Shown here piece by piece: positions 1 to 64,000 of a DNA stretch of 64,000 nt. Position 1 is the first letter of the stretch. Every line of letters begins with the position of its first letter. The translations under genes were made by a program, and so were the position numbers. Origin of the DNA: Cystobasidiopsis lactophilus (lineage: Eukaryota > Basidiomycota > Agaricostilbomycetes > Agaricostilbales > Chionosphaeraceae); NCBI GenBank assembly GCA_001599975.1, contig BCIO01000001.1:3324293-3388292 (forward strand), in the 5' to 3' direction. The notes beneath the pieces were generated by a model. That model was given only the letters and a program-made list of their open reading frames with translations, was not told where the DNA came from and ran no database searches.

Positions 1-1039
1 TCCTTGACGGTGATGACGCCCTCCTTTCCGACCTTCTCCATGGCCTGGGCGATCAGCGCGCCGACATGGGCATCGCCATTGGCGGAGATGGTCGCCACCT
101 GCGCAATCTCGGCCGAGGTGGTGATGGACCGCTTGTTCTTCTCCAAAAACTCAATCACCGTGCTGTGATTCGCCACCAGAGGCATTGAGAAAGTTTCTCA
201 AAGATGGTTGCGGCAAAAAGCTCACTCGACAGCTTGTTGAGAACCACGACGGAGGTCCATAGGGTTGCAGCCAGCAGCAACGTTCTTGACACCTGTGAGG
301 GCCAGCTTGCTTTTAGAGACAGTTTACTCTTGAGTGTGAGCAGCCCGCACCTTCTGCGTAAATGGCCTGGGCCAAGACTGTCGCCGTGGTCGTGCCGTCA
401 CCTGCAATCTCGTTCGTCTTGTTGGCGACTTCTTGCACCAGCCTGCATTCCGTCAATGTCTGTGAGAATTGATCATTCTCTGTCAAGGATGTCGGCCATA
501 CCGCGCTCCCAGGTTCTGGAACTTGTCCTTCAAAGTGATGGACTTGGCGACGGTCACACCATCTCTGCACGAGAGCGGTCAGCTACCGAGCTCTGGAGAG
601 AGCTAGGGTTGGCGCCCGAAAAGTTTCGTACTTTGTGATTTTCGGCCCTCCATAAGGCTGTTCCAACTGCCTCAATCCACATCCTTCATAGGATACTGGA
701 GAAGCCAACGAACCTGCTCGATGATAACGTTGCGCCCCTTAGGCCCGAGGGTGACGGAGACGGCTTTGGCCAAGATGTCGACGCCGGCGAGCATGCCCGC
801 CCTCCCCTCGTTGCTGAACTTGATCTCCTAATCACCACCATCACCAACCGCACATCAGAGTTTGTAACCTCGAAAGAGACCGAAGACAGCGCAAATACCT
901 AGAGACCGGGGCAAGCATGAGCAAAAATATAAATTCCAAGGCAGCGAGAGCAAAGACGAACCTTGTGCGCGAACCGAAGCCCGAGCTTGGAAGCGGTCAC
1001 TGGCGTGCGCAGCGCTCTCTTAGAAGTGGACGACAGCAT
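1..1039 (-). CDS. HSP60: Mitochondrial chaperonin HSP60, 5' part (runs off left edge)
   Basis: Group I chaperonin that folds imported proteins in the mitochondrial matrix together with HSP10. Exon 1 (962-1039) starts [19 protein letters not shown], an Arg/Ser/Thr-rich matrix presequence. Exon 2 (714-827) reads [20 protein letters not shown] and [15 protein letters not shown] 26-nt exon (632-657) gives PYGGPKITK, and further exons give [19 protein letters not shown] and the ATP-site motif [15 protein letters not shown], then [12 protein letters not shown] and [19 protein letters not shown]. All junctions used are GT-AG. Only about the first 200 residues lie in the window; the 3' part is beyond base 1. 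It is divergent from HSP10. The family assignment is certain; the splice details are inferred. Confidence 0.95.
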
Positions 1040-1110
1040 GGTTTAAGGCAGCGGCGAGTCGAAGTCCTGGAGCAACCAGACGAAGCGGGGTTCCAAAATT
1101 TTTTTGGAGC

Positions 1111-1122
1111 GAAACTTCTGGA
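1111..1122. promoter_or_regulatory. Heat-shock element between HSP60 and HSP10
   Basis: The 260-bp gap between the two chaperonin start codons holds GAA-ac-TTC-tg-GA, three alternating nGAAn units at the spacing bound by trimeric Hsf1. A short imperfect palindrome (TTCC...GGA, 1091-1108) lies just beside it. One shared element would co-induce both genes. The match is seen directly; function is inferred from the position and the known heat regulation of both genes. Confidence 0.6.
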
Positions 1123-1299
1123 TCGTTGCGTCGTTTGCCTGCATCCACCAAATCCTCTCTACAACATGGTGCGTTGGTGTCCGCTGTGTTTAAGCTGTTG
1201 AGCAGGCCATGCTAACGGGCGGGCGGACCAGGCTCTGTCTGTCAAGTCCATCCGGGTAATGGTCCTTAACCATGAAGTGTCCTCCGTGCTTTGCGGCTC

Positions 1300-1728
1300 A
1301 TGCATCTCCCAAAGGCCGTCGCTCCCCTGCTTGACCGTGTTCTCGTTCAACGAGCAAAGATCGCCGAGGTTTGTCTCCTGCCCCTCCCACATCCTGTTTT
1401 AGGATATCAAAGAACCAGGGGGCAAACAGAAAACGGCGTCTGGCATCTTCCTCCCTTCTTCCTCGAACGACAAGGCGCCGTCAGAAGCCACCGTCATCGC
1501 TGTTGGCCCTGGCCATTTGTACAAGGGGAAGCTCCAAGAGGTCGCCGTCAAAGTGGGCGACAAGGTGCTCCTGCCCCAGTTCGGTGGCACGCCGGTCAAA
1601 GTGGGAGAAGATGTGCGTTTTGCGTCTCACTTTTAGCCCTTTAGTTCAAGGGCTCGAATTGTTTCGATGCGGCACAGGAATACCATTTGTTCAGGGACGC
1701 AGAGATCTTGGCCAAGCTCACCGAGTAG
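1300..1728 (+). CDS. HSP10: Mitochondrial co-chaperonin HSP10 (GroES family)
   Basis: Heptameric lid of the HSP60 chamber in the mitochondrial matrix. Exons read AVAPLLDRVLVQRAKIAE, then TASGIFLPSSSNDKAP and VAVKVGDKVLLPQFGGTPVK, then EYHLFRDAEILAKLTE and a stop, the standard order of a roughly 100-residue Cpn10. Introns are a GTTTGT...ACAG intron after the first block and one at 1613-1677. The start is set at ATG 1300 (MHLPKAVAP) because an in-frame TGA lies at 1273. An ATG at 1166 followed at once by GTGCGT could instead be a one-codon first exon. Divergent partner of HSP60. Confidence 0.9.
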
Positions 1729-2289
1729 AAGCCGCGCAATCTCGACCCTCATCTAATTTCCGATTGACACGACCATAACCTTGTAGCTTCTCTCCTCTCC
1801 GTCCTCTCTCGAAAGCCTTTGGTCCGGCCTTTGACTTTGAGCGGGCCTTCGCTCAACGCCCGAGCCCGGCACATTTTGGAATTTCAAGCAAAAGGGCGAC
1901 CAATCCATCATTTGCACCACTCACATTCTTATATTGTCACTCTTTGGACTACAACCGTGAGGCCCTGCTATTTGGGAGAGCTGAAACATGAGCTTCCAAG
2001 TTCGACCGCCACCACCCCTCTTCAACTTGGCGGCAAAGACGCTTGCCAGACGCGGAAAGATGACGGCACACTTTCACCAGAGGTGTTCAGTTGGACAGTC
2101 GTATCTGACAAGAGTGCTGTTGGAGAGTTTGCCACCGCCACCGCCAAAGTGCTCAGCATCGGACCTTCGTGTAGCACCGGGCTCCTTCTTCAGGCACGAA
2201 ACCCTGAGAGCGCTGGCGTGTAAGGCTGGAGAAGACCATAGAGGGCACCAGTTGCACATTTTAAATGGAGCAAGTACGAGTCACGAGTG
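1729..2289. other. Intergenic DNA downstream of HSP10
   Basis: I see no gene or recognisable element here. The open frames are short and do not resemble proteins. The stretch would hold the HSP10 3' UTR and the left edge of the duplicated module that begins near 2290. Confidence 0.5.
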
Positions 2290-3991
2290 GGGTCCCAAAA
2301 AGCCGTTAGAGAAACGGTCCTCTTCCGACTCACATGTGAAATGGCACGTTGGAGAGCTGGCTCATTATAACGGTTGCTTAAGACCACAGACTCGTTTTTG
2401 CTTGTACCCCCGCATGGTCTCTTGAGGAGGGCAGTTGGCCAAAGGTGGAGGGCTTGGTGGCAAAACCTCGAACGACTGGGAAAGCCTGAGCTTGACGGTT
2501 GAACCCTCTGGTGCTGCCGTGCGCCGCGTCATCGTTCGGCATGACGACTGCGTGTTTTTGTGGGAGGTTTCGAGAGGGGGCTGCACGCCCTGAGGGGATT
2601 GAGTTCGCTGCTGCCATTGGCGGCGGGGCGACTGGGTAGGGACTTGAGAAGAGCCTTGTTTGGCCTCTGAAAGGTGCCTTGGATGGCGCCATTTATATTC
2701 GAGTCCGAGAATGAGGCCATATGTGGAGGTCATTCCCGTTGGGAGGTGGCAACTGGCTTGCCTGGCTTCTTAGCCTCTTGCTCCTCCTCGTCGACAGGGC
2801 CGTTTGTTGAGGTCGCCCATCTGTAGCTGAGGACGACGGCCAGAAGATGCGCATGCTCTAAACCGGCACGACGCGCTGTAGCGTCGAGTCCACGCTGTCG
2901 ACTCGGCGCTCTTGCGAGAGCTCGACTCGATCCAAGATGCGCTGTTGCAAAGCACCACAGCCACACGCGCCTATGTCTCCAATGTGGTTCGGCAATATGG
3001 ACAGACGGTAGCCCCCCGAGTTGGTCGCGCCCGATTGACCTGTGTGCTCGCTTGATTGATCGATGCGAATGCGTCGATTTGTCGACACGGTGGCTTCGAT
3101 GTTGGCTCGGCGTGCGTTCGGTGCTCGGGACTGTTTCTTTTGCGCTTGGCCGTGCTCGGAGAACTGCGTGGCGGGATGTCAGGTCAGCGCTCGGACTCGA
3201 GGTGGCACAGAAGCATCGGGGATGGTGGCGAGTGGTCCAATCAAGATTTCGCACCCCCCTGTCTTCAAGTCTGGTCAAGGCAGCCCAATGTATCAGACGA
3301 TATTTGAAGGTCAATCAAGCTTAGGTGGTCGGTGGCGGACGACCTTTCAAGTGAGGCAAGTCACTCCTTGCCACCCAAACGACGCATCAGACCGAGCAAG
3401 ATGAAGATGGCCGACAGTGCTTGCCGACAAAGCCCCGAAGGTCAAGACCTGCCTCAGACCTGCTGTGTTCTGTCGTCGACATTTCTGGGCCGCAGGCGTC
3501 AAGCCCAATACTCTCCAAGCACTTCAACAGACACACACAGTCACAACCCATGAAGCACAGCACCAAACAGACACCCATTCTCTGGTGCTCAAGCAATCCT
3601 TCTGAACTGTCGAGGATGACGCTGCAGCTTTGAATGGCCGCCATTGCGCGCTGGGAGCAGGAAGCCAGCAAGGCACAGATCCTCAGCCAAGTCCTTGAAG
3701 GGCAAACTCGACTTGATCCCTTGATCTGATTGACGTGTCTGGTCGCGAATCGAGAGCAAGAAGTCAAATGGGGAAGACGACAGCCCGCTTTCCTCGAGTT
3801 GGCCTAGCGCTCTGGCAAACTGGAAGCACTCTCTCAAGCCTGACACCACTCAGACCACGGTGGCAGAGCGCGAGTCGAATACCACGAATGCCTTCGTCGA
3901 AGCGGAAGACTCACTGACTCAGGGGTCGCCTCGCTTCTTGCTCCGCCACCACATCCTTGTCCCACAACCTTGTTCATTACACTGTCCCAAT
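2290..3991 (+). repeat. Duplicated 5' module, copy A (inverted partner at 49272-50990)
   Basis: About 1.7 kb that recurs in reverse orientation at 49272-50990. Homology is patchy at the outer end (shared TTATAACGGTTGCTTA-like and ACATGTGAAATG blocks near 2330-2380) and becomes about 94% through 3170-3300. It is perfect over 3296-3416, and continues to within about 20 bases of the start codon of the downstream gene. Frames are broken by stops and by different indels in the two copies, so it does not look protein-coding. I found no terminal inverted repeats, target-site duplication or transposase. It could be a promoter/5' UTR block duplicated with its gene, or the relic of a larger dispersed unit. 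Confidence 0.8.
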
Positions 3992-4952
3992 ATGGCCTAC
4001 CAGTCGTTCCCAGATCTGCAACCTGTCGATTGGCACTATGGCCACTGTGACGACTGTCGCGCATACTACAACAGCATCGGGCCGTTCCAAATCTCTCGCA
4101 TGCCCCAGCCATCGATCCACGCCCAGCCGTGGCTCGTGCCCGACTGCTGGCTTAGCCCCCCTCCTCCTCCTCTTGTCTATCCCGACTTCAAAGCGCCAGC
4201 CATTTTCCTCAGCCAGCAAGTCGGCGACACCCTCAAGGACTACCGAAGCGGGCTGTTCATCAAGGAGACTTTGGCGCCAAGGTACGTCGCATTCTCCCGA
4301 CCTCCCTGCCTGGAGCCTTGTGGACTCAAGCGGCCCCTCTGACAGTATCGACTGGGTCCTGGACGGCTCGTTCGCCGCCAACCTGCTTTGGACCAGCGGC
4401 CCGAACATGTCGCCGAGCTACGTCGCCATGTCCACGCTGTTGACTCTCTTCCACGCCGGTATCGACGATCTCAAGACGATGAAGGCCTATCACCGCTTTC
4501 GGGACCTCGTCCACGCCGGGCAGTGGCAAGGCAGAGTGTGGGAACAGTACCAGTCGGTGCGCTCCTCGTCCCCCCTCTTTGCCTCCCATCTGTTTGCTCA
4601 CCACGACGAACCACAGCTGGCCAAGCAGCACCCAGAAATCGTGGGAGATTGCGTCGTGAACGAAACTCGTACCTGGCACATCATCAGCTGCCTCTTCTGG
4701 CAGGACGTGGCCAAGGCTTTCTACTTCTGGAATGACAACCAGCTGGGTGTGTCCCGATTCCGCTCTGCGTCCGACAGATTTTGCTGACCCTGTTTCTCTA
4801 TAGCCGAATGGAATGCAGCTCAAACCAAATGGGCCAAATTCTACCTTCAGGCGGGCGCTCCGGTTCCGTCTCCCTGGGACTCAGAAGGACGAGTCTTTGC
4901 CCTCCCCGATGAGGAGGACGAGTCCTCGCCGGACGAAGCCTCCCCCCTCTAG
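3992..4952 (+). CDS. Unknown-family protein, module A paralogue (259 aa)
   Basis: I do not recognise this family. Four exons (3992-4281, 4346-4556, 4617-4746, 4804-4952) with GT-AG junctions give 259 residues. The N-terminus is MAYQSFPDLQPVDWHYGHCD with a CDDC pair and a PPPPP run. A helical middle follows (QQVGDTLKDYRSGLF, LWTSGPNMSPSYVAMSTLL). The C-terminal part is rich in aromatics (WHIISCLFWQDVAKAFYFW) and ends in an acidic, Ser/Pro tail. There is no signal peptide or membrane segment. The first two intron positions and phases match the paralogue at 48228-49271, as do SGPNM and the spacing of aromatics. It lies directly downstream of duplicated module A. Function is unknown. Confidence 0.7.
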
Positions 4953-5367
4953 GTTCGTCCACATGATCTCTGATCTTGGTCATCTCACGCTCACCCGCGA
5001 TCTCCAGGCAATCTCGGTGCCTCGTCGCGTCCTCATTGGACCTAGGTTTCATACTATGTCGCTCCCATTGAGCATATTTCGTTGTTCTCCTCTCCGCAGT
5101 TATTCTCGCACTTCTGTTATCGCTCTGTTAGATTTACTATGCCTGGGGAGTGAGCACCGTATTCCGGGCTCTTGAGACTCCCGGTGGCTATTTGCAACCT
5201 GTTCCAATGTTCTTGGACTTGCACCGAATCGCGATCATAAACAGTAGACATCCTAAGAGACGCGAATCGTCGAAATTCATGAGAGGCTCTGAAGAGCAGC
5301 CACGTTGATCTCAAGGATCCCAATCTGGAGAAGTACAAATGAGGAAGACCTTCTAGACAAGTCTACT
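4953..5367. other. Convergent 3' intergenic region
   Basis: Gap between the stop of the module A gene and the predicted LSG1 stop. It probably holds both 3' UTRs. I see no coding signal or repeat. Confidence 0.5.
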
Positions 5368-7752
5368 CTAGGCCAAATCCAGAACGCTGTTTCCTGTATA
5401 GACATTCACACATGAGCAAGGTCGAGTCGAGCAGGAGCAAGAGTTCACCCACGTCCTCTTATTGGCCTTGAAGTGCTTCTTGCTGTGCTCTCAACAAATT
5501 CAGACAAGGTCAGAAGATCAAATTGGACAAGAGAACGCACGAGCTGATCTTCATCTCCTCCACTTGAGCGACTGGCAGGCCGTCGCTGCCCAGCTGCCTC
5601 TGATGCGGATACATCATGACCCTAGCAGACCCCTCTCCGGCTGCAGTGCCCTTAAACCTGGGCACGCCGCGCTGCTCGAGCGAGCCAAAGAAGGCGCGGT
5701 CTAGGGCATTGGACTTGTACGAGGCCTCAGCCGCTCGGTCCTTGCTGCCCTCGTGCGACTTCTGCTGCTGCTGCTCATTCATGGCGGGGATGAACGTGTT
5801 GGCCGACTTGCCGACTCGAGTGACGGGCGCCCGCTTCATTTTGACCCTCTCGAGCTGCTTGAGCCGCTCGAGGTCGCGGTTCTCCGAGTTGTAGTCGTCG
5901 GCGTCCTCGCCTGGTGGAGCTCGTCCGTACAGCAGCTTGCCGTTGACGTAGTCTTTAAGAATAGGGCGAGCCGAGCGAGACTCGTCTGGGTTGCCTTGGC
6001 CGGCCGTGAAGAAGCCTCTTGCCACTGCGCCGGTATCAGTTTGTGCGCAGATGCATACGATGAGCATGAGACTCACCTGCATAGACGGATAGAAGCTCTC
6101 GGGCAGTGATGAGGCCGGTGCCACCTTCTTCGATGGGCTTGGTGTGGATCGTTAGACCGTACGTCGCTTCCAAGACTTCTTTGGGAATGCGGTGGCAGAG
6201 CAGGTCCACCGGAGCCGTCCACTCTCGCATCTGGTCAATTGGTAGCACACCATCCAGGACCAGGTCGGCTTTAGTGGTGGCGAACTGAGGGAAGACCAGA
6301 CCGGGGCAATCGCAGAGCACAATCTGGTCGGAGAGGTGGATAGTCTGGAAGTTCTTGGTCTTGCCGGGCGTGGACGAGACGGACACTTTCTTGGCGCCAA
6401 TGAGCGCGTTGATGGTGCTCGATTTGCCAACATTGGGATAGCCCACTAAGCCAATGGTGAGCTTGGCCGGTGCTGGTTGGCCATCGACCGCAAAATCTGT
6501 GTCGCAAATCACCTCAGCATGAGTTCTGCTCAAAAGGAGCTCAGATGACGAACCGGAAAGCGGGGGCGCAGAATTGATGAACAGGGCTTCTAAAGCCTCG
6601 ACGGTCAACACCTTGGTCGACTCGTCTTCTTCCTCGTCTGCCTCTGCATCGGACGACTCTTCCTCCTCTGGTTCGGCAAGCGGCGCGTCAACCGAGTCTT
6701 GCTTGGCCATCTTCTCCTGCAACAAGGTGGCGTCCAGCGCGGAGAAGAACGCAAAGGGGATGCCTTTGCTCTTGAAATATTGCGCCCATATCCTCCTGTG
6801 AACCATATTTTGAGCCGAATGCGACAAGTGCGATGACAAAAGCAATCAAGCTTACCTCTGCCGGCGGGTGAGCAAATCGGCCTTGTTGACGAGCAGCAAG
6901 TTGCGCCTCTTGCCTTTCGTCGATATCGTGCTCGAAGTACCTTCAGTGACGTAGCTCTCTAGATCTTCGCATCGAAAGCCAAGAGGATTGCGAGCGTCGA
7001 GAATCTGGACGACAAGCTGGGAGCGCTCGATGGTTCGCCACAGCTGCCTCCAGACGGCCAAATTCCGTTCAAATGGGGTCAACAAGAAATCTTGCTGTTC
7101 GGTAAGTCTGTGAACCGCCAGGAGAGCTGAGCTCGTGAGTGAATTGGAAACATGAACGAGAGAACGAACTCGGCCAAACTCCGCCTCCACTCCAAGAATG
7201 CCACCCGCTCATTCCTCTCAAACACCTCTTTGTCCGTTCCTGCAGTCCACTGTGGCCGGCGGGGCACCCTGAGCACCTTGTCCTTCTGCCGCTGATGCAA
7301 GTCCCTCTCTTCGGCCTCGCTCAGCAGATACGGATTCTTGGAGCTGGAGCCGACCAGCGTGATAGAAGACGTCCGTTCAGCTGTGAAGTCGGTGTCGGCC
7401 AGCTGGGCCGTGTTGAGGAACTCTTGCAGGTCGTTCTCCTGCGTGACGGAATGCAAGCCAGAGGGCCTTTGCACGAACGATTGCTCGGTCAGCTCTGCCT
7501 CATCGGCCTTGGCTGTTGAACCACGTACAGCTCTGTTCGATGCAGCTCATTCTCGTACTCCTTCACCTGCTGCTTGGCCCGGCGATTGATCTGGGGCAGC
7601 GTTCAATTAAATTTTCGAAGCAAGCGCATGAAATCAAAGCAAGCGCACAATGGCTCGGCCTAGGCCAGAGTCCTTCTTGGCTGGCAGGGGCTACAGCACA
7701 CATTCTTAAGACGAGATTCCAGGGCGTAAGACGGTCTCAAAGAGCCTACCAT
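5368..7752 (-). CDS. LSG1: Large-subunit GTPase LSG1
   Basis: Cytoplasmic circularly permuted GTPase that releases the export adaptor Nmd3 from pre-60S subunits. Visible parts are LGRAI and NRRAKQQVKEYENELHR near the start, then LHSVTQENDLQEFLNTAQLA, a permuted G4 block (LVVQILDARNPLGFR, LLLVNKADLLT), an acidic insert, G1 (GLVGYPNVGKSSTINALIG) and G3 (LCDCPGLVFP), and a C-terminal YVNGKLLYGRAPPGED block. The first exon seems to be the ATG alone (7750-7752), spliced over a 59-nt intron to PLPAKKDSGLGRAI. The last exon (KKHFKANKRTW) and its stop are less certain. Only 88 bp separate its start from MDM12. Confidence 0.9.
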
Positions 7753-7840
7753 GGATTCAGCAAGTCGAAAGTCCGTCGAGTGAGCGCAACCCGCTCTTGT
7801 CCTGCTGGCGCCACCTTGCCGTTCGAACAAAGCGAACGTC

Positions 7841-8660
7841 ATGTCAGTAGAGCTGGCCTGGGACGCCCTAGATGAAGCGCTGGCATCGCGAGTGGCTCAG
7901 CTGCTGGACCAGGCCTTCCACGCCGCTCAGCTTCCGCCTTACCTGGGCGAGATCACGGTCACTGGCTTCGCATTCGGGGATGTGGACCCGGACGTGCAAC
8001 TGGTCGACATTCGAGACGTCTATCATGATTTCATCGATGAGGACGGCGACCAGATGCCTTTGGACCACTCGGACCTGACCAGCTTGGGCGGTGGGACCGA
8101 CGACTCGGAAGCTGGAAGCAAGATCCCCTCGGCCCAGCCTGCTCCTTCCCTGCAGCTTCACATGCGGGTCGCCTACTCGGGAAACCTCCGCATCGGCCTC
8201 AAGACCTCCCTGTTGATCAACTACCCGGCTCCTCTGTTCATGTCGCTCCCATTGAACCTGACCATGACCGGCCTCGCCTTCCACGGTACTTTCATCGTGG
8301 CCTATGAAGGCGACAGGCGGAAGGTGCATGTGTCAATTATGGACCCAGCGCATGATCCGTCGCATTTGGACACGCCGCCGGAGGAGGATGAGGGCGGCAT
8401 GGCACCTTACCGATCTTTCGGGGAGCGGGTCAGGCCTGCGGACAGACTGCTCACAGAGCTCGTTATCGAGAGTGAAGTGGGTCAGACGGACAAGCATGTG
8501 TTGAGAAACGTGGGCAAGGTGGAAAAGTTCATCCTCGACTTGGCGAGGTCTGCTTTGGAGGTGAGCTTTGGCTTTCCCAGCTACAAGTCCTGTACTGAAA
8601 CAAAAGGTGGCGCTTCAGTCGGAATTGATCTGGCCAGCCTTTCAGACGATAGCGTTCTAG
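7841..8660 (+). CDS. MDM12: ERMES subunit Mdm12 (SMP lipid-transfer domain)
   Basis: Subunit of the ER-mitochondria encounter structure, which moves phospholipids between the two membranes. Two exons (7841-8560, 8607-8660) give 257 residues. The N-terminus MSVELAWDALDEALASRVAQ and the blocks YLGEITVTGFAFGD, LRIGLKTSLLINYPAP and LPLNLTMTGLAFHGTF are the SMP fold. VEKFILDLARSALE joins across a 46-nt intron to VALQSELIWPAFQTIAF and the stop, which matches the usual Mdm12 C-terminus. There is an acidic insert around residues 60-90. It is divergent from LSG1 and convergent with the GID5-like gene. Reading past the splice site into 8661-8872 is a false extension. Confidence 0.93.
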
Positions 8661-9179
8661 TGGACCCAAACCCGCTCTTCGACCATGGAAGCGCGGCATC
8701 GTCAATTTGGAGTTCCTTGGAGCTTATTGAAGAGCTGTGTTTCCGTTACCAAAGGCACTTCCAGGTCTTCATCAAACCCCAGTGCTTATCTGGGCCACCT
8801 TGGTTGCGGACGCGGCCTCTCGGCAGCTGCCACCTCGCGTTCATCTCAAGAGCCGACCGATCAAGCTGCTAGTACCTCTACTCTCGTGGAGCATTGCATC
8901 TCGCCATATAGCTCTGGTTCCGCTTCAGTAACTGGTCTTGTAGAGCGAGCGACAGACCCAAAGGTAAGGAGTCAGCTTGCCAATCAAGCTGTTCCACCAG
9001 CTCACCCGTTTTGAATAGTCACTATGTCGCTCTCTGGACGCAATCTTCGGGGCCTTCAAAACTCATCAGCCGTTTTCAAGGAGGACCTCGATGCGGGCAG
9101 CAATCCTTGCCGCGCCCAAACCCCGTCCCTCGTCGCTCATGGAGCGTGAAACTGTGTATTATAGATATCACTGTACATT
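8661..9179. other. Convergent intergenic region, no gene seen
   Basis: Sits between the stop codons of MDM12 and the GID5-like gene. It contains a 42-codon frame from ATG 9022 (MSLSGRNLRGLQNSSA) without splice support or recognisable similarity. Most likely two 3' UTRs. Confidence 0.45.
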
Positions 9180-12007
9180 TCAAGGACCCTCCATTCTAAA
9201 TGATGCTGTATGGAACGGCTCCAACGCGTCCCTCACTCGTTCCCGCTCCTCCATCGTTGGCTCATCCTTCATCTCGCGCAGGCGGGCCTCGAAGCCGAGG
9301 ACTCGCAGCCGAAGAGCATTTTCATTGGCATCTGGTCTCAAAAATGCTCCGTCAGATGCTGTTTATCTGTCATTGAGCAAACGCATGGCTTACGCTTCTG
9401 AGTATGCTCGCGTTTCGCCAGCTGCACGATGCGGCCGTCTGAGACCTGCTCTGAACTGATTGAGACGAGAGAAACGTACAGCGCTTGTCGTCCACAACGC
9501 AGCGATGCGAATTGTCTTGGAAGCATGAGACTGCGGTCGCGACGTGAGCACGTTTCAAGCAAGCACAGTCTTGCGCCTTACTAGATGCTCCAATAGCAAC
9601 GTGGTCATGGGCGGGTGTGCGTAGATTAGCTCTCGTCCGCGAGCTGCATTGGCCAGGTTCAGGAAACAATGAAGTGCCTGTGGCGCCAAACTCAATACCA
9701 CAGACGTCTTGGGACAACGAGTAGCTCACCTGGAGTACGACCTCATCCGACGGGCTGGACAGCTTCTCTTGGAGAATCGACATTAGCTTGTCCGGTCCTA
9801 ATGCTTTGATGCCCCAGTCGATGTCTTCATGTTTGGTGGCCACCGTATTCCTGAGAATGCCAAGGGCTTGTGTTTGAATATCTTGGTCGGGGTCTTGCAA
9901 GAGTCTAAGGTCAAAAGAAATCAGTCCAGTCGATGACGAAGGCAGAGAGAGAGAGAGAGAGGGATACACACAACACGAGATATGACCACGTCAGCTTGGT
10001 CATGAGCACTTGCTTCAGCTTCGAGTCGCTCCAGCAAGCGACATTCTTGATGGCAATCATTGCAGCCATTTTGAGCTTGGAGTTGTCCGAGTGGGCCAGC
10101 TCAATCAGGCGGGGTAGCACGTCCAGCTCCAACAAGACCTGCACAGCGTTCAGACGAAGGAAGAGGTGTAGTTTTGCGACAGCCTACCTCTTTCATTGGG
10201 GAAAACTCGATGAGCATATTGGAGCAGGTGGAGACGGCGGTGGTCTTGACGACATCCGGCTGATCGGCGTACAGCAACCGGAAGAGTGGTCTTGCCGCAC
10301 CAGCGTCGATCAAGTGGGTTCTGAGGACGGTCGGCGATCGGGACAGTGCGCGAGTGCAGTTGCAGGCAGCAGCTCGGATGTTGGCTGAGTCGTCGCTTAG
10401 GCCGGCCACGATGTGCCCGAGCAGACCAGCTTCGATCACGGACTTGCGAACTTCATCAGACTCCGCCGAGAGCTCGGAAATTGCGAGAAAGACAGCCTGT
10501 ACCGCGAGCCCTTGTGAGTCTACTGCGACCAGCAACAGCTGCTGAGAATCGCACCTCTCGCAGCTGCGCCACCTCGGCCTTTTGCACCTCGCTGCTGTAC
10601 GGCTCCACTTTCTCCGATGCGACTTGCTTCAACACCCATTCTAGTCGGGTCATGGCTCCCATGTGCGAAGCAGCAGTACAAAGGTCAACACTTTCGTAGA
10701 CGAGGTGGGCTGTTAAGAGGAGGTCAGGCGCAAGTGCAGCACCTGGAGAGTCAGACGCACTCAGTGCAAAAGCAGCTGCTGTACTGATCTGTCGCGACTG
10801 CTCCATCAGGCGCAGTAGGACAGCCAATACCGAGCGGACGTTTGGCCAGGGCATCATGTGGAGCAGCGGCTCTCGCTCCCGGTCGACCGCCTTGAAAAGA
10901 TTGGTGATGCATACAGCACTGGCCAGTCGCATTGTCGCGCGCGAGTCACTAGTTCTGGCGATAATTAGGTCGACAGCCAGCCGATGATTGGGTGCTGCCG
11001 TCCGACAACGATCAGCAAGGATTGTTCTGGTGACAGAAGGAGGGGGTTTTACAAAGAGTAAGTTGTATTCGGCTGGCCAGCTGGCCATTGTCAAGGGCGA
11101 GCACGGCGATGGCGTTCAGAGCAGACTCGACTAGAGGGGGATGGCCCGCTTCCAAGAGAGCGATCAGGCATTCGAGCACTGAATAGTCGCTCGATCCAAG
11201 AAGAAACAAGATCTTCTCTTGATGGTCACTACTGCAAACACTGGCAGCGATGACGTCGCAGAGCAGAGTGCAGGCTTCGGTGTGTGACGGCTGCTCGGTG
11301 CGCGCTTTCACAGCCGCTGCCCCTGCAGTCAACAAGAAGCGGGACAGGAACGGCAGGTTCTCGGACTCGAACGCGAGAGCATTGGCAGCAAGAGCGAGTG
11401 GATCAGACGCCAACGGGGGTGGTTGCACAGCTGCAGCTCGGTGGTCAGCGGTGGTCGTTTGCACACTGCGAAACACACGAGTGGTTTTAAGACCTGCATA
11501 TCGGTTACCCATCAAGTTGGAAAGCCCGGTGTAGAACGACTTGAGAGCTTTGAGGACATCCAACAAGAGCGGGCCGTCTTCGGCAAGACAGCTTCGAAGG
11601 GCTGTCCAGAGCTGTTGGTGCAGTTGCGCTGCAAGTAGCTCTTGCATTGCGGCTTGATTGGCTGTAAGATACCAGGTTCAGGCTGTGAGAACAGCCATCG
11701 ATGAAGGGAGAAACGCACGACACGAAGCCAGAACGCCGAGGATGTTCAATGCGACGGCTCGCACTGGCAGGGCGCATTCCGGACCAGCACTGGCAATGAT
11801 GCTAGCCGAAAGGTCAGAGGAGGGCTTTGGCACGACAGCGAAGGTCAGAGGCGCCTACATATGCAGATGCTCCGCATTCCTGCACAAGGCGACCTTGCGC
11901 CGGGTGTTGCCAATGACCAAGTTGAGGACGCCCTTCAACGCCTTCAGATCAAGAGGAACACTAAACGCTTGCTCAAGAGCATCAGGACGTTTCAGGGGAA
12001 TGGTCAT
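9180..12007 (-). CDS. GID5: Armadillo-repeat protein, GID5/VID28 (ARMC8) family
   Basis: ARMC8/Gid5 links substrate receptors to the GID/CTLH E3 ligase that destroys gluconeogenic enzymes. The product is a chain of ARM repeats. It starts MTIPLKRPDALEQAFSVPL, and a middle block (SDEVRKSVIEAGLLGHIVAG, NIRAAACNCTRALSRS, CSNMLIEFSPMKE) follows the human ARMC8 segment closely. It continues LPRLIELAHSDNSKLKMAAM, LLQDPDQDIQTQALGILRN and ALHCFLNLANAARGREL, and ends LREMKDEPTMEERERV...FRMEGP. About ten exons are needed. An intron carries a GA microsatellite. Divergent from the MFS gene with a 477-bp gap. Family call firm; exact exon borders inferred. Confidence 0.85.
9944..9961. repeat. (GA)n microsatellite
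   Basis: Nine uninterrupted AG dinucleotides inside an intron of the GID5-like gene. On the coding strand this is a CT-rich tract, which may serve as part of the intron's pyrimidine run. Confidence 0.9.
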
Positions 12008-12441
12008 CGTGGGACCGTGGACGGCGAGGGGGAAGAAGCGTCTTGACCACTGTCGGCGGCCGTCGCACTCGCTTTCGACAGGTCTGGTTCGACTTTCTAC
12101 ACCACAATGCCATTCAAAACATACTTTCGTCACTCCAAGTCTGCCAAACAAAGGAGCTCTCGCTGTAGCATCCGCGTGCTGCTCTTAAATGAAAGTTTGG
12201 CTCATGCGCGTTTTTCTGCCACAAAACCCCCTCCAAACGCGAACTTCGTACTCAGAACATGGTGCTTGCTGGTAAGGGTCGAGAAAGCCAGCCATGTGCG
12301 ATGCCGCCTTCAAGTAATTTTTGCCGCGCTCCTCTCCTGCTTCGGCATGTGCAATTTTGCTCTGGAGCTATTTCTGTTGCGCCATCCACCAACTGCTGAT
12401 GCTGTATTCATCGTGATATTACTGTCAATTACTTCTGGCCT

Positions 12442-12447
12442 TATATA
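12442..12447 (+). promoter_or_regulatory. TATA-like element upstream of MFS gene
   Basis: TATATA about 40 bp before the MFS start codon, in a 477-bp divergent gap shared with the GID5-like gene. A TATA box fits an inducible transporter promoter. The assignment rests only on sequence and position. Confidence 0.35.
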
Positions 12448-12484
12448 TCTTGCGCCGGCGTGAAGCCCGACTTGGTCCACCAGC

Positions 12485-14674
12485 ATGGCCACCGCTGCTC
12501 AAAACCCGAGTTCGGCATGCGAAATCCACCCTGAAAGTGTAGACCTTGTTGGCATCATCCCTACCATCAGTCGAAATGGTGCTGTCGTCACTCAATTGGA
12601 CGCGACCAAAGACGTGGAGAAGCTCGAAGAGGAGGATCCGCCATCACTGCCCTCCACCATCCCAGACTTCTCCCACCGCAAACTGGTCGTCATCTTCATC
12701 TCTCTGGGCATGAGCTTATTGCCAGCTGCCATTGATCAATCGATCGTCGCCACCTGCCTGGCTCAGATTAGCACCTCGCTCGGCGGTGGCCAAAACCAAT
12801 CCTTTGTCGGCACTAGCTACATTCTGGTTTTCTCATGTTCAATACCGATCATCACGCGCGTCAGCGATGTGTTTGGGCGACGGAACTTCTTGTTGCTTTC
12901 TATCATTGAGTTTGCATTAGCCGTGAGCTTCACTGCTCTTTGAACCTTCAGGCGATTGACACCTGAACGCCTTGCAGAGCCTCGGCTGCGGCCTGTCGAA
13001 GACGATGGGCGCTTTGATCACTTTCAGGGCTTTGCAAGGCATTGGCGGCGCAGCCCTATTTATGCTTCCCCAAGCTATTGCGTGCGACGTCGTGTCTCTA
13101 GAAAAACGGCCGAGTGAGTCTGCGTCGATATTTACGACCATCTGTCTTTGGCAACTTATACAAGGATATTTCAGAGTACCAGCAGATCTTTGAGATCGTA
13201 TGTAGATTCTTACGATGCTCTTGTCTTCATCTAACAGCGTAACTTGGCAAGGTGATGAGCGTCGGGAATTGCTTGGGTCCGGTGGTCAGCTCTTTCCCTC
13301 TTCTTTGCCTTAGATCGAGATATTGATATTGTAACAGCTGGGCGGAGTCATTGGCAACTGGAACTGGAGATGGGCGTTTTACATCAAGTCGGTACTTCTC
13401 TCGGCTCCTCGTTCACAAACCTGACCGTTCTTGGCAGCATGCCTATTTGTGCGGTATCGCTGGTTCTGGCTTTCTTTATTGTCCCCAGCATGCCGCCCAT
13501 GGTCAGTCGACTCCTCAAGGCCACAGTTCGGACTGATATTTGTGGACCCCGCAGGTGGGAAAGAACAAGATGGTGGACAAGCTAAAGCAAATCGATGTCG
13601 GAGGCATCATCTTAGTCGCCACCGCCACTTCTTGCATCCTGTACGCAGCCAATGCCGGTGGGATCCAAGCCCCGTGGAACTCGGCCCAAATTATCGCGAC
13701 ATTTGTGGCCGGCGCCGTGGCGACTGTCATCCTCGTCTTCTACGAGTTATATGTTCCCAGCCTACCGATCATTCCCATGTCTCTCTTCAAGGTCCGGGAC
13801 GTGCTCGGTGTATACATCTCGCAGACACTGAGCGGGATGGCGTGGTTGTGAGTTGGTCTCTCCACTGGAAGCTTTAAATAATCTGACTTTGAGCCACACT
13901 GTCTTGGCTCAATACAGCATCGTGCTGTTCTACGTTCCAATGTACCTGCAGCTGGTGCAAGGGCGAACCGCCACAATCTCCGGCTGCGTCTTGATCGCGC
14001 TCGTTGGCACCATGTGTCCCTTCGTATTTATCAGCTTGGTCATCCTCGACAAGACGAAGCGATACCGAGAGCAAATTTGGGTTGGCAACGGGTGAGCCCT
14101 CGTCTAGCTCCAACAAGCTAGGCCCTGCTAATATCTTTCTCAGGCTGGTCGGGCTCGGGTCTGGTCTACTTGCTATCCTAGACGAGAACACGAACGTTGG
14201 AGTCATTGTCGTCCTCTTGTGAGCTCCCTGTCCTCCGACGCGATCGGCATCCGTTGCTCACTCCCGTGTATTCGCACTCTTAGAATGATCATCGGAGCTG
14301 GAATCGGCCTAACTTTGCAGCTCTCCCTTTTGGCGGCACAAGCTGCAGTTCCGCGACCTCAAATGCCCATCGCCACCGCCGGGCGCACCCTTCTCCGGTT
14401 CATCGGCGCCTCCCTCGGTCTCGTCATCGGGTCCACAATCATCTCTGCCAAGATGTACGCCTCTGGTTTGCCTCGAGAAGTCGTGGAGGGGGTCGTCCTG
14501 CGCCCGCTCAGCATCAACGAGTTGAGTCCGGAAGACAAACAGACGCTCATTTTCTGGTTCGTCAAGGGCTTCAAGATCGACTTCTACGTTTGCGCCGGCT
14601 TGATGGGCTTCGCCGTCCTCGCCTGCGTCCTACTTATCCGCAACCTTGACTTCAAGGCGCAAAAGCAGCACTGA
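12485..14674 (+). CDS. Major facilitator superfamily transporter (DHA2-like)
   Basis: Probable proton-coupled exporter in the plasma or vacuolar membrane; the substrate is unknown. A hydrophilic acidic N-terminus of about 75 residues precedes the first helix (KLVVIFISLGMSLLPAAIDQ). The motif A-like loop RVSDVFGRR follows, then FRALQGIGGAALFMLPQAI and GNCLGPVLGGVIGNWNWRW, the antiporter motif C region. More helices run to CAGLMGFAVLACVLLIRN near the end, and the family pattern would give 14 helices. At least eight exons are needed, including a 23-nt exon at 13175-13197 encoding YQQIFEI, which bridges KRPK and VMSVGN. The reading frame appears intact. Confidence 0.87.
13175..13197 (+). other. 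23-nt micro-exon of the MFS gene
   Basis: Flanked by TTTCAG and GTATGT. It restores the conserved stretch KRPKYQQIFEIVMSVGNCLG between helices 4 and 5. Without it the frame and motif are lost. Confidence 0.7.
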
Positions 14675-14878
14675 AGGCACCACTTGGACCAGAGTGCTGA
14701 ACTTGGGTCCCACTCAAACCTGATTTAACGTTCACGCCATTTAGACTAGCATACCTAGAATTGTCATTACTCACGGGAACCATTGCAAGGCCTTGTAGCC
14801 GTAGACCACAGACGCCACCCGCACTCGCCACCAGCGCCCGCCCTGTGAGCCCAAAACCAATCGTCATCAGCACCAACC

Positions 14879-16103
14879 ATGACTTCCACCCCAGTGCCCG
14901 GTGTCGGAGGGCCTACTACGATCAAGCTGCTCTTGATGTGAGTGCTTATCGAGCCCTAAAGGCTGCCGAGGCGTGCCTTTGCGCGTGCTCCTTCAGATCA
15001 ATTCACATGCTCAAATCTCGTTCGCGCTTCGCTCTCCGCAGAGGGTCTTCATCTGTATGCCTCTGCCTACGCTTATAGACCTCATTTGATGAGTGGTCAG
15101 GTCGGCAAATCGAGCCTGTTGCTTCGCTACACCGACGAGGAGTTCTTGCCCGCCGAGGAGACGCAAGCAACCATAGGCGTCGATTACAAGACCAAAGTGC
15201 TGGAGCGCAACGGCAAGAAGTACAAGCTGTCCATATGGGTGCGTTGATGTGCAGTGTGTTGACGGCCCGGCGCTCGTCTGGCTTAGTCCTCGGTGAGAGC
15301 AACAATATGACGACCTCGAGGTCCCGGTGGCCTGTGCTGAGCCTTCGACTTGCGCCGGGCTTGATGCCCACCATGCGCTCCGAACATGTCGCTGAACCGA
15401 AATGTGATGCAGGACACGGCCGGACAAGAGAGATTTCGGTGCGTAGAGTGCCGGCAAGCCTCCAGAGCCCCCAACTGATGGCGCCCGACCCTCTCCCCAG
15501 AACGCTCACCTCGTCGTACTATAGAAATTGCCATGGCTGTTTCTTGGTGTACGCAGTCGAGTTGGTGACCTTTACCTTGCCCACAGCGTCGCCAGCTAAC
15601 ATCAGTTCCAGCAATCAAGACTCGTTTGATGCCCTGCAGACCTGGTGCGTCGCGTCTACTGTATTCAAAGACACGGCAACGATCTAACAAGTCCGTTGCA
15701 GGTTCCAAGAGCTGGATACCTACGCGGCTCCCAATGTCGTCAAGGTGGTGGTGGGCAACAAGACAGACATGGAGCGAACGGTCGGCGAGGAGCGGGCAAG
15801 ATCCCTGGCCAAGGAGAAAGGCTGCGAGTACTGGGAGCTGTCGGCCAAGAGGGGCGGGCCAGCGGTGGTCGAGATGTTCGACAAGATGCTGGACACAGTG
15901 CGTTCTTGCCTTGCCCTATATTTTGTCTTTTGTCCGAGGAGCTCACGGGCGACCTGTGTCATGAACAGATCATCATGACTCCAGACCTGCTCAACCCAGC
16001 TCCTGGCAGAGCTCACAAGCAACTTCCCGGTGCCTTGCCCGCCAGCAACGCCACTGTAGACCTCTCCTCACAACAAGCCAGCTCCAGCTATTGCTCGTGC
16101 TAG
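14879..16103 (+). CDS. Rab GTPase, Rab18-like
   Basis: Small GTPase of membrane traffic; Rab18 acts at the ER and lipid droplets. After MTSTPVPGVGGPTTIKLLL, a 13-nt exon (15042-15054) supplies the P-loop as IGSSSVGKSSLLLRYTDEEF. Next come TIGVDYKTKVLERNGKKYKL, WDTAGQERFRTLTSSYYRN, the NKTD base-specificity motif in VVGNKTDMERT and ELSAKRG. The tail ends SSSYCSC, a CXC signal for double geranylgeranylation. The stretch after GCFLVY (15551-15607), where YDV is expected, reads through 57 nt in frame (AVELVTFTLP...) and is either a small insertion or an intron I could not resolve. Convergent with the cyclin gene. Confidence 0.88.
15042..15054 (+). other. 13-nt micro-exon encoding the Rab P-loop
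   Basis: Preceded by CTCTCCGCAG and followed by GTATGC. Spliced between 14937 and 15101 it produces LLLIGSSSVGKSS, the exact Rab consensus. Skipping it leaves the non-functional GQVGKSS. Confidence 0.75.
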
Positions 16104-16895
16104 TTGCGCCGCATCAACACCTAGACTGACGCAATGTACACTCTTGCTTCCATCTCCATTGTATAGCACCACAGTCGTCCCCACCCACATGGAAACTTCC
16201 TCCACCCATCATGTTCACCCTTGTAATGCAAAACACAGAAGGTCATATCCTTGACCGCAACGGGCGCGAAAGAATCTTTCTTTGCACGAGCTATCGGAAG
16301 TGTGGCGGAGAACCGACTGGCCCACGAAAGGGGCGGTTCTCGCGAAACCACAGAATACGAATAGGTACAACGTAGCAAGGAAAAAGGGGTCCATAAGGCA
16401 CCGCAAGGTTCACAGGCAAGACGGAAAAACGAAATTCGAAGTGAGAATGAAGGAGCTGGGCGAAAAAGATATGTGTGGGGGTGTGGTCCATCTTTTGGAG
16501 GCGCTGGGTCTTGGGTTGTCGTCTGGAGATTCTGGGACGCGGGCGGGGGGTGAGTCCTGCATGTGCTGGAAACAAAGAGGACGAGAAGGGGGGTCGTTAA
16601 ACTGATGTGGGGTCGTGAGCATGGTGCAATCCGGAAAATGGCCTGAGAAGAAAGTCGAAAGGAGTGTGTTGAGTGGGTATGCAGTGAGACAAGACCGCGG
16701 GCACTGAAGTCGTGTACAAAGAGGTGGATTCGATCTCGGAAGGCGTCTATTAAAGAGGGCGCGCTTCAGACGAAGGCATAGGTGCTAGCTGAATTCGTCG
16801 GCACCAGGTGGACAGGCGAGGAATCACGACCGCTTGGGTAGAGGCGGCCGATGCGAGGAAGAGTTTTGAGGCGTGGCGCTGTGACAAGTAGGCGC
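16104..16895. other. Convergent intergenic region of about 0.8 kb
   Basis: Lies between the Rab18-like and cyclin stop codons. Short frames on both strands show no codon bias or recognisable motif. Probably two 3' UTRs; nothing else seen. Confidence 0.5.
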
Positions 16896-18849
16896 CTAGG
16901 CGAGGTTGCGAGCCCATTGGACGGCAAAGATGGACGCCTTGAGGAATTTTTTGGTCGAGTACTTGCGATAGACGAAGCGGTCTTCGAAGTCGGCCTGCAG
17001 CAGCGACTCGGCAAGGAAGGCCAGAGGCTGCTGGAGCTGGAGCTCGGTGTAGCCGGAGAAGAACATGAACGCTTCATCCTGCACGTGTTGACCAGAAAAT
17101 AAACAACAGGGCCTTCAAGTTTTCAAACCAGATGTGCTCACCCATTCGCCACCGAGCATCTTGCGGGACGCGTACATGCCAATGGCAGCAATCATGCTGG
17201 GCTTGGCGCGAAGGAAGCGGTAGTCCATGAGCGTGACCTCCATGCAAAACTTGGACAGCGTGCGGGTCTGGATGTCGTAGTTGTCCGCTTTGCTGATCTT
17301 GCGCACCCATGTATAGGGCGTGCAGTAGGGTGAGATGTTGAAGTCCAGGCTCTGTGTGCGATCGCCATCGCATCAGTTCAAGCCGGATGATGACGGAGAC
17401 AGCAGCAAAACCCACCTGGAGCATGATGCGCTCGCCCTTCAAAATTTCCTCTTTAGAGAAGCCGTTGTCAGCCAAAGCAACGAACTCGTCGACGCTGCTC
17501 GAGCAAGATTTAGCGGCGGTCTGGGTGATGGGTCAAGGGTGACGAACCTCGGCGCCATAATCTCCTCATATTTGGCGGCGAGGAAGATGGCCGTGATGCC
17601 AACCAGCTGGAGCTTGACCAGAGAGACGACGCGGTTGGAGAGGAAGCGGTCAATGATGTTGATGGCGATCCACAGCGTCTCCGGGAGCATGTGGTAGCGC
17701 ATGTGCGTCTGCATCAACCACTCGACCAACGCGGCCCTCGAGGTCCAGTCGATCTCGGTCTGGTAGGACATGTAGTTGGGGTCGGGCATGGCTTGACCCT
17801 GCTCACACGAAGATCCGCCCAAACTTTAAAATGTGCGAGTCGAAAAACAACACGGGGAAGGCTCCTCACCTCGAGCTCCGCCATATAGGCAAAGATCTCC
17901 TCAGAGTACTCGGCGACCATGGTGGTGTCCCAAAAGTCGAGCTCGTCCTTGAACTCGGCGTTGATCTCCTCGATCATCCGCTGCGATTCGTACGCTTCCT
18001 GCTTGGACAACGCGAGCCAGTTGTCCTCGTCCATGTCCTCTTCTGACGTGCCAGGAGTGTGGGCTTCTTCCTCTTCCTCGTCCAGCCGTTCATCATCGTC
18101 TACGGCCGATTCGCTGTCAGAGGCCAGGGCCAAGGTGACGACGGATGCGGGCAGAATGGTAGACGCATCCTGCATGACGGCATCCGAGTCCTGGTGCGCC
18201 GAGTGATAGTCCGACTCGTCGTCCATCGGGGCGCTCGAGTTCTGCTGCTGCTGCTGCTGCTGCAGGACTTCGACGGGCTCGCCCTCCGAATAATCATCGG
18301 CACCGGGCCAGGGTCCCTGGTGCAGTTTGGGTGCATTGACATCCTGAGACCGGACTCGGACGTGGTGGCCATTCAAGGATGACGACGAGGACTGCTTGCT
18401 GAGGGACGAAACAGAAACTGACTTTGTGTGTCGGGGAGCGGTGACCTTGACAGCGACGGGCTTGGAGGCCGCCTTGTCCTTGGAGATCCTATCAGCAGGT
18501 TGCTGTAAAACGACAAAGCGGGCGTCAGCGCGAATGTCCTCGAACAACACTAAGAAAGAGGGTAAACAACAAAGACGCACCCGGTTGGCGTTGCTAAGGT
18601 CTCCGAGGGCTCGGCGGGGGGCAGCAGCGACCTGGGCCACCACTTTGGACGCGGCTTTGGCGAGGGGCGCATTGTCCTTGCGGACGTTGATGGCCTTGGC
18701 CGCCTGCAAGGGCTGGCGGACGGCCGCCGTGTTCTCGTCCAGTTTGCTAGCCAGCGCACGGCGGGCTCGGGGCTGCATTCGGCGCCATGAGCCACGGTGT
18801 GTGTGTGAGAAGGGAGTGCATAATAGTTCACCTTGGGCTGGAGGGCCAT
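16896..18849 (-). CDS. B-type mitotic cyclin
   Basis: Activates the Cdk1 kinase for mitosis. The start MALQPK joins over an intron to PRARRALASKLDENT. A canonical destruction box RRALGDLSN follows, predicting APC/C-dependent turnover. The N-terminal half is disordered, with Ser runs, seven glutamines and a long acidic stretch. The cyclin box begins near YQTEIDWTSRAALVEWLMQT and continues MLPETLWIAINIIDRFLSNR, LQLVGITAIFLAAKYEEIMA, DNGFSKEEILKGERIMLQ and SPYCTPYTWVRKIS. It ends VYRKYSTKKFLKASIF...WARNLA. About six exons. Divergent from the Gal80-like gene. Confidence 0.92.
18242..18263 (-). repeat. CAG-type trinucleotide run (polyglutamine)
   Basis: Seven consecutive glutamine codons in the disordered N-terminal half of the cyclin. 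Pure CAG runs like this are often length-variable between strains. Confidence 0.85.
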
Positions 18850-19344
18850 GGCTGTGACGGAAATTGCGAGTGAGCCCAGATGGCAGGAAAAGTAAACATT
18901 GGCTCGAATCGCAACTTGCCTTCTCCTGAATGCAGCTGCGGCTAGGCTGCAGCGATGGAACGACAAATTGCTGAGATGCTGGCACCGGATTTGAGAGCAA
19001 CCAGGCGAGCCAGTCGTCTGGAGCGGGTCAAAAGCTGTCGAGCAGCCGTTCCCTTGTTTTCCTCCCAAAACTCGAGTTATGGTCCCCAAAGTCCCGAAGA
19101 CCTTTAGCTCGCTTGTCCTCCATCTGCCATGTCAATTTCATTGCTCCAGTCTCAATTTGTGGCCCCAGAGTGCCTCAAATTTACGCTTAAGATTGCCCCT
19201 GCTGACTCTTCACGCGGTGCACGACCCCAGGCTGATGACTGATTCCTTGCAATTGCGCCATGCTGCCCCGCTCCGCTCTTGTTCTTGCTCTTGAACGTCG
19301 ACCACGAGCAAGGAGCCTTGCTTGTTTGCAAAACGCGAATCGAA
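18850..19344. other. Divergent promoter region, cyclin and Gal80-like gene
   Basis: 495 bp between two divergent start codons. No clear gene or element beyond presumed promoters. Confidence 0.45.
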
Positions 19345-20598
19345 ATGCCCATCAGAGTCGGTCTTGTCGGCCTTTCTGGCACAGTTGTTGGCAAGGGTTG
19401 GGCCGCGAACGCCCATCTGCCCTACCTGCTTTCACCACAAGGCCGCAAGCACTACCAGATCGTTGCGCTTTGCAACAGCTCGGAGGAAGCCGCCCGAGCC
19501 GCCATCAAGGCCTACAACTTGCCCACCTCCACAAAAGCGTACGGACGTCCCGAGGACCTGGCCAAGGATGCCGACGTGGATTTGGTGGTGGTCACAACAC
19601 GGGTTGACGTCCATTATCAAGTGACAAAGCCGGTGCTTGAAGCCGGCAAGGACGTTTACGTCGAGTGGCCCTTGGCCTCCAACCACCGCGATGCGGCCGA
19701 GCTGGCAGCTCTCGCTCGCGAGAAGGGGGTCAAGACTGTGATCGGCCTACAAGGACAAGCTTCCCACCCCGTTTTGGACATCAAGAAGGTGGTGGACTCG
19801 GGCCGGATTGGCAAAGTCTTGCGGTCAGACGTTGCCGCCTATGGCTTCAGCCGCGGGACTCTGAGCGAGTCGATCAAGTACTTTGCCGACAAGAAGATTG
19901 GTGGCAACAGAGTGACCATTATGCTAGGGCATAGTGCGTTGTTGACCTTAGTCGTGATTTTCAAAGCTAACTGGACTGACCAGCGATCGACTATGTCCAC
20001 CTGGTCCTTAACGAATTCGCGAGCTCGACCATCCAAACCCAACTGATCAACCCTGTGTTCCAGATCGTCGACAGCAAGGGCGACTTGACCGGCGAGCAAG
20101 TGACGACCGATGTGCCGGACACCATCTCGATCAGCGGACGCTTGAACCCTTCGAGTACGGTGGCCAAAGACGCCACTTTGAACGTCTCCTTCTTCCCCAA
20201 CCCCGCTTTCCCTGGCACTCAACCCTTCACTTGGAGCATCCTCGGCGAAAAGGTACGCCCTCGTCTCTTCTTTTCAAGAGATTGCCACTTGAACCTTTGT
20301 CGGGCAGGGCGAGATACGAGTTGAGAGCCCGAACGGCCCTGCTATCCACGTCTCCGACGCAGACAAGGTGCCAATCTCTATCAAGGTCCAGATCTTTGAA
20401 GCGCCAGGGTCTGGCAAGAAAGAGGTCGTCGAGGATGTGGCGTGGGATTTCGAGGAGTGGCAAACTGGCTTGCCCGGCCGAGCTCGCAACGTCGGCGCCC
20501 TGTACGAGCAGTTCGCTACAGGAGGTGTCGTACCGACGTTCGACAGCGTTTTGGCTAGGCACAAGCAAGTGGATGCCGTCGTTGGTGCGGAGCCGTGA
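19345..20598 (+). CDS. Gfo/Idh/MocA family protein, Gal80-like
   Basis: NAD(P)-binding oxidoreductase-like fold. Fungal Gal80 is a non-catalytic member that senses dinucleotide and represses Gal4, but many relatives are enzymes. The N-terminus MPIRVGLVGLSGTVVGKGWA carries a modified glycine-rich dinucleotide motif. VDLVVVTTRVDVHYQVTKPV and KDVYVEWPLASNHRDAAELA follow; the EWPLA segment replaces the EKP motif of catalytic members, as in Gal80. Later blocks are SDVAAYGFSRGTLSESIKYF and GALYEQFATGGVVPTFDSVL. Three exons. ATG 19345 is chosen because it starts exactly at the Rossmann strand. Whether it is a regulator or an enzyme cannot be told from sequence alone. Confidence 0.85.
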
Positions 20599-20753
20599 TG
20601 GGATGGGATGCGAGGAACAGCTTCCTAGCCTTCAGAGTTCAACGAGTGGAATTGAGAATGCAATAGTGAACGCATTAGCTCTTTGTGTTGCGAAGCAGGT
20701 TGATAATTCGAGAGTTGCTCTCCTTGCCTTCACTCCGCCGCGAGCTCTGCCTC

Positions 20754-22506
20754 ATGGATCAAGTCTGTAGGTCCTCCTCTCGCGTCCCAGGTGCCACGTC
20801 CAACCTCCTCCACTCAGACACGGAAGACATTGCCCGCCCAGACGCGGATCCCGCACCTCCTGCGCCAGATGGACATGGCTCGCCCTCCTTGGACGCCGAG
20901 ATGCAGCAGGTCGCCCAATCGTTTGGCCAGTTTGGCACTTCGCTCTCCTCGCTTTGGGGCAATGTGAAGAAACAGGTGCGTCGTCATTGCGCTTAAGCTG
21001 CTCACGGGCAAGGACGCTCAGCCCAGGCCACGGAGAACAGGGCGCCTCAGCTTATGCCGTCTCGAAGCGCGAGTTTGAAGCGCGCTCAGAGCTCGCCAAG
21101 CAAGAGCTGGCACCGTACTACTCCAAGGCCAAGGAGGAGCTGGGCAAGACCAAGGAGGAGCTCAGCAAGATTGGCGAGCAGCTCAAGCAGCAGGCGGCAG
21201 CGACCACCGAAGGAGGGACCGTCCACCAGCCCGGCGTTGCGCCGGACGTGCCCATGCCCTCTGTTTATGGCGACGTCGTGATCACACCTACCCCTGACGC
21301 GGCCAAGAGCCCGGCAACCGGCGAGGAAGGCAGCAAGTCGCCTCCCATGCCCGAGTTCTTCTCCAAGCTGTCCTCTCAGATCACCGCCAACCCCAACTTG
21401 GCCAACCTGCAAAAGAACCTCACGGATGTCATCCACAAGGTGCCCGGCAACTTCCAAGAGTCGTCCAAGCAGGCCGAAGCGTACTTGAACAAGGCGGGCA
21501 AGGATCTGGAGCGCTACTTCAACTCTGCCGTCAAGATCCTGCCGCCCTCCTCTCCTTCGACACCCCAAGACCCCTTCCAGTCCCAGCCAGGCCCTTCGGA
21601 CTCAGTGACGACCGTGAAAGGCACGTCGGCCTCGTCGCGAAAGGAGGCCCTCATCACCAAGCTCCAGTCGAACTCGGCCCTGCTCCTCATCGACCCCGCC
21701 AGCGCCACTGCTGCACCAGCTGCTCCCGCCGCGCCATCAGATTCTCCCACAGACACCCCCAAAGCTGCGCCAGCTTTGCTAGACACGAGGGAGGACTATG
21801 CTCTGTTCTTGCAGCAGCTGGAAGACAAGGGAGGGTTCGAGTCGGACCACTTTCAAGAGCAGATCAGAGCGGCTCTGAGCGCCAACGGAGGCGACGCGCC
21901 GATCAAAGCTACCTACTCCAGTCTGGTGCCAGAGAAGCTTCCGGCCGAAGCATTTTGGGCACGCTACTTCTTCAGGCTCGGCCAGATCGAGCAAGAGGAC
22001 GTGCGCCGGCGGCAGGTCCTGCAAAGTGAGCCGGTTCTTCTCGTTGGTGCCAATTGCTCATGCTCATCTGTTACCATCTGACAGCTGCGCATGGCAACCA
22101 AGAGGAGGATTTCTCGTGGGACAACGACGATGAGGAGCCCGCCGCGTCTCCTTCGCTTGACCCTAAGCGCAAGTCTGCCGCCTCTCTCCACAATATGGCC
22201 AGCAGCACGACTACCTCCGCGTCCCTGGTCTCGGAAGACACCGAGCCCTGGTCGCCCACTGACACCCGCAGCGACCTTCCGCCCGTCGCTTCCGCCCGCA
22301 ATTCCTCGGAAGAGGGCACCGCCTCGTCCTACGATGTGGTCACCAACCCTCCGTCTGCCGTCACGTCAGATGTCGAAGCTTCGACGAAGAAGATGGGCTC
22401 GCTCACTTCTGCTTCCGAGGCCAAGCCGCCCAAGCAGGCCAAGCCTGCTCCTTCCAACGCTGCCACAGCGACGTCGACAGAGGACGAGGATTCGGACTGG
22501 GAATAA
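20754..22506 (+). CDS. BSD-domain protein, DOS2/BSDC1-like
   Basis: Conserved eukaryotic protein of poorly known role. A helical N-terminal region (FGQFGTSLSSLWGNVKKQ, then GASAYAVSKREFEAR and coiled-coil YYSKAKEELGKTKEELSKIG) precedes Ala/Pro-rich linkers. The BSD domain spans DYALFLQQLEDKGGFESDHF to PAEAFWARYFFRLGQIEQED with its FW-R-F core. The tail is Ser/Glu-rich and ends EDEDSDWE, a DSDWE-type ending typical of this family. Three exons: an intron with GTGCGT donor after KKQ and another before AAHGNQEEDFSWD. Start MDQ at 20754; a small intron just after it is possible. Confidence 0.85.
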
Positions 22507-22763
22507 GACGTCGCCCGTTGTACTTGTCTCCTTTCCCGCCGTTCTTTTTGTGCGCTCGGTCACTTCGTTTGAATCCCTTTTGAAACCTGTACAATCTACT
22601 TCAATGCTTATGCCATTACGTTGCACTTGTTTCGTGCGGCTGTCAGTGAACAAAGACCCTGGGCTGTTCAACTGTAGTCCGAGTCGGATTGCCACCAAGA
22701 GCCATCACTGCAAGCCAGAAAATCTTCAAAGATTGGCGTGGCAGACACAGTCATGGGCGTCTC

Positions 22764-24140
22764 TTACCCCTCGTAGTTCCCCCCTGGGCCTGTTCGGGAA
22801 AAGGAGATCCCTTGTTGAGAGCAAAAGGTTGCTATTCTGGAGAACAGACACTGGTGTTCGGCGCGCAATAGGATTGACACCACAAGATTTGTAAGTTTAG
22901 GGAGGCGACTGGGTGTGCTGATAAGCAGCGTCAAAAGCGCCGTCAATGACGGCTCAATCGAGAGATGGTCGACGTCGTAGCTGACCCGCAAGGTTCTTAG
23001 AGAAGGAAGCGAGAGTGCGCTGAGATCGAGCAGGTTGTGCAATGAAAGGTGGGCGAGATCGTCTTCTTCCAGCGATACGAGCGATACGGCCAAGAAATCG
23101 AGGCTGGTCAACGAGTTGAGAGGGCCCCATCCGGAAAAGGTGGACACCGAAGCCAGAGGGTTGGGGTCGCTGTTATCATAATCCAAAGTCAAATCCAGTC
23201 TCGCCAGCGCTGCGGACGGGATCGCGGCGATCAGCTGCTGCCAATCAACCGACCGCTGCGAATTCGGGAGGCTGCCGTCCAGTTCCAGGCTGAGTCGGAC
23301 GTCGACAATGGACTCTGAGGACCGCGAGAGTAGGTCCCGGAACACTTGGATGGCATCTGGGCCCATCATGTCGTCCAAGTCCACCTCCAAATGCCCCACA
23401 CACCACGTTCCGCCATCTGATTTGGTCCAGGTGCACCGTACTGCCCAAACTGGCAATTCAAAAAGATGGCCACCGGTAGCGCCTTTGATCATGGAGCTGC
23501 CTTGCAAATTGACGGAACGGAGCGCGGTGAGGCAGTCCCAGGCGAAAGTGTGACTGTCAACGCCAGTGGCCGGTTGACATGTGATGAATGAAATGGCTTC
23601 GACCTGGGAGCCCAAGATCTCGCCAGTGGTGAAAAGTCCCAAAGGATCCTCGAAAAAACGACCATGAAAACGCATGGTCATCCGGACCATCTCTTGGTTG
23701 GCGAAGAGAGGCGTATGCATGAGGCGCGACACACAATGGACATGGTCTGCCGAAAACCGAGTGAATATGAAGTCGGCTCTGCGCACATACTCGAATGGTC
23801 GTTTGAAGGTTTCGACAAAAGCCGCCAGTGCCGCGTCCGCGAATCGATTGCTTTTCCGGCGATGGCCCAAGGCCCCTTGGGGGCTAGTGTGGAAGTTTAT
23901 AGTGACATTTCTCCATAAGGCCGGGTAAGAGCAGCGCCTGAGCCGCTGGCACGTTGCTGCGAGAGGCCAGGGTGGCGCCGCCGACCCTCCATCCAGCTGC
24001 CCCCATCCATTCTCGATAGACGTAGACTGGCTTTTGAAAAGCACATCAAATCGTGGCACGCAATCAGACGTAGCAAAGGCTGCCACTTGTTCGAGAGCTT
24101 CATCGGGAAGTCGAAGCAGGTAACAGGGAGCGGTGGCCAT
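22764..24140 (-). CDS. F-box/LRR-like protein, intronless (458 aa)
   Basis: A single uninterrupted frame of 458 codons, unlike nearly every neighbour. The N-terminus LLRLPDEALEQVAAFATSD resembles a degenerate F-box (LPDE start), and ATCQRLRRCSYPALWRNVTI is the usual second half, with its ALWRNV helix. The rest alternates Leu-rich strands (LARLDLTLDYDNSDPN, LLDLSALSLPSLRTLRVSYD) as in divergent fungal LRR proteins. Likely an SCF ubiquitin-ligase adaptor, but the substrate is unknown. Large, fast-evolving families of this kind are common in basidiomycetes. Confidence 0.7.
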   Translation of the reverse strand: MATAPCYLLRLPDEALEQVAAFATSDCVPRFDVLFKSQSTSIENGWGQLDGGSAAPPWPLAATCQRLRRCSYPALWRNVTINFHTSPQGALGHRRKSNRFADAALAAFVETFKRPFEYVRRADFIFTRFSADHVHCVSRLMHTPLFANQEMVRMTMRFHGRFFEDPLGLFTTGEILGSQVEAISFITCQPATGVDSHTFAWDCLTALRSVNLQGSSMIKGATGGHLFELPVWAVRCTWTKSDGGTWCVGHLEVDLDDMMGPDAIQVFRDLLSRSSESIVDVRLSLELDGSLPNSQRSVDWQQLIAAIPSAALARLDLTLDYDNSDPNPLASVSTFSGWGPLNSLTSLDFLAVSLVSLEEDDLAHLSLHNLLDLSALSLPSLRTLRVSYDVDHLSIEPSLTALLTLLISTPSRLPKLTNLVVSILLRAEHQCLFSRIATFCSQQGISFSRTGPGGNYEG

Positions 24141-24513
24141 TTCGCAAGTAGTCTCGCTATAGGATTGATAGGACTGAAGAACAGAACTCAGAATAGCTTG
24201 TAAAGTTCAAAGATGCACCCACGGAGCCTGCTTCGTCCGGCTCTTCTCCTCAGAGCTCCACGTAGCTTAGGCTGGCCAGTGCTGGCAGGCCTGGCCCGGC
24301 GGACTGCACGGCGTGAGATAGACGATCTGAGGCAGCTACCAAGCGGAAAGCCGGCTCTGTGTCGAATGCCGTTATGCTGCCACCAATCGAAGGATGGCTA
24401 TTCACTGTCGCTGAGCGAATCCAAGAGGCAGCGTCAGACGGCTGTGCAGAGACCTGTGGCGGGCTGATGGTACGAGAGCCCTTCGTAAATGCAGAAAATG
24501 CAATTCGTTGGAG
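24141..24513. other. Intergenic region
   Basis: Gap between two minus-strand genes: promoter of the F-box-like gene and 3' UTR of the TED1-like gene. Short frames here show nothing recognisable. Confidence 0.4.
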
Positions 24514-26467
24514 TCAAATCAAGAACCAAAGCCACACGAGGACAGCGATCGCCAAGGGAACCTTCAAGACTTGCCACAGTTCTGCCCCTGCTTGCGGCAC
24601 CACCACGTCCAGCCCGAGCTTGAAGACCCAGTAGGAAAGGATCGGGCCGAGTGTGACCTGCCAAATCCGAAGAAGAAGACGGAAAAAAGGCCGGACAACG
24701 TTTGTCATTGGCCCGCCTGCCACTCCAAAGTTGTCCCCTCGCTTCCTGCCACCATTCCACATGTAGACCCGAGACACACGCCGGACTCGCTCGCCAGGAG
24801 TCTTTGGTCCGCTGCGCTCATAGAAAGGGTTGGCCGATGCTGGCGTCGGAAGGCCGTCTTCGTCGGTGTGGTACGAAAAGCCCGCGACCTCGGATTCATC
24901 GTAGCCGCTCGCGCCGAAGTTGCCGTCATCCGAGCTGGCACCATCTGAGTCGGAGTAAAGCGACTGGCGGGACATGGCTCGGGCGTGGTTGTAGCCTTTG
25001 GAGTAGGTCTTGGTGTGGCTGGGAGTTTGCAAGGAGGACCGAGACTTGGTGGCGCGGTGGGCGTTGTGGCGGCGAGAGGTTGTGCATTGCTTGTAAAACT
25101 TGGGCCCAACAATGTAGGCCAAGGTTAGAGCTAAGAGAGGAAGGTAGAGGCTGAGGTAGACGGATAGTTGGTCGGGCAGCACGCAGCTGGAAGTCGCTAT
25201 TGTTGGCAAGGATGGATCGCGATTCGGCGGGTCGGGATTGTGCAGGGTGAGAAGCTGGTAGCCAGGCTGCCGCACTCCCATGACCATGGAAAAGGCGCGG
25301 ACCGTGATCTCGTCGACGGCGGAGGTGTAGCTGTGCGGCGAAGTGATGGAGTGGGTGACCTGGCAAAAGTCGTGGTCGTCTCCGCTGAAAACAATTTCTG
25401 GCTGGACGTATTCGAGAAGCGTGCTACTACTCCGCTCATCCAGCAGGTTCTGGTAGTTGAGACCGCGGCCTTGGAAGATCGGCCTCTTGTGCTCCCTTAG
25501 GGGGCCGCAAGAGGTGCCCTCTGGTCTGAACAGCGGAATGTGGCTTAGAAGGACGGCAGGTAGAGGATCCGGCCGGTTGGCCAAGTCGAGAACGAAGGAC
25601 CAAGTCGAGTTGGGCTGCACTTCGCCAGTGATGAAGCTTGGACCCATCGCCTCCTTCTCTTCTAGTAGGGCCATCGAGTCAACGAAGACGATGGAGTGGT
25701 TCCCAGCATGCACCACGCCGTTCAATGGGCCAAACGCATCCTCGAAATGATCTCGAGCATGAGTGGCTTTCTCTTTTGGGAGATGCAGTCCCAAATCGTG
25801 ATTGCCAGGCACATAGATCGTGTTGATGCCTTTTGCTGGGAAGACGCTGTGGAAGAGTTGCACGTAATGGGCATGTCTGTACCAGCTGTTTGAGAATGGC
25901 CGCTTAGGGACATAGAGTTCAACCAAGAGGACCCACTCTAGCCGGTCTTCTGCGTAGATTCCAGAGTCCAGCAAGTCCTGTTGAACGTGAAGGATTGTTG
26001 TCAAGACACAGTCAATCAGAGGAAGGGGACACGCAGCGCGCACGCCTAGAAAGACCAGAGTCCCTGGTCTATGCCGCTTGATAACGAGCGAGTAAGATTT
26101 ACGGGCGTAGTTGTTAATGACAGCCTGGGTGAGCAGACGCAAGGCCCAAGGGCGGTCGTACGAGCGGTGGTCCGGCAGCTGCGGGTCGGTGATGATGAGC
26201 ACTTTATAGCCCTCGCTGCCGTTGACTGGCGGATAGGAGCAGTTGTGCGCCTGCCAGAAGAACACCAGGCTGTTGTCGCCCATTGTTGAGCGCCACATTC
26301 GCCATCAGAAGGGGGAACAGGCGCGCTCACTACTCTCCGTAGAAGACGACCAAAGCCCAAGCGCTCCTCAATCCGACCAGAGGCCACGCCTTGCCCTTGC
26401 CTTTGCCCACACTCTTCCGCCGCCCCAGCCCTAACAAGACGGGAGAGCGGACTGCTATCCGCGACAT
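24514..26467 (-). CDS. ER metallophosphoesterase, TED1/CDC1 (PGAP5) family
   Basis: Enzymes of this family remodel ethanolamine-phosphate on GPI anchors in the ER, which licenses GPI-protein export. Exon 1 (MSRIAVRSP...) has a basic stretch and a hydrophobic WALVVFY start of a membrane anchor. After splicing come the metal-site motifs: VLIITDPQLPD (D-x-Q/H), TLVFLGDLLDSG (GD), YVPGNHDLGL (GNHD), VLLSHIPLFRP (SH) and FSGDDHDFC. Two transmembrane stretches follow, near SVYLSLYLPLLALTLAYIVG and at the very C-terminus. Two short in-frame introns (after VFLG and after DRL) must be removed to recover the motifs. Several acidic/Ser-rich linkers lie on the cytosolic side. Confidence 0.87.
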
Positions 26468-27440
26468 TGCCTTAGCCTCTGCGACCGACTTTTTCGGCGT
26501 GTTGCCAGGTCGTTGCTCGCCAACATTGATTTTCTTCCCCTTGTGTGCCTGTACGCAGCTCCCGGTGCAAAGATGCAAAGACATGCTTCATGTATACAAG
26601 AAGACAAAGACGGCGCGTTAAGGCGGCTTGCACGCGCCAATGCTTCGGACTCGATGATTTGGAAATTTTGGATGTTTTGCTTGAGCATGACGATTTATAC
26701 GAAGCCCAACAAAGCTTTCTTCATGCCTTCATAGAGTACAGGCGATTTATAGAGGACGTCCGATTGCTGCGATTGTTTGAACATGGCCTGCAAGTCCTGA
26801 AGAAGGCGGGCAACTCGTGTCTTTGTCGCTGCGCAGCAGACATCGAAGCTGGCAGCATCCAATCTATGCTGTGCTTGAGTTGGTTTGGTCTGTTTTCTTG
26901 CAGAGTATCTTTGCCTCGTCATCTCTAGGCCTGTTCTCGTTGCCACAGCCAGAGTTGACCGCGATATGTCCATGTTCGCTGTGTGCCGTGCTCTGCGACT
27001 GACTGCCACAATCTCTGATGGCTATCATCAATCGATCCAGCCATTAAAAAGGCCCTAATTCAGTGCACTCGACGGGCTGATAGAAGACACCCAAGCAGTT
27101 TCGCGCAGCGATGTCCAATTGACTTCGCAAAGGCTTTCTAAAAGTTCGCGCATCATCCCATTCACCCCTCTGCTGGCTAGTGCCCATCTCTCCACTGGAC
27201 ACTACTTACTCGACCCTCGCCTTGCCAATTTCGGCACCATCGTCGGCAGCAGGAGAGAGCGTGAAAGGCGGCAAAACAGGCAGAATCGGATTCCCCCTCC
27301 CGCTTGCCCCGCCTTCTGGCATTTTTGGCGATTCTACTCTCTTTGACCTGTTCTTCTCACCCATCCCATTTACATGTCAGTATCAATACACGGTGTTCTT
27401 ATGTTACAATGCTGAATTGCGCAAACAGTTACCAACCACC
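26468..27440. other. Long divergent intergenic region, AT-richer
   Basis: 973 bp between the TED1-like and first EthD-like starts, the longest gap outside the duplicated modules and visibly AT-richer than its surroundings. A 127-codon plus-strand frame (26545-26928) contains a Leu/Glu-rich segment (LDDLEILDVLLEHDDLYEAQ) but has poor third-position GC and no ATG near its start. I do not call it a gene. Confidence 0.4.
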
Positions 27441-27987
27441 ATGTCCACCCCCTACCTCGTCACCGTCCAGTACCCGCGCAGCGATCGCTTCGACGAGGAG
27501 TGAGCTCTCCTCTTGTTCAAAAGAGCAGGGACCGACTTCTAAATCTCATGCACACCAAAGTTACTACATCAACAAGCACATGGCTTTGGTTCAAAAGCAC
27601 TGGGGCCCTCCCGGCATGTACAAGACTGAAGTGCTGAAGTTCGAAGCTGGCGAGTTCTCCCACCAAGCCTCTCTGTACTTCAAGTCCCAAGAGCACTTTG
27701 CTGCGTAAGAGGCGGCCAATTCCGATGGCTGACCGGCAGAGGCTAATACGTTCTTTCTCGCGACCAGTGCGCAAGGCGTTCCCGGCACTCCGGAGGTTGT
27801 GAGTCGACATCAGCGCTTGGAGTCTTAACCATCCTCTGATAGAGGTCACTTCTAGCAAGGCGACGTCAAGAACTACACCGACGTCAGTGAGTACCGCCAA
27901 TCGAAATTACCTTCTCAGCGCAAAGACTAAGTGGGATCAGCTCCCGTCATCGCCACCTCGTTTGTTGCTAGCGAGTGGTCTGCCTGA
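27441..27987 (+). CDS. EthD-domain-like dimeric alpha/beta-barrel protein, copy 1
   Basis: Small ferredoxin-like barrel protein of the EthD family. Members include accessory proteins of ether or polyketide degradation, but most fungal ones are uncharacterised. Five exons (27441-27499, 27561-27704, 27768-27798, 27856-27886, 27941-27987) give 103 residues. The core is MSTPYLVTVQYPRSDRF, then DYYINKHMALVQKHWGP with the family's YY-x3-HM-x-LV signature. FSHQASLYFKSQEHF follows, and the end reads NYTDVTPVIATSFVASEWSA. Two exons are only 31 nt. A second copy follows 279 bp downstream on the same strand. Confidence 0.8.
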
Positions 27988-28265
27988 TCGACAGCCAAGA
28001 GTTGTCGCGACTACGTTCGAATCGAAAGGTCAAACGGGAAAGCGCGGGCTGATCAGCGCCAATCTTGCCAATGCAATATCACGGATCATGCCTTTGCCCC
28101 TCCCCATTTCAAAGCTATATTCTCAGCGTGGCCTAGTTGTGACCACTGTGGCGCATCCGGGCTGAAAGTGCTTTGGCGAGCTTTGGCTCCGGCAGATTAT
28201 TCAGACGGACCAGATGCTCCGCAATGGGCTGTTCGCCTCTTGTCCTTTCTCCGCCAATCGCTACC

Positions 28266-28755
28266 ATGGGCAAGTACCTCATGCGCGTTTCCTATCCGCG
28301 AACTGAGAACTGGAAGTTCGACCTCGAGTACGATTGCGCTCAACGCTCCGGCCGGGCAATCAAGGCTGACAAGATCGGTGGCGCAGTTACTATATGAAGA
28401 CCCATATGCCTTTGGTGTCGGACACTTGGAAAGAGCATGGACTTGAGAAGTGGGAAGTCGCAACTTTCGATGACCCCAAGTCGCCATTCACGCACGAAGC
28501 GACTTTGACCTGGACCAGCAAGGAGGCTCAAGCTGCGTAGGGAGCCCTATCCCTGCCCTATTGATCTGTTTTAAGAATGCCTTGCAGAACTCGCAAAGTC
28601 CCAGGCTCTAAGGCGGTGGTGCGTTGGGTCAAAGGACACTCCCGAATTTCAAGACCATGCTGATGCGTCGCCGGCAGTTCGACGATATCCCCAAGTTCGC
28701 CAATACGACCCCTACGGTGACCACCGCGAATGTCGTCAGCGATTGGAAGCTTTGA
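28266..28755 (+). CDS. EthD-domain-like protein, copy 2 (tandem paralogue)
   Basis: Paralogue of the preceding gene with the same exon plan. MGKYLMRVSYPRTENWKFDL joins over an intron to DYYMKTHMPLVSDTWKEHG, then FTHEATLTWTSKEAQAA. After two short introns come KVPGSKA and FDDIPKFANTTPTVTTANVV, ending SDWKL. The first splice is in the same codon as in copy 1 (Asp before YY). The proteins keep YPR, YY-x3-HM-x-LV, VPG and the T-P-V-x-T end but are otherwise well diverged, so the duplication is not recent. Convergent with the RING gene. Confidence 0.78.
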
Positions 28756-28898
28756 AAGCAGGCAGGCAACTGTTGTAGCGATACGCGAAATTTCAGGCTC
28801 TTGCACCGGACCGAGGGCGTCGACGATAAGACCAGCGTTGTGAAATACAGTGTGGGATATTGATGCCTTTGAGGTCGCAACTCTTGCGATCGCAGCCC

Positions 28899-30304
28899 TC
28901 AGAGGAAGCGTGGCTCGTCGGTGGTCGTGCCAGCCGCGCTGGCGGCCTCTGGCTGGCCGGCCCCATTGCCAGGCTTTCGCTGTGGTAGAACGTTGGTAGT
29001 GGAGATGACGGGACTGGAAAAGGTGAAGGCTGAAAGACGCGATCAGGGCCGTGCCTTTATCAATGGAGATCTCGAAATTACCTGAACCCGCGAAAGGACC
29101 CAACGAGGTTGCCGCTGAAGAATTGGATGGTTCGCTGGTGGCAATGGCGTCCACTGGCATGGAGTCGTCGGAAGGGTCGTTCTGGTCGAGCTTGACTTTC
29201 GAAAGCGCGAGGCTCAAAGCAGCCTTGGACTCCTTCAGGGCGGCAACATTCTTCTCCGCTTCCAACTGTAGTTTCTTGATGCATTCCACCTCGTGGTCGT
29301 AAATTTGAGCCAGAGTGCCGACCTCGACGCACAGCTTGCATCTGTCAGGCTCCGACATTGAGCAAGACCTCGCGCTTTGAGCAAATTGCCCTTCACCTGA
29401 TGACCTTCGACTTTGCGCAGACAGTCTGCTGGTGGCGTTGAATCGAGTTGGCTCGGACCTCAACCGTGCAGAGGTTGCACGAAGTCAAGCGAAACTGGCA
29501 CGCATTTTTGTGCAGCCTCCTGTATTGAACGGCTTCAGTACCGGGATATCGTTCAGAGAGAATGAGCACTGACATCGCTTCGAAATCGCCCTTGTAGTAG
29601 CAGCCTTCGTTTTCGCAACCGTAGATAACTTCCGCCATCAATCTCTTCAGGTTGTGATCAATCTTGCATGCCTGCCTGGTGATGGGGCCACGGCAAGAAG
29701 GGCACAGGGTTACACCCGCCGTGGCGAACAAGGAGCTGCCTTCTTTCTTAACGGCCGGCTTCAAGAAGTGCAGAAGACTTGAGCTCACTTCATGCAGCCG
29801 AGACAAAGGACATGTCCCCCGTCACATCCCAGCAAATGGGGCTGGTTGAAGAAATCGCTGCTAGAAGCGTAAGCTTGACACGAGATGCCGGGGGTGAGAC
29901 TTGACAGACTGGCACACCGGGCACACGAGATGCTTCTCGAGAGCGGTGTTGGAGATCGAAGCGGGAGGTGGACGAGTTGGATTGAGAGAGAAACTCGCTT
30001 TCGAGGTCGATGTCGACGAGCCAAAGACAAAGGAGAACGCGGGCTGCCTTTGACTGGTGGCGGTGGCCGCCCCCGTTTGAGGGGTGCTGCCTGCCGTTGA
30101 GGTCGAAGCGCTGGCCATTGAGGTCGAGGCGTTCTGGATAGCACGTCTGGGCTCGCTGGTGTTCGGGAAAGAGGGCGCAATGGCGAACGGGGAAGCGTTG
30201 CCACTGCCAGCGAAGCGTCCGAAAGCACTTGGCGTGGCAACTCGCGGAGGCGTTTGTGGGGTCCCGGCACTTCCTGGCAGCGATGGGCTTCCAAAAGTTG
30301 GCAT
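28899..30304 (-). CDS. RING and TRAF-type zinc-finger protein
   Basis: Probable E3 ubiquitin ligase. A disordered Ser/Thr/Pro/Ala-rich N-terminus of about 130 residues (from MPTFGSPSLPGSAGTP) leads to a RING finger built from two exons: LEKHLVCPVCQS, then LLGCDGGHVLCLGCMK and LCPSCRGPIT. Next are the paired TRAF-type zinc segments CENEGCYYKGDFEA and HKNACQFRLTSCNLC...IQRHQQTVCAK. A coiled coil follows (YDHEVECIKKLQLEAEKNVA). The C-terminal exon is low-complexity and ends TTTDEPRFL; its acceptor choice is inferred. It lacks a recognisable MATH/TRAF-C domain. Divergent from the arrestin-like gene. Confidence 0.78.
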
Positions 30305-30494
30305 GAGTAGCTCTCTGAGGTGAGTGGAGCGGGGGCAAGAGTCGAAACATACAGTTGTGGACCCTGACAAGGATGTCGTTCAAATGTTGTTCGGACCGAA
30401 AGATCGGAAACCCTCCGTTCGACCGCTCGCCCGGCTCTTCGTGGAATTAAGCAGCCAGCTTTGGGCTCCTTTGGAAACTCACAACTATGCAAAG

Positions 30495-31856
30495 ATGATG
30501 CTCTCACCTGTATGCGATGGTCGAGATCCCAATACAGCTCTCTGACACCCCTCATTCCAGAATCGACCGCCTCCGGCCGGCACGAACTCGTCCTCCAAGA
30601 TAACGTTTGTGCTGGACCAGGAATGCATTGTCCCTGGCAATCCGATTTCAGGCAAGATCCAAGTCCATGATATGGCCCGTGCGGAGAAAGTGTCCTGTCG
30701 CCTGCATGGTTTCTCGAGCTGTACGATTGTTGGCAAGAAAAGGTGGCAAGCGGGAGCCATGGCCAACTCGATGGTCTGCTCTATCGCCTTTGTCTCAATC
30801 TGTGAATAATGATTAACAAGCGATGCACAGACGGGATCGGGGTTCGCTGCGACCGCCCTGTCTACTTTGGAGGACCACACCTTCCTCTCCCGCTGCCAAG
30901 ACATCTGGGCACCGACACCAGGCAAAGACGAAGCTCATGCGGGGCCCCAAGACTTCACCTTCTCGTTCGATGTGCCTTTGATGGAGGACGAGAGCACGAC
31001 GAAAGGGCAAACTGTGCTGCCCCTTGCACCCGCTGTCAACATCGAGTCTATGGGCGTAAGTCTGCTATTTGTCTCTGTGTGTCGCAAATTATCCTTATGG
31101 TTGATCTCACAGGGCTTTCAAATCCGCTACTGCATCGAAGCGACAGTCAAGCGCGCCGGCCTGCTGCATCGAGATTCGAAGTAGGTCTTCTTGCTCATGC
31201 AAAACCACCGCATAGACCTGAACACAACCTGCAGAGGATCCTATGAGCTTCCCTTCCTCGATGCGCCGCACAAGTGTCCAGCCTCAGCCCAGCAACGCAC
31301 TCAGTCCATTCAAGCTGCTTTGAACTACAAAGGCGGAGAGGATGCACCTCCCATCTTGGTCGACATCTCGCTCTCCATCCCAGACAATGTTGAGCTCCAC
31401 CAGACACCTAGCATCCCGTACAGCATGTCCTGGCACTTCGTCTCGGGGTCCGAAGCGCCGCCACCTGTAGGCTTGGGCAGTTCGTTTTCGCCCAAGATCA
31501 CCGTCGCCTTGGGTCGGTACTGCACCAGCCGACCAATCGACAGCCCTTCGTCAGGGCGCGAGTTCAAGTTCCCGGGCGTAATCATCAGCGCTGGCCACCA
31601 CATTATTTCCTCGGAAGAAAAGTCGGATGTCAAGAGCGTTGATGGGGCAGTTGCAGTCCCTCCCGGAGAGGCCACCGTGGTTTCACAAGCAATCGAGATC
31701 TATGTACGAGCATTTGCCTTTCATGCCTTAAAGATGCTGATGCTCACTTTACCCCGACAGTACCAAATCACTGCGCGGATCTCTGACAAACTGCTAACGG
31801 AGCAAGCGATGTCGATTCCTATTCTTATCACCAAAGTCGCTCAAAGCCCAGCTTGA
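30495..31856 (+). CDS. Arrestin-like protein
   Basis: Fungal alpha-arrestins recruit Rsp5-type ligases to membrane transporters. The N-terminal beta sheet reads KITFVLDQECIVPGNPISGK and SCRLHGFSSC. After an intron come DHTFLSRCQDIWAPTPGKDE and DFTFSFDVPLMEDES, then GFQIRYCIEATVKRAGLL. The arrestin C-domain has ILVDISLSIPDNVELHQTP and a last strand YQITARISDKLLTEQAMSIP. I see no PPxY motif, so Rsp5 recruitment is not evident. The first exon is tiny (MMLSP, from 30495) and tentative. The reading before 30551 and the intron around 30730-30840 are the weakest parts of the model. Confidence 0.65.
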
Positions 31857-32079
31857 TTCACTTAGTCTCGAATCTCTCGATGCCGGCCAGCGTCCGTTCC
31901 AACTAGCGATGGCCGGCTTGCCCAAATCGATATCTCACGCCACAGTTTACAAAATGTACTCTAAAGCCACCTGTTGTACTTCTAGTTTACACTACCAGTT
32001 GCATTCCAAGGCAAGCAAGCACTCCGCCTGGGGCCTCTCACTTTGTCTCGCGCCCACCACCAAAATTTCTCGAGCCTCG

Positions 32080-32643
32080 ATGTTTCCGGCCGTGCTCCGC
32101 GCCTCGACCTCGCGCCAGTTCAGCACTTCAGCGAAAGCATCAATAGTCTTCAGGAAAGGCTCGGCGCCCAAGAGAGGGCCAGTCCTGCCGAGCAGCTTCA
32201 ATGGCTTGACCCAAGAGCATTTGGACGAGCTGCAGGAGCCGCCGGCGCGCCCTCCAAAGCGGTTGGGCGTGGACTTCACCCAGATGACCCAAGATGTCCT
32301 CTTCGCCAAGGAGCTCTCGCTGGACGACCAGTGGGCCCGCAGCTCCCAGGTCTTCCCATCCCAAAGCGTCGAGAAGCTGGCCGGACCGGACCGCCAGCAC
32401 CGGCTCGCCTCTCGCACCGTGCCCGTCTCCGCCAACAGCCTGCCGTACGAGAGGGCATGGCAAATGCTGCACAACGTGCTGGGCGCCAGCTGGGTCAGGA
32501 AGGAGATTAAGGCGCAAGAGTACTACGAGAAGCCGACTGCCCAGCGCCATCGCCTCGCCAGCGAACGCCATCGTCGACGATTCAAGCACGCGGTTGGCAC
32601 TAAGGTGGCCTTAATCATGCGCATGAAGAAGAAGGGCTTGTAG
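32080..32643 (+). CDS. MRP21: Mitochondrial small-subunit ribosomal protein bS21m
   Basis: Component of the mitochondrial 37S ribosomal subunit. A single exon of 187 residues. The N-terminus MFPAVLRASTSRQFSTSAKA is a matrix presequence with a likely cleavage near RQFS. The S21 core is C-terminal: LPYERAWQMLHNVLGASWVR, EYYEKPTAQRHRLASERHRR and RFKHAVGTKVALIMRMKKKG, with the family's YYEKP and ERHRRRF signatures. The middle is a basidiomycete-style spacer. ATG 32080 is used because it directly begins the presequence. Confidence 0.92.
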   Translation: MFPAVLRASTSRQFSTSAKASIVFRKGSAPKRGPVLPSSFNGLTQEHLDELQEPPARPPKRLGVDFTQMTQDVLFAKELSLDDQWARSSQVFPSQSVEKLAGPDRQHRLASRTVPVSANSLPYERAWQMLHNVLGASWVRKEIKAQEYYEKPTAQRHRLASERHRRRFKHAVGTKVALIMRMKKKGL

Positions 32644-32983
32644 AGGGATCATTTGGAGACGTGCGTTTTGCTTTCCTCCTAGTCACGTCTTGCCCATTAT
32701 TGATCCCAAGCACACAGAGTTCGAGTGGAGTATCATGTTACATGTTGCAAAGTTGCAAGAAGAGGAAAATGGGTCAAGCCAAAAGGAGACCGAACAAGCG
32801 TTTCGAAATAAAAGGTGTGCAAGCGCTCTTTGAGCACCCTCAGGCGAAAGATGAATGACTTTGAACTGGAATTTTGCTGCAGGCTTTGGAAGAACAAGAA
32901 GGGAAAACAACACCATTAGAAAGCTTTTGGGACATAGCGAAAGGTTTTTGGTGGTGGTGGAGGCAGATTCGCGCAGGAGGCGA
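32644..32983. other. Convergent 3' region
   Basis: Gap between the MRP21 and NBR1-like stop codons. No coding signal; presumably two 3' UTRs. Confidence 0.45.
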
Positions 32984-35900
32984 TCATGGAGCCGAGTCCT
33001 CGTCGGAAAGGATGATGAACTCTTCGTCACCCAGTCGCTCCTCCTCTTCGGGGTCGATCTCGCTCTCCTCCTCGACCACGACGCCATTCTCGCCGGCGAC
33101 GGATGGGGCCTTGGACGATGGGGCGTCCTCGACGGTGGGCGCCTCCACGGGTGGCTGGGGGAACTGGACGGAAGAGGACAGGGAGTCGCTGTTGGAGTCG
33201 GCCTCGACAACGATCCTGGGAAATTGTAGAGCTGCATTTAGACCTTGTAAAACCAGCCAAAATGTGACAAAGCTTACTCGCACCAGAGGCGGTCGCCAAA
33301 GCGGTCGCCGTCCTGAATGAAGCGCCAGAAGGACATGTCTGCGCAACAAAGCTGCTTGAGCTGCGAGCAAAGAGCAGAACAGGAGGAATAGAACGCACAT
33401 CGGCCGGGGGCTTCAGGGGCGCGCATGTTGCATGAGACCTCAACAATCTCGCCACGCTTGCACTGGGGAACGACGACCACGGACTCGGAGCCGCCGATCA
33501 TGTTGTGGAAGCCGCCGACGTTGATGAGCTCGGTGCGCTCGGGCCAGTCGCGGGTGCCGGCGTTCTTGATGCGCCACACCTTGGTGAACATCTGTTCGCC
33601 CACATCGACACAAGAGCAGGAACCGTCAGGTCTAGTTCACAGCTCTATGTGAAGCAGTGAAAACACGAACAGCGTTGGGAGGGACAACGGTGCCATCCTC
33701 GATGGTCACATCGCTGACAAATTTGGCAGACAAGGGCGACAGCACAACGTCCTCGTAGTCTGGCGCGTTGGTGGTGTACTGCTGAGGTCGGTCAGCGTGG
33801 TTGGTCACACCGCGGGTGGTGTAAGTGTGCGTCGCATCGTGCGAGCGCGTATATGGGTTTTCGGCCGTGGTAGGGCGAGTGTAAGGGTTGTTCGAGTCGC
33901 CGTGAATGACGGGCGCGGTGCGGATGTAGGCGCTCGAGCTTTTGGACTCAGAGGTGCGCTTGGTGAGCATCGGCTTGGGCTTCTCCTCGACCTCCTCCTC
34001 GACAACGACCGACTTGCGCGCCAAAGACGCAGGCGAGAGCGGGGCTGAAGACTCCCTCTTGAGCTCCGGCTCAGCAGGAGCGGTCTTCTTAGGCTTGACG
34101 CCTGTGCCGCGAGGCAAGGCCACGACCGGGTCGCGGGGGTGCGACTCCTTGATCTTGCCGGTCTTGAGCTCCTGGATCTTGTAGCGCTCGAGCTTGCCGG
34201 CCGAGTCGAGGTGGACTTCGACAACACAAGGGTAGTGGTTGATTTGAACGTCCATCTCGACCAAGCGGTCCAGAGGGTTGGAGGTGACGCGCTTGTGAGG
34301 TGCAGCGGCCGGCGACGAGGCACCGCGGCGGGCAGCCGCCAAGGTGTCGGTGGACAAATCACGCGGAGAGCGGATCTTGAGGAGGATGTGGTCCCGAGGG
34401 TGTTGTGGAATCCTGCGCAAAAATTAAGCTATAGGGGCCGAAATGCGAAGGGCAGAACGGAAGACGCACGGCAAAGCCTCGCTGTAGGGACGAAGGCCGG
34501 CTGCATCAGCGGCAAGCTTCTGCACTGAAGCAAGAAGGCCACCCACCAGTTCTCGCACAAGTCAAAGTCGGCGCAGTCTGGGTGTGAGCACTTGTACCGG
34601 ACGCCACGGACAGGCGAGCCGCAGGCGTCGCAAGTCACATAGGGGTGCAGCGTCTTGGACTCCAGGCCAGGGCCCAAGCCGGTGACGGGCTGGGCGATGG
34701 GCACAAACTTGTGGCCAGGGTGGACGTGGCGCAAGTTGGGCAGGCAGCGCTCGCACGAGTCAAAGTCAGGGCACTGCAAGCACTTGTGGCCTATATCATT
34801 GGATATTAGCATCAAACAGAAGCGAGACCTCAGGTAACATTACGTACGAACTCCGACGATTGCCTTGTCGCAAAGGTCGCAAGTCGCATCATGGCGCACG
34901 GTCGACTTCTTGGCGTCGCCTTGCTGCTGTTCACCCATATATTCAGCGCCGCTGGAAGACGCGATGAGAGGAAAGAGCGCACAGTAATGGGAGCGCCGTT
35001 GGGCAGAGCAGCCAAAGTTGGCGTGGTAGCCACGTCAGCCGCGAGCCCCGCGCCAAAAGTATCCTCGACCAAGGAGGTCATGCGAGCCAAGAACTCTTGC
35101 ATTCTGGGCGCCGTGGCGCTCTTGGGCGAGGCCGGGGTGTAAGCGGGCAGGTTCTTGGGCAGGCCGCGATGCTCCTGGCAGGCGGCGGCGCCGTGGTCTT
35201 TGGCCGAGTTGGCGGCCATGGCGGCAGCGATCTGGCGCAAGCTGCGCTCCTGCAGCTCTTGCAGCTTGGGCAAAGCAGGCGGAGGGGAGACGGCGGCTGT
35301 GCCGGGGACCGAAACTGGGGCGGCGTCAGGCACGAAGGAGGTAGGGTAGGCGCCGGGGAACGCAGCGGACGAGGCGGCCATAGAGGGCTCGACGCCATTG
35401 GGTGCCTTCTCGTCGGCGGCGGCGACCTCAGGGATGGGGATGGGCGTGGTAGGCTGGGAGTTGGACTTGGAGCCAGCAGCGAGCAAGCCTTGGACGGAGG
35501 GGTCCGCCTCGAACTTGTTCATGGTGACCTGAGCGGCGTCTTCCATGTCGTTGTTCTCGGATTCGACGTAATCGACGTAAGCGGGGTTGTAGCCGTTGCT
35601 GGTGCTGCCAGTGGGAGTGAGGGGGACGACCTGGAGGCGGACGGCTCGGCGGTTCTTGGAGTCGAGGGGGGCGCTCGAGAGGATGGCCTGGACGTGGTCC
35701 GAGACAAACGTGTCGAAGTCGGGCACGGCGACGGGGGCAGACAAGGGCTCGCGGTCGTCGAAGATCGCAAGAGTCCAAGAAGGCTTATCGGTTCCAGATG
35801 CGGCGCTTCCTAGAGCCGACACGCAGCGAGCTGGCCGTCCCTGGGTGAGCCTGGGGCTTGCAAGCGAACTGATATAGAGGAGAGCAGCTCACACTGGAGA

Positions 35901-36070
35901 CCGTTGTACAGAGCGACAGAGCTGGGATTGCCACTGAAGCTGGGAAGGACAGGGTGGCGATGAGGAAGTGCGTCCGTCACGACGCACAGCAAGCAGACTT
36001 ACCCCCAGCGCTTGGATTTGCCGTGGCTGGTCAAGACCTTGAAGACGTAGTCACCGTCAGAAGTAGCCAT
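32984..36070 (-). CDS. NBR1: NBR1-type selective autophagy receptor (ZZ and FW domains)
   Basis: Cargo receptor of selective autophagy or the Nbr1-mediated vacuolar pathway. The N-terminus MATSDGDYVFKVLTSHGKSK may be a reduced PB1-like strand. Disordered Pro/Ala-rich regions flank two ZZ zinc fingers: ATCDLCDKAIVGVRHKCLQC...DFDSCERC and VTCDACGSPVRGVRYKC...DFDLCENW. The FW (NBR1-like central) domain shows all four tryptophans in VWRI, DWPE, FWRF and LWCE. The protein ends EEFIILSDEDSAP, an acidic F-x-x-L LIR/AIM motif. No UBA domain follows. About nine exons. Divergent from the small membrane protein. Confidence 0.88.
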
Positions 36071-36349
36071 CTGAGCAGCAGACGAGCAGCTTTTCGTTCA
36101 GGAGCAAGAAACGGGGCTTCCCCCAGGATCTCGCTCCACAGCACGTCGTCAGCCTTGCTCTCGTGCAGCCACTGCTGGGTCCGCCGACCAACACAGCTCT
36201 CCCTGGCCCAACCAGCGGTGCTCGCCTGTCGCGCCTGACGCCCTCAGCAGGCCCGCAGAGGGGCAGCCTGGGCCATTGGAAGAGGGCAGCAGCCCAGCTG
36301 ATCGTCATTATTCCCTCGAACCTCTCCTGGCTCCATCGCTCCCTTATAA

Positions 36350-36932
36350 ATGGAAGTCATCGATCAACGCCGTGCATCCAGGCAGTCAGCTGGCGGCTAC
36401 GACCCGTTCGTGCGCGACCTTTGGCTCAGAGCGACGCCGGGGGCAAGAGCGACTCTGTTGTTGCTCGCTCTGGGCGGCCTCTTCCTCTTGCACCGAGCGT
36501 GGCAAAGACGGGCTGCCGAGCGTTTGAGGGTCCTACAATCTCGGCGCAGGGCCGGAATACCTGACTCAGAGTGAGTTCTCGCCTACATAGCTCCGCTTTT
36601 GCTGGCTCGAAATTTTGACCGCGATTGTTCTTGGTAACAGTACTCGAGCTTTCAGAATGTGCGGTGGAACCAAGATATTCTTTCTGATGATATGGCTAAC
36701 TATAAAAATACGCGGGTACAGAGCTTTTGTGGATGCCGAAACGAAAAGACTGGAGAAGGCGAAAGCCCAGCAGGCGCTGATGGCGGCCCGGCCTCACCGC
36801 AGCGCGACCGTGTCCACCGCTTCGAGAGCCCAAGCCCGGCAAAGTGATAGCGCTCTCCGTCCGAGGCACACCACATATGGCCAAAGTAGGCCATTTCTCA
36901 TGTGCTTCAAAAGGCGACCAGTCCTCACCTAG
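36350..36932 (+). CDS. Small single-pass membrane protein of unknown function
   Basis: I do not recognise the family. Exon 1 reads MEVIDQRRASRQSAGGYDPF, then a hydrophobic helix ARATLLLLALGGLFLLH flanked by RAWQRRAAERLR, so the C-terminus is probably cytosolic. The conserved-looking RRRAGIPDSDTRAFRIA spans one or two splice sites. A charged helix FVDAETKRLEKAKAQQAL follows. The second intron (GTGCGG donor, GGCTAAC branch site, TACAG acceptor) is inferred from the branch-point match. The tail and stop at 36930 are uncertain. Starts 279 bp from NBR1, divergently. Confidence 0.5.
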
Positions 36933-37024
36933 CGGTAGTGCCCCAATCGCCTTTCAAATCACCGCCGCCTCGCCTCTCTTACCCAGCCCTCCCTCCCAGC
37001 CAACCTCGGCCTTCCAGGCAAGCC

Positions 37025-38966
37025 ATGTCACCTTCGCCTCTCAACGTGGGCCGAAAGCGCTCTGCCCGGCCGGACGACGAGGACGACGAGCCTGAACCTG
37101 AAATGCAAGAAAAGAAGCGACGCGTCGCAGGTCGAACACATGGCGGACAAGAGCGCCTTTCGGCAGGCCCGCCAGCTGCCAGCGGCAGTCGCAAGCGGCG
37201 AGCTGATGATGACGAGGATCTGGATGAGGCAGAAGAGCCGCCTCGGAAAGAGCTGCGCCGGTCTCAAGCAACGGATGACTCCTCTCTTGTGCGCCGAGAA
37301 CAGCAGCAACGGCGGAAGAAGCGCAAGAGCGATGTGCCGGGCGCTTTGATCACGAACGACAGCTCGAGCGACGAAGAAGAAGACGTCGAGATGCTCGACA
37401 CCTCTACGAACCGAGCAACCCAGAAAAGAGACCGGTCGACGTCCAAAGCAGAGGGCGAAGAGTCGGAGCCGGAGGAGCATCCACCGCACCAAAGGCGCCG
37501 CGTGGAGGAGGCGGCCACCCAAACGGTCGACGAGGAGATGCCTGCAGCTGCACCAGAGCCCGATGCCGAGGACGAACCTGTAGAAGAAGAGGCGGAAGAG
37601 CCTGAAGAGCAGGAAGTCAACGCTGGCACCGTGTGGGAGAACTTTGCCGGGCACAAATTTCGCATGTCCGCAGACGGCATCGAAGAGAAGCTCGTTTTGG
37701 TCAAGGTCATCCAGGCCAAATTCAACATGGTTCGTTTTCTGAAGTCTCTCCGAGGGAGATTGAGTATTCTCACCGCTGTCGCAGCCTGCCGACTCGAGGC
37801 ATCCGGACCGCAACGCGACCGAAACCGTCCTCAAAGAGCGCTGGGTGTCCAGAGAAGAGTTCAACGCACTCAAGCTGGCTCGCCGTCTTGGATGGCAACC
37901 GGACGATGAGGCAGACGACGAAGACGTACCGCGATCCGAGCGCGACGAGCACTTCGACAGCGCAGAAGTGCCGATGGCCGGCGAGGCGGACGATGGCGAA
38001 GAGCAGGCTGAGACCTCTATTTATTTCACAAAAGGTTCGAGGACGCCTCTATACGACAGCCCAAATCGGTCCGCCTCCGTCTCGATGAGCGGCGCTGCTG
38101 CTCGAATGGCGAACGGGCGACTGCGGCTGCCCAGCAACTTTGTCGCTCGGTCCGTCACGCCCAGACGCTCTCTGGTCACCCTCAATCAGGACTCCATCTC
38201 CTCAGCTAAGCGCAGACAAAAGCGGTCACAAAGCGTGGCGTCCGGCTTGGGCTCAGACCGCGGCACTCCCGCTCCCCCATCTCTCCCGGCTCCGACGCAA
38301 GACGCTGCAGTTTTGTCCACAGCGCCCCAATTGGCGGCACCCCAAGCAGAAGCCGTCAAGCAAGAGAGCCCGGCACCGCCTACCATCTCGAAGTCCAAAT
38401 CGACTCCGGCTTTCTCCTTCGGGCCCTCGACCTCGACGCCGCTCCCTTCTCCTGCCGTTGAAATCAAGCCTACTCCCCTCTCCCCTTTGAAGCAGGAGTC
38501 GTCCGCTCCAGCGGCGTTCAACTTTGGGCCCTCTGCCCCGGCCAACCCTCCCCTCGCCTCGCAGCCTGCGTTCAACTTTGCAGCGTCCAAGCCTGCGCCA
38601 GTGCCTGCGACCTCTTCGCCAGCGCCCTTTTCGTTCAACTCGGCCGCCACCTCTAAACCCGCTCAGCCGCCGGCGACCCCTGCTCCTTTCTCCTTTGTCC
38701 CGGCAGCGACTTCCACGCCCAACGGCACTTCTGGTGAGTCTTGTGTTCTAATTTATTTGCCCTAGTCTGCGGCTCAACTAGAGTTTGTTACAGGTGCTCC
38801 CGCTGCGCCTTCTCCGTTTTCGTTCAATGCCGCGCCGACGCCTCCCGCCGCTGCAGGGCCTTCCTCACCTGCGCCGTTCGTCTTCTCAGCGCCGCCTACA
38901 GCGCCGGCATCTCCTCAAATAGGAGGTCGTCGGCCTCAAAGGCCACTGCCCAATCGTAGGAGATAG
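37025..38966 (+). CDS. FG-repeat nucleoporin-like protein
   Basis: Likely a nuclear-basket type nucleoporin. The N-terminal third is Lys/Arg- and acidic-rich (KRSARPDDEDDEPEPEMQEK) with bipartite nuclear-localisation character. A short conserved block KLVLVKVIQAKFNM joins over an intron to SREEFNALKLARRLGWQPDD. A second block reads SIYFTKGSRTPLYDSPN. The C-terminal half is Ser/Pro/Ala-rich with spaced FxFG/FNFG motifs (FSFGPS, FNFGPS, FNFAAS, FSFNSA, FSFVPA, FSFNAA, FVFSAP) and ends RPQRPLPNRRR. FG repeats bind karyopherins. Which nucleoporin it corresponds to (Nup60/Nup153-like) is not settled by sequence alone. Confidence 0.65.
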
Positions 38967-39132
38967 ACGAAGGCCATGAAACAGGAGATAATGAGCGCGC
39001 AAAAGCATAACATTTGATGCCTTTATTCCGTGTACCAGACACCTTTGAAGCTTTGCGAATTGGGAGCAGCCGCTCAACGTCGTGGAGTCGGTTCAATCTA
39101 AGGGGTGAATCTATTGTACAACAAGAAGCCCG

Positions 39133-41648
39133 CTATTTGGCGGCTTTGCTTCGAGGCTTCTTCGCCGAAGGCTTGGAGGAGGCCGCAGCATCTGGGGCCT
39201 TCCTTTTGGCGGCCGGCTTTTTTGGGCTGGCAGTTGCAGCAGCAGCAGGCGGCAAATTCGTGTATCCGGCACTCTCGCATTCTTGCAAGCATCGGGCCAT
39301 GAGCTCTTCCCAGCTGACACCAGTCATTGCCTGCAGTGTGGAGGCTTCAGCCTTCCCCCGAAAGAAAGACAGAGCAAGAAACGCACGCCAAAGAGAGAGT
39401 CGTCATCCCTCTTCGTCAGTTTCGCCTTGGTCAAAGATGGCCAGATCTATCATCAGCAAACATCAACCACATGCAGACTCCGATGTGCGGCAAGACCTAC
39501 GATTCCGTAGCAGAATCGAGCCAGTAATCTCGGGTCCGTTCGGAAGTGGCAAGCAGCACAACACTTCTGGAACAGCTCTTCGTCAAATTCGGCGGCGCGC
39601 TTTCCTGAGCTTGCCGTGAGTGGACCATCCCGACAGACGGTACAGTTGCCGCATCTGCCATTTGGCACCGAGTCGCCGTCTTCGAAGTGCTCGGCCAAGC
39701 GCAGCGCGATGCACCGGTCGCCCTCGAACAAGTCAAGTACGCTGTCCAGCCTGTCCACCTCTTCGACTTCTTTCTCTTGCGCCTTGGCATGCAGGGCCTC
39801 GCCGATCTCGTTGGCCTCTGGCGAATCAGGTTCCGGAAGTGGTTTCAGGATCTGGTAGACTTGGTGCTGCAAGGAGCCCTTGAGGCCTTCGATGACGCCT
39901 TCCTTTTCCCAGCGCCAAAGCTTGCCAGCGAAGAGAGTTCGGCCAAGATGGACTTCATCGTCAAAAGTGAGCGTCGACACGCCCGTGCGGCCGACTTTTC
40001 GCCTGGCTCGGATAAGGACGGCGGCCTCCGACTGGTCCTCTTCGAGCGTTTCTGGCTGGAGGGTCTTCCACGTCCAGCCGCCGTACACCGGGCTTTGACA
40101 TCTCACGAAGCCGTAATCGAGCTCCAAGGAGGCCCACAGCAACCGAAGCGAAGTTTCAGTGATGTCGCGCCTAGCGACAGCGTCAGTGTCATTGCTCGAT
40201 TGTCAGAAGCATACGAGCTCACTCGACCGATTCGCGGTACAGCATGGCATAGATGCATCCATCGGGGCTGTCTTTGGCCATCTGGCACACACTGTCCACC
40301 CACTCGAGGACACCAAGCCTGCTTGGGGAAGCGGCGCGAGCGAAAGATTCCAGCAAGCCGCGGTCTTCTGGCCACACAAGCGCCAAGCACTTGGAGGGCA
40401 GTCCATCACGACCGGCTCTGCCGACTTCCTGGGCATAGCCTTCTCGGCTCTTGGGGATGTTGAAGTGGACGATCTGTCTGATGTTGGATTTGTTGATTCC
40501 TAGTGGCCTTTGAATCAGTATGAGGCAGACGAGATGTCTCAGGAAAGAACCGCTCACCTAATCCAAAAGCAATGGTGGCGACGATGCTGGGCGCAGAAAT
40601 CAGACCTCTTCCCGGAAGACGACAAAACGACGCAGCTCACATAGAATCGTCAGTTGCCTGCATAAAGCTGTCTTGGGTCTCGGTGCGAACGTCTCGGTCG
40701 GCTCCGGCGTGGTAGAATTTCGCCCATCCGGGCTTCACTTGGTTCAGAGCGCGAGTCAAGAACTCAGTCTGCTTCTGAGCGGTTGTGTATATGATGGTGG
40801 GACCACTGCAGTCGGACAGGAAGCTCAGAAGCTGGTTGAACTTGTCTTCAAAGTCTTCGGCGTAAGAAACCTGGAGAGACAGGTTGGAGCGGTAGCTGGA
40901 AGAGCGGAAAACGCCCTCTTTTTGAGAAATGTCGAAGCGGTGGCAGATACCACCAATCACAACAGCCGGAGCGGTTGCCGTCAGGCCCAAGACGACCTTT
41001 GCGCCAACTTCCTCGCCAAATCGGGCAATTTTGTAGAAGTCGGGGCGGAAGGAGGAGCCGTACTCCTACTCATAAAATGAGTATGGCTGTTCCAGAAATT
41101 TAAAAGAGCAACCAGACGCACCGAGACACTTAATCAAGTCACTAGGTTGGACAGGCCCCAACAAAAGTGGAGGTGGCAACTTACCAGTGAGCCTCATCAA
41201 TGGCCAACAAAGAGATGTTGAGGCCGGACATCATCATTCGGAAAGATTGCATGTTGAGCCTCTCGGGAGCCACATAGAGCAGTTTCAGCGTGCCGTCTCG
41301 AATCGATTGCCGGACCTCTTCGAAGGTCTCTGTATCTTGCGTCGAGTTCATGGAGTTGGCTGGCAGTCCCAGAGCGTGAAGCGAGTCCGTTTGATCCTTC
41401 ATCAACGATATGAGCGGCGAGATGACGATGCTGAGGCCGGGCAACACCAAAGCAGGGAGCTGGTACAGCAAGCTCTTGCCACTGCCCGTGTTGGCCACGG
41501 CCAGCGTGTTCTTGCCCTCGACCAAAATCCTTCGCAGACATGGCTCTTGGATGCCTCGCAGCTTTGCGTGCCCAAAGGAGTTCTCGAGGTGCACCATCGC
41601 ATCTTTGAAACGGTGTTCGCCGAACGTCGCCGCTTCGAGAGGGGCCAT
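39133..41648 (-). CDS. RecQ-family DNA helicase
   Basis: 3'-5' DNA helicase of replication and recombination. It starts [20 protein letters not shown] and has the RecQ-type entry [20 protein letters not shown]. Motifs are Walker [33 protein letters not shown] split by an intron, [25 protein letters not shown], and motif [19 protein letters not shown]-terminal zinc-like segment reads [19 protein letters not shown] basic tail ([19 protein letters not shown]) looks like a nuclear signal. No HRDC domain is visible, so it is not a typical Sgs1/BLM. About eight exons. Confidence 0.87.
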
Positions 41649-41969
41649 CAGCGGCAACAGAGCGCGCACTGAATGTTCTTTTCTGCTTGGCGGTCTGCCT
41701 GGATCGACGTTGACGCCTCAGTGGACGCCTCACCGTGACGGTGGCGACAAACAAACAAAAAAGCCGACCGCGACTTGAGCGGAGGTCCGCAAGCTGTGCA
41801 GCTCTTTCGCAGACGAGTGATGACTCCTGACTGGTCAGAGGCTTGCGAGTAGGGGGACCGTGACAGAACAAGCCGATTTGCGCCAAAGGGTGTGGCTGCC
41901 ACAGGTGACAGCAAGTGCTGGGATTTCCCTCTTTCGTTGCAGCTTCAACGCGCTCGTACAAGATCAAAG

Positions 41970-43921
41970 TCAAATCAAGTCTGAGTTGTGGCCACCGCCA
42001 TGGTCCGTCGAGCCGTAAGCGTCCGGACGCTGATGCAGCAGCAACCTGGCCCGCTCCCCCCAAGGCACCGTCCTCCTTTTGATCTCGCTTACCAAACCCA
42101 GCGTCAAAGAAGCAATCGACTCTGCTCTGCTGCCAAGGTACAGCACAGCGGTCAGCAGGGAGAGGCAGCCGAGCGCGCCAGAGTCGCCGAGCCGAGCATA
42201 AGCCGATTGGCCTTGGCTCTCTTCAATGGCGACCTCAACCTCAAAAGTCCCTTGAGCACCAAATTGGAGCATACGAGAAGAGCCGTGCGAGTCGATCACG
42301 CCAGAGACGCCGGTTGGCGAGCCATCACACAACAAGATGCTGGTCCTTCTTTCGAGGGCGCGGACTCGCAGCTCTTGAAAGCGTGCTATGCCAATCATCA
42401 AGTCTGGAACGCTGCAAGGAAGAAGCTCGACAGAAGGCCGGATCAAAGCGGGAAGTGGAAGCGGGAAGGACGAATCGTGGCAAATTTGTGGGACCAGAGT
42501 GAGGTTGGCGAACGCCCTTGAGTGCTTGTGAGGTTGACGAGCCAGGGCAAGCTCCACCACAGATGATGGTGTGGCCAGTCCAGGTCGAGTTGGGTAGGAT
42601 TCGACGAGCGGCAGCAAGTGGCGCTTCGAGTAGGTCCACAAGGGTGAAGGACTTTTGGGACCAACCAAGGCGACCGAGTTGAACCTCTTGCCTCTTGGAT
42701 CCGGGTAAGAGAAGGAGGGCGCGACATGGACTCCGTACTGGAGAGCAATTTCGTGGGTCGACAGGTAGAGCTGCTCCAGCTCGGCATAGCTTTGGAGGTA
42801 TACGCCCGCTTCTGGCCAAAGGACCAGTCGAGCACCTCTGGAAGCTGACATGCGAGTGTCGTGGAGGTATTTGTCCAGCGGCGCGTCCAACCCTGGAAGC
42901 GCACACCCCATCTTGACCTGTACCGCGTCCACAGTCACCCCGGGCCTGAAGTTCGTCGATAGCAAAGCCAGCAGGAGAAGTGCGGCAATAGGCTTTTTCC
43001 TGTTCCTTTCTCGCTCCGGAACGACTTGCAGGGAATCGACAGCCTCGACATCGACCAAAGTTGCCACTTCGAGCGATGAAGCCGGTTCGTAGAAGGTGGA
43101 GACGAGGAGAGCAAACGACCAGGCCATGAGGGCTTCAAGGAAGTCTAGCAGAGGGAATCCGCCATAGAATGCCAGGGTCAGGAGGGAGTCGTTGGCGGAA
43201 CCTGGCCAAGCTGCGAATCTGCCAAGTGGCGACCAGCGGGCCAAGAGGGCGTTCCCCAGCGACCACACCAATGGCTATATGACATAGCTCTGAGACAACA
43301 CTTCTTGTAATAGGAGGTAGAGAGGCTCACGGCGGCCAAGAAAGCCTTACGTGAGGCGGCCACGCCAAAGGAAGCCAGAAGGACGTAGCAGTTGATCTGG
43401 GCCGGTCAACGATGCAACCATGAAAGAGAGCCAGTATTCCCGAAATGCCCTGTGCAATTGTTAAACCAGCCTGCACAGAACGGACGAGAGGCAACGGTGC
43501 TCACGGGCTCGAGAATCCGAAGGCGCTGGCCTTGACTTGCGCGGCTGTACACCGACTGCGCCTCCCATATCCTGGACACGAGAGTTGTGAGGAGAGACGG
43601 CGGCAGGTGGTAGGTTTTGGCAAGTTCATGGTGGCGAATTTGAGCATAAGCTGGATCGGCACTGTCATAGCCCAGATTGGGCGCCAAGTCCTCCCAAGTT
43701 GTACTTGAAGGCGCCGCTTGAGTCCTAAGTCTTTTGACGACTCTATCCGGCATCTTGGACAGAGGAAGGGTGGACAAATGGCGCAGAACAGCCAATGCTT
43801 CCTCGGCCTCCATGCCGTCCAGCTTCTCTTCCCAGTCTTGCAGTCCGTGCTCCTTGATCAGCTCTTCGGGACTCGACCTTTGCGAGCTGCCGCCGGCAGA
43901 GCTCTTGTGTAGTGAACGCAT
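41970..43921 (-). CDS. Lnt-like nitrilase/N-acyltransferase with N-terminal extension
   Basis: Exon 3 (41970-43274) matches bacterial apolipoprotein N-acyltransferase-type nitrilases: membrane helices (DFLEALMAWSFALLVSTFY, AALLLLALLSTNF), then the catalytic domain with LVLWPEAGVYLQS (Glu), KRHLLPLVESYP (Lys) and LVPQICHDSSFPLPL (Cys). Exon 2 (43331-43396) adds the helix YVLLASFGVAASRKAFLAA. No in-frame ATG precedes it, since a TGA lies just upstream. The best model therefore splices, phase 0 at both junctions, to exon 1 (43505-43921), MRSLHKSSAGGSSQRSSPEE, a mitochondrial-looking soluble region of unknown family. The Lnt part is firm. The fusion is inferred; two adjacent genes remain possible. 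Confidence 0.65.
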
Positions 43922-44286
43922 GCTGGAGGAACAGAGCGGGGCGACAGGGGTTGCGACGGCGGCAGCGCAGCGAGAGCACGCATAGGCCTTGGTGATGTCG
44001 GCGTGTTTAGGCGAATGGCGTGCGAGCACCTAAGCCTTAAAAGCACACGTCGAAGCCAGCGGCGCTCGCAGAAGAGAACAATGGTGTGCGCAGGTTTCGG
44101 AGTCGCTGCCTCAGGTGCCTCGAGCTATGTACTTGCGGTTTGGCAATGTCAAGCACAGAGGATCTCGCTGAGGATGCTTTAGATCGCAAAGAGTAGAAAA
44201 CGACAGAGTTCTCGCGAGACACATTGCATGACGAGCTGCAGGGCAGCAAACACATAAGGAAAGGCGGAGAAGAGGGACGCAATAGA
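43922..44286. other. Intergenic region
   Basis: Promoter of the Lnt-like gene and 3' UTR of RRS1, both on the minus strand. Nothing else recognised. Confidence 0.4.
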
Positions 44287-45707
44287 CTACCTCTTGCCTC
44301 CTCTGCCCCTTCCAGCACCACCTCGCTTGGAGCCTCCTCCTCGACCTTTGCCATCGCCGCCGGAGCCAACCAGCGCAGCCGATCCTTTGCCTTTGGAGAG
44401 GTGGCGAATCGCTTTTCTGGCATTGACGACGCCATCCGCGTCCGTGGCCTTCTTCTTGCTTTCGCCGGACGAGGCCTTGGAGGAGGAGCCGGGCGCGGAG
44501 GAGCCGGAGATGGTCTTGAGCAGCTTCAAGGCCGACTCGCGCTCGTCCGAGGCGGCCAGCTCGTTGGACGGGAACTTGCGCTTGACCCCTCGGTGGCCTT
44601 GCTTCCCAATGACCTGTGCAATACGAGTACCAGCAGTATCTCAGCAAAGTAGGAGAGATATGGGGAACGGCTCAAATGCACCTTTTCTTCTTTATCCAGC
44701 ACTTTGTCAAACTTGCCCAGCGACGCCGTTGAAGTGCGAGTGGCTTTGAGCAAGCGCTCCAGATCAGACTTCTTGCCGGATCCCGCTTGTGGGCCAGGTT
44801 TGGCGGTGGTGGGCGGAGCGGAGGAGGTGGATTCCAAAGCGGCCAACCCGGCTGGGATGGCGGACCTGGCTGGGGTCTTCTTGGAGGACGAGCCGGAGTG
44901 CAGGGAAGAAGCCACGGCTCGCTCTTGGTTCTTGAGCCGCTGGGACTCGTTCTTGAGCTTCCGGGCCTTGCGCTCGTCCTTTGCCGCCTTGACCGGGTCG
45001 AACGATGGGTCTGTTCAGTGAAGAACCGAAATGAGTGCTTGTCCAGCACTAAAGAAGGCAGCCTAACGAACCTTTGGAAGCGGACACCTCGTGGATCCAC
45101 TGCTCCTCGCCCTCCTTGTTCTTGCCCTTGTAGCCCCAGCGGGGGACCCAGTCCTGCTTCTCCTCGTCCCACACCATCCGGTCCCGCTTTGGCTTGGGCG
45201 CGATGCCCTTGGTCTTGGCGAACTTCTCCCACTTGGTCTCCGGCTTGGGTTTGGGCAAGGGTTTTTCTCGCGGCAGGAGCGTCGTCGGCTGGCTGGGCAG
45301 CGAGGCTAAGACGCCGGCGTTGGGCGCGACGGTGAATGGCTGGGCGAAGATGGAGTTGAGCAAGAGCTGCAGGCCATTGCGAGCGGTTGAAGCCAACGTC
45401 CCTTCCAAGTCGTCCCTTTCAAACACCGCAAATTTTAGTATTGGCGTCTCCCGCCTTGCTCCTCCAGGCTCAAGGCCACTCACTTGTACTCTTGCAATGG
45501 CAAATCATTGGGATCAAACACAGCTAACAAAGCCAAGTCCAAGCTGGCGTCCAGCGAGCCATTCAGCTCGACTTCGATGCTTCGCCCTCTGTTCGCCGAC
45601 AACTCAGACAAGGCCAAAGGTCAAATGTAAGGAACGGCAAACTGTTTAAGCTTCTGCTGCGCTGCCAACAACGCATTCGCATCCAACGGGGCAGCCTCCA
45701 AGCTCAT
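44287..45707 (-). CDS. RRS1: Ribosome biogenesis regulator RRS1
   Basis: Nuclear 60S assembly factor that, with Rpf2, brings the 5S RNP into pre-ribosomes. It starts MSLEAAPLDANALLAAQQKL, then over an intron GRSIEVELNGSLDASLDLAL and DPNDLPLQEYK. The signature block is TLLPREKPLPKPKPETKWEK and FAKTKGIAPKPKRDRMVWDE. DWVPRWGYKGKNKEGEEQWI and FDPVKAAKDERKARKLKN follow, then IGKQGHRGVKRKFPSNELAA. The extreme C-terminus is a Gly/Arg/Lys tail (GGDGKGRGGGSKRGGAGRGR) of RGG type. Five or so exons. Its start is 53 bp downstream of the SPB4 stop, so the two are tightly packed on one strand. Confidence 0.93.
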
Positions 45708-45760
45708 CCTAATAAAATTTGCAGAGAGCGGAAGGTGGGTGCGGAAGAAGAGCGTCTCGT

Positions 45761-47977
45761 CTACAAATCCTCAAATGAGCCCTGCACCACCGCAGCTGGT
45801 TCGACCGCCTTCCGCCTCTTCTTAAACTCCCGCTCGTCCTGCTCCATCTCCTCCTCCTCTTCGCCAGCCGAGTCCTCGTCGGAGGAGGAAGCGGGCAAAG
45901 CGGTCCCCCTCGCCAGCCGCTTCTCCCGCTTGGTCAGCTTGATCGCCTTCTTCTCCTTCTTGGAAGACCACGCCTCGGTCGTCTTGGGCCGCCGCCGCTT
46001 CTCCTTCTTGGACGTCGACGCCGCCGCTGACGAGAGCCGCTTCTCCTCCCGAGCTGGGTCTTGAAAGCCATAATTGTCCCACTGTGCGATGCAGCGAAGG
46101 CTGGTATCAGAATCTGTGACTTTACTGATGTAGTAGAGCTCCCAGAACGCACATCAACTTCAGCATCTTGCCACTCCGTCAAATCCGCGCCCTTGAGCTC
46201 GGGCATCTTGGGCAGCCTCAACAACCCAAAGGTCTTGGCCAGCCCGACCAGGTCGAGGTCCTTAAGGCGGAAAATGAACGAGGCCTCGTGCTTGGTGTAG
46301 GCCCGCACGGCCGAGACGAAGGCTTTGGCCCCTTTCTCCTCCAGATCTCGGTCGGTCAGGACCAGCGAGCGCAGGGTGGCAAACAGGTCGGCCAATTTGC
46401 TGGTGGATTTGGGAGCTGGGAGAGATTGGAGAGGGATCTTGCGCAGCTTGAGAAAGTCTGTGGCAGGACACAATGAACTGGCGTCAGCCTCAAGGAGCAG
46501 ATTTAGTAATGGGCAATCCACGCACCGACGTAGTCCTCTTCCCGGCCTTTCAGCAGCAAAACGATTGCTCGGCCCATCTTGCCCGCTCTGGCAGTTCGAC
46601 CGCACCGGTGCGCGAACACCTTTGGGTCTTGGGGCGGGTCCACCTGGATCACGCAGTCCACATCCGGCACGTCCAGCCCTCTGGCCGCCACGTCGGTGCA
46701 CAGCAAGACGCTCGGCTTCACATCCGGCGCAGAGGTGAAGGCGGAATAAGTCGCGCTCCGCCGGGCCGGGGGTTGTTGGCCGTGCAGCGAGTGCAGGACG
46801 TAGGCGGACGACAGGCGGGGNAAGAGGGAGAGCAGCTTGAAGAAGTAGTCCACCGCTGCGCAGGTCGAGAAGTAGACGATGAACTTGCGTGACCCGCTGG
46901 CGGACTCTTGGTCGAGCAGGTCGAGCAGGGTCAGCGTCTTGTCGGCCGCAGAGCACACCGTGTGGTAATTTTCAAGCCTGTGAGGGCAAATGAAGAGTAA
47001 GCCTTGTCGGAGACATGGCTTAAGGGAGGCATCCACTCACGCTAGAGGCATCCGCACTTCTTGCTTGGTCAAAGCAGCCGCCACTTTGACCACCACTCGC
47101 ACCGGGTTTCGCAGCCCAATGCGCACAATCTCGGACAGTGCATCGGTCATGGTGGCGCTGAACAAGCCTGTGCGCCGTTGCTTGGGCAGGTTGAGTAGCA
47201 GGCGGGTCAAGCAAGTCGCAAAGCCGAGGTCCAGCAGCCGGTCCGCCTCGTCCAGGACCACCATTTCCAGCTGTTTCACATCGGCCACCACCACACCTGT
47301 CCCGCTTCGCTTCTTGGAGGAAGGCGGAGCGATGGAGGAGGAGCCCAGCAGGAATTCCTCCAGCCGCCCTGGAGTTCCAATTAGGATGGAAGCCCCATTC
47401 TCCAAGTAGGCGGCGTTGTCCTCCTTGACGGTCGTGGAGCCACCTATCAAGAGAAGAGGCGGGCTAAGAGGCGGTCGGGTGGAGGTAGAGGGTTGTATGG
47501 CTAGCAGGCTCTCGACGACTTTGTGAACTTGAATGGCGAGCTCTCTGACCTTCCTGATCAAAAAAGGCCAATTTAGAAGAACCAAACTAGCCGCTCACCT
47601 TGTAGGGACCAGAACGATAGCCCCAATTTGGCCTTTGCTCAACGGGACTTCTCGCCGCAAAAGTTTCTCAATCATGGGCAGGGCGTAAGCCAGCGTCTTG
47701 CCTGACCCTGTGACGGCCTGGCTTGCCAGCTCAGCCATCTGGAAACACCTTGAAGAGCAAAGAAGGGTCATTACCTCGACGACAACATCCTTGCTTTGCA
47801 AGAACAGCGGGATGGTGCTCGCTTGCACCGGGGTCATGCGCTCGAAGCCCATTGAAGCGAGGGTTTCCAGCCTGCGAAATGGGCTCAAAATATTGCTCTC
47901 GTGAAATCAGAGAGGGAAGCAGCGCACAGAAAGCTGGTCAAAGGCGGATTCAGCTCATCAAAGCGAAGCAGCTGCAT
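45761..47977 (-). CDS. SPB4: DEAD-box RNA helicase SPB4 (DDX55)
   Basis: Nucleolar RNA helicase for late 27S pre-rRNA processing and 60S assembly. Exon 1 ([16 protein letters not shown]) joins over a GTGCGC intron to [20 protein letters not shown]. Motifs are [14 protein letters not shown] (I), VPTR (Ia), GTPGR (Ib), [13 protein letters not shown] (II), LFSATMT (III), [15 protein letters not shown] (IV), [14 protein letters not shown] (V) and [10 protein letters not shown] (VI). The C-terminal extension has [20 protein letters not shown] and [12 protein letters not shown], typical of Spb4, then a Lys/Glu tail ending GSFEDL. The assembly carries one undetermined base at 46821, inside motif IV's exon. 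Confidence 0.95.
46821..46821. other. Undetermined base (N)
   Basis: The only ambiguous base in the window, in the SPB4 coding sequence shortly after FKLLSL. It lies in a G-rich run, so the local length may also be uncertain, although the frame continues correctly on both sides. Confidence 0.95.
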
Positions 47978-48227
47978 TTTTTTGGAGGTGCAAGGGCAAG
48001 AGGCGCGAAAGTCGTTTCCCTTCTGGCTATCGAACGTACGAGGTTGTCTAGATCAATGTGGTGTAAGTTGGGACGACTCAGACTCAATTGCCAATGAGGT
48101 GGCGATGAACACGGGGGACAGGTGGCAGGAAGATCTTTTGCCACCGAGCTCTCTTTGGCACCAAAAGCCCAATAGGGGCAGCTCACAATACATCGTCAAG
48201 TACTGGGAGGCCGAGTGATATATACAA

Positions 48228-49271
48228 TCAGTGAAGTGCGAATTCGGGAATAGATGGTTCGCTGAGCAATGCGGTATAGGCAAATACGGCGGCAATAAGC
48301 GCGGCACAAGAGAGAAGCAGACTGTGAAGCAGAGATTGCTGTGAGTAGGATATAGAGCGGAAAGTGGCAGGCAGGACGACCGACCTAATAACGGAGGCTC
48401 TCAAAGTGAACTCGTACTCCAAGTCCTCGGAGTCCAAGCTGAGGTGCCAGACCCTTGGGAAGAGTTGGAGTATGCGGGTGAAGTGGGAGTAGACGGAGGA
48501 GTAAGCGTTGAAGGCGGAGTGGAGGTCGAAGGAGAGATCGGCGGCAGGAAGTTGACCTCGACATCGTCCTTGCAGTCCTCCAAGGCGTCGATCATCTCGA
48601 GCCAGAACTCGGCCGCGAGGTTTTCGAGCTGATAGCGATACTGTTTATTGTGCTGGACGCCATACTGGGCGATGAGGTTTTGGATTGGCTGACTGGCGCT
48701 TGCCTGTGAGGCCAAAATGTGAGCCGAAGCTCGACCGCACAGCGAGCAAAGAGCAAAACGCACCCTCTTGTAGTCGGCGCAAATCCAGGCATGCCAGTCG
48801 GGTACGGCGCAGAGTAGAGCTTGGAACGCCTTCGCTCCATTGGGGTAGGCCACCGAGCGGTCGCAAAGGTGGACCAGGGCGCAGAACGCAACGAAGCGGT
48901 CTGTCATGTTGGGGCCGCTGGTGGCCGCGATGTGGGCGGCTAGAACACCCCCCATGATTTGGCAGTGGCTGTATTCGGGCTAGTCAGCTGGGTAGTTCAA
49001 AGGTCAGCTCGGGTAGAGGGCCTAACGTGTAGCGCTCGCTCGCTGGCAATGTCTGCAGCCCAAGGGCGTCGCGGTATCGGATGAGCAGGCCAGCGACCGC
49101 CTCGTTGTGTAGAGGAAGCTTGGGCACTCGGTGGCTGCTCTTGGGCGGCGGCGGCCTCTGGTAGATTTTGGGGTCGAGGGCGCCTAGATCTGGGCCAGAG
49201 ACCGTGTAGGAGGCAAGACGGCCGCCTTTGTTGCTTGGTAGGAGCTTGATGTCCACCATTGGCAGCTCCAT
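48228..49271 (-). CDS. Unknown-family protein, module B paralogue, with frame break
   Basis: Paralogue of the gene at 3992-4952. Exons 49027-49271 and 48764-48968 and a third from 48703 keep the same two intron positions and phases. The product starts MELPMVDIKLLPSNKGG, with PPPP, HNEAVAGLLIRYRDALGLQT, TSGPNM and FWLEMIDALEDCK. Past about 48545 the frame continued to a stop at 48401 is Ser/Thr/Pro-rich with poor third-position GC. The adjacent frame is GC3-rich and reads FNAYSSVYSHFTRILQLFPR and LDSEDLEYEFTL, which aligns with the other copy's WDSEGRVFAL. That frame ends at 48228. So there is a one-base slip near 48536-48546: a sequencing error or real decay. Function unknown. Confidence 0.6.
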
Positions 49272-50990
49272 TTTGTACAAGGTGGAGTGAACAATAGGCA
49301 CAAGTGTCGGTGACCAAAGCGGTGGCGGAGCAGAAGCTTGGCCACCGTTTGGGTCAGTGAGGCTTCCCCTTCGACGACGGCATTCGTGGTATTCGACTCG
49401 GGCTCTGCCACCGTGGTCTGAGAGGTGTCAGGCTTGAGAGAGGGCCGCCAGTTTGCCAGAGCGCCATGCCATCTTGACGAAAGCGGACTGTCGTCTTCGC
49501 CAGTTGGCTTTCTTGCTCTCGATTCACGACCAGACACGTCAAGCAGATCAATGGACCAAATCGAGTTTGCCTTCAAAGGACGCAGCTAGATGTCTTTGTC
49601 TTGCTGCCATCGTGGCCATAGCGCGCAAAGGCGGTCATTCGAAGCTGGAGCGCTGTCCTCGACACTTCAAAGTGACTGTTGGATTCCGGCAAACGGGTGT
49701 CTGTTTGGTGCTGTGCTTCACGGGTTGTGACTGTGCGTGTCTATTGAAGTGCTTGGAGAGGTCTGGGCTTGACGCTTGAAGGCCCAGAGATGTCCACGAC
49801 AGAACAGAGCAAGGCGGAAAGAGCAGCAGGTCTTGACCTTCGTGGCTTTGTCGGCAAGCATTGTCGGCCATCTTCATCTTGCTCGGTCTGATGCGTCGTT
49901 TGGGTGGCAAGGAGTGACTTGCCTCACTTGAAAGGTCGTCCGCCACCGACCACCTAAGCTTGATTGACCTTCAAATATCGTCGGATACATTGGGCTGCCT
50001 TGACCAGACTTAAAGACAAGGGGATTGCGAAATTTTGATTGGACCACTCGCCACCTTCCCCGATGCTTCTGTGCCACCTCGAATCCGAGCGCTGACCTGA
50101 CATCCTGCCACGCAGTTCTCCGAGCACGGCCAAGCGCAAAAGAGACAGTCCCGAGCACCGAACGCACGCCGAGCCAACATTGAAGCCATCGTGTCGCCAA
50201 ATCGACGCATTCACATCGATCAATCAAGCGAACACAGGTCAATGGGGCGCAACCCAACTCGGAGGGCACCGTCTGTCCATATTCCGAACCACATTGGAGA
50301 TATAGGCGCGTGTGGCTGTGGTCCTTTGCAAAAGCGCATCTTGGATCGAGTCGAGCTCGCAAGAACCGAGTCGAGGAGGCGGATCCCATGGAAACCGCGC
50401 CGCGACCTTATAGAGCATATCCATTCTCTGGCTGTCGTCCTGGGCTATAGATGGGCGACCTCAGTAAACGGCCTTGTCGACGAGCAGGACTAAGAGGCTG
50501 CAACGAAGCCTTAGCCAGCAAGCCAGTCATTGCCACTCCCAACGGGAATAACACATTCGTCAACAACGAGCCAGTGGCCTCATCAATCTCTCTTGTCAAT
50601 AAAATGGCGCAACAAGGTACCCTCGAGTCTATGAGACTTCCCTCCACCAGCCAAGGTCCGCAACCGCCTTGGCCCCCTCAGCCGTGCAGCCGCCGGTTCT
50701 CTGCCCTACCCTACCACAAACACTTCGTCAGAAAAGTATGACGCGGAAAGCCGGCAGGCTCAACGAGGTTCGATCGCCAAGCTCTGGCTTTCCAACAAGT
50801 GAGAGTTTCGCCACCTGCTCTTGACTAGAGGATGCCGGACCCGTTGGTCATTGACCGAAGGGCAGACGAGCCTTCTAAGCAAACCGTTATAACCGGGTCA
50901 CCGATCTAACTTAAGCCAGAACGGTTTGGGCATTTCACATGCAAACTTTCGAGCGTTCGGACGGCTTTTGTCTCTAATGACAAATTAGCT
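49272..50990 (-). repeat. Duplicated 5' module, copy B (inverted partner of 2290-3991)
   Basis: Reverse-orientation counterpart of copy A, lying directly upstream of the module B gene just as copy A does for its own gene. The block 49862-49982 is identical to 3296-3416 over 121 bases. Flanking sequence is about 94% identical and the outer parts carry several indels. Its outer edge lies about 60 bp from the NDUFAF7 stop; copy A's outer edge lies downstream of HSP10. No terminal inverted repeats or target duplication were found. Confidence 0.8.
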
Positions 50991-51046
50991 CTACCGGCCG
51001 TTTCGTTGAACAGGCCCACAGAGTGGCAAAATGGCGTTGCTTGTAG

Positions 51047-52673
51047 TCATTTCAAAGCGAAAGGGAAAGGGTTGGCGCCACATAGCTTGGGCAAGATGCC
51101 CATGAACTTGTACTGCTGGCCCATCCCAGTCAGATCCACCAGCCGGTCGGTGGCCTTGACGATCTCTTGCTTTCTGGCTTCGGTCGTGGCGTTCTTGAGG
51201 AGCTCCTGGACTCGGACTTCTAGCCCCATGGAGTGAAGGAACTCTCGTTGACTGATGGGGCCAAGTGCTTGAGCTGACGGCCCATTGTTAGTCTACGAGA
51301 CTTGCTGAAGCAATATCAAAGCGTGCGTCGTACCTTCAGGTTCGACGGCCTCTCTGAGCCAGTCGAAGTCGACGTTGGCAGTCAGATCAACATGACCAGG
51401 GTCGAGGAGTGGGTCGGTGATTTGATGATTTCGAAAGCCCTAGATGAGGTGGCCATGAGATTCGCTGAGGTTAACGATGAGGCAAAGCGCAATCAACGCA
51501 CCCTGAAGGACCTAGAGAAAAATCGCGCGTCTCCGTAGTCGGCCACCAGGCCAGCTCCGCCTTTAGGCGATCCGGAAATGAGCTTGGCCAAGCCCGAAGC
51601 GATGCTGAACGCATCCGGACAGATCTCCACCCTTGTGCCGACCGACAATGTTTTGAGCACCTCTCGCTGTGCATAGAGGAGCGACATGGCGGTTTGGGAG
51701 CGGGAGATAGTAAGCCGAAGCTTTGGTAGCGGCCTGCTCTCCTGTTCAGCATGCAACCGAAGCAAACTGAAAGGGAGAGACCAACGTGGAAGATACAATG
51801 TTCGACGGGAGGGCTTCATCGACCATGACCTCTCGCCATCCTTCTTCGCGTTTCTGTGAATTTGGCGGGCCAGGTATTCAATATAACAAATTCAGTGCTA
51901 AAGGATCAAGTCCATGCACCTCGACCATGCAAATCGGCAGAGCGTCGAAAAACTCATGCGCGACCACCATCACAAATGCATCCGGCTCGGCTGTGATTTG
52001 TACAAACTCGCGAGTCAGACAACGCGCCAGTGGCAAATGTAACACCCGACTCACCTTGTAAGTGGTCTAATGAGGGCAACCACCGCTTCGCCACCGAATA
52101 CTCCTTGAGCTTGGCAGCTTGCAAGTCTTTTAGAAAGGCCGAGCTCTCGACCAAGTCCACCGACGTCAGTGTGTTAGAAAAAGCCTTGATTCGGTTGAAC
52201 GTCTGCGGTGAAAATGCAAAAGGGAATGAGCTGACAATCACAGCAAGAGAGAGCAATCGACTCACGCGCAGAACGTCGTCCATCAACGTCCCTTTGCCAG
52301 GACCCAGCTCGACAATCCGAGTCTTAGAAGGCATACCCTGAGCCTGCCACTGGCTGATGAACCAAATCGCTATCAACTGAACGAGTTCAACTCCACATTT
52401 CAGTACGCTGCTCCGAAAAAGTCGTCTTGCCGACGACTGAGCAAGGCAAGGCGTCTCCTCACCTCTCCAAATACTTGAGAAATCTCTGGACTGGTAATAA
52501 AATCGCCCTTCTTGCCCAATATAGTCGAATCCGCCGACCGAGACCGTGCATAATAGCCCAAAGTTGGGTGTGAGAGGCAGAGTTGCATGTACCGGGGCAA
52601 GGGCATGGGACCATGAGCCTGGATGGAGCTTTGGATGATCTTCAAGAGCTCATTGGGCACTTTGGAGGCCATC
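51047..52673 (-). CDS. NDUFAF7: Complex I assembly arginine methyltransferase NDUFAF7
   Basis: Mitochondrial methyltransferase of the MidA/DUF185 family that dimethylates an arginine of the 49-kDa complex I subunit during assembly. It starts MASKVPNELLKIIQSSIQAH, then MPLPRYMQLCLSHPTLGYYA and the motif GKKGDFITSPEISQVFGE. Next are the SAM-binding TRIVELGPGKGTLMDDVLR, FVMVVAHEFFDALPICMVEV and, near the end, QREFLHSMGLEVRVQELLK. It ends MGILPKLCGANPFPFALK. About six exons. Its start codon is only 62 bp from that of SEC8, so the two share one promoter. A presequence is not obvious at this start. Confidence 0.93.
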
Positions 52674-52735
52674 GTGACGCGAGAGCCTTCGCTGCACCGG
52701 GTCAAGCAATGATTTGTTGACGCCGAACGACCTTG

Positions 52736-55700
52736 ATGGATGGCTTCCGCTCGCCCTGGGACCAGCCTCCGCAGCAGTCTTCCTCCAGCCGAATCGAGCC
52801 TCTAAGAGTGAACAGTCGACGGCCAAAGCAGACGTTCGTCAATGGCTTCCCTTCGCCCGCTCCTCAGGCGCCAACCCCCTCCCGCCCTCAGCGCTCGCAC
52901 AAGAGGCCGCCGTCCGTGTCCAGCTCGGTTGGCTCGCCTGACCCCAGCAATAACTACAGCCCAGACACGGTGCACAGCAGCCCGAATCAAAAGCTGAGGC
53001 AGGCTGTGGGCGGAGGAGGTGGGTTTGGCGGTGACCAGAGGCCCGGGTCGGCGCTCTCGTTTGCGTCCATCTCGTCCGACGAGTCGCTGCACAACGAGTA
53101 TGCGTCGCGAGGAGGAGGAGGCAGAGGGTCGTCGTCAAGGCAACAGCAGCACAGGCGGCGACCGACTGTGGACGACTTCGAGGCCGAGCTGGCCAGCAAC
53201 TCGCCCGACTCGCAGCACGTCCCAAAGGCCATGAACTCGGTGCTCAGCGCGTTCAACGATGCTGGACAGCGCTCGCGCTCCCGGTCCATCGCCAACCAAG
53301 GCGGCCAGGCTCCCCCGTCGTCAAGCAGGCAGCAACCCGTCCGCCCGCCCTCGAGGACCCGGCGCGGCGGCGTGGGAGAGCAGGGCGAGAGCTCGCGGAT
53401 GAAGCCTTTGCGCAAGGACTTTCCCTCGACGCCGGCCTTCAAGGCGATTGAGCGCGTGCTCAACACCATTGAGCAAGACTGGCCCATCCTCCTGCCGCAA
53501 GAGGACGTCGACAATCCGGGCAAGATCTTGGATTTCAGCCCCGTCAACCTCGCCCTGGCGCTTCTAGAAGACCCAAACGATCCTTCGGACCGCGGGCGGA
53601 TGCAGTCCAGGCTCAGGGAGTTCGTCAGGCTCAAGGACGAGCTCTCGGCCGCCGTCAAGTCGCACATCCAGCTCCACTACCGCGCCTTTGACGCCTCTGT
53701 TTCGGCATACAACTCCACCGTGGCCAACTTGGGCTCGGCGCAGAAGGAGGTGGTGGAACTGCGGAACCGGTTGGGCTCAGTGAGGGAGATCTTGAGCACC
53801 AAGCGGTCGGAGCTGGTCAGCATGGTGGCACGGCGAGACGAGCTGTCCGAGATGTCGAAGATTCTTGACACCATGTGCGTCTCTATGGTCCTTTTTCTCT
53901 CGTTGCCACTTGAGACTTAGCACTGACCTTTGGCTGCACAGTGATCATTTGAAGGACGTGCCAGACACACTGGAAAGCATGCTCTCTGAAAAGCGTTTTC
54001 TGTCCGCCGTCGTCCTTCTAACGAGGTCCATCAAGACCATCAACAAGCCAGAAATGCTTGAAATCGGTGGCATCGCAGATTTGAGAACCTACCTCCAATC
54101 ACAGGAGCAGGTGCGAGCTGACCTTTTTGCTATTGACGGTCTCTCAATGCTAAACCTGAGTTTGAAAGGCGATTTTCGATATCCTGGTTGAAGAGCTGCA
54201 CAACCACCTCTACCTCAAGTCCTACTACTCCGAATCGAGGTGGAAGCCCTATTCCAAGGGGCAAACCAATCGTGCGTGTCTTTGTTGCCATACATCCATG
54301 GGAGATTGGTCTAAGCGAATGGGCCCGCAGTACCGGTCATTGAAGCGGCAGAAGAGGATCTCTCCCATATCGGTCCTGGCCGCTCTCCACTTCTTTCCCT
54401 GTCGACAAACAAGAAGACGTCCCAGCTCAATGCCTTTCTTCACACTCTTGCTGTCAAGCCGTCCACCGATCCGCTTCTGCACGAGCCGGCTTCTTTGGAC
54501 GAGTCGACGTCGAGGCCACCTTTGCCTGAGGAACCGGGTTCGCCAGTCGTTGCTACACTGCCCGTGCCGCCTTCGCCCATGCTGAACGGCCCATCATCGA
54601 TCGCTCAGCCGGCGATCAAGGCCAACCCGGAACTCGACCCCTTCACCTACATCGAGACGCTTTTCGAGAGTCTGGCGGTGCTGGGCAAGACTTCAGAAGG
54701 GCTTGATTTGATTGGACAACGACTGCCCTTGGAGATCTACAATCTGGTCGAAGGGACTGTGGACGAAGTTGAGGAGAGGTATGCCCCCTAGGCTTCATTT
54801 TCCAAGTTGGGCCTGACCAGGCGATTGACGCACAGAAACCCCTCGCCAAATTCCAGCCACAGCACCAAAACGCTTCATTATATGCACCACACGACACCAG
54901 CCGATTCTCTGGCGTCATTGGCGACGCTTTCCCTCACAGAAGGGCCGGACACCAACGAAGCCCATTTCACTCACCCCGCCACATTGCTCAAGCTTACCTC
55001 AGCGCAGACGCAAGCTCTACAAATATCAACAGAGATCCTCCGAGATCTGTTCTGGTCGCTCTACTCCAAGCTGGACGCCGTCATGCAGGGTTTCCGAGTG
55101 GCATACGAGGTGTCGGTTCGCATCAACGAGGTTTGTCTTGAACTCTAGACCGGAACAACGGCTCTCTGACAGCTTCATACAAACAGAGACGCAGCTTTCG
55201 AGACACCGCGGGCCGAGACACTGCCAACAACTTCCTATTCTCGCTGGTCGATATCTGGAAACCAATCCAAAGTGAAGTATGTAGCTCAACTCCACATGAG
55301 GGGCTAAATTCTTACCCACTCGATGTACAGGTCCGCGCGCTTCTCCACGAATACTTGTCGGAAGACGAGGACGCCATTGTGTCATCACGAAATCCCATCA
55401 CGTCCATCAACGAAGCTCTGAAGAACGGGCGGTCCACACGAGACTACAACAAAGCTTTGTTCCACTTTGGCGACAGCGACACCAAAGCCTCAGCCCGAAT
55501 CCTCAAGCCCTATGAGGACGAATTGAACAAGTCGCTGAAGACTTCCGTGCCCGGCCTGGTGCAGACTTCAGCTGTAGAAGCTTCCACCGCCTTGACTTCT
55601 ATGATCACGGCCGAAGAACGGTTTGGAGAAGATAGCTCTCGGTCGAAAGGCATCCACCGCATGCTGGTCTCGCCGGATCCTTTTCACGTCTCCGTTCTTT

Positions 55701-57562
55701 TCGTGCCGACTTTGGCGTTCCTCGACCGGATGCAGGATGTTTTGCCCACCGAAATCACTGGCGAAGAAGAGCGGGCATTCTCGGCTTTCTTGGACGACTT
55801 CGTTGAAACGACGTACCTACCCATGCTGGAGGACAAGGTCACATCGATCTTCTTGCAGGCTGTCAGCAGCTCAGATGCTTTCCAAGAAGACCCGAGCCTC
55901 TCTAGATCTGGCGCCGCAGCACCTGTTGTCAAAGTAGGCGTCGTGCATCCCGAATTGGCCGTCGCGCTCACATCTCGGTCACAGTGTGTTTCCAACTTGC
56001 TCGTGCTCATCAGCAGTCTCTGTTCCATGCTTCGGAGCACACCATTTCACCGCGAGAGTTACAGTCGACTCATCATTACCGTCATGGAACAGTTCTTGGC
56101 TCGCTGCACAGAGCGCTACAAGGACTTGGTCTCCCGCGACATTGCGCCCCTCACCCCGAAGAGCCCAAATTTGGCACAACCAGAGCCACTCAAGAAGGCT
56201 GGCGTCTGGGCAAGCCAAGAGACGCTCGCTTCCATTTTCGTCGAGATGCGGGTGGACCCGGTGGGTGCGGCCGCCTTTGCTTGCTGGCTAGCTGACGTGT
56301 TCGAATAGCCCACCGACAACCCTTCGCACCCGAGCGAGCTGCTGTACCAAGAGCTTCAAGCTAACTTTGACCTCAAAGGCGCGGAGCCAGTTTGGGAAGA
56401 CGACCTCATCAACTCGCCCAAGAAACTCTCCGCATTGGGCAACTTGTACTCATCGGTGGTAAGCTCCATCCCTCATCTCCCTTCAGCCATACCTGAAAGC
56501 CTGTCGCAGGACTTTTTCATCATTCAATCCGAACTGCTGCGCAACGGTGCTGGTCAAGATGGTCCCGACTCGCCCCTTGCACGGTCGAAGGGGCCGACTG
56601 GCAGTACCTTCAAGCTTCCTCTGACGCGGGAAATGGTTGAGTGCGCCTTTCAATGCTTTTGTTGACGGAACACCGCTGAAATCGTCTGTGCTAGCCGCTA
56701 CGACAAGCTCATTCACAACTTCAAATCGCTGGCTAACATGGTCCTTTTGACCTTGCGATGCGAGCTCCGCCTGCGTACCCTCCACCACATCGACAAGATT
56801 GCTCAAGATGTACGCTCTTTTCCTAATTGTTCGTCGCGAGCGGGTCTAACTCTGCGCATAAACAATCAGGGCTTGTTCGACCTTGGCGAGCCGACTTCCG
56901 ACCCCGACGCCTTTGTCACTCTCCTCAATGCCGACCTTTCAGAGTGCGATGAATGCTTAGCAGTGACGCTGTCGCCCAGTGACCGAAAGTAAGCTGCCTC
57001 GCTTGTCACCTGGCCGCTCAAGCGGTGTCCTGATTTTGAGGCGCAGTTGTGCTCTGCTGGGTCTGCCGACGTTGATCGACCAGCTGCTCATGAGCGGTGC
57101 CCGCCGCATCAAGAAGACGACTGTCTTCGGTAGCGATAAAATGTGCCGCAATGTGATGGCACTGCAGCAAAATCTGAAAAACCTGGGCGAAGTAGTGCTT
57201 CACGTGGATTTGGACAGGAGCCGGCGCTACTATGACTTACTTCGAGGGAACGACCCGGCTGTATGTGTTCATTTGCTTTGGCGGTTCAATTGCGAGGTCG
57301 CTGAATCGACCACGCCAGGCCTACGTCGATTTTCTCCGCTCCCATCGACCATCCCCCTTCTCGCTCGAAGAATCTAGGGTTCTCTTGAGCCTTATCCTAG
57401 AGGTCTCGAGAGATGGCAACACCGCCCTGACGCCGTGAGTAGCTTACATCCATTACCGCTGCGAGGGTGGCACCTGATGATCGATCTATCTAAAGGCGTT
57501 CGGACAACCGTCGAATGTACAACCAGCTCCTCATCGATATCCAGCCGCTTACCTCCGACTAG
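52736..57562 (+). CDS. SEC8: Exocyst subunit Sec8
   Basis: Subunit of the octameric exocyst, which tethers secretory vesicles at growth sites. A disordered N-terminal region of about 220 residues (MDGFRSPWDQPPQQSSSSRI, Ser/Gln/Gly-rich) precedes the Sec8 N-terminal domain: FKAIERVLNTIEQDWPILLP, ILDFSPVNLALALLEDPND and coiled-coil SAQKEVVELRNRLGSVREIL. DVPDTLESMLSEKRFLSAVV and FTYIETLFESLAVLGKTSEG follow, then a CATCHR-like helical body over about ten exons. The end reads SDNRRMYNQLLIDIQPLTSD. Well over 1,000 residues, the longest gene in the window. Confidence 0.9.
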
Positions 57563-58287
57563 TGTGGCATACCGTTTCCATCGATTCTCAATACACTTGT
57601 TGCCTAAAGCCAATGGAGTTTTCACGCCCATGCCTTGACGCCACTCGCAAACGATCGTTTGAGATGCTGTTGAACAACTCAATGGCTTCAATTGGCCGCA
57701 CGGGAGTCCGGACGCAGTCCGTCTTCTGTGCTTTGTGGCAAGCGGTGCCCAAAACCCTGTTTTCAATTGGGGCAGTGCTCGGCCCTTCCTCGCGCCGAAC
57801 GAGGGGTCCAGGAGCGATGAGGAACCTTCTGACCACCTAGGGCGCCTGATTGTTGTTCGCCCTCCCCTTTTTGACAGCCACCCACCAGCTTGGTCGAAGC
57901 GAGCTTCAAAATGCAGCGGCGGTAGGTCGCGCTCTCCTATCAACACCTTCATTAAGGGTCTCAACTCCTGTGTTTGAAGGCCTTCTGATGCCATCGCGGC
58001 GCCCCGGCTTGACGACCGCACGCTCTCGCACCTTCTGTCCCTGGAACAGAACAGGGCTGTTCCCCAACGGCCATACGCTGCTATGGCGGCTACCACCCTG
58101 AGCCAAGTGTACTTGGTGAGCGCTGCCCTGCCTATCGTATCCCCGCAGCGCCGCGTTCTTATCTGGTGGCGTTTCAGGAAGGCAAGGCAACTCCAGTGGG
58201 TTCTTTGAAGCTCGAAAGCCAGTAGCGTAGTGCTCAACAACAGCTTCACAGTGGACTACTGGCCACCAGCCTGCCATCGCTGCTGAG
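57563..58287. other. Intergenic region with a long antisense open frame
   Basis: 725 bp between SEC8 and the next gene. A minus-strand frame of 285 codons (57392-58249) is open across it and overlaps the SEC8 3' end. Its composition is Arg/Ser/Leu-rich with no third-position GC preference, and the first ATG lies well inside it. I do not call a gene, but the length is notable. Confidence 0.4.
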
Positions 58288-59050
58288 ATGAGCTCGCTCT
58301 CCTCGCTTCTGGAGGGGCTGCAAGCGACTCCTGAATTCGCCAAAATCCAAGAGCTCAGCGCGCTGCATCTCCAAGAGGCGGCTCGAGCCCAAACGATGCA
58401 AGAAGGCTTGCGCAAGTTGCAATTGCAAGGGGGCAATGAAGAGCATGCTCGTCATATGGTGGGTTTCCCCCTTTCCCGTTGGTCATGACTCGAAAGGTTG
58501 ACGTGTCCAGTGGCCCCAGCAAATGGAACATCTCATGGCTGAGAATGAGGCTCTTCGCGAACATTGCATGAAGCTGGAGGCTGAAACCAATCAGCTTAAG
58601 GTGAGCAACCGGCTGTTCCCAGACGTCCGCTGGGTGTTGACGCCGTTGCCCCAGAAACACATCATCGTCTCTCAAACTCAACAACAGCAGCTCGAACAAC
58701 AAAGGCAGCGCCGACAGTCACAGTCGCAAGGCTCGAACAGCCAGCGGGCGCTGCTCCTTCAGCAATACTTGAAGAAGATGGCGCAGGAGCAAGAGCAGCA
58801 CCGCGCAGCTGCCGCTTTTGCAGCACAGCAAACTAGACTTCGCCGATCCCAGACCATGCCAAGCCGCCAAGCCCCGTTTATCAACCACGCCGCCCTGTCC
58901 AACAGCCTTCCCAACTACCTCCACAACGTGCCGGCCCACATGCGCTTCTCCCCCCAAACTCCCTCTCTGAGTGAGGGTGACAGCGAGCTGGACTTTGATG
59001 AACTACCGGAGGGATATCTCCACTACCCTCAACACCCTCACTTTCACTGA
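58288..59050 (+). CDS. Glutamine-rich coiled-coil protein of unknown function
   Basis: Not a recognised family. Three exons. The N-terminus MSSLSSLLEGLQATPEFAKI is helical, followed by LSALHLQEAARAQTMQEGLR. Exon 2 gives a heptad-like helix MEHLMAENEALREHCMKLEA. Exon 3 is Gln/Arg-rich (SQTQQQQLEQQRQRRQSQSQ) with LLLQQYLKKMAQEQEQHRAA, and ends acidic then His/Pro-rich (DFDELPEGYLHYPQHPHFH). It could be a transcriptional or RNA-binding cofactor by composition only. Convergent with the following minus-strand gene. Confidence 0.6.
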
Positions 59051-59153
59051 GGACCTTCTGCTTTAGCATGCTGATTTGCCTTGTAATGCGCCCGACGACC
59101 TGTAATGACCACAACTCCTTGATTGCATGATTCTTCTCGGCCCTGTGCTGCCT

Positions 59154-60164
59154 TCACAGGCTTGGAGCCGGGTAATAGCCTGGCTGTCCATAGCCGGGAT
59201 AGCCACCATCCATGCCTGGGCTATAAGGGGCGGGAGTGGCGGGACTCCAACCGAAGCCTCCTTGACCATAGGGCTGGTTGAAGTGCTGCTCAGCCGCTTG
59301 CAACTCGTAACCGGTCTGAGCCCAAGGCGGGAGCCAGAAAGGTCGATGGTAGAGTCGCGCTTCTGCCAAATTGGGCATCGTTTGCCGGGCACGCTCCATT
59401 CGGATCTCGGCTTGAAGCTCGTTCTCGAAGCCGTGTGGTTCCAAGCGGCGCGTCTTGATCTCGTCGAGCCTGGCCAAAACCGTCTCAGCGGTTCGACAAC
59501 GAGGTCAGTTGCTGGCTCGACCTTACCTGCCCTCGGTCTCCTTCATGAAGCCTTCTAGAAAGGTCTTTCCAGCTGCAATCTTGACAATGTCGGCCCCCAG
59601 AGTGTCAAACTCGTCCTTCACCAGCTGAACCTGATCTGGCCCCATTACGCCGTCATGGTCAGCTGTGGCTTGGACGATCGGTCGGGCCGTTTGCGCGACA
59701 AGCGGCTGGTAGCTGTTGGGCCATGGCGGTATGAAGCCACAGCGTTTGATTTCGGCCATCAGCCGAACCATTTCCTGCTTCTTGCCCTCAAACTGGCCCC
59801 ATTCTGCATCTTTCATACTTTGAACTGATGCCTAGCTTCAGGGTGTTGAATGAGAATGTCAGCAGAGCCTAAAACGCACGCTCTTCCAGCCCAGCTTTGA
59901 CCCTCCGGACCAGGTACTGCGGCAGCGGTTTCTTCGACTTGATATAAGCTTGGAGGATCTCTGCCACCATACACTCAGGCTACGATCATTTGGCATACAG
60001 AATGCTCACTCATTGCCTCTTTGAATGAAGTCTGTTGAGACGCAAAAGTGTCAGAGTAGGGCAGTGGATGTGATCCTCAAAGAGCTCACTCCAGGCTCTC
60101 TTTCGCCAGCGGCCCAGAAGTAGGCGCCCGTTCCATGTTTGAGAGGCCCAGGCAGGAACGGCAT
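59154..60164 (-). CDS. Conserved-looking protein with PGPLKHGTGAYFW motif, unknown
   Basis: I cannot name the family. Exon 1 (MPFLPGPLKHGTGAYFWAAG) joins to a 22-nt exon (60010-60031, TSFKEAM) and then ILQAYIKSKKPLPQYLVRRV. The middle reads DMKDAEWGQFEGKKQEMVRL and EIKRCGFIPPWPNSYQPLVA. A helical stretch (DEFDTLGADIVKIAAGKTFL, EGFMKETEGR) leads to FWLPPWAQTGYELQAAEQHF. The tail is Gly/Tyr/Pro-rich (MDGGYPGYGQPGYYPAPSL). No membrane segment or signal peptide. Splice phases fit throughout. Divergent from the proline-rich gene with a 221-bp gap. Confidence 0.6.
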
Positions 60165-60385
60165 TCAAGTAACGCAGCAATGGTTCGAGAGCAAGAGAAC
60201 ACGGCAACCAGTGACAACTGTGACAGCACCTTCTTCGAAGGAGAAGCACATTTTCAATCTGGACAGGTCTCGTTGAATGGCACCTGCCCTCTTCAAAACA
60301 TGACACATGACAAGAAAGAAGGTTTGATCCATCGTTTAGCGAGGCACACGGCAACCAGTTTGGACGTCGACGACCAAGAGCAAGC

Positions 60386-61334
60386 ATGTCCGACAATCGA
60401 AGTCGACGCGGCGGCGGTGGCGACTTTTTGATGCCCTTTCCCTTGGATCTCGAGCCTGGCCCTCAGGTACCACCTAGATACTCTCCTCGGCCCTTTCCGA
60501 TGGATGATCTGCTGCCTTTTCCTGCGGACGCGAGACCCGAAGACGCTTCATACGAGGTCAGCCAGGACGTCGAGTTTACTGCTCAACACTGTTTACTGAT
60601 CAATGGCACAGTTTTTATATGATCAGCCCTCCAATAATCGTCAGCGGCCGAGCAAAGGAAGAGCTCTGATCAAGGCGCCTACCATTGAAGTTGGGAGCTT
60701 TTATGGCATGACGATGTTCGGTCCCACTCCTCTGGCCAATCCTCGTAAGTTCTGTGCTTGATGGGCACGAAAGGATTGCTAAGAAATCTTCCCCAGCTCC
60801 CCAAAGGCTTTTGGGGCGGCAAGCTAGGCCCTTCGACCCGGTGATGCGACCCCCCGCTCCCTTTCCGTCGACCAACCTCTGGAACCAAGCCGACATCCTA
60901 CCCGAGCACATGTTACGCCCATTTCCAGACGCTACATTTGCTCAACCTCCGAATTACTTCAAGATTGACAACGAATGGCGCCACATCGATGAGTCGATGG
61001 TGCGCATGCAGATCGTCGAGGCAGCTGGTGCGCTTTCTTCTTGCTTGTGTGGCACCCATATGTAAATGGTACAGCAGTGGCTATGGTCAACATCGCCCCT
61101 CGCAACAAAATAGAGATCCTTAAGCTTGCCAATTCGGACGAGTGGCAACGTCTGCGTCGCGCAATGGTCGAGGCCAACCAGATTGGCGAGGACATCCTAG
61201 AGTTTGTCGTCCAGCAAATCTATGCCAAGAACAGCCTGCTCGGCCGCCTCGTCAGTTTTGATGACTGGACTAAGAACACGCTGCTGCACCCAGGCGCAGA
61301 CGAGCTCCGAACGGGGCCGCCACCAGACTTCTAG
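60386..61334 (+). CDS. Proline-rich protein of unknown function
   Basis: Not recognised. Four exons: MSDNRSRRGGGGDFLMPFPL with several P-F-P repeats (PRPFPMDDLLPFPAD), then LIKAPTIEVGSFYGMTMFGP, LLGRQARPFDPVMRPPAPFP, and a structured end IEILKLANSDEWQRLRRAMV, EDILEFVVQQIYAKNSLLGR. The last stretch is amphipathic and looks like a small helical domain. The first intron is bounded by a GT just after EVSQ. No membrane segment. Convergent with the multicopper oxidase gene. Confidence 0.6.
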
Positions 61335-61396
61335 GGCTTTAGTACCGTGTAGTTTGAAATTCATGATCACGAAATTGCAACGCTCTTTAGTCTAAA

Positions 61397-64000
61397 CTAC
61401 GCTTTTGGTGACACCCGCTGAAACCAACCCTTGGCGCCAGTTCCTTTGGCTGCTCTCTTTGCCTCCTTCGCCTCCATGGCCGTCTTGACTTCGTGGAAGT
61501 GCTCTTCCTCGGTCACTCCGCCACTGCGTCACCAGCATTTCAGTCCAGGAACCGAATGCGAGCAAGTCATGATGAACTGACCCCATTGTGTACCAAATGA
61601 TGCTCGCGAAGCCCAAAAGGGCAGTGATGATACACCCAGCGAGAGCTCCAATTCCAGCCGAATGCCAGCCGTTGTTTTCTGAGTTGGCCGTAAGGGTTAG
61701 CGCTCTCTCACTCATCTCGCAGGTTGAAAAGAATACTCACGAGGGTAAGGGCCGACGGTTGCGCCCTTGAAGTCAGTGGTGGACTGAATCCCGACAGAGT
61801 TGCCGCTGGTGGGAATGCCCAACGCGGCGCACTGGTCGGTGAGTTCGGTCGGGATGGTCATCCACTGTTGTGCTTGTAGCGGCGCCTCGATGAAGGTGAC
61901 AGCCAGACCAGATTCCAAGTGCCACTCAATGTGACAATGGCTGAGAGAAATTTTAGCAATATAGGAATACTGCACGAAGAACAGAACAAACAGCAGCCAT
62001 GACCCAGGGTTGTCGGCAGTGAATTGAATACCGACGTAGCCTCCGCCAGGAACCTGGACGGTATCGCGACGCATAGGGTTGGACTGGTCAGCAGGAAAGG
62101 GCGGGTTGATCACCGGGTCGTCTGAGAAGTAGTTGTAGGAGCGGCCGATAATTTGGAACTTGTGCCCGTGCAAATGGACTGCAGGTTCCGGGGTGTCAGC
62201 ACCTCGCCGTGGCTTCGTGATTAAGAGACATACAAGGGTGCATGCCGCCGTCGGTGTTCCATAGGTAGAGCAGAACAGTCTGGCCATACCCGAGAACGAA
62301 AGCATTGCCGGGAGCGGCGTAAACGTTGGGGTTGGTGGCATCAGGACCCATAGTCTGGACGGAAAGCACAGTGGGCACTTTGGGAGGGTTGAAGACGACA
62401 TCGTTGAAGACGCCGCGGTTGGTGCCGTCGGAGCTACACAAGCGCGAGCCTCAGACAAGACCAATCTGCTCGAGTTGGAAGACCCACAAGGTATCGAAGG
62501 TGATGGTGAGGTTGTAGGTCACATCGGGGACGGCCAGCGCTTGCGGCGCGGTCGGCACCAAGAGGGTGTCGTTGAACATGGTGTACTCCGGGATCAAGGT
62601 GGATTCCGAGAATGGCGACGCTGGGTCATAGACGATAGAAGAAGTGTAGTCTGTTTATAGTGAATGAGCCTGGGCTACTTGCGACTTGGGCTGGCGAAGG
62701 ACCTACTCATCCGGAGATCGTCGGGAATGGTATCAAACATGTCGGCTGCGGCGACTGGTCAGCGCCGAGTCTTTAAAGTCTCCATGGCACCGGGACGTAC
62801 GGTTGAAGTCAGCATGCAGGTAGTAATTGGTATCGGTGGTGTTGAGTGCGGTCACCAGGACGCTGAAGCGCTGAGCGACACCGAGGGAAAGGTAGTCGAT
62901 GGGATACTCCTCTGTGTCCACAGCATCGGCCTCAATAACGCGCATTTGATGACCGTCGATCCAGAAGTGGAACATAGCGAAGGCACTGGTGTTGATGATC
63001 CGCAGGCGATACGTCCGCCCGGGAACGAAGGTAAATTTGGCGTCGTCGTTGAAGCCGGCCAAGTACGTTTCGTTCTGGGCAAAATAGATGAGGGCAGTGT
63101 CTGGGGGCCTGGATGAGCGCCTGGGTTTCAAACTCAAAGGGAGAAGGCGCACCAGGGACCGGCTCAGCACCTGAAGCAAAAATTTGAATACCACTCGCTG
63201 CAGGTTAGACGGTCTGGAAAGCGCACCTGAGGGGTTGTACATGTTCAAGAACTGCTTAAGAAGGACCGGATGCTCGTCCTTGTACCTGAACAGAGGTGTC
63301 AACGGGATCCCGAACTGAAGCGGAAGGTGACGGACCAGTCGCCCAGGATGACCGTCAGCTCCTCGTCGTAGCTATGGACCTCTGTTTGTGGGTGGATCAA
63401 GAAAGGAGCGCGCAGGCCATCAACGTATTCGCCCTGGTAAATGTCAGCCGAAGGCGCGGTTTGGCCTCGAAAGTCCAAAGCCCACCAGAACGTGAGAATG
63501 CCACCAGTCTTTGATTCTTCGTTAGTTATCGACCACTCGATTCAAGCGCGCCACTCACAAGTTCCCGGCTCTTGATTCGCCAGAGGGATCTCATAAGTGA
63601 AGCTGGCCTGCGGGCGAACTTCTCACAAAACGGCTTTCGGAGGGCCACGGCAAAGTACCTACACCAACAGGGATACCACACTGTGAGACACCGACCGCTC
63701 CGTCGTAATAGGTCGTGTTTTGGACTGTGGACACGAGATCGCTTCAGCAAAGTTCACCTCGCCAGTGGTGTCCACTCACAGAGCATGCCATGATGATGGA
63801 TGCTGCAACCCTTGGTAAGACTGATCGTTCATTCCAGATACGGAAGAGCCGCTTACGAAGCAACTTTGTCCTGCATCCAACTCAGTAAGGACAGCCAAAT
63901 CTTCAAAATGCCGACCGACTCACCAGCTTGTTCGTAGCGTGAACACGGAGAGTGTCTGATTGGCTGACTGAGATTGGTGGTGGAGGCCATGTCCCTACAT
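61397..64000 (-). CDS. Membrane-anchored multicopper oxidase, Fet3-type (5' end off window)
   Basis: Laccase-fold oxidase; with a C-terminal anchor it is most likely the Fet3 ferroxidase of high-affinity iron uptake, which partners an Ftr1 permease. Copper sites seen are CSIHHHGML, EPGTYWWHSHGEYVDGLRAP, VHLHGHKFQIIGR and SHCHIEWHLESGLAVTF (the Cys-His bridge). In between are DEELTVILGDW and YKDEHPVLLKQFLNMYNPSG. After ATVGPYPREYS an exon gives a single membrane helix GIGALAGCIITALLGFASII, then a charged cytosolic tail ending KGWFQRVSPKA. Many short introns. The signal peptide and first copper-ligand strand lie beyond base 64000. Ferroxidase rather than laccase activity is inferred from the anchor. 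Confidence 0.88.

Follow-up and report, generated by a model that had tools for sequence, protein, structure and literature searches.

Two genes, A and B, in a 64-kb stretch of fungal DNA (the window, meaning the whole stretch analysed) are preceded by upstream DNA that is far more conserved than the proteins encoded behind it. The 5' block is 86.7% identical between the two genes, whereas the proteins align at 27% identity across 130 aa (E 4e-8 in that single comparison). An earlier note had made this observation, and our analysis confirms it. An explanation based on gene conversion between the two upstream regions is probable but not proven.

Results

The upstream block and its identity profile

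Self-comparison of the window (BLASTN, word 11, E <= 1e-5) revealed a single pair of repeats, 2732-3950 (+) against 50549-49321 (-). The repeats are inverted and align over 1245 columns with 1341 bits (Table 1). The earlier note had placed the block at 3170..3991; similarity does exist there, but strong homology begins at 2732 and weak collinear homology at 2456. The local score of 58 for the distal part was not reached by any of 200 one-side shuffles, the best of which scored 28.

Table 1. Coordinates of genes A and B and of their shared upstream features in the window
Feature	Position	Strand	Basis and remarks
Gene A, 259 aa	3992..4952	+	own gene model; exons 3992-4281, 4346-4556, 4617-4746, 4804-4952
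Gene B, 250 aa	48401..49271	-	own gene model; exons 49271-49027, 48968-48764, 48703-48401
5' block, gene A	2732..3950	+	self-BLASTN and alignments
5' block, gene B	49321..50549	-	self-BLASTN
Putatively homogenised core, block A	2918..3452	+	change-point fit; ~95% identical to B; includes the 121-bp perfect run
121-bp run identical to 3296-3416	49862..49982	-	alignment and run count
Degraded collinear distal homology, A side	2456..2597	+	local score 58
Degraded distal homology, B side	50674..50815	-	counterpart of 2456-2597

From ~50% at its distal limit, identity climbs to 95% in 2918-3452, varies between 60 and 96% per 50 columns as far as ~3900, and then falls before the start codons. In a change-point fit on a gap-tolerant alignment, the core of ~535 bp contains 26 differences in 536 columns, and the plateaus of divergence lie at 22%, 5% and 18% (BIC 953.5 for three segments, 954.5 for four and 987.6 for one). 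On a MAFFT alignment with segments of at least 12, a division into seven fitted best, including a 13-bp patch that is absent once the gap-tolerant alignment is used; the change points thus vary with alignment and settings. An identity of ~94% before the start codon, as claimed earlier, holds for the core (94-95%) and not for 3149-3979, where the summed alignment blocks give 713 identical positions out of 830 (86%). Positions 3577-3700 are ~30% different and are flanked on both sides by better conserved stretches, which would require at least two tracts or local constraint.

The perfect run of 121 bases at 3296-3416 and 49862-49982 was reproduced exactly and is bounded by mismatches at 3295 and 3417. 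When the match/mismatch string of the whole block was shuffled (1187 aligned columns, 171 mismatches), none of 5000 shuffles reached a run of this length (mean 36, maximum 83). Inside 3029-3448 (418 columns, 16 mismatches) it was reached by 306 of 5000, so that one uniform rate is allowed there. A single overwritten tract would therefore fit this part at least as well as islands of constraint.

Towards the genes, identity falls at 3918/3919, 74 bp upstream of the gene A ATG. The fall thus does not coincide with the ATG itself. The sharpness of the fall varies with the aligner: 51% of positions differ in 3919-3975 with MAFFT versus 28% in 3919-3985 with the gap-tolerant alignment. Between A and B, the 41 bp immediately preceding the ATG give a weak alignment, with a score reached by 19 of 300 shuffles. 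Both leaders contain a 9-codon upstream reading frame, at 3888-3917 (+) and 49383-49354 (-), with a common stop position and three substitutions between A and B, one of them synonymous. The fall in the MAFFT alignment directly follows the stop codon of this frame, which is possibly a conserved uORF, or a chance occurrence.

The G+C content of the core is 57.4% in A and 55.2% in B. It lies between the values of the two A flanks (62.6% and 55.2%) and gives no sign of GC-biased conversion. Summed over six segments, the substitutions in 2731-3915 comprise 88 transitions and 67 transversions; RIP-like erosion was rejected, as there is no strong transition excess over this interval.

A distant and old pair of paralogues

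The models of A and B were built from splice signals and reading frame. Their frames have codon scores of +0.284 and +0.186, and the 13 training ORFs of the window, scored on themselves, range from 0.111 to 0.313. The local score between the two proteins (91) exceeds all 500 shuffles (maximum 63), and judged by their sequences A and B are true but distant paralogues. On the protein alignment, our models place intron 2 at the same position in phase 0. Intron 1 is in phase 2 in both genes, at positions four residues apart beside an alignment gap, and the third intron of A is without a counterpart in B. The shared intron positions described earlier are thus exact for intron 2, agree in phase for intron 1, and do not extend to the third intron.

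Neither protein has an obvious hydrophobic leader or membrane stretch, the highest 19-residue hydropathy being 1.05 and 0.94. Pfam returned nothing for A and only a hydrolase match below the cut-off for B (14.7 bits, cut-off 27), and a two-sequence profile found no PDB sequence match up to E 10. In a collection of 5.8 billion proteins, no homologue at E <= 10 was found among 147 (A) and 594 (B) candidates sharing words with the query; this search relies on shared 5-residue words, which fast-evolving homologues can escape. A control protein of the window gave 426 relatives at E <= 1e-5 among 7996 candidates scored, and the 120 relatives listed are 27-43% identical to it. Its three best matches are from Meredithblackwellia, Sporobolomyces and Rhodotorula (34-38% identity), and many of the names are ones that we would place in Pucciniomycotina and Agaricomycotina. 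Judged from this one protein, fungi are present in the collection, but no close kin of this organism, which itself probably belongs to Pucciniomycotina. A six-frame protein search of the organism's own genome found no further members of the A/B family, at a limited sensitivity: query B found A at E 0.05 and 0.07, and query A missed B.

Several classes of sites bear on the age of the duplication. The alignment scores of introns 1 and 2 between A and B were reached by 209 and 56 of 300 shuffles, respectively, and that of the 3' flanks by 91 of 200. At four-fold sites 11 of 25 are identical, where 32% is expected from the third-position composition. The coding DNA retains a trace of similarity (1 of 300 shuffles reaches its score), so that the coding sequences are not wholly random to each other. 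Introns and 3' flanks thus appear saturated, and four-fold sites nearly so. Together these sites argue for an old duplication and make the block itself the part that is unusually alike. The collinear distal homology, and the homology that continues into the gene, further suggest that upstream region and gene were duplicated together first.

The same sites bear on very rapid adaptive change in the coding part, which the earlier note had offered among its explanations and which would here have followed a recent duplication. Orphan proteins with 27% identity would be expected from it. Selection on amino acids does not, however, bring introns and 3' flanks to a level no better than shuffles or make four-fold sites nearly random. 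As the whole story we regard it as extremely improbable.

Non-coding character of the block

Of the two outcomes that the earlier note would have taken as a refutation, neither was seen: coding and upstream identity are dissimilar, and the block does not look like conserved exons of a protein. An exonic origin would account for the long stop-free frames inside it, such as a 171-codon ATG frame in B, and for four small indels at ~2990-3050 that sum to a multiple of three. From one of these indels to the next the frame is nevertheless disrupted, and a further 1-base indel near 3252 displaces it permanently. No synonymous excess was detected in 30 simulation-based tests (five segments, the last covering the others, in six frames each), where the lowest p values were 0.044 and then 0.05, uncorrected. 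Codon scores of the best block windows reach 0.241 in A and 0.229 in B, values within what 30 mononucleotide shuffles of block A produce (0.159 to 0.423). A coding block was rejected on these grounds. The exon reading is barely credible to us, and by its sequence the block looks like non-coding DNA.

A structured non-coding RNA likewise lacks support. Rfam gave 0 matches to the whole window at gathering scores and 0 to the two upstream regions with the limit relaxed to E 10. The core shows no more folding stability than its shuffles, with z scores of +0.62 and +0.25 for the two strands of A and +1.07 for B in gene sense. Of the earlier suggestion of a functional non-coding RNA or a strong shared control region, the structured RNA has thus found no support, and a control region is possible, perhaps jointly with conversion. 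An unstructured transcript from the block is conceivable.

No tRNA or tmRNA was found in the 64-kb window, its two tandem arrays lie away from the locus, and a 30-base pattern from the core had 0 matches in viral contigs.

Genomic context

A DNA search of the 22.1-Mb genome found two copies of the block, such counts being lower bounds. The copies lie inverted and 46 kb apart on the same contig, and each takes up the greater part of the interval that separates A or B from the gene before it. On the left, the preceding gene is presumably Cpn10-like, with a frame ending near 1728; on the right, it is one that we take to be NDUFAF7/MidA-like, with its stop at 51047-51049. These neighbours share direction with A and B, respectively, so the block is not a divergent promoter.

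The search for terminal repeats returned one 14-nt imperfect inverted repeat around block A (2714-2727 / 3985-3998), which we judge to be chance, and none was listed for B. The two blocks were rejected as terminal inverted repeats of a mobile element: their identity is graded, the homology fades distally, and sharp outer ends are absent. Promoter capture by a mobile unit, another explanation put forward earlier, is disfavoured by the two copies, the fading of homology on both sides and the lack of convincing terminal repeats. A related possibility is one single, more recent promoter capture, in which the upstream region of one gene replaced that of the other, by overwriting or by duplication, and drift followed. 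The core, taken alone, fits one uniform low divergence as such an event would predict, but other levels of divergence are found outside it, and the degraded collinear homology on the distal side implies copies already related around the block. Mobile-element ends and further copies were not found in the searches above. We hold a single replacement to be distinctly unlikely.

Among eight other ORFs of the window, Pfam identified a GTPase, an MMM1-domain protein, an MFS transporter, an oxidoreductase, a phosphoesterase, a DEAD helicase and a CN hydrolase between the repeats; one ORF had no match. A mating-type locus or cassette was rejected: STE3 matches lie at 1.99 Mb of contig C4 and 2.33 Mb of contig C1, Homeobox_KN matches at 4.76 Mb of C1 and 1.19 Mb of C3, and the window covers 3.32-3.39 Mb of C1. 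The two places with STE3-like pheromone receptor matches (C4:1994434-1995499 and C1:2329659-2330000) are thus on different contigs, and the matched frames at both contain stops, perhaps reflecting introns or decay. A driver family of the wtf kind is disfavoured as well, since the six-frame protein search of the genome, at its limited sensitivity, found only A and B and no multicopy family.

Self-search of the window also showed two open stretches, 27265-27705 (+) and 28370-28537 (+), that are 40% alike over 52 residues (E 8e-7), possibly a second local paralogous pair or an internal repeat. Frames at 61712-63242 (-) resemble what we take to be pieces of a laccase-type multicopper oxidase. The window is complete except for a lone N at 46821.

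Discussion

We lean towards the view that A and B descend from an old inverted duplication and that their 5' region has been homogenised by ectopic gene conversion, with the coding parts spared and a regulatory function probably helping. An ancient duplication would have produced two modules, each an upstream region with its gene, inverted and now 46 kb apart. The genes would have diverged until introns and 3' flanks were saturated, and the upstream DNA would have been overwritten repeatedly by ectopic conversion between the inverted copies, most recently over the ~535 bp of 2918-3452 and its B counterpart. Conversion could persist in the block, whose copies are still similar enough for pairing, and excessive divergence of the coding parts would halt it near the start codons. 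Any tract extending into the coding part would mean the loss of one of two distinct proteins and would presumably be selected against. A common regulatory role probably contributes to keeping the block. According to PMC3924837, conversion depends on long similar stretches that can pair, with a typical length of a few hundred nucleotides. Such a requirement would confine conversion to the block once the coding parts differ, with selection against protein loss adding to the effect.

Of the four explanations given in the earlier note, the best fit is repeated gene conversion confined to the 5' block. We favour it since it explains together the saturation on both sides, the very high identity in the middle and the broad plateaus. 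Tracts of different age would give such plateaus; constraint could give the same profile. From two sequences and no outgroup, the profile does not separate conversion from strong constraint. Other points that weigh against conversion are the variation of the change points with alignment and settings, the divergent stretch at 3577-3700, the G+C content, and the trace of similarity between the coding sequences.

Purifying selection alone is possible, if rather unlikely. In that case a dense shared cis-regulatory region, or an unstructured regulatory transcript, would be needed by both genes and no conversion would have taken place. The position of the block directly upstream of both genes is consistent with this, as are the resemblance to a promoter or leader of the ~90%-identical part that ends 74 bp before the ATG of A, the short stretch beyond the distal end of the block that is degraded yet can still be recognised, and the 9-codon frame with the same stop in both leaders. 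It demands, however, ~95% constraint across 535 bp of non-coding DNA beside saturated introns. Islands of constraint are unneeded given the uniform rate allowed in 3029-3448, and neither an RNA family nor excess structure in the core was found. We also considered that the inverted 5' blocks might be an exchange device, in which recombination between them swaps or inverts the upstream environment of the two orphan genes, such that A and B share one regulatory programme or alternate in expression and the block is kept alike for this purpose. This appears highly unlikely.

If conversion is the true explanation, the locus is a clean natural case in which the promoter region of two long-separated paralogues evolves in concert and the remainder of the module is saturated or close to it, opposite to the pattern in yeast ribosomal-protein genes. 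It would mean that regulatory DNA can stay common to two proteins that are hardly alike, and would caution against dating a duplication by upstream identity. If constraint is the true explanation, fungal non-coding DNA that stays nearly invariant over half a kilobase would itself be remarkable.

Comparison with known systems

Conserved non-coding and divergent coding parts occur together in snake-venom phospholipases, and Plasmodium var genes combine shared upstream classes with divergent proteins. Both are large families in a known arms race, whereas A and B are an orphan pair without an obvious secretion signal.

Closer parallels come from pairs of paralogues. As described in the part of PMC3924837 used here, the primate red and green opsin genes lie ~24 kb apart and have introns homogenised by conversion with a divergence peak in an exon, and the non-coding parts of the colobine RNase1 duplicates differ much less than their coding parts. 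Like A and B, each of these is a set of two paralogues in one genome whose non-coding DNA is much more alike than the coding DNA, and the opsins, like A and B, are separated by tens of kilobases. In the same account, the opsins and RNase1 have homogenised introns or UTRs and local coding divergence, and the case for them comes from species comparison (PMC3924837). In A and B, by contrast, it would be the upstream part that is homogenised, the copies are inverted, the proteins are orphans, and the pair is known from two copies of one genome. Divergence is at or close to saturation in coding sequence, introns and 3' flanks alike. Non-coding divergence is below coding divergence for the 5' block only, and introns and 3' flanks are not homogenised.

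Two fungal systems offer further comparison. In yeast ribosomal-protein duplicates, the part of PMC3924837 drawn on here reports ectopic conversion in the coding parts and little evidence for it in regulatory regions; ectopic conversion is also what we propose for A and B, and the pattern is the mirror image. The wtf meiotic drivers of Schizosaccharomyces are, in the portion of PMC9562144 used here, a lineage-restricted family with non-allelic gene conversion; they resemble the orphans A and B in being fungal and lineage-restricted, but have many copies versus the two found here. Among the papers listed by our literature searches, none appeared to describe saturated paralogues with a homogenised upstream region, which does not prove that no such account is in print. 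Set beside these systems, the A/B pair looks like an extreme form of a known conversion pattern, with orphan genes.
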